NCBI GenBank assembly: GCA_903851195.1
Contig: CAINNJ010000025.1
Location: 124,001-188,000, forward strand
Direction: 5' to 3'
Origin: an uncultured Acidobacteriia bacterium
GTDB lineage: Bacteria; Acidobacteriota; Terriglobia; Bryobacterales; Bryobacteraceae
Length of the DNA: 64,000 bases
Below, piece after piece: positions 1 to 64,000 of the stretch (positions within the stretch are counted from its first letter, which is position 1; each line of letters begins with the position of its first letter). Below the pieces are notes generated by a model that saw nothing but the letters and a program-made list of their open reading frames with translations, was not told where the DNA came from and did no database searches. The position numbers were made by a program, and so were the translations under genes.

Positions 1-2
1 CC

Positions 3-1250
3 GGACTGCAACTCGCGGTCGTCCTGGTATTCGATTACCTCCTTCGGCGCGTCCGCCTGCCCAAATTCATCAGCGAGATCGTCTTCGTCGCCGGCTACAT
101 CGCCATCATTTTCCATCTGCTCTTCAAGCTCGGCGTCGACGTCAACGGTATCTTCGCGACCTCCGCCGTGGCAACCGCCGTGGTCGGCCTTTCCCTGCAG
201 GACATGCTTTCCAACATCGCCGGGGGCGTCGCTCTCGAACTCGAAGGCGGCATTCAGGTGGGAGATTTCATCCGCTGCGGCGACCTCTCCGGCTGGGTGC
301 AGCACGTCCGCCTTCGCCACACCGCCATCCTGACTGAAAACGGCGACACCGTCATCCTCCCGAACAGCCACCTGACGCGCTCCGCCGTGAATATCTGCGC
401 CCGGCTGCATCGCCATTCCATTCCCCTGCAGATGCCTTATCAAAGCAATCCGCAGGAAGTGATCGATGCCGTGGAATTCGCCCTGCGGAAGTCGCTTCCC
501 CCCGGCGTTGCGCCGGACCCCGCGCCCGTCTGCCAGATCGTCAAAATGGCGCCCGGCCAGATCGATTACGCCGTGCTGGTCTGGCTCACCGAACCCGGAC
601 ATGCCTCGAAAGCCATTTCCGCCGTGAATGTGCGCCTCTATTTCGCCCTGCGGCGGGCCGGTCTTCCGGTCGGCGAGATCACCACGCTGGTGCAGTTGAA
701 AGACGGCGTCGCCGATGGCTCGGAACCGCTCGATCCGGTGGATGTCTTGCGCCGCACGCCCATCCTGCGGCTGCTTGCCGATTCCGATCTGATCGAAATC
801 GGCTCCCGCCTGCAGCAACTCTCTTTCGCTCCCGGCGAACAGATCATCCGGCAGGGCGACGAAGGCCCGTCCATGTATTTCATCGTCGCCGGCGAGGTCG
901 CTATCCAATACCGCGCGCCCGATGGCGCCGAACGCCGCATCTCGGTCCTCGAATCCGGCGACTTCTTTGGCGAAGCTTCGCTCCTCACGGGCGAAAGCCG
1001 AAGCGCCAGCGCCGTTGCCCAGACCCGCGTCGATTGTTACCAGCTTCACAAGCACGGCCTGCAGGGAATTCTGGAGCGCCGCCCCGAACTCGCCGAAGAC
1101 ATGTCGGTGGTAATGGCGCACCGGCAGATGGAACTCGCCGTGATTCGCGAACGGCTCGATCAGGAAACCGCCCGCCAGCGCGAGGCGGAGAACCAGACGC
1201 AGTTACTCGCCCGCATCCGCCGCTTCTTCTCGATAACTGCGTCGTCCTGA
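3..1250 (+). CDS. MscS-type mechanosensitive channel with C-terminal cyclic-nucleotide-binding domain (5' partial)
   Basis: The reading frame is open from the first bases of the window, so the true start lies upstream; 415 residues are visible. The N-terminal visible part ends a transmembrane region (hydrophobic stretch around IVFVAGYIAIIFHLLF) and continues into the MscS pore-lining helix and beta domain: TAVVGLSLQDMLSNIAGG and the GDFI...GWV...TAILT...VILPNS pattern are typical of the family. From about residue 255 of the visible part a Crp-like cyclic-nucleotide-binding domain follows (SFAPGEQIIRQGDEG, GDFFGEASLLTGE), then a charged helical tail. This architecture suggests an inner-membrane tension- or ligand-modulated channel; family knowledge covers related cyclic-nucleotide-gated MscS proteins, but gating here is inference. 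An internal GTG at 168 is not likely to be the true start because channel sequence precedes it. Confidence 0.88.
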   Translation, partial: GLQLAVVLVFDYLLRRVRLPKFISEIVFVAGYIAIIFHLLFKLGVDVNGIFATSAVATAVVGLSLQDMLSNIAGGVALELEGGIQVGDFIRCGDLSGWVQHVRLRHTAILTENGDTVILPNSHLTRSAVNICARLHRHSIPLQMPYQSNPQEVIDAVEFALRKSLPPGVAPDPAPVCQIVKMAPGQIDYAVLVWLTEPGHASKAISAVNVRLYFALRRAGLPVGEITTLVQLKDGVADGSEPLDPVDVLRRTPILRLLADSDLIEIGSRLQQLSFAPGEQIIRQGDEGPSMYFIVAGEVAIQYRAPDGAERRISVLESGDFFGEASLLTGESRSASAVAQTRVDCYQLHKHGLQGILERRPELAEDMSVVMAHRQMELAVIRERLDQETARQREAENQTQLLARIRRFFSITASS

Positions 1251-1412
1251 ACGAAGTACGCTCCCGAACCGTGCGGCTGTGCGTTCCGCCTAAGAGTTGT
1301 GTCCGATCAACCAGTTCCATTCCCGCCTCCCGACTTACACTTCATCCGTCCCGTTTGACGCCTCGTATCGGTAGACGTCGGCGGGCAGATAAGCGCATAA
1401 CTTGCGTTTTAC

Positions 1413-1440
1413 TCCCCCGATAACACTCTGTTATGGGGGA
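1413..1440 (+). promoter_or_regulatory. Hairpin that buries the Shine-Dalgarno of the PEP-CTERM gene
   Basis: Positions 1413-1424 and 1430-1440 form an 11-bp perfect stem (TCCCCC, one bulged G at 1419, then ATAAC, against GTTATGGGGGA) with the 5-nt loop ACTCT. The 3' arm is the only purine-rich ribosome-binding sequence (GGGGGA, 1435-1440) ahead of the GTG start at 1444. The stem would hide the ribosome-binding site in the mRNA, so translation may depend on melting, protein binding or upstream transcription. There is no T-run after it, so it does not look like a terminator. Confidence 0.6.
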
Positions 1441-1443
1441 TAA

Positions 1444-2181
1444 GTGAAGAAATTCTTACTGTTCGCCGGGGTGGCGTGCGCCATCCCGTTTCATGCCCCT
1501 GCCGCCGCAATCGCGTGCGGTTCGGGCACACTTGCCAGTTACATTTCCCTTGCCGCGGGCTGCGATGTAAACGGCCAGTTATTCGCCGGATTTACCGCGC
1601 TGCCCTTCACACCGGGAAGCACCACGAGCCTGAGTCCCGCTTCCATCACGGTAACGCCCATCACCGCGGGCGGGCCGGGACTTCTGTTCACGGTCAATGA
1701 ATCCGCCGGCTCCAATCAACTCGCCGATGCCGCCATCGGCTTCACCATCGCTCCGGACGCCGGTTCGGCGAACCTGCTCGCCGGCAACACGCTCACGCAA
1801 AACGGCGGCACGGCCACCGGCGCCGGGAACGTGGTGGGCACCGAATCCATCTGTCTCAACAGCGCCTTCACGGTCGCCGGTGTCTGTCCCACCAACCTGG
1901 CCGCGAGGAACCTGGGTACGTTTGCCCTCGCCGGCGGCCTTGCGCAGACCACCGACTCTCTGACGTTCGCCGCCCCGAGATCGCTCATCGGGATCAACGC
2001 CAACTTCTCGGCGGACGGGGGACCGGGCGGCACCGCGGCGGTCACCAGTTTCGCCGTTCAGGTCACCACCGCGACCCCGGCAGTGCCCGAACCTTCCACC
2101 TTCGCGGCACTTACCGGCGGCCTGCTCGGTCTGGGTCTTTACTTACGCCGTTCCAATAACTCTCTCCGGAGGATCCAATGA
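1444..2181 (+). CDS. Secreted PEP-CTERM sorting-domain protein
   Basis: 245 residues starting with GTG. It has a Sec signal peptide (MKKFLLFAGVACAIPFHAPAAA) and ends in a PEP-CTERM tripartite signal: VPEPST, a hydrophobic helix (FAALTGGLLGLGLYL) and a short basic tail (RRSNNSLRR). The body is rich in Ala, Gly and Thr with four or five cysteines and no recognised enzyme motif. PEP-CTERM proteins are known substrates of exosortase and are cleaved and anchored or released at the envelope of exopolysaccharide-making bacteria; no exosortase gene lies in this window. The stop overlaps the next start by ATGA (2178-2181), so it is translationally coupled to the DUF4331 gene. Confidence 0.8.
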   Translation: MKKFLLFAGVACAIPFHAPAAAIACGSGTLASYISLAAGCDVNGQLFAGFTALPFTPGSTTSLSPASITVTPITAGGPGLLFTVNESAGSNQLADAAIGFTIAPDAGSANLLAGNTLTQNGGTATGAGNVVGTESICLNSAFTVAGVCPTNLAARNLGTFALAGGLAQTTDSLTFAAPRSLIGINANFSADGGPGGTAAVTSFAVQVTTATPAVPEPSTFAALTGGLLGLGLYLRRSNNSLRRIQ

Positions 2182-3797
2182 ATAAGCTGAAACCCCGCAA
2201 CTTCAAATCATGGTTAGCCTTAGCTGTAACTTTCTTCTTAGTCCAGCCGACGCCTTCCGCCTTTGCCGCAAGTCACCGCGAGGCGCCCATTACGTCACTC
2301 GACCGCACGGCGGATATCACGGATTTCTACGCGTTCGTCAGCTACGAAAATCCGAATAACGTCGTGTTCATCCTGAACGTGGATCCGCTGCTCGATCCCG
2401 GCAACGGTCCCAACTACTTCCCGTTCGATCCGGATGTTCTCTATTCCATCCACGTCGATAACACCAACAGCGCCGCCGACAACGTGCGTTTCGACTTCCG
2501 CTTCCAGACGGAAATCCGCGCGCCCGGTCTGGCGCAGGGCTTCGCGGGCGCTCTCACCGGCATCAACGCGCCGGCCGACGCGCCGGCCCCGCTCGGTCCC
2601 GGAACGCCCATCGTCCCCCCGGCCATCACCTCGCTCGACGGCGCGGGCTCCGCGGGGCTCAGCCTCCGCCAGCATTACACCGTCTCCATGGTCGTGAACG
2701 GCGTCTCCACGCCGCTCAACACCTCCGCCTCCTCCGGCCTGATCGCCGTGCCTTCGAACGTCGGCCCGCGCACCATGCCGAACTACACGGCGCTCGCGCA
2801 GCAGGGCATCTTCAGCCTGGGCAACGGCATTCGCGTCTTCGCCGGCACCGTGGACGATCCTTTCTATATCGATCTCGGCGCCGCCTTCGACACGTTCAAT
2901 CTCCGCGCCGGCTCGTTCCCCTCCGGCGTCCCCGGCGTGCTTACCCCCGCGCAGGACGCCAACGACAACGTCAACTACGCGGCCGATAACGTCTCCGGCT
3001 ACAACGTCAACACCATCGCGATCGAAGTCCCCATCGCCATGCTGACCCGCACCGGAACCAAAGTCGCCGCGTCCGATCCCGCGGCCACCATCGGCGCGTG
3101 GGCCACCACCTCCCGTCCCCGCATCACCGTCCGCAACTCGCCCGACCCCTCCACCGGCGCCGGCGAATTCCGCCAGGTGCAGCGCATGGGCAACCCGCTC
3201 ATCAACGAACTCATCATCGGCACCGGCTTCAAAGACCGCTGGAGCATGGACCGTCCCGTCAACGACTCGCAGTTCGCGAGTTTCGATCTGGACCCCCTGC
3301 TGCCGCGCATCCTGAACGCCGCTTATGAAGCGCTCTTCGGCGCGGGCGCGCTGCCGATTCCGGCTCCGCCCCGCACCGACCTGTTGCCGCTGGTGACCTA
3401 CGCGCCGCCCATCGCGGCCCCGGGCACCCCCGCCGGTCCCGTCGCCGATCTTCTCCGCCTGAACACCGGCGTTCCGGCAACGCCACAGCCCTCGCGGAAG
3501 CGCATGGCCGTGCTCGCCGGCGACCTCGGCGGCTTCCCGAACGGCCGCCGCGTTTCCGACGACGTGACCGACATCGCCCTGCGTGTCGTGGCCGGCGTCC
3601 TGGTGCCGTCCGCGCCGTTCAACAATCCGACCTCCGTGCACCATTTCCTCGGAGACGGTGTGAACACCAATGACGTGGCCTATCAGGAAGTGTTCCCGTA
3701 CGTTGCCTTCGCGCAAAGCGGCCGCAACAGCCGCCATATCGATCCCGGCGAGCAGGGCTGCGCCGGCATCAGCGGTGGTACCTGTCCGGTCCAGTAA
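2178..3797 (+). CDS. DUF4331 family secreted protein
   Basis: 539 residues with a signal peptide ending near SAFAASHREAP. The SHREAP motif right after the cleavage site, followed by LDRTADITDFYAFVSYENP, is the hallmark start of DUF4331 proteins, and the length is normal for the family. Later segments (GNPLINELIIG, DRWSMDRPVND) also fit. The biochemical role of DUF4331 is not established; proteins of this family are exported and often sit beside TPR proteins, as here. The start overlaps the stop of the upstream PEP-CTERM gene, and a strong terminator closes the transcription unit just after the stop. Confidence 0.88.
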   Translation: MNKLKPRNFKSWLALAVTFFLVQPTPSAFAASHREAPITSLDRTADITDFYAFVSYENPNNVVFILNVDPLLDPGNGPNYFPFDPDVLYSIHVDNTNSAADNVRFDFRFQTEIRAPGLAQGFAGALTGINAPADAPAPLGPGTPIVPPAITSLDGAGSAGLSLRQHYTVSMVVNGVSTPLNTSASSGLIAVPSNVGPRTMPNYTALAQQGIFSLGNGIRVFAGTVDDPFYIDLGAAFDTFNLRAGSFPSGVPGVLTPAQDANDNVNYAADNVSGYNVNTIAIEVPIAMLTRTGTKVAASDPAATIGAWATTSRPRITVRNSPDPSTGAGEFRQVQRMGNPLINELIIGTGFKDRWSMDRPVNDSQFASFDLDPLLPRILNAAYEALFGAGALPIPAPPRTDLLPLVTYAPPIAAPGTPAGPVADLLRLNTGVPATPQPSRKRMAVLAGDLGGFPNGRRVSDDVTDIALRVVAGVLVPSAPFNNPTSVHHFLGDGVNTNDVAYQEVFPYVAFAQSGRNSRHIDPGEQGCAGISGGTCPVQ

Positions 3798-3806
3798 ACA
3801 ACGCGA

Positions 3807-3840
3807 GGCCGCCCGTTCTGTCCGGCGGGCGGCCTTTCTT
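3807..3840 (+). terminator. Rho-independent terminator after the DUF4331 gene
   Basis: Perfect 9-bp GC stem GGCCGCCCG (3807-3815) / CGGGCGGCC (3826-3834) with a 10-nt loop, followed by TTTCTT. It ends only 8 nt before the ATG of the next gene on the same strand. Confidence 0.85.
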
Positions 3841-3848
3841 CTGAACTT

Positions 3849-4913
3849 ATGCTGACTTACTCGTTACTTACACTCTTGTCATTCCTGGCGGAAACGCCGG
3901 TCGTGCAGCTCAGTCCGGCCGCGCGCCGCATGGAGCAGGTCCGCAAAGAAATCGAAAGGACGCCGGACCGCGCCGACGCCCACAATGCGCTCGCCGCCGC
4001 CTTGTTGCGCCGTGCCCGCGAGACCGCTGACCCCGCGTTCTTGTCCCAGGCCCAAGCCGAGGTCGATAAGTCCCTCGCGCTTCAAAAGGACAACTACGGC
4101 GCGCGCAAAGTGGAAGCGGGAATCCTGCTCGCCGGTCTCGAATACACCCGGGCGAAAGACGCCGCCGCAGCCCTGAACAAGCGCAATATGGACGACATTG
4201 AGGTCTACGGACTCCTCGCCGATGCCGCCGGAGAACTCGGCGATTACAAGACCGCCGAAGAAGCCGCCCAGTGGATGCTCGACCTGCGCCCCGCCGACTA
4301 CCGCAGCCTCGAACACGGCGCGCACTTCCGGGAAATCTTTGGCAATCCTTCCGGAGCCGCCGACCTCTGGACCTCCGCGCTCCGTCAGGTCACCGAAAGC
4401 GAAACGGAAGAACGCGCCTGGATCCTGGTAAACCTGTCCGGCCTTTATCTGCGAACACAGAACCTTCCGGGCGCCGAAAAAGCCGCCGCCGATGCGCTCA
4501 AGATCTTCCCCGCTTATCCGCAAGCCGCCATCGCGATGGCGCATGTGCGAATGGCCCAGCAGAAGTTCGCGGAAGCGGCCACGCTCCTGAAAACCCTGCC
4601 GCATTTGCCGCTCGCCGAGCGCTACACCGTGGCGAAAGCTCTCGATCAGGCCGGCAGTCCGGAAGCCCCCGCCGCTTACACCGCCTTCGAAACCGCCGCC
4701 CGCGCCGCCATCGATAAACCGGATAATGCGAACCGCGAACTCGCGGCTTATCTCCCGCCGGCCGAAGGCCTGAAAATCGCCCGCCTCGAAGCCTCCAGAC
4801 GCCAGGATGTTCAGACTCTCGACACCCTGGCTGCGGCGCTCCGCCGCAACGGCGACGAAGCAGGCGCCCGCGAAGTCCGCGGCAAAATCGCGGCTATTGA
4901 GGGTGGAAAATGA
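3849..4913 (+). CDS. Exported tetratricopeptide-repeat protein
   Basis: 354 residues. A short hydrophobic N-terminus (MLTYSLLTLLSFLAET) can act as signal peptide; the rest is a series of helical pairs with TPR spacing (for example RADAHNALAAALLRRARE, DIEVYGLLADAAGELGDYKTAEEAA, AWILVNLSGLYLRTQNLPGAEKAAADAL). TPR proteins act as scaffolds for protein-protein contacts; the partner is unknown. The ATG comes just after the upstream terminator and has no clear Shine-Dalgarno sequence. It overlaps the next TPR gene by ATGA, so the two are probably translated together and may form a complex with each other or with the DUF4331 protein. Confidence 0.75.
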   Translation: MLTYSLLTLLSFLAETPVVQLSPAARRMEQVRKEIERTPDRADAHNALAAALLRRARETADPAFLSQAQAEVDKSLALQKDNYGARKVEAGILLAGLEYTRAKDAAAALNKRNMDDIEVYGLLADAAGELGDYKTAEEAAQWMLDLRPADYRSLEHGAHFREIFGNPSGAADLWTSALRQVTESETEERAWILVNLSGLYLRTQNLPGAEKAAADALKIFPAYPQAAIAMAHVRMAQQKFAEAATLLKTLPHLPLAERYTVAKALDQAGSPEAPAAYTAFETAARAAIDKPDNANRELAAYLPPAEGLKIARLEASRRQDVQTLDTLAAALRRNGDEAGAREVRGKIAAIEGGK

Positions 4914-6040
4914 ATCCCCTGAAATCCGCGCTGCTGACCTTCACCTTCCTGGTCACTGCCGCGGCGGAAACCACGGACCAGCGCATTGCCGCCCTGCAGA
5001 CACAAGCCGAAGCGAAATCCGGCGATTTACAATTGAAAACCCGTCTCGCCGCCGCCTTTCTCCAGAAATTGCGGGAAACCGGGGACGCCGGCTATCTCCG
5101 TCGCGCCGCCGCACTCACCAACAGCGTTCTCGAATCCGACCCCGGCTTCACCGCCGCCAAGCGCCTCAAAGCGCAGGTCGCCATGAACCTGCATGAATTT
5201 CCGCAGGTCGCGGAATTCGCCGAAGCCATGCTCGCCGCCAACCCGAGCGATTCCGAAATGCTGGGCCTGCTCGGCGACGCGCAGATGGAACTCGGCGCGT
5301 ACGACGCCGCGGGCAAGACCTACCAGCGCATGGCCGCGCTCGGCGGCAATCTCTTCACCTACAACCGGCTCGCTTATCACGATTTCGTCACGGGACATGC
5401 CGATACCGCTCTCGCGTGGATGTCGCAGGCGGTCGCGGCAGGCAGTCCCGATCCTGAAAACACCGCCTGGTGTTACTCGGAGTTCGGCGACATGTTATTC
5501 AAAACCGGTCACACGGCCGATGCCGAACAGGCCTATCGCAAGGCGCTCGAACTCTTCCCCGGCTATCATCGCGCCCACGCCGGCCTGGGCCGTGTGGACA
5601 CCTCGAAGAACGATTACACCTCCGCCATCGCCCACTACAAAGCCGCCCAGGCCGTCGTCCCTCTGCCGGAATACAGTGGCGCGCTCGAATCTCTCCACAC
5701 CAAAACCGGCCACCCGAAAGACGCCGCCGCCCAGCGCGCGCTCATGGATGTCACCGAACAACTGATGTCCGCCAACGGCGAGAAAGCCAACCGGACCCTC
5801 GCCGTGATCTACGCCGACGAAAACCGCAATCTCCCCCGCGCTCTCGAACTCGCGAAAGCGGAGTTCGCGGTGAGAAACGACGTTTACAGTTATGACGCAC
5901 TCTCCTGGGTCCTTTACAAACTCGGCCGCCTCGAAGAAGCCGCCGAAGCCAGCGCCAAAGCCCTGTCTCAAAACACCCCCGAACCCGCCTTCCAGTTGCA
6001 CTCCCGCGCGATTGCCGAAGCTTTGAAGCACAAGCCGTAG
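4910..6040 (+). CDS. Exported tetratricopeptide-repeat protein, paralogue of the upstream gene
   Basis: 376 residues with a signal peptide (MNPLKSALLTFTFLVTAAAE). At least six TPR-like helical pairs follow, including EMLGLLGDAQMELGAYDAAGKTYQRM, CYSEFGDMLFKTGHTADAEQAYRKALEL (motif fragments only) and a final YDALSWVLYKLGRLEEAAEAS. It shares layout and residue style with the preceding gene and overlaps it by four bases, which suggests an old tandem duplication. No catalytic motif is visible. Expected place is the periplasm. Confidence 0.78.
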   Translation: MNPLKSALLTFTFLVTAAAETTDQRIAALQTQAEAKSGDLQLKTRLAAAFLQKLRETGDAGYLRRAAALTNSVLESDPGFTAAKRLKAQVAMNLHEFPQVAEFAEAMLAANPSDSEMLGLLGDAQMELGAYDAAGKTYQRMAALGGNLFTYNRLAYHDFVTGHADTALAWMSQAVAAGSPDPENTAWCYSEFGDMLFKTGHTADAEQAYRKALELFPGYHRAHAGLGRVDTSKNDYTSAIAHYKAAQAVVPLPEYSGALESLHTKTGHPKDAAAQRALMDVTEQLMSANGEKANRTLAVIYADENRNLPRALELAKAEFAVRNDVYSYDALSWVLYKLGRLEEAAEASAKALSQNTPEPAFQLHSRAIAEALKHKP

Positions 6041-6048
6041 CGCCGCCG

Positions 6049-6057
6049 TGATATATA
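6049..6057 (+). promoter_or_regulatory. Extended -10 promoter of the DUF1592 operon
   Basis: TGATATATA at 6049-6057 matches an extended -10 (TGnTATAnT-like). No convincing -35 is seen. The same TGATATAAA style occurs in front of the tRNA gene at 28759. A transcript from here would start near 6064, about 20 nt before the preferred ATG at 6084. Confidence 0.4.
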
Positions 6058-6083
6058 GTGGCGGAAGAACGCTGAAACACGGC

Positions 6084-8453
6084 ATGAACAAACCAGGAAC
6101 GGCATGGATCGCGCGCGGTCCCGCGCTTTCAACCCTCGCGGCGGGAATTCTCGCGGTCTGCTTACAGACCACAGCCAGCCCGCAGCAGCAGACGCCGCCG
6201 CAAAAGGCCCTCGTCGACCAGTACTGCGTCACCTGTCACAACGAGAAGGCAAAGATTGGTAACTTCGTTCTAAGTAACATCAGCGGGCAGAGCGTGGCCG
6301 AACACGCTGCCGCCTGGGAAAAGGTCGTCCGCCGGCTGCGCGCCCGCTCCATGCCGCCCGCCGGGCTTCCCCGCCCCGACGAGGCCACTTACAACAACGC
6401 CGTCGCCTCGCTCGAAACGTCTCTCGACCACGCCGCCGCCGCGAAGCCCAATCCCGGCCGCACCGACACCTTCCGCCGCCTGAACCGCACCGAATATAAG
6501 AACACGATTCGCGATCTGCTCGGCCTCGACGTCGACGTCTCCGCGCTGCTCCCTTCCGACGATTCCAGCCACGGTTTCGATAACGTCACCGTCGGCGAAC
6601 TCTCGCCCACTCTGCTCGAACGTTATCTCTCCGCCGCGCAAAAAATCAGCCGCCTCGCGATCGGCAGCCCCGTGCGCTCGCCCGGCGGCGAAACCATCAT
6701 CCTCCCCGCCGACCTTACGCAGGAAGAGCATTTCGACGAACTTCCCTTCGGCACCCGCGGCGGCGCCGTCACCCGCTTCAACTTCCCGCAGGACGCGGAA
6801 TACGACATCCAGTTGCGCCTCGCGCGCGACCGCAACGAACACGTGGAAGGCCTCACCGGCACGCATCAGGTGGAACTCAGCATCGACGGCAAGCGCGTGG
6901 AAGTCTTCACCGTGAAACCGCCCGCCCGCACCGACGATCACAGCAAAGTGGATGCCGGTCTGCAGATTCGCGTGCCCGTCAAAGCCGGTTCCCATGAACT
7001 CGCCGCGGCCTTCCTGAAGAAGCCTTCCGCCCTTCTGGAAACCGAGCGCCAGCCCTATCAGGCGCACTTCAATATGGACCGCCACCCGCGCGTCCAGCCG
7101 GCGCTTTACTCCATCTCCATCGTGGGACCGTTCAACGCGAAAGGCCCTGGCGACACCGCCAGCCGCGAACGCATCTTCGTCTGCCATCCGGCGAATGCAT
7201 CAGAAGAGGACGCCTGCGCCAAACGCATCGTCGGCACCCTCGCTCGCCGCGCCTGGCGCAAGCAAATCTCCGACGCCGATATCCAGGTCCCGCTGCGCTT
7301 CTACAAAGAAGCCCGCAAAGACAGCGGCTTCGAAGCCGGCATCGAGATGGCTCTCCGCGCCGTGCTCGTGAGCCCGCAGTTCATCTTCCGCATCGAGCAG
7401 GATCCCGCGAACGTCCCCGCCGGCGCGGCCTATCGTCTCAGCGATGTGGAACTCGCCTCCCGCCTCTCCTTTTTCCTCTGGAGCAGCATCCCGGACGATG
7501 AGCTCCTCACCGCCGCCATCGAAGGCAAACTGAAACAGCCAGCCGTGCTCGAGAAGCAGGTCCGCCGCATGCTCGCCGACCCGCGTTCCGAAGCGATGGT
7601 CAACAACTTCGCCGAACAGTGGCTCTATCTGCGAAACCTCGCCTCCGCCAATCCCGACGCCCGCATGTTCCCGGATTTCGACGACAATCTGCGCCAGGCC
7701 TTCCGTCGCGAGACCGAGATGTTCTTCGAGAGCATCATGCGCGAAGACCGCAACGTGCTCGATCTGCTGCAGGCCAACTACACCTTCGTCAATGAGCGCC
7801 TCGCGAAACACTACCGCATCCCGAACGTCTATGGCAGCCGCTTCCGGCGCGTGACGTTCAGCCCCGAGGATCACCGCGGCGGACTGCTCAGCCAGGGGAG
7901 CATCCTCACTGTCACGTCCTACGCGACGCGCACTTCTCCCGTGATTCGCGGCAAGTGGATCCTGACCAATATCCTCGGCACTCCGCCGCCGCCTCCGCCG
8001 CCCAACGTGCCGCCGCTCAAAGAAGCCGCCGAAACGGGCCGCATTCTCACCATGCGCGAACGCATGGCCGAGCATCGCGCCAACCCTGCCTGCGCGGGCT
8101 GCCACAAACTGATGGACCCCGTCGGCTTCTCGCTGGAAAACTTCGACGCCGTGGGCCGCTATCGCGCCGCCGAGAACGGCGTCGCCGTGGACGCTGCCGG
8201 TGGTCTGCCCGACGGCAGCAACTTCAGCGGCATGGACGGTCTGAAGAAAGCCCTGCTCGCACGCCCCGAGCTCTTTGTATCCACCACCACGGAAAAGCTG
8301 CTCACCTACGCGCTTGGCCGGGGAGTGGAAGATTTCGACGCCCCCGCGGTTCGTAAAATAGTACAGGATGCGCGCGGCGGCGACTACCGTTTTTCGTCGC
8401 TCGTTCTTGGTATCGTCAACAGTACGCCGTTCCAGATGAGGAGATCGCAATGA
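6084..8453 (+). CDS. Di-heme DUF1587/DUF1592/DUF1588/DUF1585 multi-domain cytochrome-like protein
   Basis: About 789 residues from ATG 6084; an in-frame GTG at 6048 is possible but lacks a ribosome-binding site and would overlap the promoter. A signal peptide is followed by a c-type heme motif CVTCHN near residue 50. FRRLNRTEYKNTIRDLLGLD and DNVTVGELSPTLLERYL mark DUF1587; a carbohydrate-binding-like beta domain follows; then the DUF1595/DUF1592 part (RLSFFLWSSIPDDEL), DUF1588 with a second CxxCH motif (CAGCHKLMDPVGFSLENFD, about residue 670) and C-terminal DUF1585. This order is typical of the large secreted proteins of planctomycetes and acidobacteria. Function is unproven; electron transfer linked to oxidation of a substrate outside the cell is inference. 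Its stop overlaps the next start by ATGA. Confidence 0.9.
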   Translation: MNKPGTAWIARGPALSTLAAGILAVCLQTTASPQQQTPPQKALVDQYCVTCHNEKAKIGNFVLSNISGQSVAEHAAAWEKVVRRLRARSMPPAGLPRPDEATYNNAVASLETSLDHAAAAKPNPGRTDTFRRLNRTEYKNTIRDLLGLDVDVSALLPSDDSSHGFDNVTVGELSPTLLERYLSAAQKISRLAIGSPVRSPGGETIILPADLTQEEHFDELPFGTRGGAVTRFNFPQDAEYDIQLRLARDRNEHVEGLTGTHQVELSIDGKRVEVFTVKPPARTDDHSKVDAGLQIRVPVKAGSHELAAAFLKKPSALLETERQPYQAHFNMDRHPRVQPALYSISIVGPFNAKGPGDTASRERIFVCHPANASEEDACAKRIVGTLARRAWRKQISDADIQVPLRFYKEARKDSGFEAGIEMALRAVLVSPQFIFRIEQDPANVPAGAAYRLSDVELASRLSFFLWSSIPDDELLTAAIEGKLKQPAVLEKQVRRMLADPRSEAMVNNFAEQWLYLRNLASANPDARMFPDFDDNLRQAFRRETEMFFESIMREDRNVLDLLQANYTFVNERLAKHYRIPNVYGSRFRRVTFSPEDHRGGLLSQGSILTVTSYATRTSPVIRGKWILTNILGTPPPPPPPNVPPLKEAAETGRILTMRERMAEHRANPACAGCHKLMDPVGFSLENFDAVGRYRAAENGVAVDAAGGLPDGSNFSGMDGLKKALLARPELFVSTTTEKLLTYALGRGVEDFDAPAVRKIVQDARGGDYRFSSLVLGIVNSTPFQMRRSQ

Positions 8454-9793
8454 TCATGAAAAAGGCTCTGCCCCGCCGGACGTTCTTACGCGGCGTGGGC
8501 GCCACGCTCGCGCTGCCGCTGCTGGATGCCATGGTGCCCGCCATGACGGCGCTGGCCGCCACGCCCGCCGCGCCGGTGCGCCGCCTGGGCTTCGTCTACA
8601 TTCCGATGGGCAGCAACTTCGCCCAGTGGGCTCCGGCGAAGACCGGCGCCATCACGGAACTCTCTCCCACGCTGCACTCGCTGACCCCGTTCATCGATCA
8701 CCTCACCATCCTCGGCAACATCGAAAACAAGAACGCTTACTCGCCCGGCAATCACGCCACCGCGAACTCGGGCTTCCTGAGCGCCGCCAAAGCGAAGATG
8801 ACGGAAGGCTCCGATTACGAACTCGGCACCACCGTCGATCAGATAGCCGCGCAGCAACTGGGCAAAGACGGGCGCCTGCCTTCGCTCGAACTCGCGATGG
8901 ACCTGCTCACCACCGTGGGCAACTGCGACAACGGCTTCGCGTGCGTTTATCAGAACAATCTGTCGTGGTCCTCGCCCACCACGCCGCTGCCCGCCGAAGC
9001 CCATCCTCGCGTGGTCTTCGAGCGCCTCTTCGGCGATGGCGGCAGCAATGCCGATCGCCTGGCGGAACTGAAGCGCAATGCCAGCCTGCTCGATTGGGTG
9101 AGTGAAGATATCGCCCGTCTGCAGAAGAAACTCGGCCCCGGCGACCGTTCCAAAGTCAGCAACTATCTCGATACCGTGCGCGAAGTGGAGCGCCGTATCC
9201 AGAAGGCCGAAACGCAGACCGCCGATTCGCATCTGCCCGATCTCGATCGCCCCGTCGGCGTACCCGCGTCTTACGCCGAGCATGCGAAGCTCATGTTCGA
9301 TCTGCAGACCCTCGCGCTGCAGGGCGACGTCACCCGCGTGATCACGTTCCAGTTGGCCCGCGAAACCAGCACACGCACCTATCCCGAGATCGGCGTGCCC
9401 GACCCGCACCACCCGCTGTCGCACCACGCCAACGATCCGCTGAAGCTCGAAAAGCTGGCCAAGATCAACGCGTATCACGTCTCGCTCTTCGCTTATTTCC
9501 TCGACAAACTGAAGTCCACGCAGGATGGCCAGGGCACGCTGCTCGATCACTCGCTGTTCCTCTACGGCAGCGGCATGGGCAATCCGGACGTTCACGATCA
9601 CATCGATCTGCCGATCCTGGTCGCGGGCGGCGCGGCGGGCCGCGTCAAGGGCGGACGGCACATCCGCTACGCCGAACCGACGCCGCTCGCGAACCTGCAC
9701 CTCACGCTGCTCGATCGCGCCGGTGTCCACCTGAACTCCTTCGCGGACAGCACCGGCAAGCTGGCCGAACTCACGGATACCGCAGCCCTATGA
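8450..9793 (+). CDS. DUF1552 family protein, Tat-exported
   Basis: 447 residues. The N-terminus carries a twin-arginine signal (PRRTFLRGVGATLALPLLDAM), so it is exported folded, perhaps with a bound cofactor. The body fits DUF1552: GFVYIPMGSNFAQWAPA, LGNIENKNAYSPGNHATANSGF, and a C-terminal LFLYGSGMGNPDVHDHIDLPILVAGGAAG segment reminiscent of the alkaline-phosphatase/sulfatase-like fold in the related DUF1501 family. DUF1552 genes are regular neighbours of DUF1592 genes, so the pair most likely works together. Both ends overlap neighbours by four bases. The substrate is unknown. Confidence 0.88.
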   Translation: MIMKKALPRRTFLRGVGATLALPLLDAMVPAMTALAATPAAPVRRLGFVYIPMGSNFAQWAPAKTGAITELSPTLHSLTPFIDHLTILGNIENKNAYSPGNHATANSGFLSAAKAKMTEGSDYELGTTVDQIAAQQLGKDGRLPSLELAMDLLTTVGNCDNGFACVYQNNLSWSSPTTPLPAEAHPRVVFERLFGDGGSNADRLAELKRNASLLDWVSEDIARLQKKLGPGDRSKVSNYLDTVREVERRIQKAETQTADSHLPDLDRPVGVPASYAEHAKLMFDLQTLALQGDVTRVITFQLARETSTRTYPEIGVPDPHHPLSHHANDPLKLEKLAKINAYHVSLFAYFLDKLKSTQDGQGTLLDHSLFLYGSGMGNPDVHDHIDLPILVAGGAAGRVKGGRHIRYAEPTPLANLHLTLLDRAGVHLNSFADSTGKLAELTDTAAL

Positions 9794-11238
9794 GGATCCT
9801 TTCAGCGCTGATCCCGGTCGCGAGCTTACTCGGCGCGGCCACCGACAGCAACCTCGCCGAGGCCGAGAAGAAGGCCGACAAAATCGCCGTCCTGAGCCTG
9901 CTGAAGAACCACGCCGACGTCAACACCACCGCCGTCGACGGCGCAACCGCGCTGCACTGGGCCGCCTACTGGGACGACCTCGACACCGCGAAACTGCTGG
10001 TCGATTCCGGCGCGAACGTGAACGCGCCGAATCGCTACGGCGTCACCCCGCTCTCGCTCGCCTGCACCAACGGCAGCGCGGCCATGATCGAACTGTTGCT
10101 GAAGGCGAAGGCGGACGTCAATGCCGCTCTGCCCGAAGGCGAAACGCCGCTCATGACGGCGGCGCGCACCGGCAAGCCCGATGCCCTCCGCATGCTGCTC
10201 ACGCGCGGCGCGGACGTGAAGGCCAAAGAAGCCACGCACGGCCAGACGGCTCTCATGTGGGCCGCGGCGGAAGGCAATGTCGCCGCCGTCGAGATGCTGG
10301 TCGAGTTCGGCGCCGATGTGCACGCCGTCTCGAAAGGCGGCTTCACGCCCATGATGTTCGCCGCGCGCGAAGGCCAGCCGGGCGTCGTGAAAGCACTGCT
10401 CAAGGCCGGCGTCAAAGTGGACGAAACGCTGCAGGCGCCCGCGAAACAGGCCGGCATCACCGCCATGGGCCTCGCGGTCTCAAACGCGCATTATGATCTC
10501 GCGTCCTTCCTGCTCGATGCTGGCGCCGACCCCAACGCGGCCGGACAGGGCTGGACCGCGCTCCACACCATCACCTGGGTTCGTCAGCCCGGTTACGCCA
10601 GTAACGACCCGGCGCCCACCGGTTCCGGCAACATGAACAGCATCGAGATGGTGAAGAAACTGGTCGCCAAAGGCGCCAATCTCAATGCGCGGATGACGAA
10701 GAAGACCAACGTCGGCCTCAGCAGCCTTAACACCTCCGGCTCCACGCCGTTCCTGCTGGCCGCGCGCACCGGCGACGCGGAACTGATGCGCCTGCTGGCG
10801 AAGCTGGGCGCGGACCCGCTGCTGCCCAATGCCGACGACACCACGCCGCTGATGGTCGCCGCGGGCGTCGGCACGCGCTCACCCGGTGAAGATGCGGGCA
10901 CTAATGCCGAGGTTCTGGAAGCCGTCAAAGTCGCCATTGAACTGGGCAATGACGTCAACGCCGTGGATAAGAACGGCGAGACCGCGATGCACGGCGCGGC
11001 CTACAAACAGGTGCCGGAAGCCGCCGCTTATCTGCTCGCGCACGGCGCGAAGATCGACGTCTTCAATCACAAGAACAGCCACGGGTGGACTCCTCTGCGC
11101 ATCGCGGACGGCGTGCATCGCGGCATGAACCTGCGCGCCTCGCCGGAGACGGCCGTGGTGCTGCGCAAAGCGATGGCCGCAGCCGGAGTCTCCACCGTCG
11201 TCGAGCCCGAAGAAGGCATCAGCGGCGCCACCAAGTAG
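9790..11238 (+). CDS. Secreted ankyrin-repeat protein
   Basis: 482 residues with a short signal peptide (MRILSALIPVASLLGAAT). It contains about ten ankyrin repeats, recognisable by the G-x-TALHxAA and LLxxGADVN patterns (GATALHWAAYWDDLDTAKLL, GVTPLSLACTNG, GETPLMTAARTG, GQTALMWAAAEG, GETAMHGAAYK). Ankyrin repeats bind proteins. As third gene of the DUF1592-DUF1552 operon (ATGA overlap) it is a candidate scaffold for those two exported proteins; that is inference. The stop is followed by a small weak stem (TCGCC/GGCGA at about 11266-11281). Confidence 0.88.
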   Translation: MRILSALIPVASLLGAATDSNLAEAEKKADKIAVLSLLKNHADVNTTAVDGATALHWAAYWDDLDTAKLLVDSGANVNAPNRYGVTPLSLACTNGSAAMIELLLKAKADVNAALPEGETPLMTAARTGKPDALRMLLTRGADVKAKEATHGQTALMWAAAEGNVAAVEMLVEFGADVHAVSKGGFTPMMFAAREGQPGVVKALLKAGVKVDETLQAPAKQAGITAMGLAVSNAHYDLASFLLDAGADPNAAGQGWTALHTITWVRQPGYASNDPAPTGSGNMNSIEMVKKLVAKGANLNARMTKKTNVGLSSLNTSGSTPFLLAARTGDAELMRLLAKLGADPLLPNADDTTPLMVAAGVGTRSPGEDAGTNAEVLEAVKVAIELGNDVNAVDKNGETAMHGAAYKQVPEAAAYLLAHGAKIDVFNHKNSHGWTPLRIADGVHRGMNLRASPETAVVLRKAMAAAGVSTVVEPEEGISGATK

Positions 11239-11330
11239 CGCGACAAGGCTGTACTTTGTAACACTCGCCTGAATGGGCGATTGTATTCGGTAATGCAGCT
11301 CACTTACTATTGCGCCTACGGGAGTTTTCC

Positions 11331-14300
11331 ATGCGCGCAATCGGTAATACCTCTGCATTGTTCTTAGCGGCCCTTTGCGCCGGCTCGGCTCTGGCTCAAA
11401 GCTCCGCTCGGGCCCAGAACCACGAGTTCCGAAGCGACTCCCGGGAAAAGAACACGATCCACATTCTGCGGTCCAGCCTCGGGCAACCGGGCTCGGCTTC
11501 CGGCATCACCCCGTTCGCCGTCACGGCAACCAACCTGGTGCAGGGGTCGGGACCTGTGATGCGGAATCCCACGAATTACCTGATCTTCTGGCAGCCGCCG
11601 GGCCGCGCCGCTTTTCCGGCCGGTTATCAGACCGGCATCGAGACGTTCTTTAAGAGAGTCGGCGGCACACCGTTCTATAACATCGTCACGCAGTACAACG
11701 ATAAGTCCGGCAATCCCGCGCCCCCCAATGCCACGTCCTGGGGCGGATCCTGGGTCGATAACAGCGCCGCGTCCTCCGGCTGCAACGGTTCCGTCGGCGC
11801 GGTGGGCGCGACGCCGAACTGCCCGCTTACCGATGGCGATGTGCAGGCCGAAGTCGATAAAGCGATCGCCGCGAATCCCGCATGGACCGCGCCCGGCATC
11901 AACGTCGAATACTTCGTTTTCACGCCCTCCGACGTGGATGAATGCGCCGGCAAAGACTCCGACGGCAATGCCTCCTGCTTCGCCATCAACGGTGGACCCG
12001 GACCCAAAGAGAATAGCGACTTCTGCGCCTATCACAGCTTCTACGGCGGCACGAAGATCTACGCGTACCAGCCCTTTGCCGCCAATGGTTCCTGCTATCC
12101 GCCTTCCAATATTCAGGCCACCGGCTACCCCAACGGTGCGAACCTCGACATCGTTCTCTCCACGGTCTCTCACGAACTGATTGAGTCCAATACCGACCCG
12201 CACATCAACGGCTGGAAAGGCACCGGCGGCAACGACGATGAGATCGGAGACAAGTGCTCTTACAAATACGGCTTTGTCGCGCCGGATGGCACCAGCACGC
12301 TGCTCAACGGCACGCGTTACCAGATCCAGACCGAGTGGAGCAATGCCGTTACGGGCTGCGCCAAACGTTATGGCAACACACCGGCGCTTTCGGTGCCCAC
12401 CACGCTGAACTTCGGCGCCAGGCCGTCCGGATCGGTTACCAATGTGAGTCTCAACGTCACGAACACCGGGGCGGATGCCAACGTGTTGTACGTTCGCCTC
12501 GGCGCGGGCTCCGACCCGGCGTTCAGCGTGACGAGCCTGCCTCCCACGTGGGCGACGATCCCGGCCCCTGCGACGTTCGCCATCAATGTTCGGTTTGCGC
12601 CGGTCGGCGCTCCGCGGAACGCTGTTGGATCCGTCATCCTCGATACCGACCTCACGCCCTGCGATACGGGCGATTCGTGCGTGACGTCCTCCAGCGAAAT
12701 CGTCAACCCGCTCCTCGGCGCGAACCTGAATCCGCCGGTCATCAGCAAGGCCTTCACGCCTTCGTCGATTCCGCTGGGCGGCACCAGCACGGTGAGCTTC
12801 AGCGTGAGTAACCCGAACACCGTCGCGCTCACCGGCGTGGCTTTCACGGATCCCCTTCCTGCCGGCCTCACCGCCGCCGGAGCCGCCAGCGCGTGCGGCA
12901 CGGCCGGCATCACAGCGGGAGGCACGGTGATCGCACTGAGCGGCGCGACCATCGGCGCGGGCGCGGCGTGCACCATTACCGCGACCGTTACCGGCGTGAC
13001 TCCTGGCGTCAAGCTGAACACCACGAACGCCGTGACATCGAATGAGGCGGGCGCGGGCAATGCGGCCAGCGCGACACTGCTGGTCGTCGCGCCACCGGTC
13101 ATCAGCAAAGCCTTCGCGCCCAATAAAGTGGTGCCCGGCGGCGTCACGACGCTCAATATCACGATCGTGAACCCCAACAGTTTCGCCGCACTGGCCGGCG
13201 TGGCGTTCAGCGATACGCTGCCCGCGGGCGTGGTGGTCGCGACACCGAACGGACTGACCTCCTCCTGTGGCGGTGTCGCGACGGCCACCGCGGGTTCCGG
13301 GACCGTCAGTCTCGCAGGGGGCGCGATTGCGAGCGGCGGAACGTGCCTCGTCAGCGCGAAAGTGACGGGAGTATCGGAAGGCATCGACATCAACTCGGTA
13401 AGCGTGACTTCAACCAATGGAGGCGCGGGCAACACGGCCACGGCCACGCTGTATGTCGCCACCCCGCCCAATCTGAGCAAGTCGTTCGGACTGGCGAGCC
13501 TGCTCACGCTCTCCGCGGGCCCGCTCACGTTCACGCTGAGCAATCCCAACAAAGTCGTGACGCTCACCGGACTGCAGTTCTCCGACACGCTGCCCGCCGG
13601 TCTGCTGGTGGCGAGTCCTAACGGTCTGACGGGAAGTTGCCCCGGCGCGGTGATCACGGCGGCGCCCGGCTCGAATCTGCTCACGTTCTCGGGCGCCACG
13701 CTCGCGCCCGGCGCGAGTTGTGCCTTCACGATTTCCGTTGCGAGCGACGGGACGGCCGTCGGCTACGTCACGAACACCACGAGTACCGTCACCTCAGTGG
13801 AAGCGCTGCCTGGCGCGCCTGCCAGCGCGGTGCTGTTCATCGGCGACCCCTACCAACTGCGTTACACGTCGAACCTCACGGTGGGCGATTCGGTCGTCAA
13901 CATCTCGAACACGGGCGCTTCGGGAGGCGTCACCACGCAGTCCGGCACCAGCGCGGGCGTGGGCGGTTCGCTCTGCGCGAACGTCTACGTGTTCCGGCCG
14001 GACGAGAGCATTGTGTCGTGCTGCTCCTGCCCGGTGACGCCGAACGGACTGGTGTCGCACTCGGCGCAAAGGGATCTCCTCAACAACCCGTTGACGCCCA
14101 TCGGCTCGCTCACGTCGGTTGTGATTAAGCTCGTGGCCACGCTGCCGGTGGCGGGAAGTTGTGTCAACTCCGCGGCCGGCGTGTCCGGCGCGACGCTCGC
14201 CAACGGCATGGTCGCGTGGGGCACCACGCTGCACGCGAACACCAATGCGGGCGCGGCGGCTTACGACGTAACGGAATCGGCGTTTACCGCGAACAGCCTG

Positions 14301-14417
14301 AGCACCTCAGAGCTGGCGCGCCTCGGGAACGTCTGCTCTTTCGTGCTCGCGCAGGGAAGCGGGAACGGCGTCTGCAATTTCTGCCGGAACAGCGGCCAGG
14401 GGGCACAGCAACAGTAG
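11331..14417 (+). CDS. Large secreted EXORDIUM-like protein with Ig-like (DUF11/DUF7933-type) repeats
   Basis: 1028 residues from ATG 11331, which has GGGAG seven bases upstream; an in-frame TTG at 11310 has no such site. After a signal peptide the first 330 residues resemble the phosphate-induced protein 1/EXORDIUM family: NPTNYLIFWQPPG, DFCAYHSFYGG, then VSHELIESNTDP and DDEIGDKCSYKYG, matching the plant GHELAE...EIGDLC pattern. A choice-of-anchor/ASPM-Hydin-like beta domain follows (about 365-470), then three repeats of about 115 residues that begin PPVISKAF or PPNLSKSF and contain LTGVAFTDPLPAGL-like strands, and a Cys-rich C-terminal module. The HExxE motif could bind metal, but activity is not shown for this family. 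No anchor signal is seen, so it may be released. Confidence 0.8.
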   Translation: MRAIGNTSALFLAALCAGSALAQSSARAQNHEFRSDSREKNTIHILRSSLGQPGSASGITPFAVTATNLVQGSGPVMRNPTNYLIFWQPPGRAAFPAGYQTGIETFFKRVGGTPFYNIVTQYNDKSGNPAPPNATSWGGSWVDNSAASSGCNGSVGAVGATPNCPLTDGDVQAEVDKAIAANPAWTAPGINVEYFVFTPSDVDECAGKDSDGNASCFAINGGPGPKENSDFCAYHSFYGGTKIYAYQPFAANGSCYPPSNIQATGYPNGANLDIVLSTVSHELIESNTDPHINGWKGTGGNDDEIGDKCSYKYGFVAPDGTSTLLNGTRYQIQTEWSNAVTGCAKRYGNTPALSVPTTLNFGARPSGSVTNVSLNVTNTGADANVLYVRLGAGSDPAFSVTSLPPTWATIPAPATFAINVRFAPVGAPRNAVGSVILDTDLTPCDTGDSCVTSSSEIVNPLLGANLNPPVISKAFTPSSIPLGGTSTVSFSVSNPNTVALTGVAFTDPLPAGLTAAGAASACGTAGITAGGTVIALSGATIGAGAACTITATVTGVTPGVKLNTTNAVTSNEAGAGNAASATLLVVAPPVISKAFAPNKVVPGGVTTLNITIVNPNSFAALAGVAFSDTLPAGVVVATPNGLTSSCGGVATATAGSGTVSLAGGAIASGGTCLVSAKVTGVSEGIDINSVSVTSTNGGAGNTATATLYVATPPNLSKSFGLASLLTLSAGPLTFTLSNPNKVVTLTGLQFSDTLPAGLLVASPNGLTGSCPGAVITAAPGSNLLTFSGATLAPGASCAFTISVASDGTAVGYVTNTTSTVTSVEALPGAPASAVLFIGDPYQLRYTSNLTVGDSVVNISNTGASGGVTTQSGTSAGVGGSLCANVYVFRPDESIVSCCSCPVTPNGLVSHSAQRDLLNNPLTPIGSLTSVVIKLVATLPVAGSCVNSAAGVSGATLANGMVAWGTTLHANTNAGAAAYDVTESAFTANSLSTSELARLGNVCSFVLAQGSGNGVCNFCRNSGQGAQQQ

Positions 14418-14430
14418 CAACCCACGGAGC

Positions 14431-14476
14431 GCAATAAAAAAGGGGCGAGCCTTGCGGCTCGCCCCTTTTTTATTGC
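14431..14476. terminator. Long bidirectional terminator between the EXORDIUM-like gene and pnp
   Basis: A perfect 21-bp inverted repeat (14431-14451 and 14456-14476) with loop TTGC. A GC core (GGGGCGAGCC/GGCTCGCCCC) is flanked by six As on one side and six Ts on the other, so it can stop transcription from both convergent genes. Confidence 0.93.
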
Positions 14477-14493
14477 TTCCGAAAGAAGGAAGG

Positions 14494-16599
14494 TTATTCC
14501 TTGCCCTTCAGCTTTTCGCGCTGTTCTTTCAACACGGCTTTGCGGCTGAGCTTGATTTTGTTGCCTTCCAGACCCAGCACCTTCACCAGAATCTGATCGC
14601 CTTCTTTCAGCTCGTCGCGAACTTCCTTGATCCGGGTCTCGGCGATTTCGCTGATGTGCAGCAGCCCGTCGGTGCCGGGGAAGATCTCGACAAACGCGCC
14701 GAAATCCACCAGCCGGACAACTTTGCCCAGATACGTCTTGCCCACTTCGGCGGTCGCGGTGAGATCGCCGATGATCTTGAGGGCTTTCTTTGCGGCATCC
14801 GGATCGCTCGAGGCCACGTGGATGGTGCCATCGTCCTCGACATCGATCTTGACGCCGGTCTGCTCGATGATGCCGCGAATCACCTTGCCGCCGGGTCCAA
14901 TCACGTCGCGGATCTTGTCCTGCGGGATCTTGGTGGTGTAGATGCGCGGGGCGTAAGGCGACATCTCGGAGCGAGTCGAATCGATGACCTTGTCCATCTC
15001 GTCGAGAATGAACAGACGGCCGCGCTTCGCCTGATCGAGAGCTTCCTTCATCAGTTCCGTGGTCACGTTGGGAACCTTGATGTCCATCTGGAGAGCGGTG
15101 ATGCCCTCTTTCGTGCCGGCCACCTTGAAGTCCATGTCGCCGTAGTGATCTTCGGCGCCCGCGATGTCGGTCAGGATGGCGTATTTGTCGCCTTCCTTGA
15201 CGAGACCCATGGCCACGCCGCCCACCGGAGCGGAGATCGGCACACCGGCATCCATCATCGCCAGACTCGCGCCGCAGACCGTCGCCATGGAGCTGGAACC
15301 GTTCGATTCCAGAATGTCGCTGACCACGCGGAGGGTGTAGGGGAACTTCGCTTCTTCCGGAATCACCGCGCTGACGGCGCGTTCGGCGAGCGCGCCGTGG
15401 CCGATTTCACGACGGCCCGGGCCGCGCATGAAGCCGACTTCGCCGACGCTGAACGGCGGGAAGTTGTAGTGCAGCATGAAGCGTTTGAAGCTTTCGCCCG
15501 CTTCGAGGAGTTCCACGCGCTGTTCGTCGTCTTTGGTGCCGAGCGTGACGGTGACCAGAGCCTGCGTCTCACCGCGGGTGAAGAGCGCCGAACCGTGGGT
15601 GCGGGGCAGAACGCCCGCCTCGCCCCAGATGGAGCGGATTTCTTCGAAGCCGCGGCCATCGGGACGGCGGCGGACATCGAGCATCTGATCGCGGAAGATC
15701 TTCTCTTTGAGAGCGTCGAAGAGCTTGCCGGCTTCCGACTTCTGGTCGTCGGCGGCTTCCTCGACGGCGCGCGCATGCAGCGCGTCGATCTTCGCGTAGC
15801 TTTCCAGCTTGGCGTACTTCTTCGTATCCATGGCGTCGGTCAGTTCCTCGCGGAACTTCTTTTCGATCTCCGCCTGGAGTTCGGTGTTGACCTGGGGAGC
15901 TTTGAACTCCTTCTTGGTCTTTCCCGCCGCCGCAACCAGCTGACGCAGCGCGCCCGCGATCTTCTTGCAGCATTCGGCGCCGTGTTCCAGCGCGCCCAGA
16001 ACTTCGTCTTCCGACGCCTGCTGCGCGCCGGCTTCCACCATCACGATGCCCTGTTCGGTGGCCGCAACAACGATGTTCAGCTTCGAGGCGCGCGCTTCGG
16101 TGTAGGTCGGGTTAGCAACGTACTTGCCGTCGACGAGGCCCACGCGGACCGCGCTCACAAGATGATGAAACGGGATATCGGAGATCGCCAGAGCGGCGCC
16201 CGCGCCGACGATGGCGAGCACGCCGGGGTCGGTTTCCGGATCAGCCGACAGAACCATCGCGATGATCTGGGTTTCGTTGAGGTAGCCTTCGGGGAACAAG
16301 GGACGCATCGGGCGGTCGATCATGCGGCTGGTCAGAACTTCCTTTTCGGAAAGTCTGCCTTCGCGCTTGATGTACCCGCCGGGTATCTTGCCCGCCGCAT
16401 ACGTGTACTCGCGATAGTCGCAGGTGAGAGGGAAGAATCCCTGGTTGGGCTTCGGCTTGGGAGCAGCGCAGGCCGAGACGAGGACAACCGAGTCACCCAT
16501 CCGTACAACGACAGATCCGCCGGCTTGCTTTGCGATCTTACCGGTTTCAAGCGTAAGCTTCTTGCCGTCAAGTTCGACTTCAAAAGTATGTATGTTCAT
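14494..16599 (-). CDS. pnp: Polyribonucleotide nucleotidyltransferase (PNPase)
   Basis: 701 residues, normal length. It degrades RNA 3' to 5' by phosphorolysis in the cytoplasm and is part of RNA decay complexes. Two RNase PH domains are visible (SMIDRPMRPLFPEGY-like segment near residue 90; the second with TRGETQALVTVTLGT and REIGHGALAERA near 330-400, plus DIAGAEDHYGDMDFKVAGT with catalytic acidic residues), then a KH domain (IRDVIGPGGKVIRGIIEQTG, about 560) and an S1 domain (GKVVRLVDFGAFVEIFPGTDGLLHISEI, about 620-690). It lies downstream of rpsO, the usual bacterial order, separated by 217 bases with three possible hairpins that may control its expression. Confidence 0.98.
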   Translation of the reverse strand: MNIHTFEVELDGKKLTLETGKIAKQAGGSVVVRMGDSVVLVSACAAPKPKPNQGFFPLTCDYREYTYAAGKIPGGYIKREGRLSEKEVLTSRMIDRPMRPLFPEGYLNETQIIAMVLSADPETDPGVLAIVGAGAALAISDIPFHHLVSAVRVGLVDGKYVANPTYTEARASKLNIVVAATEQGIVMVEAGAQQASEDEVLGALEHGAECCKKIAGALRQLVAAAGKTKKEFKAPQVNTELQAEIEKKFREELTDAMDTKKYAKLESYAKIDALHARAVEEAADDQKSEAGKLFDALKEKIFRDQMLDVRRRPDGRGFEEIRSIWGEAGVLPRTHGSALFTRGETQALVTVTLGTKDDEQRVELLEAGESFKRFMLHYNFPPFSVGEVGFMRGPGRREIGHGALAERAVSAVIPEEAKFPYTLRVVSDILESNGSSSMATVCGASLAMMDAGVPISAPVGGVAMGLVKEGDKYAILTDIAGAEDHYGDMDFKVAGTKEGITALQMDIKVPNVTTELMKEALDQAKRGRLFILDEMDKVIDSTRSEMSPYAPRIYTTKIPQDKIRDVIGPGGKVIRGIIEQTGVKIDVEDDGTIHVASSDPDAAKKALKIIGDLTATAEVGKTYLGKVVRLVDFGAFVEIFPGTDGLLHISEIAETRIKEVRDELKEGDQILVKVLGLEGNKIKLSRKAVLKEQREKLKGKE

Positions 16600-16816
16600 C
16601 GTTGTTATTCCAGGTTACGTTCCCTGGACTTCCTTGTCTGCCGATGGACTCGGCGTCTGATTTGCGAGGGGGGAGTTGACAGGAGGGATATGGCCTGCAC
16701 GTTGGTGCAGGCCATGAGTTCGCAGCCCGGAAATCCGGCAGCCACATCCGTTCGCGGAACGGACATGCCACACAGGCGCGTGTTTCACTTCCACTGCTTG
16801 AGTATGGACCCTGTTA
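16600..16816 (-). promoter_or_regulatory. rpsO-pnp intergenic leader with three hairpins
   Basis: On the minus strand, reading from rpsO to pnp: TCCGTTC/GAACGGA (16747-16763, loop of 3), an 11-bp stem ATGGCCTGCAC/GTGCAGGCCAT with a 4-nt loop (16690-16715), and TCCAGG/CCTGGA (16609-16628) just upstream of the pnp start. None is followed by a U-tract in the reading direction, so they are not simple terminators. In other bacteria this interval carries RNase III processing and PNPase autocontrol; the same role here is inference. Confidence 0.5.
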
Positions 16817-17086
16817 CTAATGACGGATCGAGAGCTTGGTCAGAACGCTCTTGTAACGCTCCGGCCCGCTGTTCTTGAGGTAAGTCAGCAGCCTTCTGCG
16901 CTTCGCCACAAGGATTAACAATCCCCGCCGCGAAGAATGATCTTTTTTGTGTGTCTTGAAATGCTCGGTCAGCTCCGCAATACGCGTCGTCAACAGAGCG
17001 ATCTGGACTTCCGGCGACCCGGTGTCGGACTTATGGGTCTGGTTCCGGGCGACTACTTGCCGTTTTGCTTCTCCCGCCAATGCCAT
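16817..17086 (-). CDS. rpsO: 30S ribosomal protein S15
   Basis: 89 residues, the standard length. The sequence [16 protein letters not shown], the [15 protein letters not shown] segment and the C-terminal RRRLLTYLK are the conserved 16S-rRNA-binding parts of S15, an early assembly protein of the small subunit platform. The nearest AGGAG lies 14 nt before the ATG, a long spacing that leaves room for the structured leader often used by S15 to repress its own translation; this control is inferred from the family only. pnp follows. Confidence 0.98.
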
Positions 17087-17138
17087 CTTAAGGGTTACTA
17101 CTCCTGTTCTTCTCTTGTACTCGTTTGTATCAGGCTCA

Positions 17139-17149
17139 GTGTAACACAG
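17139..17149 (-). promoter_or_regulatory. Putative rpsO promoter -10 region
   Basis: On the minus strand TACACT (17144 down to 17139) is preceded by TGTGT, giving an extended -10 look. No good -35 is seen. Transcription would begin near 17132 and leave a leader of about 45 nt before rpsO. Confidence 0.3.
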
Positions 17150-17244
17150 ACGTATTGTGCGATGGTGAGAACCACGCGCGATGCGGCGGATCTGAGGTGA
17201 ACTCCTCTATTCTCTCATCCCCGGTCCGCCGAAGGCCGGAACGG

Positions 17245-17868
17245 CTATTTCGAAAGAACGAAGCCGTCCACCTGGACGTCGAGCAGGTGGTTGACGCGGA
17301 TACCGTAGATGCCATCCGTCTTCGCCACCGCGCCGGTCTTCGGCTCGGAATGCACGACGGTCCCGTTCACGACGAAGTCGATTTTGTCCGCGCCAACCCG
17401 CACTTCAAGGTCGTTAACGGACTTCCCGCTGTCGTCCGGTTTCTTCACGGCATCGGACGGGGTCCGGCCCACCACGTTGCTGGTCGCGTTGCCGTCGCGT
17501 TTCTTCACCAGCCAGGTGCCGTTCTGCGCCACTTCGAAATACAGGTAGGTCTGGTCCGCGCCTTCGAGGCCGCTGCCGCCGAAGACCAGGCCGTAGTAGT
17601 TGGCGTGACCGCTCGGTTTCAGCAGGGTGAACGAGCCCTTCAGGGTGTAGGTTCCGCTGGCGGTGTTCGCGGGATTCCAGTAGACGGCCGCCTGGGGATT
17701 GGTGGCATGGAAGCCGGAACCCGCGGTCACGAATTTGATTTCGCCGGCGCCGTCGGGGTCGGAGGCGGAAGTGCTGCGGTCCACGCGCAGTTTCCAGCCT
17801 TTGGGGGATTGGGCCAGCAGGGGCATGGTGGCCGCCACCGCGATTGCGATCAGCGCTCGTCGATTCAT
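17245..17868 (-). CDS. Secreted beta-sandwich protein (DUF1080/LamG-like), function unknown
   Basis: 207 residues with a signal peptide (MNRRALIAIAVAATMPLLAQ). The rest is all-beta with a pattern seen in concanavalin-like folds such as DUF1080: AVYWNPANTASGTYTLKGSF, YYGLVFGGSGLEG, YLYFEVAQNGTWLVKKR, NDLEVRVGADKIDFVVNGTVVH and a final GIRVNHLLDVQVDGF. Similar domains bind or cleave sugars, but no catalytic residues can be named. It stands alone, divergent from the AI-2E-type gene (94-bp gap) and downstream of nothing obvious. Confidence 0.7.
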   Translation of the reverse strand: MNRRALIAIAVAATMPLLAQSPKGWKLRVDRSTSASDPDGAGEIKFVTAGSGFHATNPQAAVYWNPANTASGTYTLKGSFTLLKPSGHANYYGLVFGGSGLEGADQTYLYFEVAQNGTWLVKKRDGNATSNVVGRTPSDAVKKPDDSGKSVNDLEVRVGADKIDFVVNGTVVHSEPKTGAVAKTDGIYGIRVNHLLDVQVDGFVLSK

Positions 17869-17962
17869 CGTTTGATCTCCTGTAAACCCTCGTCATTTTA
17901 CGCCATTGCTCGTTGGTCCGGAGCTTGTGCGCGGGGAACACTGGTAAGATCGCTCTGTCTTC

Positions 17963-19843
17963 ATGGCGCGACCGAACGCGAACGTTTCCAGTTTTACGCC
18001 GCCCTCGGGCTTTCCACCGACCGCGGGTTTCGCGATTGCCGTGGCGATTCTCTATTTTGGCCGCGAACTGGTGATTCCGCTGGCGTTCGCGCTGCTGATC
18101 TCGTTCCTGCTGAGCCCGGCGGTGAAGCGGCTGGAGAGGTGGCGCGTGCCGAGGATGCCGGCGTCGCTGCTGGTGGTGGCGCTGGCGTCGGCGGCCGTCA
18201 CGATTATCGGCTGGCTGGTGATGGGGGAACTGATCCAGACGGCGCGCAGCCTGCCTCAATATACAGACAATGTGCGCCGCAAGGTGCAGGCTCTCGAGGG
18301 GCAATCGAGGAGCGTGAGCAGGATCGTGTCGAGCCTGGAGGAACTGGGCAGCGACGCGGAAACGGCCGCTTCGACGCCGGTGTCCCCGGCGACCGGCGCC
18401 ACGAAGCGGGGACTGCGCAGGAAATCCGAACCCGCTCCGGAGCCGGCGGCTCCGGCGTCCGCCGCTCCGGTCGTGATGCCGGTGCGCATCGTGGAACAAC
18501 ACACGCTGGTGCAGGTGATCCGGGACTACTCGGGCGGCGTGCTGCGGCCGATCGGGACGATCGGTCTGATTGTGGTGTTCACGATATTCATGCTGATCGA
18601 CCGCGACGGTCTGCGCAACCGGTTGCTGCGGCTGATGGGCCAGGGCAAGCTGCAGGCGACCACGAAGGCGATGGACGACGCGGGGCAGCGGGTGAGCCGT
18701 TATGTGCTGATGCAGTCGGCGGTGAACGTGGGCTTCGGGACCATTATCGCGACGGGGCTTTCGCTGCTGGGCGTGCCGAGTTCGCTGCTGTGGGGCGTGC
18801 TCGGGACCTTCCTCCGCTTTCTGCCCTACGTGGGGCCGATTATCGCGTGGCTGCTGCCGTTCGCGCTGACGCTGGCGGAGAGCGACGGGTGGGCGACGCC
18901 GCTTTCGGTGACCGGGCTGTTCTTCGTGACCGAGATGATTATCGGGAACCTGGTGGAGCCGCTGCTCTACGGGGTGCATACCGGGCTTTCGGCCGTGGCG
19001 ATCGTGTTTTCCGCGGTGTTCTGGACGGTGCTCTGGGGGCCGGTGGGGCTGCTGCTGGCGACGCCGATGACCGTTTGTCTGAGCGTGCTGGGACGGCATT
19101 CGCCGCAACTGGAGTTCCTGAACATCGTGCTGGGCGACGAGCCGGTGCTGACGCCGGACGCGATCTTCTACCAGCGGCTGCTGGCGCTCGATCAGCAGGA
19201 TGCGATGAACGTGCTGGAGAATCTGGGCAAGGGCATTCCTCTGATCCAGTTGTTCGACCAGGTGGTGATTCCGGCGCTGGCCATGGCGCAGCGGGACCGG
19301 CATACCGGGCAACTGGACGCGCGGCGCGAGGATTTCGTGGTGCAGAGCATCAACGAGTTCGTGACGGAACTGACCGAGTCGGAGGCGGTTCCCGTGGCGA
19401 GCCGGGGGGCGCGCGCGACGCGGGTGTTCTGCATACCGGGGTTCGGGGCGGCGGACGAGATCGGGTCGGCGATGTGGGCGCATTTTCTGGGTCAGGAAGG
19501 GTTTCCGACGATTGCGTTTCCGGTGACGGAATCGCCGGGCGAACTGATTCAGAGCCTGGGCGGGCAGGCGGACGATGTGATCTGCATTTCGGCGGCGCCG
19601 CCCTTTTCGGCGAGTCATGCGCGAAAGGCCGCGAAAAATATCCGGGAACATGGCGTGGATTGTTTGATTGTGGCGGGGCTTTGGGGGATTACGGGCGTGA
19701 GCGAGGGTGCGCCTTCGGCGCGCCTGGCACGGCTGCAAAAGTCATTGACGGCGACGATCGCTTCCACCCTGGCCGAGGCGGTGGAGCAGGTGAAAGCGGC
19801 GGATCGGCGGATGGCGCCGCGGGAAGAGACGAGCGGCGACTGA
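17963..19843 (+). CDS. AI-2E family (PF01594-type) permease with extra C-terminal Rossmann-like domain
   Basis: 626 residues; typical family members have about 350. The N-terminal two-thirds hold the usual membrane core: hydrophobic segments near residues 20-50 and 65-90, a Pro/Ala-rich soluble insert (about 130-180), then GTIGLIVVFTIFMLIDRDGLR, LWGVLGTFLRFLPYVGPIIA and NLVEPLLYG, family signatures. Residues about 480-600 form an alternating beta-alpha domain (RVFCIPGFGAADEIGSAMW, DDVICISAAPPFSASHAR, VDCLIVAGLWG) that resembles a cobalamin-binding or receiver-like Rossmann fold but lacks DxHxxG. Members export small molecules or act in ion exchange; the substrate here is unknown, and the added domain may be a regulatory sensor. 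Confidence 0.83.
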   Translation: MARPNANVSSFTPPSGFPPTAGFAIAVAILYFGRELVIPLAFALLISFLLSPAVKRLERWRVPRMPASLLVVALASAAVTIIGWLVMGELIQTARSLPQYTDNVRRKVQALEGQSRSVSRIVSSLEELGSDAETAASTPVSPATGATKRGLRRKSEPAPEPAAPASAAPVVMPVRIVEQHTLVQVIRDYSGGVLRPIGTIGLIVVFTIFMLIDRDGLRNRLLRLMGQGKLQATTKAMDDAGQRVSRYVLMQSAVNVGFGTIIATGLSLLGVPSSLLWGVLGTFLRFLPYVGPIIAWLLPFALTLAESDGWATPLSVTGLFFVTEMIIGNLVEPLLYGVHTGLSAVAIVFSAVFWTVLWGPVGLLLATPMTVCLSVLGRHSPQLEFLNIVLGDEPVLTPDAIFYQRLLALDQQDAMNVLENLGKGIPLIQLFDQVVIPALAMAQRDRHTGQLDARREDFVVQSINEFVTELTESEAVPVASRGARATRVFCIPGFGAADEIGSAMWAHFLGQEGFPTIAFPVTESPGELIQSLGGQADDVICISAAPPFSASHARKAAKNIREHGVDCLIVAGLWGITGVSEGAPSARLARLQKSLTATIASTLAEAVEQVKAADRRMAPREETSGD

Positions 19844-19866
19844 CCGGCCAGGCGATTTCAGCTTCC

Positions 19867-19924
19867 TGCTCCGCGCGCGGAGCATGGCATTTTTTTCGGC
19901 TTCATGCTCCGCGCGCGGAGCATG
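19867..19924. repeat. Twin 18-bp palindromes downstream of the AI-2E-type gene
   Basis: TGCTCCGCGCGCGGAGCA occurs twice in direct order (19867-19884 and 19905-19922), 38 bp apart. The second is extended to a 22-bp perfect palindrome by flanking CA/TG. The first is followed after five bases by seven Ts (19890-19896), so it can work as terminator for the preceding gene. The surrounding 326 bp (19844-20169) hold no plausible gene; a T-arm-like stretch near 20010 on the minus strand does not fold as a tRNA. Confidence 0.75.
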
Positions 19925-20169
19925 TCGGGGAGAAGCCAAACCCCGGCCGCATGAGATGGCAGCGCCTACCCCCGAATCTTTGTTGCGACTTTGCCGACTC
20001 AGAGCCTCGAGGAATTGAACCGGCTTTACGCGGACTGGCCACAGACCGGGGCGGCCACCCTCTTATGACCCAAGAAGTAGCAGACGGGCGAGGGCGCGCC
20101 TGTTGCGGGTTTCTGGAAAACGCCGCTAAACGGTTCAAAATACGGGGTAAAAAATAATTTCGAAGACGG

Positions 20170-22908
20170 TCACCGGCTTTCGGAGAGCAGTTCGCGAATC
20201 CGGGCAAGCAGAACTTCGCGGCGGAAGGGTTTGGGAAGCAGCGGGATGTCCGTCCCGACGATGCCCAAGTCGCGGTCCGGATAGCCGGAGATACAGAGAA
20301 CGGGAACACCGGGGCGCAGTTCACGGAAGCGGCGGATGACCTCCGACCCTTTCATGCCGGGCAGGACGACATCGCTCAGCAGCAGGTGAATGGGTCCGGG
20401 AAAGAAGGTGGCGAGTTCGAGAGCCTGGGCGCCCGCGGCGGCGGAGAGGACCTCATAACCATGCGAGGCGAGAGCGTGCCGGACGTAATTGCGGACGGCC
20501 TCTTCGTCCTCCACCAGCAGCACGGTTTCGGCGCCGCGCGCCGGGAGTTCGCCGGGTTGGGGCGGGGGCTCCGCAGGCAGAACGTCGGTGAGCGCCGGGA
20601 GGAGAACACGGAAAGACGTCCCCACGCCCGGCGTGCTGCAAAACGAGATGGAGCCGCCGCTCTGCTGCACGATTCCGTAAACGGTCGAGAGGCCGAGGCC
20701 GGTCCCCTTCCCCGGTGGCTTGGTGGTAAAGAAGGGCTCGTAGAGATGCGACTGGACTTCGGGCGTCATGCCGGTCCCGGTGTCCGTGACCGAGATCGCG
20801 AGCCGGTCTTCGGGAGCCGTACCGGCCGCGGCCTCCGGTTCGGAAGTTCCGCGCAGCCAGGAGGTTTCAATGAGGAGCTTACCGCCGCCCGGCATGGCGT
20901 CGCGGGCGTTCACGGCGAGGTTGACGATTACCTGCTCGATGAGAACGGGGTCGGCGCGGATGAAGCCGTCGTGGGCGCCGGGCGAGATCGTGATCCGGAT
21001 CTTCGGACCGATGAGCCTGCGCAGCATCGATTCGAGGCCGGACACCAGGCTGTCGAGCAGAATGTTTTCCGGAACGCCGGAGGTGCCGCGGCTGAAGTTG
21101 AGCATCTGGCGGGTAAGGCCCGAGGCTTTCTCGGCAGCCTCCGCGATCTGTTCGAGGGGAACGCGGAGAGGGTGCCGCGGACCGGCGGTGTCGAGCGCCA
21201 TCTCCGTATAGCCGATGATGATGGTGAGCAGGTTGTTGAAGTCGTGCGCTATGCCTCCGGCCAGCAGGCCGATGCTTTCGAGCTTCTGCGCCTGCCGGAA
21301 GCGGTTCTCGAGTTCCTTGCGTTCGGTGAGATCCACCGTGAACCAGAGGGTCTTGCCCTCGTCGGGCTCATTCAGTTTGACACCGGCGACGAGCACCGGA
21401 ACGTGCCTGCCGTTCTTGTGACGATAGGTCCTTTCAAAAGGCGCGCAAACGCCGTCTCTGCAAAGAGTTTCGCCGACGGTGTCGCCGCTGCGCAGCGTGT
21501 CCGGGGTCGAGATGGACATCCAGGTGGCGGGAGGATCCGTTAACTCGCCCGCTGAGTAGCCCAGCATACGAAGAAACTGGTCGTTGGTTTCGAGAATGCA
21601 GGTGTTCTGCGTGACGAGGATCCCAAGGATATCGGCTTCGAAAAGGCGGCGGAAGCGCTCGTTGCTCTGCAGCAGCGCTTTCTCGGCGCGTTTGCGCGAG
21701 GTGATCACGCGCAGGGTGAAGACGGTGCCGATGCATTCCCCGTTGAGTTCCACGGGAGCGCAGGAGGCGGAAACATTGACCGGCGTGCCGTCTTTGGCGC
21801 GGAACACATCTTCCATTTCCCGCACGACTTCGCCGGAGAGAAGAGCGTGATAAAGGCGGCACTCCGAGAGGGGAAAAGGGGAGCCATCGGGATACGTGGG
21901 GTGAAACAGGTCATGAGGACTCTGAGCCCGGAACTCTTCCAGCGAATAGCCGAAGGCCCGCTCGGTGGCCGGGTTGATCCGTTCCACCGCGCCGTGGCGG
22001 TCGAGGAGCATGATGCAGTTGGCGCTGCCTTCGGCGATGCTCGCGCTGAGGCGAAGCTGGTACTGCAGGGCGTGTTCGGCGCGTTTGGCTTCGGTGACGT
22101 CGCGGACCACGCCGGTGTAGCGAACGGGCTTGCCGTGGTCGTCCCGAAGCACCTGGCCGGAGCCGGCGATCCATCGGAATACGCCGTCGGCCGAAGGCCT
22201 GGTGCGATATTCCTCGATGCAGTGGCCGGAGCCGCCTGGCTCGACTGCGCGCGCGAAAGCCGTCCGGATGCGATCCCGGTCTTCGGGATGAACGGACTGC
22301 AGGTAAAGTTCAACGCCCGGTTCCGCTTCGGGAGTCTGCCCCAGGAGGCGGCGGTAAACATCGGACCACTTCGCTTCTCCGGTGACGAGATCGATGTCGT
22401 AGACATCCGTGTCGGTGGATTCGAGCGCCAGGGACAGGAGCGCTTCGCTCTCCGCCAGGCGCCGGCCGGACTCTCTGTTTTCCGCGCGGGAGGCGGCCTC
22501 CCGCAGGGCGCGATCGACGGCGGCGCCGAGGCGTCTCAGATTGTCCTTCATCAGATAATCGGCGGCTCCGGCGCGCATCATGGCAACGGCGAGAGCTTCG
22601 CCCGCGACGCCCGAGACCACGAGAAACGGGATGTCGCGACCGGATTCCCGGAGAATGGCGAGGGCGGAGGGCGCGTCGATCGTCCCTTGTTCTTCTGATG
22701 CCTGTTCTCCCGATGAAGGAAGAGCGGACAGGCGGTAGTCGCAGACGATCAGATCCCAACAGCGGGCGGCGAGAGCGTTCCGCAAAGAGGCGGCATCCCA
22801 CACCCGTTCCGGGAGCGCGTGGTAGCCCGCGAGGCGCAGTTGCCGCACCAGCAGTTCGGCATCGCGGTCGGAATCCTCAATGTGTAAGAGCCGGAGCGGG
22901 CGATCCAT
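20170..22908 (-). CDS. Hybrid sensor histidine kinase: REC-PAS-PAS-PAS-HisKA-HATPase-REC
   Basis: 912 residues, cytoplasmic, with no membrane segment. Order: N-terminal receiver (1-130; LHIEDSDRD, phospho-Asp in LIVCDYRL, Lys in DYLMKDN), PAS about 150-280 (HPEDRDRIR, VVRDVTEAKRAE), PAS about 285-410, PAS about 415-535 (VDLTERKELENRF), HisKA with H-box [12 protein letters not shown] near 550, HATPase ([36 protein letters not shown]) and a C-terminal receiver (LLVEDEEAVRNY, LLLSDVVLPGMKG, PKPF). Two receivers flanking the kinase suggest a phosphorelay fed from another kinase and passed to an unknown output; no DNA-binding domain is present. It is 8 bp downstream of a close paralogue. Confidence 0.95.
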   Translation of the reverse strand: MDRPLRLLHIEDSDRDAELLVRQLRLAGYHALPERVWDAASLRNALAARCWDLIVCDYRLSALPSSGEQASEEQGTIDAPSALAILRESGRDIPFLVVSGVAGEALAVAMMRAGAADYLMKDNLRRLGAAVDRALREAASRAENRESGRRLAESEALLSLALESTDTDVYDIDLVTGEAKWSDVYRRLLGQTPEAEPGVELYLQSVHPEDRDRIRTAFARAVEPGGSGHCIEEYRTRPSADGVFRWIAGSGQVLRDDHGKPVRYTGVVRDVTEAKRAEHALQYQLRLSASIAEGSANCIMLLDRHGAVERINPATERAFGYSLEEFRAQSPHDLFHPTYPDGSPFPLSECRLYHALLSGEVVREMEDVFRAKDGTPVNVSASCAPVELNGECIGTVFTLRVITSRKRAEKALLQSNERFRRLFEADILGILVTQNTCILETNDQFLRMLGYSAGELTDPPATWMSISTPDTLRSGDTVGETLCRDGVCAPFERTYRHKNGRHVPVLVAGVKLNEPDEGKTLWFTVDLTERKELENRFRQAQKLESIGLLAGGIAHDFNNLLTIIIGYTEMALDTAGPRHPLRVPLEQIAEAAEKASGLTRQMLNFSRGTSGVPENILLDSLVSGLESMLRRLIGPKIRITISPGAHDGFIRADPVLIEQVIVNLAVNARDAMPGGGKLLIETSWLRGTSEPEAAAGTAPEDRLAISVTDTGTGMTPEVQSHLYEPFFTTKPPGKGTGLGLSTVYGIVQQSGGSISFCSTPGVGTSFRVLLPALTDVLPAEPPPQPGELPARGAETVLLVEDEEAVRNYVRHALASHGYEVLSAAAGAQALELATFFPGPIHLLLSDVVLPGMKGSEVIRRFRELRPGVPVLCISGYPDRDLGIVGTDIPLLPKPFRREVLLARIRELLSESR

Positions 22909-22916
22909 GGCGCTCG

Positions 22917-25322
22917 TCAGTACGTCTCCGCGACCAGGTGCGAGCTTCCCGCCGCTTGCCTGCTTCCGGCGGCGGCGTCCTGCGAATCGAAGGGGCCGGA
23001 ATCCGGGCCGGCCTGCAATTCCTGCGCGGCGGGCAGCAGGATACGGAAGGACGTGCCCACGCCAGGCGCACTGGTGAAGGTCACGCGACCACCGCTTTGT
23101 TTGACGATGCCGTAGACGGCCGAGAGGCCCAGGCCCGTGCCCTTTCCCTGCTCTTTGGTGGTGAAGAAAGGCTCGTAAACGCGGGCCTGAATTTCGGGGG
23201 TCATGCCGCAGCCGGTATCCGTGACGGAAATCGACAGCCAGCGCGATGGGTCCTGTTCCGCCGCCTCCGGAGCAACCCAGGCGGTTTCGATGATGAGTTT
23301 GCCGCCATCGGGCATGGCGTCGCGGGAGTTCACGACGAGGTTGAGGATGGCCTGTTCGATGAGAGTGGGGTCGGCATGGATATAGCCGTCATGCGCGCCG
23401 GGGAGCAGCAGGACTTCGATTTCCTCGCCGATCAGGCGGCGGAGCATCTGTTCGACGCCGATGACGAGAGTATCGAGGAGCAGGAATTCCGGGGCGCCGT
23501 TATTCATGCGGCTGAAGGTCAGTAACTGGCGGGTGAGGTCGGAAGCCTTGCCCGCGGCGCCGGCGATCCGCTCCATCGCCGGGCGGAGAGGATGCCGCGA
23601 ATGCAGCGTTTCGAGGGCCATTTCCGAGTAGCCGATCATGACCGTCAGCAGGTTATTGAAGTCATGCGCGACGCCGCCGGCCAGCTGGCCGATGCTTTCG
23701 AGCTTCTGGGCCTGGCGGAACTGGGCTTCGAGATTCTTTTGCTCGGTCAGATCGACGACGAACCAGAGGAAGCGGCCCTCGTCGGCGGCGGTCAGATCCA
23801 CGCCGGCGATCAGCACCGGAACGCGGGCGCCGTTTTTGTGAATGTAAGCTTTCTCGAAGGCGGGGCAGACGCCGGTTTTGTCGAGCGACTCGAACGCGAG
23901 ACTGCAGGTAGGAAGCAGTTCGGGGGGCGTCAGACTCATCCATGTCATGCCGGACGCGGTCAGTTCTTCGCGCGAATAGCCGAGAACGCGGAGGAAATAA
24001 TCGTTGGTTTCGAGAATACGGGTGTGGTCCGTGATGAAAATACCGATGATATTCGAGTCGAAGAGGCGCCGGAAGCGCTCGTCGATCCGGCGCAGTTCGC
24101 GCTCGGCGCGTTTTTGTTCGGTAATGACGTTGAGGGTGAAGACACTGCCCATCGCCCGGCCGCCGAGCGCGAGGGGGGCGACGGAGATGGCGACGTCGAC
24201 GGCGGCGCCGTCTTTCGTGAAGAGCACGACTTCCATCTCATGGACGACCTGGCCCGAGATCACCGCCTGGTACATCGGACAAGTTTGCAGCAGTTCGGGA
24301 AAGGCCACGATATCCATGTGGCGAAGCAGTTCACACGGAGATTTTGCCTGGTATTCCTCCAGCGTAAAACCGAAGACGCGCCGTGCTTCCCGATTGATGA
24401 ACCCGACGCGGCCGTCGACGCCGATCAGCATGATGGGATCGGTGCTGTTTTCCGTGAGGCAGGCGTTCAGCTGCAGCTGATACTGCAGGGCCTGTTCGGC
24501 GCGTTTGGTTTCCGTGATATCGCGGACCACGCCCACGAACCGAACCGCGCGCCCGTGTTCGTCATACAGAGTCCGGCCGGAACCGGAAAGCCAGCGCACT
24601 TCGCCGGTGGCGGAAGGCGCGGTGCGATATTCGGCGGAATAAATGCCTTCGCCGCCCGACTGCAGAGAACGCGAAACTTCCCGTTCGACATAATTTCTGT
24701 CCTCCGGGTGAACGACCTGCAGGAAAGCTTCATAGGAAGGCTCCTGTACGGGAGAAACACCGAGCGCGGCACGCGCGCGGCCGCACCAGACCAGGTCGCC
24801 GGTGACGGGATTGAAGTCGAACACGCCCGTGCCGGTGGAATCGAGCGCGAGGGCAAGCCGGGCCTCGCTGTCGCGCAGGCGGCGGCGGGACTCATTGCGT
24901 TCGGCGCGCGAGGCGGCTTCGCGGAGTTCGCGCTCCACGGCGACGGTGAGGCCGGTCAGATCATCCTTCATGACGTAGTCGCTGGCGCCCGCGCGCAACA
25001 TTACTGACGCGAAATCTTCGGTTGCGGCAAAATCTTCGCCGGCGGTGGCGAGGGCGAGGAGCGGGACGTCATGGCCGGATTCGCGCAGGATGGCGAGGGC
25101 TTCGGGAGCGGTGAACGACGTCATGCCGCAGTCGCAGATCGCGAGATCCCAGGGGCGAGAGGAGAGCGCCGCCTTCAGGCCGGAGGCGCTGTGCACGCGT
25201 TCGGAATCGACGGTGTAGCCCGATTTCAGAAGATGGCGGAGAATCCGATGTTCCTCGTTTTCGGAGTCCCCGATGTAAAGCAGGCCGATTGCGCGGCTTG
25301 TATGTTCCGTAAGGATCTCCAT
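22917..25322 (-). CDS. Sensor histidine kinase: degenerate REC-PAS-PAS-PAS-HisKA-HATPase (paralogue)
   Basis: 801 residues from ATG 25322, chosen because GGAGGAAA stands directly before it; a longer in-frame start at 25412 has no such site. It matches the downstream kinase domain for domain (PAS with [21 protein letters not shown]; His[24 protein letters not shown]; HATPase [14 protein letters not shown] and [14 protein letters not shown]) but lacks the C-terminal receiver. Its N-terminal receiver reads LLYIGDSEN, so one of the two acidic pocket residues (Glu in the paralogue) has become Gly, while the phospho-Asp (AICDCGM) and Lys (YVMKDD) remain. The pair looks like a tandem duplication with divided roles: this kinase may use the C-terminal receiver of its neighbour. 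Confidence 0.93.
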
Positions 25323-25595
25323 TTTCCTCCGAATCGGCGCGTTGTTCCGGGATGTCGGGAAAAAGCTGGCCGTAAATCCCGCGACTCCGTTTCTATTCTG
25401 ACATTTTCGCAATCAATGAGCGCGGGCGGGAGTTCGGGCGCGGGAAGACAGGCGCGAATTTCCCGGCGATAAGCGGGTTTCGCGTTCGCGGCGCGTTTCT
25501 TCGATCCGGACGCAGCCCGGGCAATGGTTATCAAGAAGACCGATGAGGGCGGCGGGGGCTATACACGGCGGGGTTCCAAACTTCAGAATGCGGAT

Positions 25596-26141
25596 ATGAC
25601 GACAGAACAGCCATTTCTATCCGATGTGCAGCAGTTGAGGGCGCGCGCGCGGGCGAGTCTGGCGCAGGGCGCGGTGACGCCCGCTTACCAGGCCGACGTG
25701 AAGCAGACGATCGAGATTCTGCAGAGCGTGCTCGCCACGGAGATTGTGTGCGTGCTGCGTTACACCATGAACGCGATTGCGGCGACGGGGCTTTCGAGCC
25801 AGGGAGCGAAGGAAGAGTTCGAAGAGCACGCGCGAGAGGAACAGGAACATATGCGCCAGGCGGCGGAGCGGATCAACCAGCTGGGTGGAACGCCGAATTT
25901 CAATCCGGAGGGGCTGGCGACGAGGGCCGCGTCGCAGTATACGGAGACGGAGAGTCTGGTGGAGATGATCCGGGAGAACCTGGTCGCCGAGCGGATCGCG
26001 TGCGAGCATTACCGGGAGCTGATTCGCTATTTCGGGGACAAGGATCCGACCACGCGCGTGATGCTGGAAGGAATTCTGGCGAATGAAGAAGAACACGCCA
26101 ACGATATGAAGGATCTGCTGACGGCGCATGAGACGCGGTAG
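25596..26141 (+). CDS. Ferritin-like (bacterioferritin/Dps-type) di-iron protein
   Basis: About 181 residues from ATG 25596; an upstream in-frame ATG (25524) would add a low-complexity, unlikely leader. The four-helix bundle carries both halves of a di-iron site: Glu in LATEIVCVLRY, ExxH in AREEQEHMRQ, Glu in NLVAERIACEH and ExxH in ANEEEHANDM. Such proteins oxidise and store iron or protect DNA from peroxide in the cytoplasm. No heme-ligand Met can be assigned with certainty, so bacterioferritin versus rubrerythrin-like ferritin stays open. It is single, divergent from the kinase pair and convergent with the ArsB-type gene. Confidence 0.85.
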   Translation: MTTEQPFLSDVQQLRARARASLAQGAVTPAYQADVKQTIEILQSVLATEIVCVLRYTMNAIAATGLSSQGAKEEFEEHAREEQEHMRQAAERINQLGGTPNFNPEGLATRAASQYTETESLVEMIRENLVAERIACEHYRELIRYFGDKDPTTRVMLEGILANEEEHANDMKDLLTAHETR

Positions 26142-26161
26142 GCGGCGTCTGTAGGGGGAGC

Positions 26162-27397
26162 TCAGACGAGCAGGGCGAGCGTGGCTGCGAGGAGCGCCGG
26201 CGGCATGACGAAAAGGCCGATGCGGAGGAACCGCGCGGCCGAGACGTGAACGCCCTCGCGGCGCAGGGCGACGAGCCAGAGGATGGTGGCGAGCGAACCG
26301 GTGACGGAGAGGTTGGGGCCGAGATCGACGCCGAGGAGCAGGGCGTTGCGGAGGTGAAGAGGAGCCGCGGAGGCGGCGAGCGCGTCGCCGGTGAGGAGTC
26401 CGGAAGGCAGGTTGTTCATCACGTTGGAAAGAGCGGCGATGCCGAAGGAGGCGGCGAGGCTTCCGGCGGGCGGGGACCAGAGAGCGAGGGCGTGGAGGAT
26501 GGCCGCGCCCTGCTGCTTCGCGCCCGCGTTCTGCAGGGCTTCGACGAGGATGAAGAGCCCGGCGACCAGGGGGAGGACGCTCCAGGAAACGCCGCGAACC
26601 AGCGGGGCGAGGCGTTGGCCGGCGGTCGCGGGGAGGATCGCAAGGAGGGCGGAGGAGAAGGTCCAGATGCCGAGATTGCGTCCCGTGGCGGACGCGGCGA
26701 GCAGCACGAGTCCGGTGGCCAGGATGCCGGCGACGGCGCGGCGTCCGGCGGGTTCGAGGGGGGACATCGGGATATTGGTGGCGATGCCGCCGGCCAAATC
26801 TTTGCGACAGGCGAACCACAGCGCGAAAAAGGTCACGGCGATGGAAGCGAGCGAGGGCAGCAGGAAGGTGCGGAGCCACGGTAGCAGGGGCGGCAGGGCG
26901 GAACCGTAGACGACCAGGTTCGCGGGGTTCGAGACGGGCAGGACGAAGCTGGCGGCGTTCGCGATGAGGGCGCAGGCGAAGAGCGAGGGCAGCGGGCGGG
27001 CACGGGCTTTGGAGACGGCGGCGAAGACGGCGGGAGTGAGCACGACCGCCGTGGCGTCATTCGAGAGAAAGACGGTAACGGCGATACCGACCGCGTAAAC
27101 GAGGGCGAAGAGGCGTGTGCCGGAGCCGCCGGCGGCCTGGACGGCGTGGCAGGCGAGCCAGTCGAAGACGCCTTCGCGGCGCGCGAGTTCGGAGAGCAGC
27201 ATCATGCCGGAAAGGAACAGGCAGACGTCGAGCGCTTTCGCGACGGCGGCCGCGGCGGCTCCGAAGGTGATGAGCCGGAAGGCCAGCAGGGCGAGCGCGC
27301 CGAGACACGCCCAGATCGCTTCCGGCCACTGTTTGGGACGCAGCAGGATACCGAGGATGGTGAGACCGGCGATTGCCCAGGTGAGCAGAATGTTCAA
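26162..27397 (-). CDS. ArsB/NhaD-type membrane permease (arsenite or Na+/H+ exchange)
   Basis: 411 residues, start TTG that overlaps the stop of the upstream HAD gene (TTGA). About eleven hydrophobic segments are visible. FLSNDATAVVLTPAVF near residue 110 and FVLPVSNPANLVVYG near 150 are signatures of the ArsB branch of the ion transporter superfamily, and a mirrored SNVMNNLPSGLL occurs near 330. Family members export arsenite or exchange cations. No arsR or arsC lies nearby, so arsenic resistance is not proven by context; it is the last gene of a cutA-HAD-permease operon, which hints at general metal or ion balance. Confidence 0.82.
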   Translation of the reverse strand: MNILLTWAIAGLTILGILLRPKQWPEAIWACLGALALLAFRLITFGAAAAAVAKALDVCLFLSGMMLLSELARREGVFDWLACHAVQAAGGSGTRLFALVYAVGIAVTVFLSNDATAVVLTPAVFAAVSKARARPLPSLFACALIANAASFVLPVSNPANLVVYGSALPPLLPWLRTFLLPSLASIAVTFFALWFACRKDLAGGIATNIPMSPLEPAGRRAVAGILATGLVLLAASATGRNLGIWTFSSALLAILPATAGQRLAPLVRGVSWSVLPLVAGLFILVEALQNAGAKQQGAAILHALALWSPPAGSLAASFGIAALSNVMNNLPSGLLTGDALAASAAPLHLRNALLLGVDLGPNLSVTGSLATILWLVALRREGVHVSAARFLRIGLFVMPPALLAATLALLV

Positions 27398-28053
27398 GGG
27401 GTGAGCATTTCGCGCGCCATCCAGCTTTCGAGTCTGGCGTCAAGGAAGTCGGGGACGAGGAGGGAGACGCCGGGAAGGTGGTCATGGGTGGTGGCGATGC
27501 CGACGACGCGCATGCCGGCGGCGAGTCCGGCGGCGACTCCGGTTTCCGAATCCTCGAAGACGACGCAGTGGTGCGGGGGGACACCGAGTTGATCGGCGGC
27601 GCGGAGGTAGATTTCCGGGTGCGGTTTGGGATTGCTGACCTGATGGCCGTCGATGGTGGCGCGGAAGAAGGGGCGGAGTTGGGCTGCGTCGAGGACGAAG
27701 TTGACGTTGGCCGGCTCGGCGTTGGTGGCGACGGCGGCGGGGAGGTTTTGGTGGCGCAGGAGGAATTCGCGGACGCCGGGGACGAGGGAATCGGCGAGTC
27801 GCGGTTGGAGCATTTCGCGGTAGAGCGCTTCTTTGGCGGCGCCGTGGCGGAAAATTTCTTCGGGAGTGAGGGCGTCACCGAAGAAATCGCGAACGATTTC
27901 GTCGTTGCGTTTGCCGTACATGCGACGCTGCATGGCCTCGGTGGTTTCGATGCCGTGGCGGCGGTTGTATTCGGACCAGGTGAGGCGGTGGAGGGGGTTG
28001 GAGTCGACGAGGACGCCATCCATGTCGAAGAGGAGGGCGCGGATTTCAGCCAC
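27394..28053 (-). CDS. HAD-superfamily hydrolase, beta-phosphoglucomutase-like
   Basis: 219 residues from GTG 28053; a longer frame upstream is the shadow of cutA. Motif I LFDMDGVLVDS at the N-terminus (nucleophile first Asp, acid second Asp), a helical cap, motif II VATNAEP, motif III Lys in SNPKPHPEIYLRAA and motif IV VFEDSETGVAA are all in place. The family transfers or removes phosphate from sugar phosphates and similar small molecules; beta-phosphoglucomutase, phosphonatase or phosphatase activity cannot be told apart here. The start overlaps the end of cutA by eight bases and the stop overlaps the ArsB-type start, so the three genes are one operon. Confidence 0.9.
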   Translation of the reverse strand: MAEIRALLFDMDGVLVDSNPLHRLTWSEYNRRHGIETTEAMQRRMYGKRNDEIVRDFFGDALTPEEIFRHGAAKEALYREMLQPRLADSLVPGVREFLLRHQNLPAAVATNAEPANVNFVLDAAQLRPFFRATIDGHQVSNPKPHPEIYLRAADQLGVPPHHCVVFEDSETGVAAGLAAGMRVVGIATTHDHLPGVSLLVPDFLDARLESWMAREMLTP

Positions 28054-28378
28054 GGGAGTCACCGGTGAGTTCGGCGTCGAGCCAGGCGAGGAAGTTGGGG
28101 GAGCCGGCGACGATGGGGAGGGCCATGACTTCGGGGAGTTCGTAAGAATGGGAGGTTTCGAGGCGGAGACGGACCTGCTCGAAGAGGTCACGTGACGATT
28201 TAATGACGAGGAGCCATTCGGTGGAAGTCTGGACCTGCTCCTTCCAGCGGTAGTAACTCATAATTCGCGGAATTACGTTGACACAGGCGGCGAGCCTTGT
28301 CTCGACGAGTTGCCGCGCCAGGCGCTCCGCCTCCTCCGCGGAATCGCAGGTGCTGAAAACAACGATCTTATCTGTCAT
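28046..28378 (-). CDS. cutA: CutA family divalent-cation tolerance protein
   Basis: 110 residues from ATG 28378. The start was placed at MTDKIVVFSTC because homologues begin there; the frame runs further upstream without support and would overlap the divergent ftsB-like gene. Conserved features: AERLARQLVETRLAACVN, SYYRWKEQVQ, EWLLVIKSS and HSYELPEVMALPI. CutA forms a compact trimer with a ferredoxin-like fold and is linked to copper tolerance in E. coli; its exact role is unclear. First gene of the cutA-HAD-permease operon. Confidence 0.93.
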   Translation of the reverse strand: MTDKIVVFSTCDSAEEAERLARQLVETRLAACVNVIPRIMSYYRWKEQVQTSTEWLLVIKSSRDLFEQVRLRLETSHSYELPEVMALPIVAGSPNFLAWLDAELTGDSRG

Positions 28379-28442
28379 CTTGATGGGGTTGAAGTTACTT
28401 TCTTTTCTTACTCTGTTACCATTGTCTCTCGAAGCCTCAGCG

Positions 28443-28736
28443 ATGAAGATCTCCGGCATCCGAACAATTTACGCGGCGGTTGTGCTGTGCGGAATTGTGT
28501 ATGCATTTATTGTGTTACGCGGCGAGAACGGGATACCCGGTCTGCTGGCGAAGCGGCGGCAGGTACAGGAATTCGAGCAGACGAATCAGCAGCTGGTCCG
28601 GGAAATTGAGCAGAAGAAGGAACGAATCCAGAGGCTGCAGGACAATCCGGGTGAGCAGGAGTATGAAATCCGGCAGAGATTGAAGCTGGCGAAGCCGGGC
28701 GAGAAGATTTATATTCTGGACGACAAGAAGCGGTAG
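28443..28736 (+). CDS. FtsB/DivIC-like septum formation initiator
   Basis: 97 residues from ATG 28443. A single N-terminal membrane helix (IRTIYAAVVLCGIVYAFIVL) is followed by a coiled coil (about 40-72: RRQVQEFEQTNQQLVREIEQ) and the family ending EYEIRQRLKLAKPGEKIYIL, in which the KPGE motif is diagnostic. FtsB/DivIC proteins form a complex with FtsL and FtsQ at the division site in the inner membrane. It diverges from cutA (64-bp gap) and precedes the tRNA gene. A longer upstream in-frame start is rejected because it would overlap cutA. Confidence 0.88.
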   Translation: MKISGIRTIYAAVVLCGIVYAFIVLRGENGIPGLLAKRRQVQEFEQTNQQLVREIEQKKERIQRLQDNPGEQEYEIRQRLKLAKPGEKIYILDDKKR

Positions 28737-28758
28737 GGGCGGGCGGTGAAGAGGGGCG

Positions 28759-28767
28759 TGATATAAA
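28759..28767 (+). promoter_or_regulatory. Extended -10 promoter of the tRNA-Thr gene
   Basis: TGATATAAA at 28759-28767 has the TGn motif plus a near-consensus -10. It lies 30 bp before the mature tRNA end. No -35 match is seen. Confidence 0.5.
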
Positions 28768-28796
28768 GGGAGAAGCCCTTTGTAGTTGTCCTGAAG

Positions 28797-28872
28797 GCCA
28801 CCCTAGCTCAGTTGGTAGAGCGGCTGATTCGTAATCAGCAGGTCGCCGGTTCGATCCCGGCGGGTGGCTCCA
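28797..28872 (+). tRNA. tRNA-Thr (anticodon CGT)
   Basis: 76 nt. Acceptor arms GCCACCC (28797-28803) and GGGTGGC (28862-28868) pair fully; D-arm CTAGCTCAGTTGGTAGAG; anticodon stem GCTGA/TCAGC with loop TTCGTAA, so the anticodon is CGT, reading ACG (Thr). T-arm CGCCGGTTCGATCCCGGCG; discriminator T and an encoded CCA (28870-28872). Confidence 0.97.
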
Positions 28873-29127
28873 GATAAATCCTTTTAATCCATAAATTTAC
28901 GTTTTTGGCGGTTCCGGTTTACGGGTTTATTTTGCCCGAGTGTGTCAGAAACTGTGCTTTCATTGGCTAACCTGTTCCGTTTGGAAAGCGCCTCCCGTTT
29001 CAATCTGCAATCTCATGTTCGATTCCTTCTTTTCGCGTCACAGCCGAGGTGAGTTGCCCCGATGTGTGGACCGGGTACTGTCCTTTGCAGTTACAGGCAG
29101 GCCACGGGTCCCTTTGGACGCCCGCGG
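28873..29127. other. AT-richer spacer after tRNA-Thr, no gene seen
   Basis: The first 60 bases are clearly richer in A/T than the rest of the window. No integrase, no repeat of the tRNA 3' end and no inverted termini were found. The position between a tRNA gene and three gene remnants makes it a likely old insertion or deletion point. Confidence 0.4.
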
Positions 29128-29390
29128 TTACCGGTCGAAGTGGTCGGCCAGCGCGTAGATGTCCTGATTCAGCGCGCGCATCGCGTTCAGCAGGTCCGGA
29201 TACGGTTCGTAGCGCAGGTTCACGAGACCCTTGTTCGAATCGCGATTCGAAGGATCCGTGGTCTTATCGTCCGGATCGTTGTCGAGGTATTTGAACCAAT
29301 GCAACCCAACACAGGTCTTCGACTCCAGCAGCCCCAGCGCGAAGAGGGCGCGACGCCCATCGCCGAGTACGACATCGGCGTGAACGCGTT
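29128..29390 (-). pseudogene. C-terminal remnant of an agarase-like glycoside hydrolase
   Basis: On the minus strand, ending at TAA 29128-29130, a frame of about 80 codons reads ALGLLESKTCVGLHWFKYL, then DNDPDDKT, SNRDSNKGLVN, LRYEPYPDLLNAMRALN and ends LADHFDR. The HWF-Y--NDP and DSNKG--N-RYEPY pattern matches the last part of large secreted agarase- or beta-galactosidase-like hydrolases. There is no start, no catalytic domain, and the frame runs upstream directly into a toxin remnant in another frame. It is therefore a fragment left by a deletion. Family assignment is from memory of the motif. Confidence 0.6.
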
Positions 29391-29395
29391 GGGGA

Positions 29396-29548
29396 TTGCG
29401 ACGCGGCCTGACGCAAGACAGCTTCGTCGTCGAGACCGTCCAATCGGGTTGCCTGAGCCGTCTGAAAATCGACGCGGGGCTCGCGACGCAGCGTCGCGGC
29501 CACGATGATCCCTTTCGGGTCGTTATCCGCCTGAAACAGGATGCTCAA
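29396..29548 (-). pseudogene. Truncated DUF5615 PIN-like toxin
   Basis: From TTG 29548, which overlaps the stop of the antitoxin remnant as TTGA, about 51 codons read LSILFQADNDPKGIIVAATL, RREPRVDFQTAQA and LDGLDDEAVLRQAASQ. This matches the start of DUF5615 proteins (FQADADL...VDFQTA...L...DD..VL..AA). Intact members continue with a LVTHDRRTMP-like segment, but here the homology stops at the junction with the glycoside hydrolase tail. Catalytic residues downstream are lost, so it cannot be functional. Confidence 0.68.
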
Positions 29549-29785
29549 TGCTTCGCCAGGTCCCGCGTTGAGATCTCGTGACGGGCGCGCTCGAGCCGTG
29601 CGCACAGTTCGGGGCGGCTTTCGCTCAGAGGCGAGAGGGAGCGCCCGATCTCCGCTTCCCCTTCGCGGATGTTGCAATCGACCTCTGGCTCATGAGCAAG
29701 ATAGAAGGCAGACGACGGAATCCAGGGAGACACGCGTGCCGGCAACGTAGAATCCGCCGTTGCGCTGTTCGATGTATTCACTTCG
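29545..29785 (-). pseudogene. Internally deleted, frameshifted DUF433 antitoxin
   Basis: Two frames hold the two ends of one DUF433 protein. Frame one (from about 29782 downward) reads SEYIEQRNGGFYVAGTRVSL and DSVV; frame two reads SAFYLAHEPEVDCNIREGEA and continues to RLERARHEISTRDLAKH, stop 29545. Intact relatives have about 30 residues between these parts (the helix-turn-helix-like ESFP...L-EQVYGAI region), which are missing. The result is a deletion plus frameshift in the DNA-binding part. Together with the toxin remnant it is a dead copy of the pair found intact at 58.4-59 kb. Confidence 0.72.
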
Positions 29786-30020
29786 CCCCCTGTTTCCAGT
29801 ATAGAAGTTTCGGGAAAATGCGAGTTGTGTGAAACTCGCACCGATGGTGCTGCCCGCGATGCTGCATCGCACTGTTCCGCTCGCTCTCCTGCGCCTACGA
29901 AACGCACGCGGTGCCGCAGAAGCAGCAGCGATTTCTCTGCCAAATATTAAATCGCGAACTCGTGATCGATATCTTCCGCCTTCTGCGCCCTTTCTGTTGT
30001 AAGGAGTCGCAAAAAGCAAT
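29786..30020. other. Upstream region of the large secreted protein gene, no gene seen
   Basis: No convincing coding frame. On the minus strand TATACT near 29798-29803 could be the old promoter of the dead antitoxin. On the plus strand AAGGAG (30001-30006) is the only ribosome-binding sequence ahead of ATG 30021, at an unusually long spacing of 14. Confidence 0.35.
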
Positions 30021-33000
30021 ATGCAGAGAATTTATTTCCGGGGATTCGCGATGGCCGGCCTCGCTGCCGCGTTCGTGGCCGGGGCCTGCGCCCAGTCCAT
30101 CGCCTTTGCTCCCCAATCGCCGAGTATCGGCGTCAAGTCCACCGTGCAATTCGCCGCTCACGTCAGCGGGGGCCTGAGTTCTGCGGTACAGTGGTCGGTC
30201 GCCGGGGTGACCGGCGGCAACGGCACGAACGGCACCATCTCCCAGAACGGCCTGTACACCGCGCCGGCCAGTCTGCCGGCGCAGAATCCCGTCACGGTGA
30301 CCGTGACCAGCGTGGCGAACCCGTCGGTGTCCGCCTCCACCTTCGTTACCATTCTCGCGGCCGGGCCGACGGTCACGTCCGTCAGCCCCAATCCGCTGCC
30401 CACGGGCAGTTATACCGTAACCATACAGGGCTCCGGTTTCCAGCCGTATGCCGTAGTCCTGAATACGTCCAATAAGCAGACCATTCAGCTTGGCGCGGAT
30501 TCGGTGACGCCGACGACGATCGTGGCATCCGGCTGGCAGGCCAACGCGAGCAGCGCCGTGTTTTCCGTCAAGAACCCCGGCAGCGTGGCGAGCAACAGCA
30601 TCACGGTCCCGGTAGTCAGTTCCACGCCGACGTTCGCCCTGACCGTGGCGAACGGCTCGGGCGGCGGCTCGTATGCCGCGGGCACGGTGGTCACCGTCAC
30701 CGCCAACACGCCCCCGGCCGGCCAGAAGTTTACCGGCTGGACCGGCGCTACTGTCGCCAACCCGGCATCCGTCACCACCACTCTGGTGATGCCGGCGTCG
30801 AGCGTTGCGCTGGCCGCAAACTACAGTTCGTCGACAGCCATGTCTTACGCGCTAACCGTGGTCGGCGGGGCCGGCAGCGGAACCTACGCGGCGGGCGCCA
30901 CGGTGACCATCACCGCGAACGCGCCTCCGGCCGGCCAGGCCTTTGTGAACTGGACCGGAGCGGCGGTCGGCAACGCGGCATCCATGAGCACCAGCCTGAC
31001 CATGCCCGCCGCGCCCACCACCGTAACCGCCAACTACACCACCGGCGCCAATCTGTACAACCTGACCGTGAATAACGGCAGTGGTTCCGGGAACTACGCC
31101 GCGGGCACCCAGGTGACGATCACCGCAAACGCCGCGCCTCTGGGCCTGGCCTTCTCGGGCTGGAGCGGGCAGCAGGTCGCGAACACCAACGCCACCACGA
31201 CAACGCTCATCATGCCCGCATGGACCACGACGGTGAGCGCAAGCTTCTACCCGGTCCCGAACGCCATCCCGTTCCCGGTCACCACGCATCCGCGCGTGTG
31301 GATCACCACCAGCGACGTTCCTCGTCTGCAGTCCTGGGCGACCTCTTCGAATCCGGTCTACCAGAACGGCCTGCTGCCGGTGTTGCAGAAGGCCGTGTCG
31401 GATTACGAGACGCAGTTCTTCCCGGGCGGCGTCGCCAATCCCAACTACCCGGATCCGGGCGACGTGCAGGGTTACACCGGCATCCTCACCGAACAGACCG
31501 CAGTGGTTCTGGCTCTGAACTCGCTGATCGATTCCGGCGCCGCCAATCGCATCAAATATGCGCAGTATGCGCGCAACCTGCTGATGTACGCGATGAATCA
31601 GGCGGCGCTCGGACACGCGGCCAACCTGCCTTTCCGCGATCCGGCTTTCGCGGTTTACAACCGCGCCAACGGCTCGGGTGAGCAGTGGCCTCTGATCGTG
31701 GACTGGATTTACAGCGCCGTGGATGCGCAGGGCCAGCCGATTCTCACCTCGGCCGATAAGCGCACCATCCGCAACGTGTTCCTGATGTGGGCGAACGATT
31801 GCATCAATGCCTCCACCACGGGCGGCGACCATCCGGTTCCCATCGGCGCCACCAATACGACGCAGTTGCTGCCCAACCAGCTGCCCTATCGCCTGGCGGC
31901 CAACAACTACTACTCCGGCCATGTCCGTGAGCTGACCATGATGTCTCTGGCCATCGACCCGGCCGACGATCCGGCGCTCGACCCGGCGCGTCCGCCGCAG
32001 GTTCTGGGCAACTCCCTCCGCAGTTACATCGCGAACGCGACCGGCTCCTGGCTTTATCAGCAGTGGGCGATGTACGGCGAGCCGGCGGCAGTCGCGTCGG
32101 CCTACGGCATCCCGGGCGGCGGCGCCGGGTTCGGGCTCGCCAGCGGCGGCTTGCCCCCGGAAGGCATGCTTTACGGAGTCTCCTACGCGACCGTTCTGGG
32201 AGAACTCCTGGCTCTGCAGACGGCGGGCTTCAACAATCCCTCCTACGCGGGGCCGCAGATCGCCATGATCAATACGCCCATGTGGGACCGTTTCGTGCGC
32301 GGTGTGTTCACGTCTTTAACACCCGCCCCGAAGACGTTTTCGGGCTCTGAATCCTATCTGGGCGACGTGTACCAGCTGACCACCTACGGCGATCTGCTGC
32401 GCTTCTTCGTCACGCCGGACTACATGGCCCCGTTCGCGCTCCTGTCGCTGCTGGAAGGGCAGCAGGGCAGCACGGCGCACCTGACCGAAGCGCGCTGGTT
32501 CTCCTACAACGTGGTGCAGGGCGGGCCGGCTGCGTTCTACCAGCGCATGCTGACTCCGTACTCCATCACCCACACTTTGCTCTACTTTCTGTTGTTCGAT
32601 CCGGCCGTGAACCCGGCAAGCATTCCCGATCCGCGCCCCGGATATCCGACCACGTTTATCGACGCGCCGCAGAGCCGTCTGGTGAGCCACAGCGACTGGT
32701 CGCAGAACGGCACGATGTTCGACTATAAAGCCACCTGGGAATCCATCAACCACCAGGATGGCAATGCGGGCCAGTTCGAACTGTTCCGCAAGGGCGAATG
32801 GCTGACCAGGGAACTCTCGAACTACGACGACCATGGCCTCGGCCTGACCTGCTATTACCACAACACGCTGTGCCTGCAGAACACGAGTCCGGACGGCAAT
32901 CCGCAGGTGGGCTATTTTGAAGCGGGCGAACTGGCCAAAGGCGGCCAGTGGATCCTGGCCGAGAACGCGGGCGATCCGACGACTCAGTTCAGCAAGGGCA

Positions 33001-33719
33001 CGGGTTATTACTACGCCAACAGCGATCTGACGAAGCTCTACAACCGGCCGAACCCGTGGACCCCGAGCGCGAGCATCGATAACATCACCCAGGCGACCCG
33101 CTCGATCCTGTGGCTCAACAACGACTACATCGTGGTCTACGACCGCGCCACGTCAAAGAACGCCGGCCTGTTCAAGCGCTTCAACCTGACGCTTCTCACT
33201 AACCCGACCATTGCGGGCAACACTCTGACCGAGACGCTGCCGGGCGGGCAGCAGTTATTCCTGCAGAGCCTGCTCCCGGCCAATGCCGCGATCACCGCCC
33301 GCAACACGGCGGGCGATCTGACGACAGTCGCGGAACTGGAACCGGCCCAATATGTAGCGACCGTGCAGGATTCCTCCAACCCGGCCGATACGCGGTTCCT
33401 GCATGTGCTGCAGGGGGCCGACTCCGGCGTCGCCATGGTTCACGCCGTGCGCGTCCAGAGCAACGCCGGGGCGGCCTTCGACGGCGCGGCCTTCGGCTCC
33501 AACGCCGTCTACTTCCCGGTCACGGCGGCGCCTGGAATCTCCTCCACGACGCTCAGCGCGCCCTCGGACGTTCATACCGCCTATATCACCGGCCTGACGC
33601 CGAATGCCGGATACAGCGTGAATGTCCAGACCAACTCCGGCGGCAGCACGCTGGTGGTGAATGCCAACGCCGCGGGCTCGCTTACGGACGCGGCCGGAGT
33701 GCTGCGGATCGCGTTCTGA
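30021..33719 (+). CDS. Giant secreted protein: Ig-like, IPT-like, three InlB-type repeats, heparinase II/III-like C-terminal half
   Basis: 1232 residues with a signal peptide (MAGLAAAFVAGACAQ after a short basic start). Residues about 25-112 form a bacterial Ig-like domain (SVAGVTGGNGTNGTIS, NGLYTAPASL), 113-200 an IPT/TIG-like domain (VTSVSPNPLPTGSYTVTIQGSGF). Three repeats of about 68 residues follow (about 203-412), each with NGSGxGxYAAGTxVTITANxPPxGxxFxxWxG, the divergent InlB B-repeat. From about 423 (HPRVWITTSDVPRL) to the end the sequence looks like an alpha-toroid plus beta-sheet polysaccharide lyase (heparinase/alginate lyase type; DYKATWESINHQDGNAGQFE, FRKGEWLTRE). A role in cleaving acidic polysaccharide outside the cell is inferred; catalytic Tyr/His were not assigned. 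Confidence 0.8.
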   Translation: MQRIYFRGFAMAGLAAAFVAGACAQSIAFAPQSPSIGVKSTVQFAAHVSGGLSSAVQWSVAGVTGGNGTNGTISQNGLYTAPASLPAQNPVTVTVTSVANPSVSASTFVTILAAGPTVTSVSPNPLPTGSYTVTIQGSGFQPYAVVLNTSNKQTIQLGADSVTPTTIVASGWQANASSAVFSVKNPGSVASNSITVPVVSSTPTFALTVANGSGGGSYAAGTVVTVTANTPPAGQKFTGWTGATVANPASVTTTLVMPASSVALAANYSSSTAMSYALTVVGGAGSGTYAAGATVTITANAPPAGQAFVNWTGAAVGNAASMSTSLTMPAAPTTVTANYTTGANLYNLTVNNGSGSGNYAAGTQVTITANAAPLGLAFSGWSGQQVANTNATTTTLIMPAWTTTVSASFYPVPNAIPFPVTTHPRVWITTSDVPRLQSWATSSNPVYQNGLLPVLQKAVSDYETQFFPGGVANPNYPDPGDVQGYTGILTEQTAVVLALNSLIDSGAANRIKYAQYARNLLMYAMNQAALGHAANLPFRDPAFAVYNRANGSGEQWPLIVDWIYSAVDAQGQPILTSADKRTIRNVFLMWANDCINASTTGGDHPVPIGATNTTQLLPNQLPYRLAANNYYSGHVRELTMMSLAIDPADDPALDPARPPQVLGNSLRSYIANATGSWLYQQWAMYGEPAAVASAYGIPGGGAGFGLASGGLPPEGMLYGVSYATVLGELLALQTAGFNNPSYAGPQIAMINTPMWDRFVRGVFTSLTPAPKTFSGSESYLGDVYQLTTYGDLLRFFVTPDYMAPFALLSLLEGQQGSTAHLTEARWFSYNVVQGGPAAFYQRMLTPYSITHTLLYFLLFDPAVNPASIPDPRPGYPTTFIDAPQSRLVSHSDWSQNGTMFDYKATWESINHQDGNAGQFELFRKGEWLTRELSNYDDHGLGLTCYYHNTLCLQNTSPDGNPQVGYFEAGELAKGGQWILAENAGDPTTQFSKGTGYYYANSDLTKLYNRPNPWTPSASIDNITQATRSILWLNNDYIVVYDRATSKNAGLFKRFNLTLLTNPTIAGNTLTETLPGGQQLFLQSLLPANAAITARNTAGDLTTVAELEPAQYVATVQDSSNPADTRFLHVLQGADSGVAMVHAVRVQSNAGAAFDGAAFGSNAVYFPVTAAPGISSTTLSAPSDVHTAYITGLTPNAGYSVNVQTNSGGSTLVVNANAAGSLTDAAGVLRIAF

Positions 33720-33792
33720 TCGCGAGCCGGACGAAACGCCAGGGGGTGGCTGCACCCTGCCACCCCCGGCAACCATTCCTGAGGAAAAAGCA

Positions 33793-34779
33793 ATGAAAGG
33801 ACTGACAATGAAAACGAAATATCCGTTCGCGGGACTGATGGCCGTCGCGGTCATGGCGTCCGGCGCATCCGCAACCTCGCTGCAATTCGGCTACACGGGC
33901 GGGCTGCAGCAGAAGGAAATCACCACCAGCGGCACCTATTACATCCTTTTGGCCGCCGCGGAGGGCGGCTCGGCAGCCGGCGGGCTGGGGGGCGGCGGCT
34001 CTCTGATCGCGGGATCGGTAAACCTGACCGCCGGAACGGTCCTCGACTTGATCGTGGGCCAATCCGGCGCGACCGGCAACTTCGGCACGGGTTGGGGTGG
34101 CGGCGGCGGAGGAGGGACCTTCCTCTGGATTGACGGGCTTCCCGATCCGCTGTCGATCGCGGGTGGCGGCGGGGGCGCGGGTTACGCGTTCTCGGGCGGA
34201 ATCGCGGGTTCCAGCTTCCAGGAAGCCGGTTGGGACGGAACCGCCGACGGTGGCGGCACCGGCGGCGCCAGTGGCAGCGGTGGCTTGGGAGGGACCAGTT
34301 CGGACGTTGCGTTCAACGGAGGCGGCGGCGGGGGATGGACCGGCGCCGGGTCCGATGGTGTGGGCAACGCGCCCGGCACGGGGCTGGGAAGCGCCGGTGG
34401 GGGCGGATTCGGCGCGTTCTCATTTGCCGGCGGCGCCGGCGGCTGTGACGACTGCAGCGGCGGACCGTTTGCCAACGGCGGCTTCGGCGGCGGTGGCGGC
34501 GGCGGCTGGCAGGGTGGCGGAGGCGGCGGGGGGTACTCGGGTGGCGGTGGCGGCGATGGCAACGGCGGCGCCGGCGGGGCGGGTGGCTCTTACCTGAGTG
34601 CCTCGGTGTCGCTCCTGTTCTTCCAGGGCGGCGCCAATCCGGGGGACGGCTTTCTCCGGATCAGCGATAACCCGGCGGATCTCACGCCGTCGCCGGAACC
34701 GGGAACGATGGTACTCCTTGTGGTTGGCATGGGAACTCTCGGAATGTCCCGGAATCGACTGCAGAAGCTCTGGCGCTGA
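33793..34779 (+). CDS. Glycine-rich PEP-CTERM protein
   Basis: 328 residues. ATG 33793 has GAGGAAAAA before it; ATG 33808 is a second option. A signal peptide (about residues 1-32) is followed by FGYTGGLQQKEITTSGTYYI and a long Gly-rich region (about 60-290) with runs of GGGGGG, similar to the glycine-rich domain of ALK-type and bacterial surface proteins. It ends with a PEP-CTERM signal: SPEPGT, hydrophobic VLLVVGMGTLGM, basic tail SRNRLQKLWR. The protein is probably processed by an exosortase and may form an extracellular matrix or adhesive layer; this is inference. It follows the giant secreted protein by 73 bp on the same strand. Confidence 0.8.
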   Translation: MKGLTMKTKYPFAGLMAVAVMASGASATSLQFGYTGGLQQKEITTSGTYYILLAAAEGGSAAGGLGGGGSLIAGSVNLTAGTVLDLIVGQSGATGNFGTGWGGGGGGGTFLWIDGLPDPLSIAGGGGGAGYAFSGGIAGSSFQEAGWDGTADGGGTGGASGSGGLGGTSSDVAFNGGGGGGWTGAGSDGVGNAPGTGLGSAGGGGFGAFSFAGGAGGCDDCSGGPFANGGFGGGGGGGWQGGGGGGGYSGGGGGDGNGGAGGAGGSYLSASVSLLFFQGGANPGDGFLRISDNPADLTPSPEPGTMVLLVVGMGTLGMSRNRLQKLWR

Positions 34780-34811
34780 GCAAGCTTTGTTGCCGGGTTT
34801 CCGAACGTATG

Positions 34812-34842
34812 GGCACGGCCTGGCGAGGAGCCGGGCCGTGCC
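34812..34842. terminator. Strong hairpin between convergent genes, no T-run
   Basis: GGCACGGCC (34812-34820) pairs with GGCCGTGCC (34834-34842); after a T-G wobble GGC/GCC continue the stem around the loop GAGGA. It lies between the convergent Gly-rich gene and the EXORDIUM-like gene. Without a U-tract it is either a factor-dependent stop site or an mRNA-end stabiliser. Confidence 0.5.
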
Positions 34843-34863
34843 ACGAGTGATTTCAGCCCGTCC

Positions 34864-35901
34864 CTACGGCACCCACGTGCAGCCGTGAAGCGTGTTGGAA
34901 TATTCCGACTGGATCTGGTAACTCGTGCCGTTCAGCGACACGGCAGGAAGGGCAAACACGAAAGCGCATTCGTCGCCGATTTCATTGCCGGCGAATGCGC
35001 CTCTCCGGTTATACCAGGCGTTCAGATTTTGGTCCGGATCGGTGATCGCTTCGAACGTCTCATGGGACAGCACACTGGCCATCGAGTCGATCGCCGGCCC
35101 GTTGGGGCTGGCACCGGCGGGAGAAGTCGGAACTCTGCATCCCGACACATTGGTATAAGGCTCAACGGAGAAGATGACGACGCCGAGGTCCGCGAATTTC
35201 ATGGAGCCATGGAAACCGCAGAAATACCAGGTGGCCGGATTGTCGGGGGAATAACACTCCACACTGCTGCCGCTTGCGCCGAACTGGGTGCAAACGTCGG
35301 TTCCCTGCGAGAAAAAGAGGTGGTGAATCTGCCCGTAACCGGCGCCGAACGTTCGGGCGGAAGCATGCACCAGCACCGCGAGATCGGCATCCCCCAGAGT
35401 CTGGCGATACACGTTGTAATTCAGCGCGGCGCCCTGACCGACGGTGGCTGCAAGACCGGCGGTGTACTGGTCCAGGATGTGAAACATGTTGCTGCTGTAA
35501 AGTTTGCCGAGGAAAGTGTCCGCATCCGACAGGGTGGGTCCCCCAGCGCTCTGGGCATACACGCCGGACGCAGGATTCAGGGGATTGACGAAGATATTGT
35601 GCGACGTAAACTTCTGCAGGGTCGGGTTGTTCTGCGGGTTCTGCAGATCCGCCGGATAAAAGCCGAACGTTACGGCGGGAATGGTCGGCGCGGCCGGGAT
35701 AGCGGAAACTCTGGTGACGCCCTCGCGCAGCGGTCCGGTCTTCACGTTGAAACCGAGATTCAGATAGAGTTGACCCGCCGCCAGGTCGTCTCCGTTGATC
35801 TCAATTGTGGCAGGAGGCGCCGCGACGACTGTTACCGGAACCAGAGCGGCGCAATATAGCACCGCCACTGCCGTAATTTGTCGGGAACGATATACTTTCA
35901 T
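34864..35901 (-). CDS. Secreted EXORDIUM-like (phosphate-induced protein 1-type) protein
   Basis: 345 residues with signal peptide (MKVYRSRQITAVAVLYCAAL to about residue 28); AAAGGA lies eight bases before the ATG. The middle has YFCGFHGSMKF, and the C-terminal third holds SVLSHETFEAITDPD, LNAWYN and NEIGDECAF, then GTSYQIQSEYSN. This matches the EXORDIUM family core and the same region of the 1028-residue protein at 11.3 kb (HELIESNTDP ... EIGDKC ... GTRYQIQTEWSN). The His-Glu-x-x-Glu plus downstream acidic residues look like a metal site, though no enzyme activity is established. In plants the family is tied to growth signalling at the cell wall; the bacterial role is unknown. Confidence 0.75.
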   Translation of the reverse strand: MKVYRSRQITAVAVLYCAALVPVTVVAAPPATIEINGDDLAAGQLYLNLGFNVKTGPLREGVTRVSAIPAAPTIPAVTFGFYPADLQNPQNNPTLQKFTSHNIFVNPLNPASGVYAQSAGGPTLSDADTFLGKLYSSNMFHILDQYTAGLAATVGQGAALNYNVYRQTLGDADLAVLVHASARTFGAGYGQIHHLFFSQGTDVCTQFGASGSSVECYSPDNPATWYFCGFHGSMKFADLGVVIFSVEPYTNVSGCRVPTSPAGASPNGPAIDSMASVLSHETFEAITDPDQNLNAWYNRRGAFAGNEIGDECAFVFALPAVSLNGTSYQIQSEYSNTLHGCTWVP

Positions 35902-35921
35902 GAGTCATCCTTTCATCGGAT

Positions 35922-35949
35922 GTGCCTTTTCAGGCACTCAGGTAGTATA
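35922..35949 (-). promoter_or_regulatory. Promoter -10 and leader hairpin of the EXORDIUM-like gene
   Basis: On the minus strand TATACT (35949 down to 35944) is a good -10. Just downstream the leader can form GTGCCT/AGGCAC closed by a GAAA tetraloop (35922-35937), about 20 nt before the start codon. The -35 is weak. Confidence 0.45.
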
Positions 35950-36104
35950 GGTCCGAAAATAAATGACTAACTGACTTATAAATTCCAAAAAGATGGGAAT
36001 GGTACTCTTTGGAACGCTGTTTGGCGTTGAAGCGAACTAACCTGTCCCGGGCGTTAAATTCATCACAAGATCAGCCCGGGAGGCGGTAGTTACATTACTG
36101 GCGA

Positions 36105-39032
36105 CTAAAACGAAAACCGGGTCATCAGCTGCAGTTGCCGCGGGGTGCCGGCCCCGACGGGTGAAGTATTGATCGGCGCGGTGATCTTACCGAAGCTGGA
36201 AGTGGAACTGATGTTCACACCGGGATTCCCCAGCTGCGGATGATTCAGAAGATTGAACGCCTCCGCGCCGAGTTCGAACGACATCCGCTCGGTGATGCGG
36301 AACTTCTTCGAGAACGCGGTATCGATCTGGAAAAGGCTGGGCGCGCGCAGCGTGTTCCGTCCCAGATTTCCCCACGTGCCTTTGGCGGGGACGGCGAACG
36401 CGGCGGGGTTCAGCCAGAGTCCCGAGGAGCCGTAGTTCAGATAGACGGGAACGCCGGGAACCAGATCCGGCCGCTGGGTGGAGAGAACGTTGCCGTCCGG
36501 CACGTCGGTGGCTTTGCGCGTCACGGCGATGCTGAGCGGAAGGCCGGTGCGGGCGGTCGAGATGCCGCTCCACTGCCAGCCGCCGTACCAGTGACTGCGG
36601 CCGAAGGGAATCTGGTAGGCGAAGTTGGCGCTGAACACGTGCCGCGCATCGTAAGAGCTGTTGCCTTTCTCGCAGGAACGGCAGGAGACGTTTTCCGCGC
36701 CGGTGCCGTCCGCCGAGCCGCCCCCCGCCGAGCCATCGTTCAGCGCATGCGAGTACATGTAATTGACGCGGAGCAGCAGGCCGTTCCATGCGTTCGCCTG
36801 CAGCGTGTTGACCAGTCCGTGAAAGTTCGAGACGCCGTCCTCCCCGCGCACGTCCACCTGGTCGAGCGAAGGCAGCGGGCGCAGGCCGGTCGCGGGATTG
36901 ATCAGGTTCACATACGTGCGGCTGAAGGTGTGGTAGTTCTGCTGTCCGTTGTAGCCCGCCGTGAAGCTGATTTTGCTGGTCAAAGCCTGCTGGATGCTGA
37001 GCCCCCACTGCTGCGAAACCTGATTGCGCTTGTTGCGGGGCTGCGAGCGCGGCGCGCTGGCGATGGCGGCGTTCGGGTTGATAAAGGGATCGAACGGGTA
37101 GGCGAGGCCAGGCGTGGTGGCGGCCGAGAGCGTGTAGCGCGACGCATCGTTGTTGGCCGGGCTGTACTGGTCGCCCAGCTGCGCGTCGCCGTAGAAGATG
37201 CCGCCGCCCACGCGGATCACGGTGCGGTCTTTGAACCGCTCCGGCGACCAGGCGAAACTCACGCGCGGCGCCAGATTGTTCGTGTCCGGGAAGGCGAAGT
37301 CGGAGCCCACCGGGCAGTAGCCGCCGCAGGTCTGGATGTCGAAGGGAATGTCGCGATGGAAACGCTCGGTGAAGACGTTGTAGAACTCATAGCGCAGGCC
37401 CAGATTGGCAGTCAGGTTGGGCCGGATCTTCCATTCGTCCTGCACATAGCCGAAATACTCGATCTTCCGCATCTGCTTGGTCGGCAGTTCACCGGAGCCC
37501 GCCAGCGTGTTCAGCTTGTTGTTCTGGAAGTCGGTGAGAGAGGCATAACTCGCGGTGCCGTCGGAAAGGTTGAAATCGTGCACGATCAGCTGCACGCGGC
37601 GAACTTCGATGCCTGCCTTCAGCGTGTGAGCGCCGCGCAGGGTGGACCACTGGTCGACAAGGGACTCCGTGATGCCAATGGCGATGCGGCGGTTGCCGCC
37701 GGGAATGGTGGAGAGCGAAGGGATGGAAACGGAGGCGATCGCGCCCGTCGGGATAGAGTTCAGCGGCTGGGCGTAATTCGCGGCGAGGCGGAGTTCATTG
37801 GTGGTGCGCGGATTGATCAGCCAGAGAAAACCGAAGACGCCGCTGGTGGGCGCGTCCAGATTCCGCGTGCCATAGGGCAGAGACGCATTCGGCGCGAAGA
37901 TGTCCGTGCTGTTCTTCGTGAAGCGGAAGTAAGAGCTGACGGCGTCCGAGAAGCGGTGGTCGAGCCGCAGCAGGCCGACATGCTCATCCTGCGTGGAACT
38001 GCCCACGCCGTTCCATTGCATGTAGTTCGAGTTGCCCGCGATCGGCGTGGTGCCTTCCGGGTAGAGGTCGAGCAGGGGCTTGAGGGCCGGCGCGACTTTG
38101 GCGCGAAACGCATCGGTGGGCACGAAGCCGATCTGCGTCTTGCCCTGCCGCTGGATCAGGCCTTCGTAAGACACGAAGACGAAGGTGTGATCTTTCCAGA
38201 GCGCGCCGCCGGCCGAGCCACCGAACTGGTTCATGCGAAACGGCGGGAGCGTGGCGCCGTCGAACGGGCTGCGCGCGTCCACCGCGCTGTTCCGCAGATA
38301 CTCGAAAACGCTGCCGCGCAATTGGTTACTGCCGGTCTTGGAAACGATATCCACCTGGCCGCCGGGAGCGCCGCCGGATTCGGCGGTGTAGAGCGCGGAA
38401 TTGACGCGAAACTCCGCGATGGCGTCTTCGGAGATCATGATGCGGCTCTTCGATTCGGCCTGGTTGCGCACGCTGGTGGCATCCACGCCATCGATGCGGA
38501 AATTGTTGTCGTCGCCGCCGCGCCCGAAAAAGCGCACGCTCGCGCCGTTGCCCGCGCCCGTATCGATGGCGCCGGGAACCAGCAGCATGAGGTTCTGCCA
38601 GTTGCGGCCGTTCACGGGAAGCTGCGCGATCTGCGTGGTGCCCATCGCCGCGCCGACCGCCGCGGAGTTGCGAACCAGTTCGGTCTCGGCGACCACTTCC
38701 ACTTCACTGCTGACACTGGCGATCTCGAGGTCGAAATCGAGCGTCTTCGTCTGGCCTACGCCGAGATCGGTCTCGGTCCGAATCCCCCGGAAACCGTCTT
38801 TCGCGACTTCGATCACGACGTGGCCCAGCGGAAGGCCGGCGAACAGATAGACGCCGGCGTGATTCGTCGTCACCGGACGCGTGAGGCCCGTATCCGGATA
38901 GCGAATGGTAACGGTGGCGTCCACCACCACGGAATGCTGCGGATCGCGGAGCGTGCCGGTAACCGAGGCGCGGTCCGATTGGGCGAAGGCCGCCAGCGCC
39001 GCCGCGAACGTCAGTACGATAACGGATTTCAT
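36105..39032 (-). CDS. TonB-dependent receptor, Oar-like, with N-terminal carboxypeptidase-regulatory-like domain
   Basis: 975 residues. A signal peptide (to about residue 18) is followed by a carboxypeptidase-regulatory-like beta domain (about 25-110: VTGTLRDPQHSVVVDATVTI, GHVVIEVAKDGFRG), a plug region with GRNWQNLMLLVPGA and GGQVDIVSKTGSNQLRGSVFEYLRN, and a 22-strand-type barrel ending in aromatic RFSF. It would sit in the outer membrane and import bulky substrates with energy from TonB. The upstream gene 28 bp away encodes a PepSY membrane protein, a pairing typical of iron-siderophore uptake, and a two-component system precedes both, so ferric or heme uptake is the best guess. Residue C-terminal Phe is typical for outer-membrane assembly. 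Confidence 0.9.
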   Translation of the reverse strand: MKSVIVLTFAAALAAFAQSDRASVTGTLRDPQHSVVVDATVTIRYPDTGLTRPVTTNHAGVYLFAGLPLGHVVIEVAKDGFRGIRTETDLGVGQTKTLDFDLEIASVSSEVEVVAETELVRNSAAVGAAMGTTQIAQLPVNGRNWQNLMLLVPGAIDTGAGNGASVRFFGRGGDDNNFRIDGVDATSVRNQAESKSRIMISEDAIAEFRVNSALYTAESGGAPGGQVDIVSKTGSNQLRGSVFEYLRNSAVDARSPFDGATLPPFRMNQFGGSAGGALWKDHTFVFVSYEGLIQRQGKTQIGFVPTDAFRAKVAPALKPLLDLYPEGTTPIAGNSNYMQWNGVGSSTQDEHVGLLRLDHRFSDAVSSYFRFTKNSTDIFAPNASLPYGTRNLDAPTSGVFGFLWLINPRTTNELRLAANYAQPLNSIPTGAIASVSIPSLSTIPGGNRRIAIGITESLVDQWSTLRGAHTLKAGIEVRRVQLIVHDFNLSDGTASYASLTDFQNNKLNTLAGSGELPTKQMRKIEYFGYVQDEWKIRPNLTANLGLRYEFYNVFTERFHRDIPFDIQTCGGYCPVGSDFAFPDTNNLAPRVSFAWSPERFKDRTVIRVGGGIFYGDAQLGDQYSPANNDASRYTLSAATTPGLAYPFDPFINPNAAIASAPRSQPRNKRNQVSQQWGLSIQQALTSKISFTAGYNGQQNYHTFSRTYVNLINPATGLRPLPSLDQVDVRGEDGVSNFHGLVNTLQANAWNGLLLRVNYMYSHALNDGSAGGGSADGTGAENVSCRSCEKGNSSYDARHVFSANFAYQIPFGRSHWYGGWQWSGISTARTGLPLSIAVTRKATDVPDGNVLSTQRPDLVPGVPVYLNYGSSGLWLNPAAFAVPAKGTWGNLGRNTLRAPSLFQIDTAFSKKFRITERMSFELGAEAFNLLNHPQLGNPGVNISSTSSFGKITAPINTSPVGAGTPRQLQLMTRFSF

Positions 39033-39060
39033 ATGTCTTTTCCTGAAATGCGATTGGTTT

Positions 39061-40182
39061 CTATGCCACGCTGTGCGCGGCGGGAACGGGTTGCGGACGG
39101 GCGACGGATTTCCGGCGGCGCGGCAGCCAGTAGAGCAGTACGCCCGTGACCATCAGCAGCGCGGAGGCGAAGCCCGCGGCCGCGTAGAGAAGACGGAACG
39201 GCAGGCCGCCCCACTCGCCGTAGTGAAGGCCGGCCATCGCCTGGACGAAACGATTGCCGAAGGGTTTGCCGGCGTAGAGGTCAACCGCGGTCACCTTCGC
39301 GGCGCTGTTCAGATAGACGACGTTGTTGCCGAGGGACCGGAAGTCCCCGGGCCGCCACACGCGAATCTGGACGCTGCCGTTGCCTTCCGGCAGGCGGATC
39401 TCGCGAAGCCTGCCATCGGGAATGGCGCGCTGCGCCGCGGTAATCAGTTCGTTCAGGCCGGCCTTCTCTCCCTTGCCTGCGCCACCGCGGGCGGGCCGTT
39501 CGTCGCGCGAGAACGGGGCCACCGCGGCGAGCATGCCCCGCAGAGTCTGAGGAAATGACAGCCAGATGCCGGTGAAGGCGGCGAATACCAGCAGCGCACC
39601 AGCGGCCAGTCCGAACACGCGGTGCAGATCGAGCGAGGTTTTGATGCCCGACTGGCCGGCGCGATAGGAAAACAGTTTGCTCACGCGGGCGCCGGCGAGC
39701 AGCCACAGCAGGAAGCCGGTGATGCCGCTGACCAGCAGCACCAGACCGATGTAGCCGGCCACGGTGCGGCCCGTCTTTTCGGCACGCAGGTTGTGGTGCA
39801 AGTCCACCAGCCAGTCCATCCAGCCGAGACTGGCGAAGCCGAGAACCTTGTCCGAGCAGGCATCGTAGATCACATGGCGGAACACTTTATCGCCATCGTC
39901 CGTGCGGAAACGCGTGCGGGATTCGCCGGCGTCCGGAAGATAAATGCGGTTGATCGGGGTTCCCGCATACGCGCGCACTTCGGATTCGACGCGATTCCAG
40001 TCGGTAACGGCCGCGCAGTTGGTGGTCTGCGCCGGCGGCGAAAGCCACATCGCCATTGGGGGACGCAGGGCGACGATCCCGCCCGTTACTCCCATCAGCA
40101 CCACGAAGATACCGGCCACGAGGCCCAGCCAGAGATGCACCCAGCGCATCGCTTTACGTATTACAACTTTGTGATTTGCCAT
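39061..40182 (-). CDS. PepSY-associated membrane protein (iron-regulated, siderophore-reductase-like)
   Basis: 373 residues from ATG 40182 (MANHKVVIRKAMRWVH), where homologues start; in-frame starts at 40215 and 40227 are possible. Four membrane helices can be seen: WLGLVAGIFVVLMGVTGGIV, AGYIGLVLLVSGITGFLLWLL, FGLAAGALLVFAAFTGIWLSF and a C-terminal LLMVTGVLLYWL, with PepSY-like domains between. The His residues in RWVHLWLG, LHHNLRAE, LDLHRVFG and LHYGEW are conserved in the family and probably bind heme or quinone-linked cofactors. Such proteins reduce ferric siderophores at the inner membrane. Position between the sensor kinase and the TonB receptor supports this. Confidence 0.87.
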   Translation of the reverse strand: MANHKVVIRKAMRWVHLWLGLVAGIFVVLMGVTGGIVALRPPMAMWLSPPAQTTNCAAVTDWNRVESEVRAYAGTPINRIYLPDAGESRTRFRTDDGDKVFRHVIYDACSDKVLGFASLGWMDWLVDLHHNLRAEKTGRTVAGYIGLVLLVSGITGFLLWLLAGARVSKLFSYRAGQSGIKTSLDLHRVFGLAAGALLVFAAFTGIWLSFPQTLRGMLAAVAPFSRDERPARGGAGKGEKAGLNELITAAQRAIPDGRLREIRLPEGNGSVQIRVWRPGDFRSLGNNVVYLNSAAKVTAVDLYAGKPFGNRFVQAMAGLHYGEWGGLPFRLLYAAAGFASALLMVTGVLLYWLPRRRKSVARPQPVPAAHSVA

Positions 40183-40231
40183 CGGTTGCGGTCGGACGCC
40201 CGGCGGACGTCTCATCCAGGCTAACAACGGC

Positions 40232-41761
40232 TTATTTCAGGGAAATGAGAGGAACCTGAGGATTACCTGAAGGCTGCGGAATTCCGTCCGGCGACGGAGC
40301 GGGAAAGAGCACGAGGAAGCGGGAACCGCCGCCGGCAGAGCTCTTCGCTTCGATGCGGGCGCCATGCAGACGGGCGATCTCGCAGGCGATCGCCAGACCG
40401 AGGCCCGCGCCACTCTGGCCGGCACGACGCGTTTCGCGGCTGCGCGCCTTATCCACGCGGTAGAAACGTTCGAAGATCCGGCCCAGGTGTTCGGCGCCGA
40501 TGCCAATGCCCGTGTCGGCCACCTCACAACAGAGCCGCCCGTCGGCGCGCAGCGTTCGGGCCGTGATTTCTCCGCCCTCCGGCGTATACTTCACGGCGTT
40601 GTCGAGAAGGATGAGCCAGAGCCGGCGCAGGCGGTCTTCATCCGCGTCCACAAACAGGGGCGGGCTTGCCTGAGCCGAGGCTGCCTGAAAGTTGAGGCGC
40701 AGGCCTTTTTCCGCAGCCAGCGGGGCGATTTCCGAGCAGGCATGCGACAGGCTGGCGGCGAGGTCGACGCTGGTCCGGCGAATGGCTTGGCCGGCGATCG
40801 CGCCCGCGTCGGCGCGCGCCAGTTCCAGAAGCTGTTCGATCAGCACCGAGTTGCGCTCCGCCTGCCGCAGAATGCGGTGCAGCGCGTCGCGATAGCTGCG
40901 CTCTTCCGCGCCCGGTTTCAGAAGGGCGATCTCGGCCGCCGCGCGAATGATGGCGATGGGCGTGCGCAACTCGTGCGAGGCGTTGTCGGTGAACTGCCTC
41001 ACCTGCCGGAAGCCTTCCTCGACGCGGACCAGCATGCCGTTCATGGTTTCGGCGAGCGCCTGCACCTCGTCACCGGTGGAGGGGACCGCGATGCGCTGCC
41101 CGAGATTCGTGGAGTCGATGGCGTTGACGGCGGCGATGATGCCGGAGACGGGGCGCAGCGCCCGCCCGCTGATCCAGTAACCCGCGGCGGAAGCGGCCAG
41201 CAGAACCGCCGGGAGCGACAGCAGCATCCAGAGCCACAGGCGGCGCAGGATGGTGGCGGGAATCCAGAGGTCCGTCGCGCAGATCACGTCGTAAAGCTCA
41301 TGGTCGAAAGTGACGCGCGAGAGCAGGACGCGGAGAGCGTGGCCGGGGCTGTCCACCGTGGCGAAACCCGCGGTATCCGGCAGCGCCACCTGCTTCGCCC
41401 AGGGGTTGCTGAAGACCACTTCACCGGACGTCTTGCCGGGGCCGGATGTCTTGCCGGTGCCGGATGTCTTGCCGGGGCCGGAGCTCTTGCGGACAAAGAG
41501 AAGATTGGGCTGGAAGGCGGGATGGTTCTGCAGAGAGGCGCTCAGTTCCGGCCAGCCAAAGCGTTCCAGATGGCGGCCGATGTGGTCCTGCAGACCCGCC
41601 AGCCTGGTCTCCAGTTCGTGATCCACGATGGAGTGGATGGCGGCGCGCACGCTCCACCAGGCCGCCGCTTCCAGCGCGCCGAACAGGACGCAGAACGCGG
41701 CGCAGTAAATCAGGGCCAGGCGGATGCGGATGGGGAGTTTCAGCGGATCAGTTCTCCACAA
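40232..41761 (-). CDS. Membrane sensor histidine kinase (HAMP type)
   Basis: 509 residues. The listed start is a TTG that overlaps the end of the response regulator by 14 bases; no better start is visible. TM1 (about 12-32), periplasmic sensor of about 145 residues, TM2 (about 178-200), HAMP (ALRPVSGIIAAVNAI, STGDEVQALAETMN), HisKA with H-box FTDNASHELRTPIAII, HATPase (NAVKYTPEGG, DTGIGIGAEHLGRIFERFYRVD, GAGLGLAIA). It phosphorylates the cognate OmpR-type regulator encoded just upstream. The sensor domain contains a PGKTSG-type tandem repeat coded by an 18-bp DNA repeat. The signal is unknown; context suggests iron or another TonB substrate. Confidence 0.95.
   Translation of the reverse strand: MWRTDPLKLPIRIRLALIYCAAFCVLFGALEAAAWWSVRAAIHSIVDHELETRLAGLQDHIGRHLERFGWPELSASLQNHPAFQPNLLFVRKSSGPGKTSGTGKTSGPGKTSGEVVFSNPWAKQVALPDTAGFATVDSPGHALRVLLSRVTFDHELYDVICATDLWIPATILRRLWLWMLLSLPAVLLAASAAGYWISGRALRPVSGIIAAVNAIDSTNLGQRIAVPSTGDEVQALAETMNGMLVRVEEGFRQVRQFTDNASHELRTPIAIIRAAAEIALLKPGAEERSYRDALHRILRQAERNSVLIEQLLELARADAGAIAGQAIRRTSVDLAASLSHACSEIAPLAAEKGLRLNFQAASAQASPPLFVDADEDRLRRLWLILLDNAVKYTPEGGEITARTLRADGRLCCEVADTGIGIGAEHLGRIFERFYRVDKARSRETRRAGQSGAGLGLAIACEIARLHGARIEAKSSAGGGSRFLVLFPAPSPDGIPQPSGNPQVPLISLK
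41425..41490 (-). repeat. 18-bp tandem repeat inside the sensor kinase gene
   Basis: Three and two-thirds copies of an 18-bp unit (consensus on the plus strand CGGATGTCTTGCCGGGGC) at 41425, 41443, 41461 and 41479. They encode GPGKTS/GTGKTS repeats in the periplasmic domain. The unit keeps the reading frame, so copy-number change would alter loop length without frameshift. Confidence 0.85.
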
Positions 41762-42425
41762 TCCGGTAGCCGAAACCGCGCACGGTGTGGATCAGGCGCG
41801 GACCGTTACCTTTATCCACCTTCGACCGCAGCGCGCTGATGATCACGTCGAGATTGTTGTCGTCGGCCGACGTGCCGGAACCCCACGCAACGCGCGCCAG
41901 TTCCTTGCGGGCGACCACATGGCCGGCGTTGGCCAGCAGCACGTGCAGGACGCGGAATTCCGTGGGAGTCAGATTCACGGAACGGTCGCCGCGCAGCACC
42001 TGGTGCGACTCGGTATCCATCTTCAGATCCGCCGCGGAGAGAGTGAGCGGCCGGGGATCACTGCGCCGCAGCAGCGCCCGCACGCGGGCCGAGAGTTCGA
42101 GGAAAGAGAACGGCTTGGTGACGTAGTCCTCGGCTCCCGATTCGAGCCCCAGCACCACGTCGGTGACGGAATCAAGCGCGGTCAGCATGAGCACCGGCGT
42201 TCGGTTGCCGGATTTGCGGAGCGCGGAGGCCACGCGGAAGCCGTCCATCACGGGCAGCATGACGTCCAGAACGATGGCGTCGAAGCGATGTTCGGAGGCT
42301 AACCGGAGCGCGGCGCCGCCGTCGCGAACCAGATGGACGGTGTACTGGTCCTGCTCGAAGCCCTGCCGCAGCACATCCGCCATCTCCGGTTCGTCTTCGA
42401 CGATGAGTAACTCCGCGCGCGCCAT
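41748..42425 (-). CDS. OmpR/PhoB family response regulator
   Basis: 225 residues from ATG 42425; a GTG three codons upstream is an alternative. The receiver has the acidic pair (IVEDEPE), phospho-Asp in IVLDVMLP, Thr in LMLTALD and Lys in YVTKPF. The C-terminal winged helix shows LTPTEFRVLHVLL and the final LIHTVRGFGYRI. It binds DNA as a dimer on direct repeats. Gene order regulator-kinase-PepSY-receptor (all minus strand, overlaps or gaps under 50 bp) suggests it controls its own operon and the divergent TonB-dependent receptor gene. Confidence 0.96.
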   Translation of the reverse strand: MARAELLIVEDEPEMADVLRQGFEQDQYTVHLVRDGGAALRLASEHRFDAIVLDVMLPVMDGFRVASALRKSGNRTPVLMLTALDSVTDVVLGLESGAEDYVTKPFSFLELSARVRALLRRSDPRPLTLSAADLKMDTESHQVLRGDRSVNLTPTEFRVLHVLLANAGHVVARKELARVAWGSGTSADDNNLDVIISALRSKVDKGNGPRLIHTVRGFGYRIVEN

Positions 42426-42480
42426 CCGAAACACGATTGTAAGCAGAGACGGGGCGCGGCGTCGCGCTATTCATGCAGGA

Positions 42481-42570
42481 TTCACCATAATGCAACCCGA
42501 TGGATATAAAACGCCGATGTAACGGTTCGGTCGCGGCTCTGTAACACGGATCTAATCTGCGGCTGGTAAC
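42481..42570 (+). promoter_or_regulatory. Promoter and candidate regulator-binding repeats of the large TonB receptor gene
   Basis: TTCACC (42481-42486), an 18-bp spacer and TATAAA (42505-42510) form a plausible promoter. Downstream, TGTAAC occurs at 42518-42523 and 42540-42545, exactly 22 bp apart (two helical turns), and GGTAAC at 42565-42570. OmpR-type regulators bind direct repeats on one DNA face, and the regulator gene is divergent from this region. The sites lie after the -10, which would favour repression. Confidence 0.42.
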
Positions 42571-42598
42571 CTGCGAATCCGGCCCTCGCGAAAAACAC

Positions 42599-45500
42599 AT
42601 GAAAAAAAGTACTGCATTATTAATTGGACTGTTGTCCTTCGCCTCGCTGCATAACGCCGCTTATGCGCAGGGACTGCTCGGAACGATTCTGGGGAACGTG
42701 ACCGACACGAGCAACGCTTCCATTGGAGACGTAACGGTCTCCGTCAGGAGTCAGGCGACGAACCTGCAGGTGACGGCGAAGACGCAGAACAACGGCCTGT
42801 ATCAGATTCCGAACCTTCCGATCGGCACTTACACGGTCACGTTTCGCAAGGAAGGTTTCGACAGCGAGTCGCATCCCGAGATTCTGGTGCAGGCGGAACG
42901 CGCCACCACGGTGAACGGCGCTCTGAAAGTGGGCGCGATCAGCACCACGGTGGAAGTGACCGGCACGCCGCTGCTGAATGAGACGGATCCGACCAATGGT
43001 TACGTGCTGGAAGAGCGCACCATCCGGGAGACGCCGCTCGGCACCGGGAGTTTCACGCAACTGGCGCTGCTTTCGCCGGGCGTGAACGCGGACTTTCTGG
43101 CCGGCACGGGGTCGAACAGCGGCCTGGGCAATCAGGCGATCTGGGCCAACGGACAGCGGGACTCGTCGAACAGCTTCGTGATCAACGGCGTGAATTCGGA
43201 TAACCTGTTCAACGGGAAATCCGGCAGCCAGGTGGATTCCAGCCGCTTTACGCTCAACACCGGCCAGGGCAGCACGGTGGCGGGCGAGGTTCGCACGAAT
43301 ACGTCGGTTTACGACGGCATCGGCCAGGCGCTGCCTTCGCCGCCGCAGGAGACGCTGCAGGAAGTGCGTGTCAACACGGCGATGTACGACGCGACCCAGA
43401 GCGCGAAATCGGGCGCGCACATCTCGCTGATCACCAAGTCGGGATCGAACGCCTTTCACGGCGAAGTCTACGAGTATTTTCAGAACAATATTTTCAATGC
43501 CGCGCCGTTTTTCCGGAATGCCAACACTTCCGTGCCGGCCGGCCAGAAGGTGCCGCCGCTGCACTACAACCGCCCGGGCGGCACCATCGGCGGACCCATC
43601 CTGAAAGACAAGCTGTTCTTCTTCGCGTCGTTCCAGGCGCTGCGGGTGAGCGATAACCTGGCGGGCACGCAGTCGCAGACGGTGCCGCAGCACCTCACCG
43701 ACGACCGCAGCGCGGCGACGCTCTCGGCCGTGGCGCAGCAGGATCTCGGCGTCGCGGTGGCGGCGAGCCAGATCGATCCGGCCGCGCTGAAGATCATGAA
43801 CGCGAAGGTCAACGGCACTTACTTCATTCCGAGCGCCACCATCACGGACCCCGTGCTCGCGAAACAGCTGGGTTATAACGTGACCGTGACCGGCAGCCCG
43901 AGCACTTCGCAGGCGTCGATCGCAACCGGCAGCGTGGATTACAACTGGACGGACCGGGAGCGCCTCAGCGTGAAGTATCTTTTCCAGGATGCGCCGAACT
44001 ACAACCCTTACGGCGGCGGCACGGCGATCAATGGTTTCGGCAAGTCCCTCGATTCCGGTTCCGAACTGGCGTCCATCGATAACACCACGGTGCTGAACCC
44101 GAACCTGACGTGGGAAAACAAACTGGGTTTCGTCCGCATGCGGTCTTATGCCAACACACAGCAGCCGTTCACGCCCGCCGATCTGGGTGTGAATCTCTGG
44201 GGCATCAACACGTTCCCGCAGATCTCGCTGGGCACGGTCGACAATGCCCTGAACAAGACGCTGAGCTTCGGACCGAGCGGCAATTTCGCGAATGTCGGCG
44301 TGTTTCAGAATAAATGGGATCTGAGCTCCACGGCGAACTGGGTCCGCGGCCGCCATACGTTGTCCTTCGGCGCCACGTGGAACCACACGCAGCTGAACGT
44401 GATCAACCGCAACACGCAGGCGGCGTCCATCGCGTTCACCAATTTCGCGCAGTTCCTGGCGGGCGCGGAGAACACGTCGAGTTCCACTTTCTACAACGGT
44501 TCGGCGAACCGCTATTACCGGGCCGATCAGGTGGGCGCGTTCGCGCAGGACAGTTATAAGCTGAAGAGCAATCTCACGCTGAGCCTCGGCTTCCGCTATG
44601 ACCTGGAAGGTCCGCTGAGTGAGAAGCACGGCACGCTGGTCAATTTCGATTCCGATCTGTACAAGTACAACGCGGGCACGGACACAATTACGAACAGCGG
44701 TCTGGTTTTCGCCGGGAATTCTCCCTACGCGACGAGCGGCGTTTCGAATTCGACGCTGAAGGGCCGGCAGTTCGGCTTCGGACCCCGGCTGGGAGCGGCG
44801 TGGAGCCCGGGCTTCGTGAAGCATCTGACCGTTCGGGCCGGCTTCGGACTTTACTACGACCGCGGCGAACTTTTCACGTACTTCTCACCGGGCGCGGGGC
44901 GCGGTTTCAGCGGTCCCTTCGGCGTCACCATGCAGTTGCCCTTCACGGTGCCGATCAGCGCGCCGCTGAACGGGACGCTGTCGAATCCCTTCGGGCCCAC
45001 CGCGCCGGGAACGCCGGGTGACCCCGCCGTGCTCGCGAAACAGCTGCCCAATCTGGCGCAGATGGTCGGCGGCGCGGCGCCGTATATCTTCGGGGGCTAC
45101 GATGCGCACAACACGCTGCCTTACACCATGAACTGGAGTTTCGATCTGCAGTACCAGCCGGTCAATTCGTGGGTTTTCACGCTGGGTTACGTGGGCAACC
45201 ACGGCGCGAATCAGGTGCTGCCGGTGCCCTTCAACCAGCCGGGCATCGCGACGGCGTCGAATCCCATCAACGGCCAGACTTCCAGCTATGGCTTCAACAT
45301 CGTGCCGGCGGAAAGCGTGGCGACTTACGAGGGCGGCAACACGGATCTGCGGGTGCCGTATCCCGGCTTCTCCAGCAACTCGGTGCTGTACCGGACTTCC
45401 GGCTTCTCCAACTACCATGCGCTGCAATCGAGCGTAAAGAAGAGCTTCAGCCATCACTTCCAGGCGTCGGCGTCTTACACCTGGTCGCATGCGCTCGATG

Positions 45501-46273
45501 TGCAGTCGAATCTTGGCCTGTTCTTCAACGGCAACAATCCGCTGGAACCGAGCCAGTCCTATGCGTCCTCCACGTTCGACCGCACGCACGTTTTCAACTC
45601 CACATGGACTTACGACATTCCCGGAGTTTCGGCGAAGACGGGGCTCCTGGCGGCAGTAGTGAACGGCTGGACGCTGAATGGCGTGGTGGGCCTGCAGAGC
45701 GGCCAGCCCTACAACGTCTATGACTTTTCGGGCGCCGTGGCGGGGCTTTACAACAGCACCACGATCAACATCGCCGATCCGATTATCGGCTTCCAGCCGG
45801 GCGTTTCGATGTCCGATCTGCGGCTGCAGGGAACCACGGGCGTGAATCCGCTGAAGCCGCTGTTCGATGTGTCGAAGCTTTATATACCGACCATCGCTCC
45901 GGGAACGATGGGCGTTCCGCCCTGCGCGACCGTAAGCGGCGCTACGGTTTGCGATACGTATGAGGCGGGATTCTCGGCTACCGGCCGGAATACCTTCCGC
46001 GGGCCGTTCCAGACGCGCGCGGATCTGGCGCTGGGCAAGACCACGAGGATCACGGAGCGCATCGGGCTGCAGTTGCGGCTGGATGTTTTCAACGTGCTCA
46101 ACCATCCGGATTTCGACGTTCCGAGCGCGAGCACCAGCCTCTACAGCGTGACGCGATCGGGCAATGCGATTAAGGCAATTACGGTGCGCGCTCCGTCGGC
46201 CACACTTGGTTTGCTGCAGCAGACGCTCGGCAGTCCGCGTGTGATGCAGCTTTCGGCGCACATCCGGTTTTAA
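42599..46273 (+). CDS. Large TonB-dependent receptor, Oar-like
   Basis: 1224 residues. Signal peptide (MKKSTALLIGLLSFASLHNAAYA), a carboxypeptidase-regulatory-like domain (about 28-110: GTILGNVTDTSNASIGDVTV, YTVTFRKEGFDS), a plug segment (LNETDPTNGYVLEERTIRETP, ISLITKSGSNAFHGEVYEYFQN) and a long beta barrel to the C-terminal aromatic HIRF. This size and the QEVRVNTAMYDA motif are typical of acidobacterial SusC-like/Oar receptors, which take up oligosaccharides or other large molecules. There is no SusD partner next to it. It is divergent from the response regulator and may be under its control. A large hairpin follows the stop. Confidence 0.9.
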   Translation: MKKSTALLIGLLSFASLHNAAYAQGLLGTILGNVTDTSNASIGDVTVSVRSQATNLQVTAKTQNNGLYQIPNLPIGTYTVTFRKEGFDSESHPEILVQAERATTVNGALKVGAISTTVEVTGTPLLNETDPTNGYVLEERTIRETPLGTGSFTQLALLSPGVNADFLAGTGSNSGLGNQAIWANGQRDSSNSFVINGVNSDNLFNGKSGSQVDSSRFTLNTGQGSTVAGEVRTNTSVYDGIGQALPSPPQETLQEVRVNTAMYDATQSAKSGAHISLITKSGSNAFHGEVYEYFQNNIFNAAPFFRNANTSVPAGQKVPPLHYNRPGGTIGGPILKDKLFFFASFQALRVSDNLAGTQSQTVPQHLTDDRSAATLSAVAQQDLGVAVAASQIDPAALKIMNAKVNGTYFIPSATITDPVLAKQLGYNVTVTGSPSTSQASIATGSVDYNWTDRERLSVKYLFQDAPNYNPYGGGTAINGFGKSLDSGSELASIDNTTVLNPNLTWENKLGFVRMRSYANTQQPFTPADLGVNLWGINTFPQISLGTVDNALNKTLSFGPSGNFANVGVFQNKWDLSSTANWVRGRHTLSFGATWNHTQLNVINRNTQAASIAFTNFAQFLAGAENTSSSTFYNGSANRYYRADQVGAFAQDSYKLKSNLTLSLGFRYDLEGPLSEKHGTLVNFDSDLYKYNAGTDTITNSGLVFAGNSPYATSGVSNSTLKGRQFGFGPRLGAAWSPGFVKHLTVRAGFGLYYDRGELFTYFSPGAGRGFSGPFGVTMQLPFTVPISAPLNGTLSNPFGPTAPGTPGDPAVLAKQLPNLAQMVGGAAPYIFGGYDAHNTLPYTMNWSFDLQYQPVNSWVFTLGYVGNHGANQVLPVPFNQPGIATASNPINGQTSSYGFNIVPAESVATYEGGNTDLRVPYPGFSSNSVLYRTSGFSNYHALQSSVKKSFSHHFQASASYTWSHALDVQSNLGLFFNGNNPLEPSQSYASSTFDRTHVFNSTWTYDIPGVSAKTGLLAAVVNGWTLNGVVGLQSGQPYNVYDFSGAVAGLYNSTTINIADPIIGFQPGVSMSDLRLQGTTGVNPLKPLFDVSKLYIPTIAPGTMGVPPCATVSGATVCDTYEAGFSATGRNTFRGPFQTRADLALGKTTRITERIGLQLRLDVFNVLNHPDFDVPSASTSLYSVTRSGNAIKAITVRAPSATLGLLQQTLGSPRVMQLSAHIRF

Positions 46274-46278
46274 GTCCA

Positions 46279-46320
46279 ACAGGTCCGTTCGATAATGAAG
46301 CGGTGATCGAACGGACCTGT
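46279..46320 (+). promoter_or_regulatory. 15-bp hairpin spanning the start codon of the TIGR03435 gene
   Basis: ACAGGTCCGTTCGAT (46279-46293) pairs perfectly with ATCGAACGGACCTGT (46306-46320) around a 12-nt loop. The loop ends in the GTG start codon (46303-46305) and the 3' arm is codons 2-6. It begins five bases after the stop of the TonB receptor gene. CTCTCTGT follows, a poor U-tract, so it could end the receptor transcript or block initiation of the next gene, or both. Confidence 0.65.
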
Positions 46321-47076
46321 CTCTCTGTACTCTTCGCCTGCGTGCTGCTGAGCGCGCAGGCGTTGCATTTTGAGGTGGCGTCGCTGAAGCCGAGCGCGCC
46401 GGGGAAGAACTTCGGCGGCATCCGTCCGGCGGCGGGGGGACAGCGGTATCAGGCCACCAACTGCCCTCTGCAGCTGATGTTGCAGGTGGCGTTTCGCGTC
46501 AAAGCCGAGCAGATTCAGGGCGGGCCCGCGTGGGTGCAGACGGAACCGTTCGACATGGACGCGAAAGCGGAGCGGCCGTCGAGCACCGAGGAACTGCATG
46601 CGATGCTGATCGATCTGCTCACCGAGCGGTTTCACCTGCGTTATCACAAAGAGAAAAAAGAAATGCCGGTCTACGCGCTGGTGGTGGACAAAGGCGGGGT
46701 GAAGATGACTCGGCATGAGGCCGCGAATGCCGGCGAGCCGTGGATCGACACGAATATCAGCGGTATGGTGCGGGTAAAACTGAAGGCGATTTCCGCGCCG
46801 ATGGATTACGTCGCGTTTCGGCTGGCGCAGATGCTGGACCGGCCGGTGGTGGACTTGACCGGGCTGCGGGGCGGTTACGATTTCACGCTGGATTACACGC
46901 GCGAGTTGCCGCCGGGCGTGCCGGAGAATGCGCTGCTGAACGGCGCGCCCATCGACACGTCGGGGCCGACGATCTTCGCGGCCGGGCGGCAGCAACTGGG
47001 GCTGGAGTTGAAAGCGCAAAAGGGCTTCGCCGACGTGATCGTGATCGATCACGTGGAGAAGCCCTCGGAGAATTAG
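46303..47076 (+). CDS. TIGR03435 family secreted protein
   Basis: 257 residues. Signal-like N-terminus (CLSVLFACVLLSAQAL), then FEVASLKPSAPG, TNCPLQLMLQVAF, a WVQTEPFDMDAKA segment, LLTERFHLRYHKEKKEMPVYALVV and RPVVDLTGLRGGYDF, all diagnostic of TIGR03435. The family is abundant in soil acidobacteria with many paralogues per genome; its function is unknown, and members are often next to M56-type sensor peptidases or regulators, which are absent here. The GTG start lies in the hairpin described above and no Shine-Dalgarno is visible, so translation may be controlled. Another start further in would remove the signal peptide. Confidence 0.88.
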   Translation: MIERTCLSVLFACVLLSAQALHFEVASLKPSAPGKNFGGIRPAAGGQRYQATNCPLQLMLQVAFRVKAEQIQGGPAWVQTEPFDMDAKAERPSSTEELHAMLIDLLTERFHLRYHKEKKEMPVYALVVDKGGVKMTRHEAANAGEPWIDTNISGMVRVKLKAISAPMDYVAFRLAQMLDRPVVDLTGLRGGYDFTLDYTRELPPGVPENALLNGAPIDTSGPTIFAAGRQQLGLELKAQKGFADVIVIDHVEKPSEN

Positions 47077-47088
47077 GCTTGCATCCGA

Positions 47089-49551
47089 TCAGATCGGCGC
47101 CATGATGGGCGGCGTGCCGGACGACTTCTTCGGCGCCATCGGGTTCTGGGCATAGCGCGTCAGGTCGCGTTCCATCTGGCGGAGGCTGGCTTCATTGACC
47201 GGGTCGGCGTCTTTGAGACCGGCGACCGTGGTCCGGATGTTGGCGAGTGAGGCCATCACCACCGCTTTGACGTCCGGCGTGGCGTTGGGGCTGGCGCCGA
47301 GAGTCATCACCGCGTCGAGGAAAACGCGCTGGGTCTGGCGCTGCATCGAACGGAGCATGCCGGCCGGCGCGGGCGAGCCGAAGACCTTCTTCGCGCAGGC
47401 GTCGATCATTTCGGGCAGGGTGAGAGCGTTCTGCTGGCGATCGGCAAAGCCGATGAGACGCGCGGCCGTTTCGGGCTCGAAGATCTGATCGAACACCAGT
47501 CCGGCGATGGTGCGGGCCGCGGCGAGGTGGTCGAAGGCGGCGCCGGTGGAGGACTCCATGTTTTCCTGATCGGGACCGCGCGCGCCGCCGCCACGGCCGC
47601 CCGACACGCTGCGGTCGACGGCAACGGTGAGGCTGGCGAGCAGGGCCTCGGGGATGGCGAGGCTGGCGGGATCCACGTCGTCGAGCAGCAGGCCGAGGAT
47701 CTCACGCTGTTTGGCGGCGGGCACGATCTCGGTGGCCGGGATGGACTCGCCCTTCACAGCGAAGTTCGTGTACAGGCCGCCGATGTAGCGGACGCCGCTG
47801 TCGATGGACCAGCGGTGGTGCAGGTAAGTCATCCAGAGGCGGATGCCGCGGAGGTCGCCGAGTGGCTCGCCATCGCGCAGAACGCCGGGGCCGTAGTTGG
47901 CGAGCAAAATTTTGCGCTGCGCGGCGGCCTGGCGGAGGTATTCGGCGGGGTCGGGACCGTCGTCGTAGCGGTTCCAGCGGGGGTCGGTGGAAGGCGTGAA
48001 GAGCAGGCCCGCTTTGCGCATGTCTTTGATGATGTTTTCGAGACCGGCCTGTTCCTGCGCGGGCGGGAATTCGGTGTAGGCGTAGCGCACGGTCATGATG
48101 TCGTAGGCGCCGATCTGCTTCTGGTAAGCGTCGGTGAGATCGATCTTGCCGTTCACGACCTTGAGCCGGGGCGACGGGTACTCCATGACGGAAGCGCGGT
48201 CGTTCATGCTCGAGTTCCAGTTGTGATCGAAGCCGAGGGTGTGGCCGGTTTCGTGGGCCGTGAGCAGCGCCTGGCGAAGCAGCACGAGTTGCTGTTCGGT
48301 TTCGGGCGTGGAGTACGGGGGCAGGCCGGCGTCGAGGAAGCCATCGTCATCGCCCCCACCGCCGCGCGCGGTCTGCGGTTCGTAGGTCTGCCAGTAGCGG
48401 CTCACGGTGCGGACGCGGTCGGACTCCAGGCGCACGCGGGCGGCGAGGATTTCACCGGTGCGGGGATCGGTGAGACCGCCGCCGGTGGAGTAGCCGCGCT
48501 CGTCGCGATCCACCCAGTAGATCTGGTTGTAACGAACGTCCATGGGGTCCATGTCGGCCGGGGTGTCCTTGATCTGGAGCGCGTTCTTGAAGCCGGCGGC
48601 CTCAAAGGCCTTGTTCCACCAGAGGAAGCCGTCTTTCATAGCTGAGCGGGTGGGCTCCGGAACGGCGGCGTCGAGGTAATAAACGATGGGCTGTTTCGGC
48701 TCGCTGAGAGCCGCGTTCGGATCCTTCTTTTCGAGGCGATGGCGGCGGGCCCATTCCACGACGTTGGAGGAAGTGGGCGGGAGCGAGTAGTCCACGAAGC
48801 GGATGCCCTGAACGCCGATGCGGGGATCCGTCTTGCGCGGCTTGTAGCCGGTGGGCGGCTCGACGAAGCTGTAGTGCAGGCGGCCGGTGAGCACGCGCGA
48901 TTCGGGCGCGGTGCGGGCGCCGCCGGTGACGGCCTCATAGGTGGCGGTCACTTCCACTTCGCTGTTCTTCGGGAAACCCTTGGTGTGGGGCAGGTAGATG
49001 GCGCTGCGGGCGGGATCGAAACGCCACGTGGTGCCGGCGATGAGTTCCACGGCCTGGGGACCGCGACCGCCGCCACGTCCGCCACCGGCGCTGGCTGCCG
49101 CGAAACCGGCGGAATCGCGGACGACCAGAGGCGTGGCGTCCACAATAACTTTGCCGGCCTCCGTGCGGATAACGGGCAGGCTGGCGATGATGGAATCCGG
49201 GAACGAAGCGTCAATGCCTTTGGCGATACCGGGTCCGCCGGTGCCGGCGCGGAAACGCAGATTCTTCTGCACCACCATGACTTTGGGGCCGACGCGCTGG
49301 AACTGAATCACGCCGCCTTCACCGCCGCCGGCCCATTCGAGGCCAACGCTCCCGGAGCCGCTGCCCTTGGCGACAGAGGTGAAGTAGAGGATGTCCTGGT
49401 CGAAGCGGGTGAGTTCGAACAGCAGGCGCCCCTGTTCGGCATCCCAGAGCATGGGGATGTAACCGTCGCGGCGTTCCGGCCCGGACTGGGCGCTCAGAAC
49501 GCCTGAAAACAGGGCGATCAGGACGATGGACTGAGTGAAAGAGGATTTCAC
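47089..49551 (-). CDS. Secreted zinc metalloprotease (DUF5117/DUF4953 type)
   Basis: 820 residues from GTG 49551, which has AAGGAG seven bases upstream; a longer frame to 49638 has no such site. Signal peptide KSSFTQSIVLIALFSGVLSAQ. DUF5117-like beta domain (about 80-200), then the metzincin-like zinc motif HETGHTLGFDHNW near residue 435 with three His ligands, followed by MEYPSPR, which serves as Met-turn. The C-terminal part is helical. These exported proteases are common in Bacteroidetes and Acidobacteria; substrates are unknown. The gene is convergent with the TIGR03435 gene (12-bp gap). Confidence 0.92.
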   Translation of the reverse strand: MKSSFTQSIVLIALFSGVLSAQSGPERRDGYIPMLWDAEQGRLLFELTRFDQDILYFTSVAKGSGSGSVGLEWAGGGEGGVIQFQRVGPKVMVVQKNLRFRAGTGGPGIAKGIDASFPDSIIASLPVIRTEAGKVIVDATPLVVRDSAGFAAASAGGGRGGGRGPQAVELIAGTTWRFDPARSAIYLPHTKGFPKNSEVEVTATYEAVTGGARTAPESRVLTGRLHYSFVEPPTGYKPRKTDPRIGVQGIRFVDYSLPPTSSNVVEWARRHRLEKKDPNAALSEPKQPIVYYLDAAVPEPTRSAMKDGFLWWNKAFEAAGFKNALQIKDTPADMDPMDVRYNQIYWVDRDERGYSTGGGLTDPRTGEILAARVRLESDRVRTVSRYWQTYEPQTARGGGGDDDGFLDAGLPPYSTPETEQQLVLLRQALLTAHETGHTLGFDHNWNSSMNDRASVMEYPSPRLKVVNGKIDLTDAYQKQIGAYDIMTVRYAYTEFPPAQEQAGLENIIKDMRKAGLLFTPSTDPRWNRYDDGPDPAEYLRQAAAQRKILLANYGPGVLRDGEPLGDLRGIRLWMTYLHHRWSIDSGVRYIGGLYTNFAVKGESIPATEIVPAAKQREILGLLLDDVDPASLAIPEALLASLTVAVDRSVSGGRGGGARGPDQENMESSTGAAFDHLAAARTIAGLVFDQIFEPETAARLIGFADRQQNALTLPEMIDACAKKVFGSPAPAGMLRSMQRQTQRVFLDAVMTLGASPNATPDVKAVVMASLANIRTTVAGLKDADPVNEASLRQMERDLTRYAQNPMAPKKSSGTPPIMAPI

Positions 49552-49692
49552 GGCTTTCTCCTTGAGGATGGGCCACAACTGGGTGGAGGAAACGGCATGA
49601 TAGCAAATGGGCCGGTGACCAGAACAGGACGCCCGCATTTACTTCCCCCGAAAAAGGAATAAAATGGCGGACAGGAGATCGCCCTTCGCGGA

Positions 49693-50757
49693 ATGGATGG
49701 TTCGGAAGGCGCAGCCGAAGATCTGCACAGCGGTCTTCGGCGGGCCGTCTCGATGTTACTCGAGGCGATGTCGTTGAATGCGGTTCGCTACAATCCCCGG
49801 GAACTGGCGCAGTTCCTGACCACGATCGACGGGTTTCGGGCACAGTTTGAAAGCGCGCGGGACGCCGCGACGGTGCGGGGCATCTGCGGGTCGGCGGCGC
49901 GGACGCTGGAGATCTACGCATCGTCAGCGGAACGGTTTCACCTCGCGCGGCGGGAGCAGGCCCGAAAATCCATCACGTCTCTTACCGATACGGTGATCCT
50001 GGTGTCGCGTTGCGGCTGCGAGACGGCCGAAATGCTGCGGGTCATCCGGAATGAGATGGAAAATGCCGCCGACGCCGAGGAACTGACCCTGCTCAACGCG
50101 CGGCTGAACGGTTGTCTGCAGAAGATTGCCGAGGAGGCTTCGGCGGGGCGCAGGCAAGCGGCGGAGGAGGATGGTCGCGATCCCCAGGGGGGCGCGCCGG
50201 TGGCGTGGAGGAGTCCGGCGGCGGAGTCTTCGCTGCCCGCCGCGGATGGCACGGGCGGGCGGAATCTGGTGGATCCGGTGACCGGGCTGCCTTCCGCGCA
50301 AAGCGGTGTCGAAGCGATCCGCGCGGCGCTGGAGAGGCCCGGCAGGCCGGGCTATATTCTGTCGTTCAGCCTCGAACGAGTGCAGGCGATCAATCTCCGG
50401 TTCGGATATAAGGTGGGCGACCAGATCCTGGTTTATTTCGCGCAGTATTTGGCCCAGGAGCTGAACCCGGAGGACGCCTTATTCCGCTGGCGCGGGCCGG
50501 GCTTTTTTGTGCTGTCGGGCCGTGAGGGGAATGAGCGGGAGTTGACGGCAACCGCCAAGAAGATTGGCGGCAGTAAGCTGACGCATTCCATCGCGGTGGG
50601 CGATCGCGAGATCTCCGTGCCACTGGCGAGCACCTGGAAGCTGGTGGCGCTCTCGGAGTTCACCGATGTGGACGGGGCGGTGATGTGGCTGGACGATCTG
50701 AGCGCGGGGATGAGCACGGAGGCACAGCCTGTGCGCCGGCGGATGTCCCGGCCATGA
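49693..50757 (+). CDS. Degenerate GGDEF-domain protein
   Basis: 354 residues. The first 150 are helical with no known motif. Residues about 190-345 follow the GGDEF fold: DPVTGLPSAQSGVEAI, YILSFSLERVQAINLRFGYKVGDQILVYFAQYL and LFRWRGPGFFVLSG. In an active diguanylate cyclase the last segment would contain GG(D/E)EF; here it reads RGPGF, so both the metal-binding acidic residue and a glycine are lost, and c-di-GMP synthesis is not expected. It may bind nucleotide or act as structural sensor. The ATG lacks a close ribosome-binding site; AGGAG is 15 bases upstream. A 37-codon frame (49664-49777) overlaps the start. Confidence 0.72.
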   Translation: MDGSEGAAEDLHSGLRRAVSMLLEAMSLNAVRYNPRELAQFLTTIDGFRAQFESARDAATVRGICGSAARTLEIYASSAERFHLARREQARKSITSLTDTVILVSRCGCETAEMLRVIRNEMENAADAEELTLLNARLNGCLQKIAEEASAGRRQAAEEDGRDPQGGAPVAWRSPAAESSLPAADGTGGRNLVDPVTGLPSAQSGVEAIRAALERPGRPGYILSFSLERVQAINLRFGYKVGDQILVYFAQYLAQELNPEDALFRWRGPGFFVLSGREGNERELTATAKKIGGSKLTHSIAVGDREISVPLASTWKLVALSEFTDVDGAVMWLDDLSAGMSTEAQPVRRRMSRP

Positions 50758-50767
50758 CGCGGCGAAT

Positions 50768-51154
50768 CTAAACGACTGCGGCGCCGCGTTCCAGCAGGAG
50801 CGCGCGCAGAACCGCGCGGTGGCAGCGCGACTCGTCTTCGCAGTAGCAACCGAGGGCGAGGTTGGTGTGGTGGGAAAGCGCGGCCAGCAGGTCCAGGTCG
50901 TGGGCGGGGCCGGGTTCGCTCATCGCGCGGCGGAACTGCTTGCGGAAGGCGGCGAGATCGGCTTCGGAGGCAGAGTGCAGGGCTTGTTTGACGAGGTCCG
51001 GCGTGGGCGCGAGGTTGGGGAACCAGACATCGTAGTAGTCGAGACGGGCGAAGTCGGCTTTGGGGACTCCCCGCGGGGGGCGGCGCACCGTGCCCAGACG
51101 TATTCCTTCATCGGGGTGGCGGGGCGTGCCGAGCTGGACGATGCGGATGGGCAT
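50768..51154 (-). CDS. DUF488 family protein
   Basis: 128 residues. Conserved DUF488 parts: a start of MPIRIVQLGTPRHPDEG, DYYDVWFPNLAPT, and the C-terminal CYCEDESRCHRAVLRALL with clustered Cys and His. Length is normal for the short form. The biochemical role is not established; it is convergent with the degenerate GGDEF gene (10-bp gap) and divergent from the MazEF pair. Confidence 0.83.
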   Translation of the reverse strand: MPIRIVQLGTPRHPDEGIRLGTVRRPPRGVPKADFARLDYYDVWFPNLAPTPDLVKQALHSASEADLAAFRKQFRRAMSEPGPAHDLDLLAALSHHTNLALGCYCEDESRCHRAVLRALLLERGAAVV

Positions 51155-51197
51155 GGAATGATTGAAGCACGGGAGTCAGCCATTCATGGATGCCACA

Positions 51198-51222
51198 GTG
51201 CCATGCCATCATTCTATGGCAC
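51198..51222. promoter_or_regulatory. Inverted repeat, probable autoregulatory operator of the MazEF pair
   Basis: GTGCCAT (51198-51204) and ATGGCAC (51216-51222) face each other with an 11-bp spacer, centre to centre 18 bp, and end 19 bp before the antitoxin ATG. Position and symmetry fit binding of the antitoxin dimer over the promoter. Confidence 0.5.
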
Positions 51223-51241
51223 AATCATGTAAGGGTTAACC

Positions 51242-51490
51242 ATGAAGAACTTCCACCTCCCACTTCCGGACCACACCTATGCGCAGTTGAGGACCGAAGC
51301 GGAACGAACACAGGTGCCAGCGACAGTTTTGGCGCGTGAGGCAATCGATGTTTGGCTGGGGCATCTCTCGCGAGTCCAGAGACATGCTGAAGTTTTGAGC
51401 TACGCTTCCGAGACTGCCGGTTCCGATTTCGATCTCGATACCGATCTGGAATCGGCGAGCATCGAACACCTGGTGAATACCGGCAAGTAA
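51242..51490 (+). CDS. Putative antitoxin of a MazF-type toxin
   Basis: 82 residues. The first half (FHLPLPDHTYAQLRTEAERT, VPATVLAREAIDVWL) looks like a ribbon-helix-helix DNA-binding fold; the second half is acidic (SDFDLDTDLESASIE) as expected for a tail that covers the toxin surface. It starts 19 bp after an inverted repeat and ends four bases before the toxin gene, the usual antitoxin-toxin order. No family name could be assigned with confidence from sequence alone. Confidence 0.78.
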   Translation: MKNFHLPLPDHTYAQLRTEAERTQVPATVLAREAIDVWLGHLSRVQRHAEVLSYASETAGSDFDLDTDLESASIEHLVNTGK

Positions 51491-51494
51491 GCCT

Positions 51495-51842
51495 ATGAGG
51501 CGAGGCGACATTTATTGGGCGGACCTGGTGCCTCGATCAGGATCCGAACAGACGGGTCGACGTCCGGTAGTTGTCGTGTCCCACGACGGCTTTAATCAAA
51601 CGCCATCCTGGAAATCAATCATCGTTGTGCCGCTCACGACTTCCGCGTCGCAGGCCAGAAGAGGGCCCACGGTAGTCGAAATTCCCGGCGGGAGATCTGG
51701 TTTATCCACCACCGGCATTGCAATCTGCCACCAGGTGACGACTCTGGATCGCGCCAAGCTGACCGAATGGATCGGCACGCTGGCTCCGCCAACCCTGAAT
51801 GCACTCGAAAAGGCCTTAAAGGCAGCGCTGGACCTTAACTGA
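51495..51842 (+). CDS. MazF/PemK family endoribonuclease toxin
   Basis: 115 residues. MRRGDIYWADLVPRSGSEQ, GRRPVVVVSHDGFNQ, IIVVPLTTS and a late LDRAKLTEWIGTL give the PemK/MazF signature. The Arg in RPVVV and the Thr in PLTTS belong to the RNA-cleavage pocket in the family. It cleaves mRNA when free from the antitoxin. It follows the antitoxin gene with a 4-bp gap and is closed by a bidirectional terminator. Confidence 0.93.
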   Translation: MRRGDIYWADLVPRSGSEQTGRRPVVVVSHDGFNQTPSWKSIIVVPLTTSASQARRGPTVVEIPGGRSGLSTTGIAICHQVTTLDRAKLTEWIGTLAPPTLNALEKALKAALDLN

Positions 51843-51850
51843 ACGAAAAA

Positions 51851-51880
51851 AGGCGGCGCTTACGCGCCGCCTTTCCTTTA
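51851..51880. terminator. Bidirectional terminator between mazF and ppdK
   Basis: AGGCGGCGC (51851-51859) and GCGCCGCCT (51864-51872), loop TTAC, followed by TTTCCTTT on the plus strand and preceded by AAAAA for the minus strand. It serves both convergent genes. Confidence 0.88.
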
Positions 51881-51902
51881 CAACCCTGCGTTCCGGTTAC
51901 GA

Positions 51903-54635
51903 TTACGCGGTACGGGACTCGGCTTTGCCACCGCCGAGAATCGCACCCTGGGCCGCCGCGAGACGGGCGATCGGCACACGGTACGGAGAGCAGGAAACAT
52001 AGTCCATGCCGATCTTGTGGCAGAACTGCACCGAACTCGGCTCGCCGCCGTGTTCGCCGCAGATGCCGATTTCGAGCTCGGGACGGGCGTGCCGGCCTGC
52101 GTCGACGGCCATCTTCACCAGCTTGCCAACGCCTTCCTGATCGAGGACGGCGAAGGGATCGGCTTTGAAGATCTTTTCCTTCTCGTACTCTTTCTGGAAT
52201 TTCGTATAGTCGTCGCGGGAAAGGCCCATCGTGGTCTGGGTCAGATCGTTGGTGCCGAAGGAGAAGAACTCCGCCGAGCCTGCCACGCGGTCCGCCGTGA
52301 GAGCGGCGCGGGGAATCTCGATCATGGTGCCGACCATGTAGTGGACGGTGACGCCCTTCTTCGCGAAGACTTCTTCGGCGACGCGGACGACGATCTTCTT
52401 CTGGTTGTCGAATTCCTCGACCGAACCGATCAGCGGGATCATGACCTCGGGGATCACCTTCACGCCCTTCTTCGAAACGTCACAGGCGGCTTCGAAGATG
52501 GCGCGGGCCTGCATTTCGGTGATTTCGGGATAGGTGACGCCGAGGCGGCAGCCGCGGTGGCCGAGCATCGGGTTGAATTCGTGGAGCTCTTCGACGCGGT
52601 GCAGGAGTTCCGGCAGCTGCTTCTTGAGATCCTTCACGGCGATCTTGTAGCGGGCCGAGATTTCCTTCTTCATCTTCGTATCGGCGTAGGGCAGCAGGGC
52701 CGAATCGACCAGAAGATTTTCGCGCTTCGGAAGGAATTCGTGGAGCGGCGGATCGAGGGTGCGGATCACGACCGGGTAGCCGTCCATGGCCTTGAAGAGA
52801 CCGGCGAAGTCGGCGCGCTGAATCGGCAGGAGCTTCGCGAGTGCCTTGCGGCGGGATTTTTCATCGCGGGCGAGGATCATCTCGACGACGTGCGGGAGAC
52901 GATCTTCGGCGAAGAACATGTGTTCGGTGCGGCAGAGGCCGATGCCTTCGGCGCCGAACTGGCGGGCGACTTTGGCGTCGCGGGGGATGTCGGCGTTGGC
53001 GCGGATGCCGAACTTGCCGCGGAACTCATCGGTCCAGCTCATGAAGGTGCCGATGAAGTCGTGGTTGAGGTTCGGTTCCACGGTGTTGGCGTGGCCAAGG
53101 TAGATGTCGCCGGTGGTGCCGTCGAGCGAAATGAAGTCGCCTTCTTTGACGGTGATGGTTTTGCCGCCGACCTGCGCGGTGAACACCTTCTTCTTCTCAT
53201 CGATGCGGATTTCGCCGGCGCCGACGACGCAGGGGCGGCCCATGCCGCGGGCCACGACGGCTGCGTGGCTCGACTTGCCGCCGATGGCGGTGAGAATGCC
53301 CTTAGCCACGTCCATGCCGTGAATATCGTCCGGCGTGGTTTCCTTGCGGACCAGCAGGACGGGTCCTTTGGCGACCATTTCGACGGCGTCTTCGGCGGAG
53401 AACGCCACGCGGCCGACGGCGGCGCCGGGCGAGGCCGAGATGCCGGTGGTGAGTTTCACCAGGTCCTTCAGGGTCTTCGGATCGAAGACGGGGTGCAGCA
53501 GCTGATCGAGCTGGGAGGGCGCGACGCGGAGGATGGCTTCTTCCTTCGAGATCATGCCTTCGCCGACCATGTCCACGGCGACTTTGACAGCGGCGGGGCC
53601 GGTGCGTTTGCCGTTGCGGGTCTGCAGCATGTAGAGCTTCTTGTCCTGAATGGTGAACTCGAAGTCCTGCATGTCTTTGTAGTGCTTCTCAAGGTTGGTG
53701 GTGATTTCCTTGAGTTCCGCGAAGGCTTCCGGGAGGATGGCTTCGAGTTCGGAGATGGGCAGCGGGGTGCGGATGCCGGCGACGACGTCTTCGCCCTGCG
53801 CGTTCATCAGGAACTCGCCGTAGAACACCTTCTCACCGGTGCCGGGGTCGCGCGTGAAGCCGACGCCGGTGCCGGAGGTCTCGCCCATGTTCCCGAACAC
53901 CATGGCCTGAACGTTGGCGGCGGTGCCGATCTCGTCCGGGATCTTTTCCATCTTGCGGTAGTAGGCGGCCTTGGGATTCCACCAGGAGCCGAACACGGCG
54001 CCGACGGAGAGGTTGAGCTGTTCGCGCGCGTCTTCGGGGAAGGGCTTCTTCGTTTCCTTGAGGACGAGCTTTTTGTAATCGGTGATGACGGCTTTGAGGT
54101 CTTCGGCGGTGAGGTCGGAATCGGTCTTGACCTTCATCTTCGCTTTGCGGGCGTCGAAGATGTGGTCGAACTTTTCCATCTCGATTTCGAGCGCGACTTC
54201 GCCGAACATCTGGATGAAGCGGCGGTAGCAATCGTAGGCGAAGCGCTCATTACCGCTGCGGGCGGCGAGGCCGGCCGTAGTGGTGTCGTTCAGGCCCAGG
54301 TTGAGAATGGTGTTCATCATTCCCGGCATGGAAAAGCGGGCGCCGGAGCGAACGCTGAGGAGCATGGGGTTCTTCGCGTCGCCCAGCTTCTGGCCCATTT
54401 CTTTCTCCAGCTTCGTCAGGGCTTTGCCGATTTCGGTCTGTACGGAATCGGGGATCTGCTTGCCGTTGGCGAAGTAGGAATTACAGACGTGGGTGGCGAT
54501 GGTGAAGCCCGCGGGAACGGGCAGACCGGCGCGGGACATTTCCGCGAGCCCGGCGCCTTTGCCGCCGAGCACTTCTTTCATCTTGCCGTCGCCGTCAGCC
54601 GTGCCGCCGCCGAAGGAAAATACGTTTTTGCTCAT
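51903..54635 (-). CDS. ppdK: Pyruvate, phosphate dikinase
   Basis: 910 residues, normal length. It interconverts pyruvate, ATP and phosphate with phosphoenolpyruvate, AMP and pyrophosphate in the cytoplasm. Visible parts: N-terminal ATP-grasp region (KGAGLAEMSRAGLPVPAGF, MPGMMNTILNLGLN), swivelling phosphohistidine domain with the catalytic His in GGKSSHAAVVARGMGRPCV (about residue 455), and the C-terminal PEP/pyruvate barrel (GLCRTEHMFF, MLGHRGCRLG, SFGTNDLTQTT, the catalytic Cys region ICGEHGGEP). It overlaps glyS by ATGA and ends the recO-glyQ-glyS-ppdK operon. Its pairing with glycyl-tRNA synthetase genes is frequent in bacteria. Confidence 0.98.
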   Translation of the reverse strand: MSKNVFSFGGGTADGDGKMKEVLGGKGAGLAEMSRAGLPVPAGFTIATHVCNSYFANGKQIPDSVQTEIGKALTKLEKEMGQKLGDAKNPMLLSVRSGARFSMPGMMNTILNLGLNDTTTAGLAARSGNERFAYDCYRRFIQMFGEVALEIEMEKFDHIFDARKAKMKVKTDSDLTAEDLKAVITDYKKLVLKETKKPFPEDAREQLNLSVGAVFGSWWNPKAAYYRKMEKIPDEIGTAANVQAMVFGNMGETSGTGVGFTRDPGTGEKVFYGEFLMNAQGEDVVAGIRTPLPISELEAILPEAFAELKEITTNLEKHYKDMQDFEFTIQDKKLYMLQTRNGKRTGPAAVKVAVDMVGEGMISKEEAILRVAPSQLDQLLHPVFDPKTLKDLVKLTTGISASPGAAVGRVAFSAEDAVEMVAKGPVLLVRKETTPDDIHGMDVAKGILTAIGGKSSHAAVVARGMGRPCVVGAGEIRIDEKKKVFTAQVGGKTITVKEGDFISLDGTTGDIYLGHANTVEPNLNHDFIGTFMSWTDEFRGKFGIRANADIPRDAKVARQFGAEGIGLCRTEHMFFAEDRLPHVVEMILARDEKSRRKALAKLLPIQRADFAGLFKAMDGYPVVIRTLDPPLHEFLPKRENLLVDSALLPYADTKMKKEISARYKIAVKDLKKQLPELLHRVEELHEFNPMLGHRGCRLGVTYPEITEMQARAIFEAACDVSKKGVKVIPEVMIPLIGSVEEFDNQKKIVVRVAEEVFAKKGVTVHYMVGTMIEIPRAALTADRVAGSAEFFSFGTNDLTQTTMGLSRDDYTKFQKEYEKEKIFKADPFAVLDQEGVGKLVKMAVDAGRHARPELEIGICGEHGGEPSSVQFCHKIGMDYVSCSPYRVPIARLAAAQGAILGGGKAESRTA

Positions 54636-56596
54636 TTACTCTCCAATTTTGAGGAAACTACAATTTCTGAAAAATCCGCGATCGTGGAAAACCCGACCAG
54701 CATGGTGTGAAGCAGGGTAAGGCGGTTCTGGCGAACGGCCGGATCGGACGCGTTGACCAGAACTTTGTCGAAGAAAAGATCGATTTCGGGACGCACCGAA
54801 GCGATCGCCGCGAGTTGGGCGCGGTAGTCGCCGGGCGCCGCTTCCGCCGCCGCACGGTTGTGGACGAAGGAGCGATACAGGGAGGTTTCCGGTCCCGCTT
54901 CGAGGAGGGCCTCGTCGATGGAAACGGACGGTTGAACATCGTTCTGGCGCAGGATGTTCTTCACGCGTTTGAAGGCCGCGGCGACCGGCTCGAAATTCTC
55001 GGTCGGGCGCACTTCGCGCAGGGCAATGAGGCGGTCTTCGACGTCGATCAGATCGTTCCAGCCGGTAGCGATGACCGCGTTGACTTCGTCGTAGGCAAAG
55101 CCGCGAAGTTCGCGGAAGTAGTTGCGGATGCGGTCGAGGAAGAATTCTTCCAGCTGCGCGTCGCCGCCCAGCAGCGAACGAATCGGCAGGCGCAGTTTGC
55201 CTTCAACCAGGATCTTGATAATTCCCTGCCCCGCGCGGCGGAGCGCGAAGGGGTCTTTCGAGCCGGACGGAATGAGTCCGACCTGGAAGCATCCTCGCAG
55301 GGTGTCGAGCTTGTCGGCAATGGCGAGCAACTGACCGGACTGCGTGCGTGGAATGGAGTCTTCCATGCTGACCGGTTTGTAATGGTCGTAGATGGCGGTC
55401 GCGACTTCTTCGGGCTCGCCCTGAGCGCGGGCATAAAGGCCGCCGATGACGCCCTGAAGTTCGGTGAACTCCTTGACCAGTTCGGTGGTGAGATCGGCCT
55501 TGCAGAGGAACGCCGCGCGCTGCGCGTGGGCGTCGCCGCCGAGTTCCTTGACTAATTCCACGGTGCGGACGGTCTTTTCCAGATAACTCCCGAGTTTTGC
55601 CTGAAATGTCACGTGGGCGAGATCTTCCACGCGGTCGGCCAGGATCTTTTTCTGGTCGGTGTCCCAGAAGAAGCGGGCGTCGTTGAAGCGCGCGCGGAGG
55701 ACGCGCTGGTTGCCGTGGACGATCAGGCCGTCGGGATCGCCGTCCGTGTTCGTTACCGCCACGAACTGCGGGGCAAGATTGCCGTCCGGCGTTTCGACCG
55801 AGAAGTATTTCTGGTGGAAACGCATCACGGTCGAGAGGACTTCTTTCGGCAACGTGAGGAACTCGGTGTCAAACGAGCCGGTGATCGGGGTCGGCCATTC
55901 GGTGAGATTGACCAGCGTGTTCAGCAGGTCGTTATCGCACTTGTACCTGGTCGGAACGGCGCGGATGCGGGCGCGGCGCTCGTCGGCGGAGAGGATGACG
56001 AAGTTGTCGCGCAGCGACTGCTCGTAAGTTTCGAAGGTGACCGGGAAACGCGAAGCGCCGAGCTTGCGGTGTCCGCTCGACTGGTTGCCGGAAGCGACGC
56101 CCGCGATTTCGAACGGAATCACGGTTTCGCCGAGCAGGGCAACGATCCAGCGGATGGGGCGGATGAAACGCGGGCCGCCTTTGCCGGGCCAGTACATGCT
56201 CTTCGGGAACGGCGTTTTCAGAATCAGCTGGGGGAGCGCCGCGGCGAGGATATCGAGAGCCGGGCGGCCGGCGATTTTCCGAATATAACTGTATTTTTCG
56301 TTCTTGCCGTCGGAAACGATTTCGAGCTGGTCGACCGTGACGCCCTGTTTGCGAGCGAAGCCTTCCACGGCGGGCGCGGGCGCGGATTTGGCGGGGCCCC
56401 AGACGCGCTCTTCGGCATCGGGTTCGCGTTCCACCAGACCCTCGGCGCGGACCGTGAGACGGCGCGGAGTGGCATCCGTGCGCAGCCTGGTCTCGCCCAG
56501 TTTCAGGTCGGCGATCGCCTTGCCGAGATACTCCAGGGCGCCGGCCAACATCCAGTCGGGAATTTCTTCGCAGCCGATTTCGAGAAGGAGATTCAT
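54632..56596 (-). CDS. glyS: Glycine-tRNA ligase beta subunit
   Basis: 654 residues from ATG 56596, which overlaps the stop of glyQ by ATGA; six extra in-frame residues upstream are not needed. The start [13 protein letters not shown] is the family hallmark. Further marks: [51 protein letters not shown] and [15 protein letters not shown], and a C-terminal anticodon-binding-like helical region. It joins the alpha subunit to form the heterotetrameric enzyme that charges tRNA-Gly. Confidence 0.97.
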
Positions 56597-57489
56597 GCCT
56601 GTTGCTCCACCCAACTGGCGGCTACGGCGACCGCGAGCTTACGAACGCGCGCGATCATGCCGACGCGTTCCGTCACGCTGATCGCCCCGCGGGCGTCCAG
56701 CGTATTGAAGAGATTGCTGCATTTCAGCACGTGATCGTAGGTGGGCAGCAGCGGGAAGCGGCGTTTTTCCGCGGGATCTTTGGTTTCGGCGCAGAGGTCG
56801 AGCAGGCGGCGCGCTTCGCCCTCATGGATCTCGAAGAGCTTCCAGAGTGTGGGCACGTGCGCGGTTTCGAAATTGTAGACCGAGTACTGCAATTCATCGT
56901 TATAGCGAACGTCGCGGTATTTCACGCCCGGAGTCCACTCGATATCGTAGACGGAATCGACGCCCTGCAGGAAGGCGGTAAGACGTTCGAGGCCGTAGGT
57001 GATTTCGGCGGGCACAAGGTCGAGATCGATGCCGCCGCACTGCTGGAAGTAGGTGAACTGGGTGATTTCAAGGCCGTCGAGCATGACCTGCCAGCCGACG
57101 CCCCAGGCGCCGAGCGAGGGGTTTTCCCAGTTGTCTTCTTCGAGTTTCAGGTCGTGTTTGCGGAGGTCGATCCCGATTGCTTCGAGGCTGCCCATGTACT
57201 GCTCGATCACGTCGGCAGGCGTGGGCTTGAGGATCACCTGCAGCTGCATGTGCTTGTAGAGCCGGTTCGGATTGTCGCCATAGCGCCCGTCGGCGGGGCG
57301 GCGGCTGGGCTGCACATACGCGGTGCGCCAGGGTTGAGGGCCGAGGGCGCGGAGAAACGTTTCGGGGCAGGAGGTACCGGCTCCGACTTCCACATCGTAG
57401 GGCTCCTGAATGATGCAGCCCCGCTCGCCCCAGTACTGTTTCAGCCTGATGACGTTCTCCTGGAAGGTGGGCACTTTCTGTGAGGACAT
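56593..57489 (-). CDS. glyQ: Glycine-tRNA ligase alpha subunit
   Basis: 298 residues. This class II synthetase subunit holds the catalytic site for glycine activation: [64 protein letters not shown] and [20 protein letters not shown] are highly conserved. It lies 6 bp downstream of recO and overlaps glyS. Confidence 0.98.
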
Positions 57490-57495
57490 GAGGAT

Positions 57496-58284
57496 TTATG
57501 CGGCGGCTTCGAGAACCGGAAACGTGATGAGTTTCCGCTCGATCTGAGCTTCGATTTGCTGGCCGAGGAAGCGGCGCAGGTCGGCCGCGACGGTCTGGGG
57601 CCAGGGACGGCCGGCGAACCGCGCGACGGGAGCGTGGAGGATTTCTTCGGCAATCGCGCGGGATTCGGAGGAAAGTTCCCAGGAATTCCGAAGGTCGAGC
57701 GCGCGGCGGCAGTCGTGACAGTAAAGGCCAGCGCGGAAGCGGCTGAAGAAGGCGCGCTGCGGATGTTCGGGATCTTCGAGCCAGGAGCCGCAGCCGAGGC
57801 AGGCGTGGAGATCGGGAAGCAGACCGGCCAGGCGAACAGTCCAGAGACTGAAGTAGGTGACGGCGCACCAGACGGCGTCGTTGGTTCCCGAGGCGCCGGG
57901 AGGGGCGTGCATGTGTTCGAGCACGGCGGTGAGCAGGCGGAAGTACTTTTCGTTGGGCTCGGCGGGAGGCAGGATCTGTTCGGAGACTTCGGCGAAGAAA
58001 TCGAGGGCGCAGGAAGCGGAAAAGTCGGAAAGCAGCGAGAATTGTGACGACAGAAGCTCGCAGGAGTCGACGTTGACCAGTTCGCGATTCTCGCGCTGAA
58101 AGTAGGACATCTGTATGTGCGATAGCCGTTCCAGGCCCGAACCGAAGCCGCTTTTTGGCCGCCTGGCGCGTTTGGCGACGCCCCGCAATTTGCCCAGGTC
58201 GCGTGTTAAGAAACTGACGATGACGTCGCCTTCCTTAAACGGCCAGGTTTGCAGGACGAAGGATTCGCTCACGCGAGCGGACAT
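57496..58284 (-). CDS. recO: DNA repair protein RecO
   Basis: 262 residues. N-terminal OB fold (SESFVLQTWPFKEGDVIVSF, LRGVAKRARRPKS) followed by a helical domain and a zinc-finger-like CLGC...CHDC pair (near residues 170 and 195). RecO loads RecA onto SSB-coated single-stranded DNA with RecR. It is the first gene of the operon. A -10 element only about 7 bases before the ATG, and no Shine-Dalgarno, suggest a leaderless mRNA. Confidence 0.92.
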   Translation of the reverse strand: MSARVSESFVLQTWPFKEGDVIVSFLTRDLGKLRGVAKRARRPKSGFGSGLERLSHIQMSYFQRENRELVNVDSCELLSSQFSLLSDFSASCALDFFAEVSEQILPPAEPNEKYFRLLTAVLEHMHAPPGASGTNDAVWCAVTYFSLWTVRLAGLLPDLHACLGCGSWLEDPEHPQRAFFSRFRAGLYCHDCRRALDLRNSWELSSESRAIAEEILHAPVARFAGRPWPQTVAADLRRFLGQQIEAQIERKLITFPVLEAAA

Positions 58285-58291
58285 AGTAGCT

Positions 58292-58297
58292 GTTATA
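58292..58297 (-). promoter_or_regulatory. recO promoter -10, start-proximal
   Basis: On the minus strand TATAAC (58297 down to 58292), preceded by GTG, ends eight bases before the recO ATG (58284). Transcription would begin at or next to the A of the start codon. No -35 match was found. Confidence 0.4.
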
Positions 58298-58399
58298 CAC
58301 GGAACTTCAAGATTATCATGGCGGTGCTTTTCACGCGTGTTTTCCGGGAGTTGCCGGATTCGTCAGACTGGCGTACGCTGGCACCAGGAGAGCGGGCCG

Positions 58400-58639
58400 A
58401 TGGCAACGGGAACTCTGGATTGGTCGCAGTGCCCCGCGGTAGAGAGCATACCGGGTAAGGTCAGCGGAGCGTGGGTATTTCGTGGAACGCGGATGCCGGT
58501 GCAGACAGTTTTTGAAAATCTGGAAGCCGGGATGTCGGTCGATGAGATCACGGAAGTCTTCGACGTGACGGCGGAGGAAGTGAGATCGGTCCTGCGTTTC
58601 GCGGTCAGGAGCCTGGAGAAGGAGCCGTCGTTCGGCTGA
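58400..58639 (+). CDS. DUF433 family antitoxin
   Basis: 79 residues from ATG 58400 with GGAG upstream; longer frames would run through the recO promoter. Sequence CPAVESIPGKVSGAWVFRGT, RMPVQTVFENLEAGMS, DEITEVFDVTAEEVRSVLRF is the normal DUF433 layout: a short beta hairpin and a helix-turn-helix-like helical part. It ends in TGATG with the toxin start. Proteins of this family accompany PIN-like DUF5615 proteins and are regarded as antitoxins with DNA-binding ability. A decayed homologous pair lies at 29.4-29.8 kb. Confidence 0.85.
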   Translation: MATGTLDWSQCPAVESIPGKVSGAWVFRGTRMPVQTVFENLEAGMSVDEITEVFDVTAEEVRSVLRFAVRSLEKEPSFG

Positions 58640-58977
58640 TGAGGATTCTGTTCGACAACGGCACGCCGAAGCCGGTAGCCCGAAGTCTGACCGGTCACGA
58701 GATTACTTTTGCCCGGGAGGTCGGCTGGCATGAACTCGAGAACGGAGCCCTGATCCGGCGGGCTGAAGAAGCCGGGTACGCAGTCCTTGTCAGCACGGAC
58801 AAGAACATCCGGTATCAGCAGAATCTCACCCGACGAAAGATTGCGATTGTGATCCTCGGTAACCAGCAGTGGCCATTGGTAAGACTGCACCTCAACAGGA
58901 TCGCTGCCGCGGTGAATGCGGCGACATCCGGCAGTTTCACGGAAGTCGAAATCCCTTTTGGGGCTACGGGCGGCTGA
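58639..58977 (+). CDS. DUF5615 PIN-like toxin
   Basis: 112 residues. MRILFDNGTPKPVARSLTG with the first acidic residue of the PIN-like site (Asp in LFDNG), GHEITFAREVGWHELENGALI, VLVSTDKNIRYQQNL (the second acidic residue, Asp in STDKN) and a final beta strand. This is the DUF5615 pattern. The family is predicted to be a ribonuclease toxin; activity was not tested for this gene. The start overlaps the DUF433 stop by TGATG, so both are cotranslated. Confidence 0.85.
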   Translation: MRILFDNGTPKPVARSLTGHEITFAREVGWHELENGALIRRAEEAGYAVLVSTDKNIRYQQNLTRRKIAIVILGNQQWPLVRLHLNRIAAAVNAATSGSFTEVEIPFGATGG

Positions 58978-59000
58978 TCCGCGCTCTTTTTGCGCCGCAG

Positions 59001-59009
59001 TGATACAAT
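59001..59009 (+). promoter_or_regulatory. Extended -10 promoter next to the aquaporin start
   Basis: TGATACAAT (59001-59009) fits TGnTATAAT at all but one base. The expected first transcribed base (59015-59017) is one to three bases before the ATG at 59018, so the mRNA should be leaderless or nearly so. Confidence 0.5.
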
Positions 59010-59017
59010 CCGAATCC

Positions 59018-59776
59018 ATGTTTCCAGAGCTTGCCGCTGAGTTTATTGGCACCCTTGTGCTCATTCTGTTTGGTAACGGGGTGGTTGCCAACGTCGTGCT
59101 GTTCGGGTCCGGCGTGCCGGGCGAGATCGTGCACGGCGGGTACACGAATATCACGCTGGGCTGGGGACTGGCCGTCACCATGGGAATCTATCTCGCGGGG
59201 CGGATTTCGGGCGCGCATCTGAATCCGGCGGTAACGATTTCACTGGCGATCTACCGGGATTTTCCCTGGCGGAAAGTGGCGCCTTACATCGTGGTGCAGA
59301 CGCTGGGTGCGTTCCTCGCGGCGGCGCTGGTCTATTGGAACTATCTGCCCGCGTTTCAGGCGTTCGATCCGGGACTGGAGAAAACGGCGGGGGTGTTCAC
59401 GACGTTTCCGGCGTTTCCGCTGGTGCCGTTCGCGGGGTTGCTCGATCAGACCATCGGAACGGCTCTGCTGCTGATGATGATCCTCGCGATCACGGATGAG
59501 CGGAATCAGCCGCCGGGGGCCAATCTGGGCGCGCTGATGATCGGCCTGATTGTGGTGGCGATCGGGATGGCGTTTGGCGGGATGCACGGGTACGCGATCA
59601 ACCCGGCGCGCGATTTCGGGCCGCGGCTGTTCACGGCGGTGGCGGGATTCCGGAACAACGGCCTGACGGACGGCGAGAAGGTCTTCTGGGTTCCGATTGT
59701 CGGGCCAATCCTGGGAGGCATCCTGGGCTGCGCGGCTTACGACTTCGGCATTCGGCGATTCCTCCCCCGGAATTAG
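59018..59776 (+). CDS. Aquaglyceroporin (MIP family, GlpF-like)
   Basis: 252 residues from ATG 59018. Six membrane helices plus the two half-helices with NPA motifs: HLNPAVTISLAI near residue 68 and YAINPARDFGPRLF near 190. Asp directly after the second NPA-Arg (NPARD) is the mark of glycerol-conducting members, in contrast to strict water channels. Also QPPGANLGALMIGLIVVAIGM. It lets glycerol and small polyols cross the inner membrane. There is no glpK or glpD next to it. A possible leaderless transcript is predicted from the promoter. Confidence 0.95.
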   Translation: MFPELAAEFIGTLVLILFGNGVVANVVLFGSGVPGEIVHGGYTNITLGWGLAVTMGIYLAGRISGAHLNPAVTISLAIYRDFPWRKVAPYIVVQTLGAFLAAALVYWNYLPAFQAFDPGLEKTAGVFTTFPAFPLVPFAGLLDQTIGTALLLMMILAITDERNQPPGANLGALMIGLIVVAIGMAFGGMHGYAINPARDFGPRLFTAVAGFRNNGLTDGEKVFWVPIVGPILGGILGCAAYDFGIRRFLPRN

Positions 59777-59793
59777 ACCGGGCAAGTTGGGAC

Positions 59794-59828
59794 CCCGGGG
59801 TACAGCGCAAGGCGCGTGTACCACCGGG
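59794..59828. terminator. Structured hairpin between convergent aquaporin and galK genes
   Basis: A nested, imperfect stem: CCCGG/CCGGG outside (one bulged A), GGTACA/TGTACC in the middle, GCGC/GCGC inside around a 3-nt loop (one bulged G). No T-run, so it may be a factor-dependent end or a processing site. Confidence 0.42.
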
Positions 59829-59879
59829 AGGAGCATTGCGACTTCTTATCTGAGAAGTGTGCGGCGACCAGGAAAATTC

Positions 59880-60986
59880 TCAGGAAATATTGCGGATTTC
59901 CGCCGCTCCCGGTCCCGGTACGCACTGGAAAATAAAGGGGTTGATGCCAAATCGGGAGGCATACCGATTGCGAACGGTTTCGTTGAAAAACGGAACGGCG
60001 CGGGCTTCGACCAGGTTCACGGTGCAGCCTCCGAAGCCCCCGCCGGTCATGCGGGCGCCGTAGCAGCCGTCGGTTTCGGCGGCGGCGCTCACCAAGAAGT
60101 CGATTTCTTCGCAGGAGATCTCATAGTCGTCGCGCATGCTCTCGTGTGAGGCGAGGAAAAGCGCGCCCATAGCGGGGGCGTCCTGGTTCGCGGCGGCTTC
60201 AACGAATCGCCCGACTCGTTCGTTTTCCGTGACGATGTGGCGGGCGCGGCGCTTCACAACGGCTGGCATGTCAGTCGTTTCGACCTGGGCCGGGGTGGCG
60301 TCGCGCAGAGACCGGATCTCCGGGAAACGGCGCTGCAGGGCCTCCACGGCGGTGGCGCATTCGGCCACGCGGATCCGGTAGGCGGAGGCGCCGAGTTCGT
60401 GCTTCACGAGCGAGTTGACGGCGATGATCCGCGGGTCCGGCGGGAGCGTAACGGCCTGGTAGTCCAGGCTGCGGCAATCGATTTTAATCGCGGCGTTTGA
60501 TTGGCCGAAGACGGAGACGAACTGGTCCATGATGCCGCAGGGCATGCCGACGAAGTCGATTTCGGCGCGCTGGCAGAGCCGGGCGAGTTCGAGCGGGGGG
60601 AAGTCGCGGCCCTGCAGCAGCGCGAGGGCGGTGGAGACTTCGAGGGCGGCGGAGGAACTGAGGCCGGAGCCGGTGGGAACCTCGCTGCGAATGTTCAGGT
60701 GGAGGGGCGGGAGGTCCACGCCATGCAGGGCGAGTTGGACCGCGACCCCGGCGACGTAGTCGGTCCACTGGCGGCGCGGCTGCAGGGTCGCGGTTTCAGC
60801 CGGGTTCCAGGAGTAGCTTTCCTGTTGCTCTTCGGAGAAGACATGGATCAGGCCGTCCGGAGAGGGCCGGGTTTCCACGTACGTCGCGAGGTCCAGCGCG
60901 ATGGGGAGGACGAAGCCGAGGTTGTAGTCGGTATGTTCGCCGATAAGGTTGACGCGGCCGGGCGCCCGGAACGTCCGGGGCTGCAT
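59880..60986 (-). CDS. galK: Galactokinase
   Basis: 368 residues. Motif 1 RAPGRVNLIGEHTDYNLGFVLP, motif 2 VPTGSGLSSSAALEVSTAL (ATP phosphate binding), the catalytic Asp region MPCGIMDQFVSVFG and motif 3 YGARMTGGGFGGCTV are complete. It phosphorylates galactose at C1, first step of the Leloir route. The start overlaps the stop of the upstream small membrane protein by one base, and an SSS symporter lies further upstream, so the operon couples uptake and phosphorylation of galactose. Confidence 0.96.
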   Translation of the reverse strand: MQPRTFRAPGRVNLIGEHTDYNLGFVLPIALDLATYVETRPSPDGLIHVFSEEQQESYSWNPAETATLQPRRQWTDYVAGVAVQLALHGVDLPPLHLNIRSEVPTGSGLSSSAALEVSTALALLQGRDFPPLELARLCQRAEIDFVGMPCGIMDQFVSVFGQSNAAIKIDCRSLDYQAVTLPPDPRIIAVNSLVKHELGASAYRIRVAECATAVEALQRRFPEIRSLRDATPAQVETTDMPAVVKRRARHIVTENERVGRFVEAAANQDAPAMGALFLASHESMRDDYEISCEEIDFLVSAAAETDGCYGARMTGGGFGGCTVNLVEARAVPFFNETVRNRYASRFGINPFIFQCVPGPGAAEIRNIS

Positions 60987-61192
60987 CAGGCGCTGCGCCC
61001 CCGGCGGGCGAGCAGCAGCAGGAACGCGCCGAAGGCGAGCATGACGAGGCCGGTATAAAGGTCGACATTCACGTCCGGGCCGGAGGCGCTGAGCGACATG
61101 GGGGCGTGCGGATTCGACACGACGCCGAGGACGACCAGGATCAGGCCGGTGATGGCGAAGAAAGCGCCGGAGGGCAGTCTGAGATCAAGCAT
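60986..61192 (-). CDS. Small two-helix membrane protein, function unknown
   Basis: 68 residues: an N-terminal helix FFAITGLILVVLGVVSN, a short polar loop rich in Ser/Pro/Asp and a second helix TGLVMLAFGAFLLLL with a positively charged end ARRGRS. No family was recognised. It sits between the SSS symporter gene (9-bp gap) and galK (1-base overlap), so it is part of the galactose operon and could be an accessory subunit of the symporter. Confidence 0.72.
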   Translation of the reverse strand: MLDLRLPSGAFFAITGLILVVLGVVSNPHAPMSLSASGPDVNVDLYTGLVMLAFGAFLLLLARRGRSA

Positions 61193-61201
61193 GGTTTGTC
61201 C

Positions 61202-62860
61202 TTAAAGAAAGATCAGGTTCAGGAAACAGAGGCAGGCAAGCACGACAAGGGCCAGCGGGGCGGGACGCATGTACCACGGGACGCCGGCTTCGTGCGGCAC
61301 CTCGGTCATGCCGTAGACCAGACCGCGCAGTTGTGAATCCGGGCAGGCCGTGGTGACCAGGCTGATGGCGATGGTGACGACGGCGCACGTGGTCCAGGCG
61401 ATGATGGCGATCCAGAAGTTTTGCGCCATCTGGGACGGGAAGCTGTGCAGCACGCCGAGCGCGCCGCCTTTCCCTTCGGCGACCGACAGACAGAAGGTGA
61501 GAGCGGCGGCGCCGGTTCCCGAGAGCAGTCCCCAGAACGCGCCGTGGCCGGTGGCGCGCTTCCAGAACATGCCGAGCAGGAAGGTGGCGAAAAGAGGGGC
61601 GTTGACGAAGCCGAAGACCAGCTGGAGGAAGTCCATGATGTCGTTGAACTGGGCGGCGAGGTAGGCGGTCGCGATGGAGAGGGCGATGCCGACCACGGTG
61701 GTGACGCGGCCGACGTTCAGATAGTGGCTGTCGGATTCGTTGGGCTTCAGGTAGCCCTGGTAGATGTCGTAGGTAAAGACGGTATTGAAGGCGGTGACGT
61801 TGCCCGCCATGCCGGACATAAACGAAGCCATCAGGGCGGTGAGGCCGACGCCGAGCAGTCCGCTTGGGTAGAACTGCGCCATCAGAGTGGTGAGGGCCTG
61901 GTCGTAATCGTAGCTGTCGCCTTTGGGCGGGAGCGCATAGCCGGAGCCCATTTTGGTGAGGGCGAGGGCGGCGATGCCGGGCAGGATCACGATGAAAGGC
62001 ATGATCATTTTCGGGAAGGCGGCCATGAGAGGGGTGCGGCGCGCGGCGGACATGGAGTTGGCGGCCATGGCGCGCTGGATGACGAGGAAGTCGGTACACC
62101 AGTAGCCGAACGAAAGAACGAAGCCAAGGCCGCCGACGAGACCGAAGGCTTCGACGCCCATGGGGTTCTGGTCGGCGCTGCCGATGTAGCGCCAGGCATG
62201 CGTCATGACGTCCGGCAGTCGCTGCTGGATGCCGGTCCAGCCGCCCGCGCGGGAGACGGAGATGATGGCGAGGGGCGAGAAGCCGACCACGATCAGGAAG
62301 AACTGGAGAACTTCGTTGTAGATGGCGCTGGTGAGTCCGCCCAGGTAGGTGTATGCGAGGACGATGACGGCGGAGAGCAGGACGGAGGCGTCGAACGACC
62401 AGCCGAGCACGAGCTGGAACATCTTCCCCAAAGCGTACATGGAAATGCCCGAGGAGAAGAGCGTCATGATGGCGAAGGTGATGGCGTTGAGGCCGCGCGT
62501 TTTCTCGTCGAAACGCATTTTGAGATATTCAGGGACGGAGCGCGCTTTGCTGCCGTAGTAGAACGGCATCATGAACACGCCGACGAAGAGCATGGCGGGA
62601 ACGGCGCCGATCCAGTAAAAGTGCGACGTCATGATGCCGTATTTCGCGCCCGAGGCGGCCATGCCGACCACTTCCTGCGCGCCGAGGTTGGCGGCGAGAA
62701 AGGCGAGGCTGGTGATCCAGACGGGGACGTTGTGTCCGGCGGTGAGGAATTCGGTGGAGGAGGTAACGGATTTGCGCAGCCGCCAGCCGATGCCGATGAC
62801 AAACGCGAAATAGAGAACGAGGATGACGTAATCGACCGGGGTCAGGTGCAACGGGACCAC
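61202..62860 (-). CDS. Sodium:solute symporter, SGLT-like (probable galactose/glucose uptake)
   Basis: 552 residues; GTG 62860 is used, but TTG 62851 has a better placed AAAGGTGG. At least 13 membrane segments. Family marks: VTSSTEFLTAGHNVPVW, LAANLGAQEVVGMAASG, GLTSAIYNEVLQFF, GFGLVGGLGFVLSFGYWCTDFLVIQRAMAA (short parts), ALMASFMSGMAGNVTAFNTVFT, the last with the Na2-site Ser residues. Close in layout to vSGLT, so Na+-driven galactose import is likely, supported by the downstream galK. Confidence 0.93.
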   Translation of the reverse strand: MVPLHLTPVDYVILVLYFAFVIGIGWRLRKSVTSSTEFLTAGHNVPVWITSLAFLAANLGAQEVVGMAASGAKYGIMTSHFYWIGAVPAMLFVGVFMMPFYYGSKARSVPEYLKMRFDEKTRGLNAITFAIMTLFSSGISMYALGKMFQLVLGWSFDASVLLSAVIVLAYTYLGGLTSAIYNEVLQFFLIVVGFSPLAIISVSRAGGWTGIQQRLPDVMTHAWRYIGSADQNPMGVEAFGLVGGLGFVLSFGYWCTDFLVIQRAMAANSMSAARRTPLMAAFPKMIMPFIVILPGIAALALTKMGSGYALPPKGDSYDYDQALTTLMAQFYPSGLLGVGLTALMASFMSGMAGNVTAFNTVFTYDIYQGYLKPNESDSHYLNVGRVTTVVGIALSIATAYLAAQFNDIMDFLQLVFGFVNAPLFATFLLGMFWKRATGHGAFWGLLSGTGAAALTFCLSVAEGKGGALGVLHSFPSQMAQNFWIAIIAWTTCAVVTIAISLVTTACPDSQLRGLVYGMTEVPHEAGVPWYMRPAPLALVVLACLCFLNLIFL

Positions 62861-62971
62861 CTTTCAAGCGGAAACAGGCTCACTGCCTTGCCGCAAACGG
62901 AGCGCAATAAAGAGGTTACCCGTTTGCGGGGCAGGGGGCAAGCTTTGGAACGTGGATTTTACAGACGCGTG

Positions 62972-63250
62972 TCAGTTCTCGTCCGGCGGCCGGGTTTCCG
63001 GGTTCCGAAGCCAGGGCGGGTCGACCCAGACAGCGGCAGGGGGCCTGGCGGTTCGCGGCCAGAGAATACGGTGGAGCTTGCGGTAGCTGAGGTACTCGGA
63101 GAGGGTGGTGATGGGCGATTCGATTTTGCCGTCGACCGGGATAGCGGCGCGACGGAATTTGCGTTTGAGGGCGTTGGCGACCCAGGCTTTACTGCCGAAT
63201 TTCGGTTTTCGGTTCCTGCCGTTAGTTGTCTGGTGACGTTTTCTGGACAC
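62972..63250 (-). CDS. Small basic hypothetical protein
   Basis: 92 residues from GTG 63250, with GGGAG eight bases upstream. Very basic at the N-terminus (SRKRHQTTNGRNRKPKFGSK), then AWVANALKRKFRRAAIPVD, SPITTLSEYLSYRKLHRILW and a Pro/Trp-rich tail. The even spread of residues and the good ribosome-binding site support a real gene, but no family was recognised and the frame also continues upstream without a strong reason. Nucleic-acid binding is possible from the charge only. Confidence 0.45.
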   Translation of the reverse strand: MSRKRHQTTNGRNRKPKFGSKAWVANALKRKFRRAAIPVDGKIESPITTLSEYLSYRKLHRILWPRTARPPAAVWVDPPWLRNPETRPPDEN

Positions 63251-63417
63251 AGTTTGGTCTCCCTGGTGGGAACGTAACAGCCCCTGCGCGCGCCGGCGGT
63301 GGCGCTGGTGACGCAAGTGGTTGAGGAGCAAGGAGAAAAAATCGGGAGAAACCCGAACCAGGCCGCCCCATTGGCGTTGCGCATATGATCTTAGGAGCCA
63401 ATTCAGGAGGAACAACG

Positions 63418-64000
63418 ATGAACCGATGGTGGCGGCTGGTAGGCGGGCTGTCGATGAACCTGGCGCTCGGGACGCTCTACGGGTGGAGCGTGTTCGTGGC
63501 GCCGCTCGAAGCGCGGTTCGGGTGGAAGCGGGCCGACACGTCGATGGTGTTCACCATTGCGGTGATCGTCTTCGCGCTCAGCTTCGTGGTGGCGGGCCGG
63601 ATTCAGGACAAGTACGGGCCGCTGGGGTGTTCGTTGGCGGGCGGGATTCTGGTGAGTCTGGGCTTCTATCTTTGCGCATATACGACGAGCCTGAACTACC
63701 TCTATCTGTGCTTCGGCGTGATCGGCGGGCTGGGAAACGGGTTCGGTTATGCGACGCCGATTCCGGTGATGGCGAAATGGTTTCCGGATAAGCGCGGACT
63801 GGCCGTGGGGCTGGCGGTCGGCGGCTACGGGGCGGGGTCGGCGATCTTCGGGCCGCTGGCGCAACTCAAGCTGATCCCGGCTTATGGGCTGCCGACAACA
63901 TTCCGGATCTTGGGCGCGATCTTCCTCGTGATGACGATGTTCGGGGCGTTCCTGCTGCGGAATCCACCGGCGGGCTACCGGCCCGCAGGATGGACGCCGC
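63418..64000 (+). CDS. MFS transporter, OFA (oxalate/formate antiporter)-like, 3' partial
   Basis: 194 codons visible; the frame is open at the window end. ATG 63418 has AGGAGG eight bases before it. Signature near the start NLALGTLYGWSVFVAPLE is typical of the OFA branch, followed by GRIQDKYGPLG (MFS loop 2-3 motif), GVIGGLGNGFGYATPIPVMAKWFPDKRGLAVGLAVGGYG (parts) with the WFPDKRG loop, and further helices. Members transport oxalate, formate, lactate or related acids. The substrate cannot be told from this half. Confidence 0.9.
   Translation, partial: MNRWWRLVGGLSMNLALGTLYGWSVFVAPLEARFGWKRADTSMVFTIAVIVFALSFVVAGRIQDKYGPLGCSLAGGILVSLGFYLCAYTTSLNYLYLCFGVIGGLGNGFGYATPIPVMAKWFPDKRGLAVGLAVGGYGAGSAIFGPLAQLKLIPAYGLPTTFRILGAIFLVMTMFGAFLLRNPPAGYRPAGWTP

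Follow-up and report, generated by a model that had tools for sequence, protein, structure and literature searches.

The transposase genes of IS10/Tn10 and IS200 are protected from outside transcription through the folding of RNA, where read-through transcripts fold over the start of the gene, and transcripts from the gene's own promoter are made without the upstream arm. Works by Davis in 1985 and by Beuzon in 1999 are reportedly tied to this protection. A terminator that also hides a ribosome-binding site has been proposed as well, with no demonstrated case as of 2010 according to that source (PMC2965389). Leaderless genes are predicted in all three of three Acidobacteria genomes, where they make up 9.7-19.4% of genes (13.3% on average), and they carry a -10 box of the TANNNT type approximately 12 nt before the start (PMC3160421). 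An RNA-seq-based study reports that termination hairpins commonly lack a U-run and that hairpins are commonly clustered, with less than 15 nt between them (PMC8355165). Judged by titles and the openings of abstracts, the literature yielded no description of a terminator whose loop contains the start of the gene that follows.

Here we describe a hairpin at 46279-46320 of a 64,000-nt window (G000:C25:124001-188000; window positions are used below) from the 7.72 Mb genome of an uncultured Acidobacteriia bacterium, where the end of a TonB-dependent-receptor-like gene meets the start of a TIGR03435 gene. The putative logic of a read-through fold set against an own-promoter RNA is analogous to that of IS10/Tn10 and IS200 protection, but the window has ordinary chromosomal genes, a predicted leaderless start, and neither a transposase nor repeat copies. 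An origin as a repeat or mobile element is rejected, since 46250-46380 is single-copy, with no second copy in the genome, and the gene is a TIGR03435 gene, as opposed to the multi-copy mobile element expected of the IS type. In common with intrinsic (Rho-independent) terminators, there is a strong stem within 80 nt of a stop codon, and two hairpins lie 14 nt apart (cf. the clusters of PMC8355165); unlike them, the hairpin has a 12-nt loop, no U-run, and a 3' arm that codes for the next gene. As in the leaderless genes of PMC3160421, GATAAT lies at -12 to -7, there is no Shine-Dalgarno sequence and GTG is at the expected RNA start, whereas the candidate promoter and start lie inside the 3' hairpin of the upstream gene. 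The proposal of PMC2965389 likewise has one hairpin serving for termination and a translational block, but as an attenuator in the gene's own leader, while in the window it would be at the end of the preceding gene.

Geometry, chance and conservation of the hairpin

The upstream gene (open reading frame 42599-46273, + strand, TAA at 46271-46273) encodes a TonB-dependent-receptor-like outer membrane protein (CarboxypepD_reg plus OMP_b-brl_4; Pfam PF25183 with an E value of 3.8e-160, plus PF13620). The 5' arm (ACAGGTCCGTTCGAT, 46279-46293, + strand) starts 5 nt past this TAA, and is 100% complementary over 15 perfect pairs to the 3' arm (ATCGAACGGACCTGT, 46306-46320, + strand), placing the hairpin at +5 to +47 relative to the receptor stop. 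Between the arms are 12 nt of loop (AATGAAGCGGTG, 46294-46305, + strand), of which the last triplet is GTG (46303-46305), so that the 3' arm constitutes codons 2-6 (I E R T C) of the open reading frame 46303-47076. The perfect 15-bp stem, the start codon at the end of its loop and the coding 3' arm are all as the first-pass annotation had described them. A three-codon frame without a Shine-Dalgarno sequence (ATGAAGCGGTGA) is also found at 46295-46306 in the loop, its stop overlapping the GTG start as GTGA.

Stems and starts were scanned in 2.4 of the 7.72 Mb, while statistics of -10 boxes, U-runs and fold energies were taken from 1.6 Mb. Genes were called by a crude purpose-written script in two versions. 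Perfect stems of at least 14 pairs with loops of 3-20 nt occur 13 times in the 2.4 Mb against a Markov expectation of 0.2 per set, and those of at least 15 pairs eight times, with none in ten first-order Markov sets of the same size. Eleven of the 13, the window hairpin included, are centred no more than 60 nt past a stop codon, where 2.85% of all positions lie (controls for these post-stop stems kept dinucleotides). Given this excess and its location just 3' of stop codons, the hairpin is not due to chance. Fold energy, on the other hand, is weak as proof that the hairpin is exceptional. The stretch 46265-46345 folds with -30.3 kcal/mol (z -3.8, equalled by 1 of 200 shuffles), and the RNA leaving the receptor gene (46274-46330, carrying both arms) with -26.8 kcal/mol, as do the 60 nt around the start; by fold energy alone the TIGR03435 start ranks 20th among 1103 called starts, and 42 of 991 stretches around internal ATG or GTG codons fold as well (1.6 Mb sample). 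No Rfam model of a known structured RNA or riboswitch matched 46000-46700 at E values up to 1.

The nearest TIGR03435 relatives in 19 genomes of the genus are found in G006, G016 and G009 (61%, 51% and 48% identity, respectively). In G006 and G016 nothing matches the receptor at E 1e-60 or better, in G009 the relatives of the two genes are on different contigs, and the relatives of the receptor (84% identity and less) are followed by other genes. Adjacency of the receptor and TIGR03435 genes is kept in no relative found, and neither the receptor's relatives nor those of the TIGR03435 gene conserve the arms. A scan of named genomes gave one distant match only, in a Terracidiphilus MAG (32%). 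The annotation had stated that arms lacking conservation would refute it; relatives of either gene do lack them, but this applies in a weak sense only, as no relative has the pair adjacent. The lack of conservation would be in keeping with a mutational accident, where a template switch has produced a perfect palindrome with no function, and the codons of the 3' arm, being mostly common, are compatible with this too (codon bias is uninformative here, with TGT accounting for 21% of Cys codons). We consider such an accident quite unlikely, as it would have to fall within the 2.85% of positions that hold 11 of the 13 strong stems, and a second case with the same topology exists in the genome.

Strong hairpins at the 3' ends of genes

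Since it is not a product of chance, and strong stems cluster just 3' of stop codons, the hairpin is most likely the 3'-end hairpin of the receptor gene, though without a U-run. The concentration of 11 of the 13 strong stems after stops makes it a member of a regular class in this genome, that of strong 3'-end hairpins, and within the 2.4 Mb sample these are often without a U-run. The hairpin itself has a strong, G+C-containing stem soon after the stop, but the bases that follow (CTCTCTGT) hold four T in eight with no run, and for this reason it is not a canonical intrinsic terminator. The consensus terminator scan, which also limits loops to 8 nt, does not list it.

Relatives of the receptor gene show a comparable tendency. 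Among 30 paralogues examined out of the genome's matches to PF25183, a perfect stem of at least 8 pairs is found in the 90 nt after the stop in 11 (0.8% in shuffles) and is missing in 19, and about half of the 11 are without a clear U-run. The 3' flank could be read in ten orthologues (the sequence of an eleventh, L174, stops inside the gene), and three of the ten (L168, L169 and L175) carry terminator-like hairpins with 11-15 perfect pairs at +22 to +61 and T-rich tails. Their sequences are unrelated to the window arms, and different genes follow. The earlier suggestion that the hairpin may end the receptor mRNA is thus consistent with the clustering of stems after stops and with the stems of paralogues and orthologues, while the missing U-run speaks against termination of the canonical intrinsic kind.

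A second stem-loop (46335-46362, + strand; 12 pairs with one G-T, loop of 4, followed by TTGCATTTTG) is found 14 nt past the first, where the TIGR03435 gene encodes its signal peptide, and is listed as terminator-like by the consensus scan. Stems like it occur at +15 to +90 of 15 out of 1896 starts. By analogy, the two hairpins may form a two-hairpin cluster, but the second may equally be a by-product of G+C-rich Leu and Ala codons.

The 2.4 Mb contain many very strong perfect hairpins immediately behind stop codons (for example C25:143867-143922 and C4:344735-344775), a good part of them without a U-run, and in one the arms are themselves nearly palindromic (TGCTCCGCGCGCGGAGCATG). One 14-bp perfect hairpin with a 3-nt loop (G000:C58:358287-358317) is more than 60 nt from any called gene. 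The PF25183 receptor family has 67 matches in this genome.

Start and candidate -10 box of the TIGR03435 gene

The downstream gene (46303-47076, + strand) matches the TIGR03435 model with 217 bits against a cut-off of 40, and DUF3738 with an E value of 4.3e-53; its product begins with what by eye is a signal peptide (MIERTCLSVLFACVLLSAQA). GTG 46303 is very probably the true start, because its orthologues in G006 and G016 have their starts at the equivalent position. The alternative GTG at 46342, favoured by the first of the crude gene callers, was rejected, as it would lose the signal peptide and conflicts with the orthologue starts. Translation from further downstream, which had been named as grounds for abandoning the idea, is unlikely on the same evidence.

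Directly upstream, across the boundary between 5' arm and loop, is the -10-like hexamer GATAAT (46291-46296, + strand), which agrees with TATAAT in five of six positions, although it is not a literal TANNNT. It occupies -12 to -7 and ends 6 nt before the GTG. No Shine-Dalgarno 4-mer is found at -16 to -5, in line with what was first noted, and its absence is ordinary for a leaderless gene. This locus has both features of such genes, a -10 box at about -12 and no Shine-Dalgarno sequence.

How far such hexamers mark starts in this genome can be seen from the first gene caller, the only one used for -10 statistics because the second rewarded -10 and Shine-Dalgarno motifs. Requiring A2, T6 and a match to TATAAT of at least 5/6, hexamers beginning at -16 to -11 precede 56 of 995 called starts, against 32 of 20858 internal ATG or GTG codons. 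The hexamer and a Shine-Dalgarno 4-mer tend to avoid each other, being found together twice where 12 are expected by chance, the pattern that is described for leaderless genes (PMC3160421), and under these strict definitions 729 of the 995 starts have neither. TIGR03435 genes carry such hexamers as a family: of 36 loci entered, 28 gave starts that agreed with the motif rule (loci yielding none were dropped), and five of these 28, including the gene in the window, have a -10 of at least 5/6 at the leaderless place, while 500 shuffles gave 0.4 on average and 3 at most. A paralogue in the same genome, L003, has the same GATAAT before its start, and the relatives in G006 and G016 have TAAAAT and TAAGAT 7 and 6 nt upstream of the ATG, respectively, and lack such a hairpin.

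As GATAAT occupies the place of the -10 in this genome's leaderless genes, the TIGR03435 gene probably has its own promoter, with a predicted RNA start at the GTG and a transcript without the 5' arm. The weak point of this reading is the -35 region, which is poor by eye (TTTTAA at 17 nt), together with the consensus scan of 45900-47200, which lists no sigma-70 promoter. An RNA beginning at the GTG would have its first 8 nt unpaired in the fold of 46303-46362, whose energy is due mainly to the second stem-loop; 46303-46342 alone folds with only -6.3 kcal/mol.

The missing consensus promoter would also suit an operon in which the hairpin does no more than form or process the 3' end of the receptor mRNA, and RNase cleavage within it gives the read-through RNA a 5' end near the GTG. 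The two genes are co-directional and 29 nt apart, and the hairpin has no U-run. This reading is nevertheless unlikely, given a -10-like hexamer at leaderless spacing and the hexamers of the G006 and G016 relatives, which in the absence of a hairpin suggest own promoters there too.

The arms could instead act as DNA. The perfect dyad of 42 bp, whose centre is some 3.5 bp 5' of the GTG, covers the presumed -10 and the start, and might be the site of a putative dimeric regulator that blocks the promoter. This is highly improbable, as the dyad is present only once in the genome and no recurrence of its half-sites at other promoters was found: with up to two mismatches there are 16 in 7.7 Mb, both arms included, which by estimate is about the random number (although a reversed-pattern control gave 2), and the three copies with one mismatch, when placed against the frames, are all inside open reading frames. 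The genome's strong stems, moreover, sit after stop codons.

Putative insulation and a second case

From the arrangement of these elements, we suggest that the 3' hairpin of the receptor gene has been laid over the start of a separately promoted, leaderless TIGR03435 gene, and that this insulates the two, a reading to which we give a probability of roughly 0.55. RNA running out of the receptor gene would fold the full hairpin, by which its 3' end may be marked, stopped or protected, and the same fold would enclose the next gene's GTG in a loop that offers no ribosome-binding site. The TIGR03435 gene would be driven by its own promoter, with GATAAT across the 5' arm and loop as its -10, and its RNA would start at or next to the GTG; lacking the 5' arm, it would form no hairpin and be translated from its 5' end. 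A leaderless start requires a free 5' end, and in the read-through RNA the GTG would have none, nor a Shine-Dalgarno sequence, and would be in a closed loop. The predicted outcome is the insulation of two co-directional genes within 29 nt.

The first-pass annotation proposed that the hairpin may keep the next gene off, so that the two genes could be exclusive. The former is plausible for read-through RNA only, as the TIGR03435 gene's own RNA would lack the 5' arm. Exclusivity is unsupported, since GATAAT at leaderless spacing suggests an own RNA from the GTG; with a second gene that probably has its own promoter, and only read-through RNA that folds, insulation fits better. The annotation's idea amounts to a translational switch, where a hairpin on a joint mRNA silences the second gene unless some signal opens the stem, and the GTG in the loop, the lack of a Shine-Dalgarno sequence and the -26.8 kcal/mol fold over 60 nt around the start are what such a switch might look like. 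It appears very unlikely, however, with no Rfam match in 46000-46700 and arms that are not conserved, and a leaderless start would make a switch unnecessary.

A start codon between the arms of a perfect stem of at least 11 pairs is found in two of 1891 starts scanned, where shuffled starts, keeping base composition only, give none above 10. The two strong cases are the window hairpin and G000:C25:291303-291328 (- strand; L089:11300-11331), a canonical terminator of 14 pairs that follows a DUF5670 gene and ends in a U-tract. This is a small number, and among the 1891 starts weaker stems of 8-10 pairs are no more frequent than in shuffles, leaving a general rule unsupported. In the second case, the 4-nt loop ATGA holds the ATG of a tannase-family gene with a signal-peptide-like start, and codon 2 is AGG, which accounts for 3.6% of Arg codons, a suggestive codon bias. 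Seven of ten tannase orthologues have, by eye, a hexamer of the (G)AGAAT or GAAAAT type 7-8 nt before the start, and none of the ten has a perfect stem of at least 7 pairs there. As most of the orthologues keep the hexamer and none has the stem, the leaderless start looks to be older, with the terminator superimposed on it in a genome where a different gene chances to lie in front. In both cases the genes are a co-directional pair (12 nt apart in the second, 29 nt in the window) without a Shine-Dalgarno sequence, and the downstream protein has a signal-peptide-like start.

Insulation at these loci, read more broadly, may represent a compact insulator within coding sequence, in which the 3' hairpin of one gene holds the -10 and start of the next, leaderless gene. 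The same bases would then bring the upstream RNA to an end, or silence it, and give rise to the downstream RNA, the two RNAs differing only by the 5' arm, and the two cases in 2.4 Mb would suggest repeated origin where leaderless genes closely follow another gene. We regard this generalisation as tentative, and as possible rather than probable. If it is true, a terminator and a start codon can occupy the same bases wherever the start is leaderless, a densely packed genome rich in leaderless genes can separate neighbours without intergenic space, and there is a simple rule to seek in other leaderless-rich genomes. It would also be a natural case of one hairpin that both ends an RNA and blocks translation of the following gene, close to the idea that PMC2965389 gave as undemonstrated in 2010. 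The arrangement by itself says nothing on the function of the TIGR03435 protein, which has 15 matches in this genome. The number of TIGR03435-like genes varies widely within the genus, from 0 to at least 42 matches at E 1e-20 or better.
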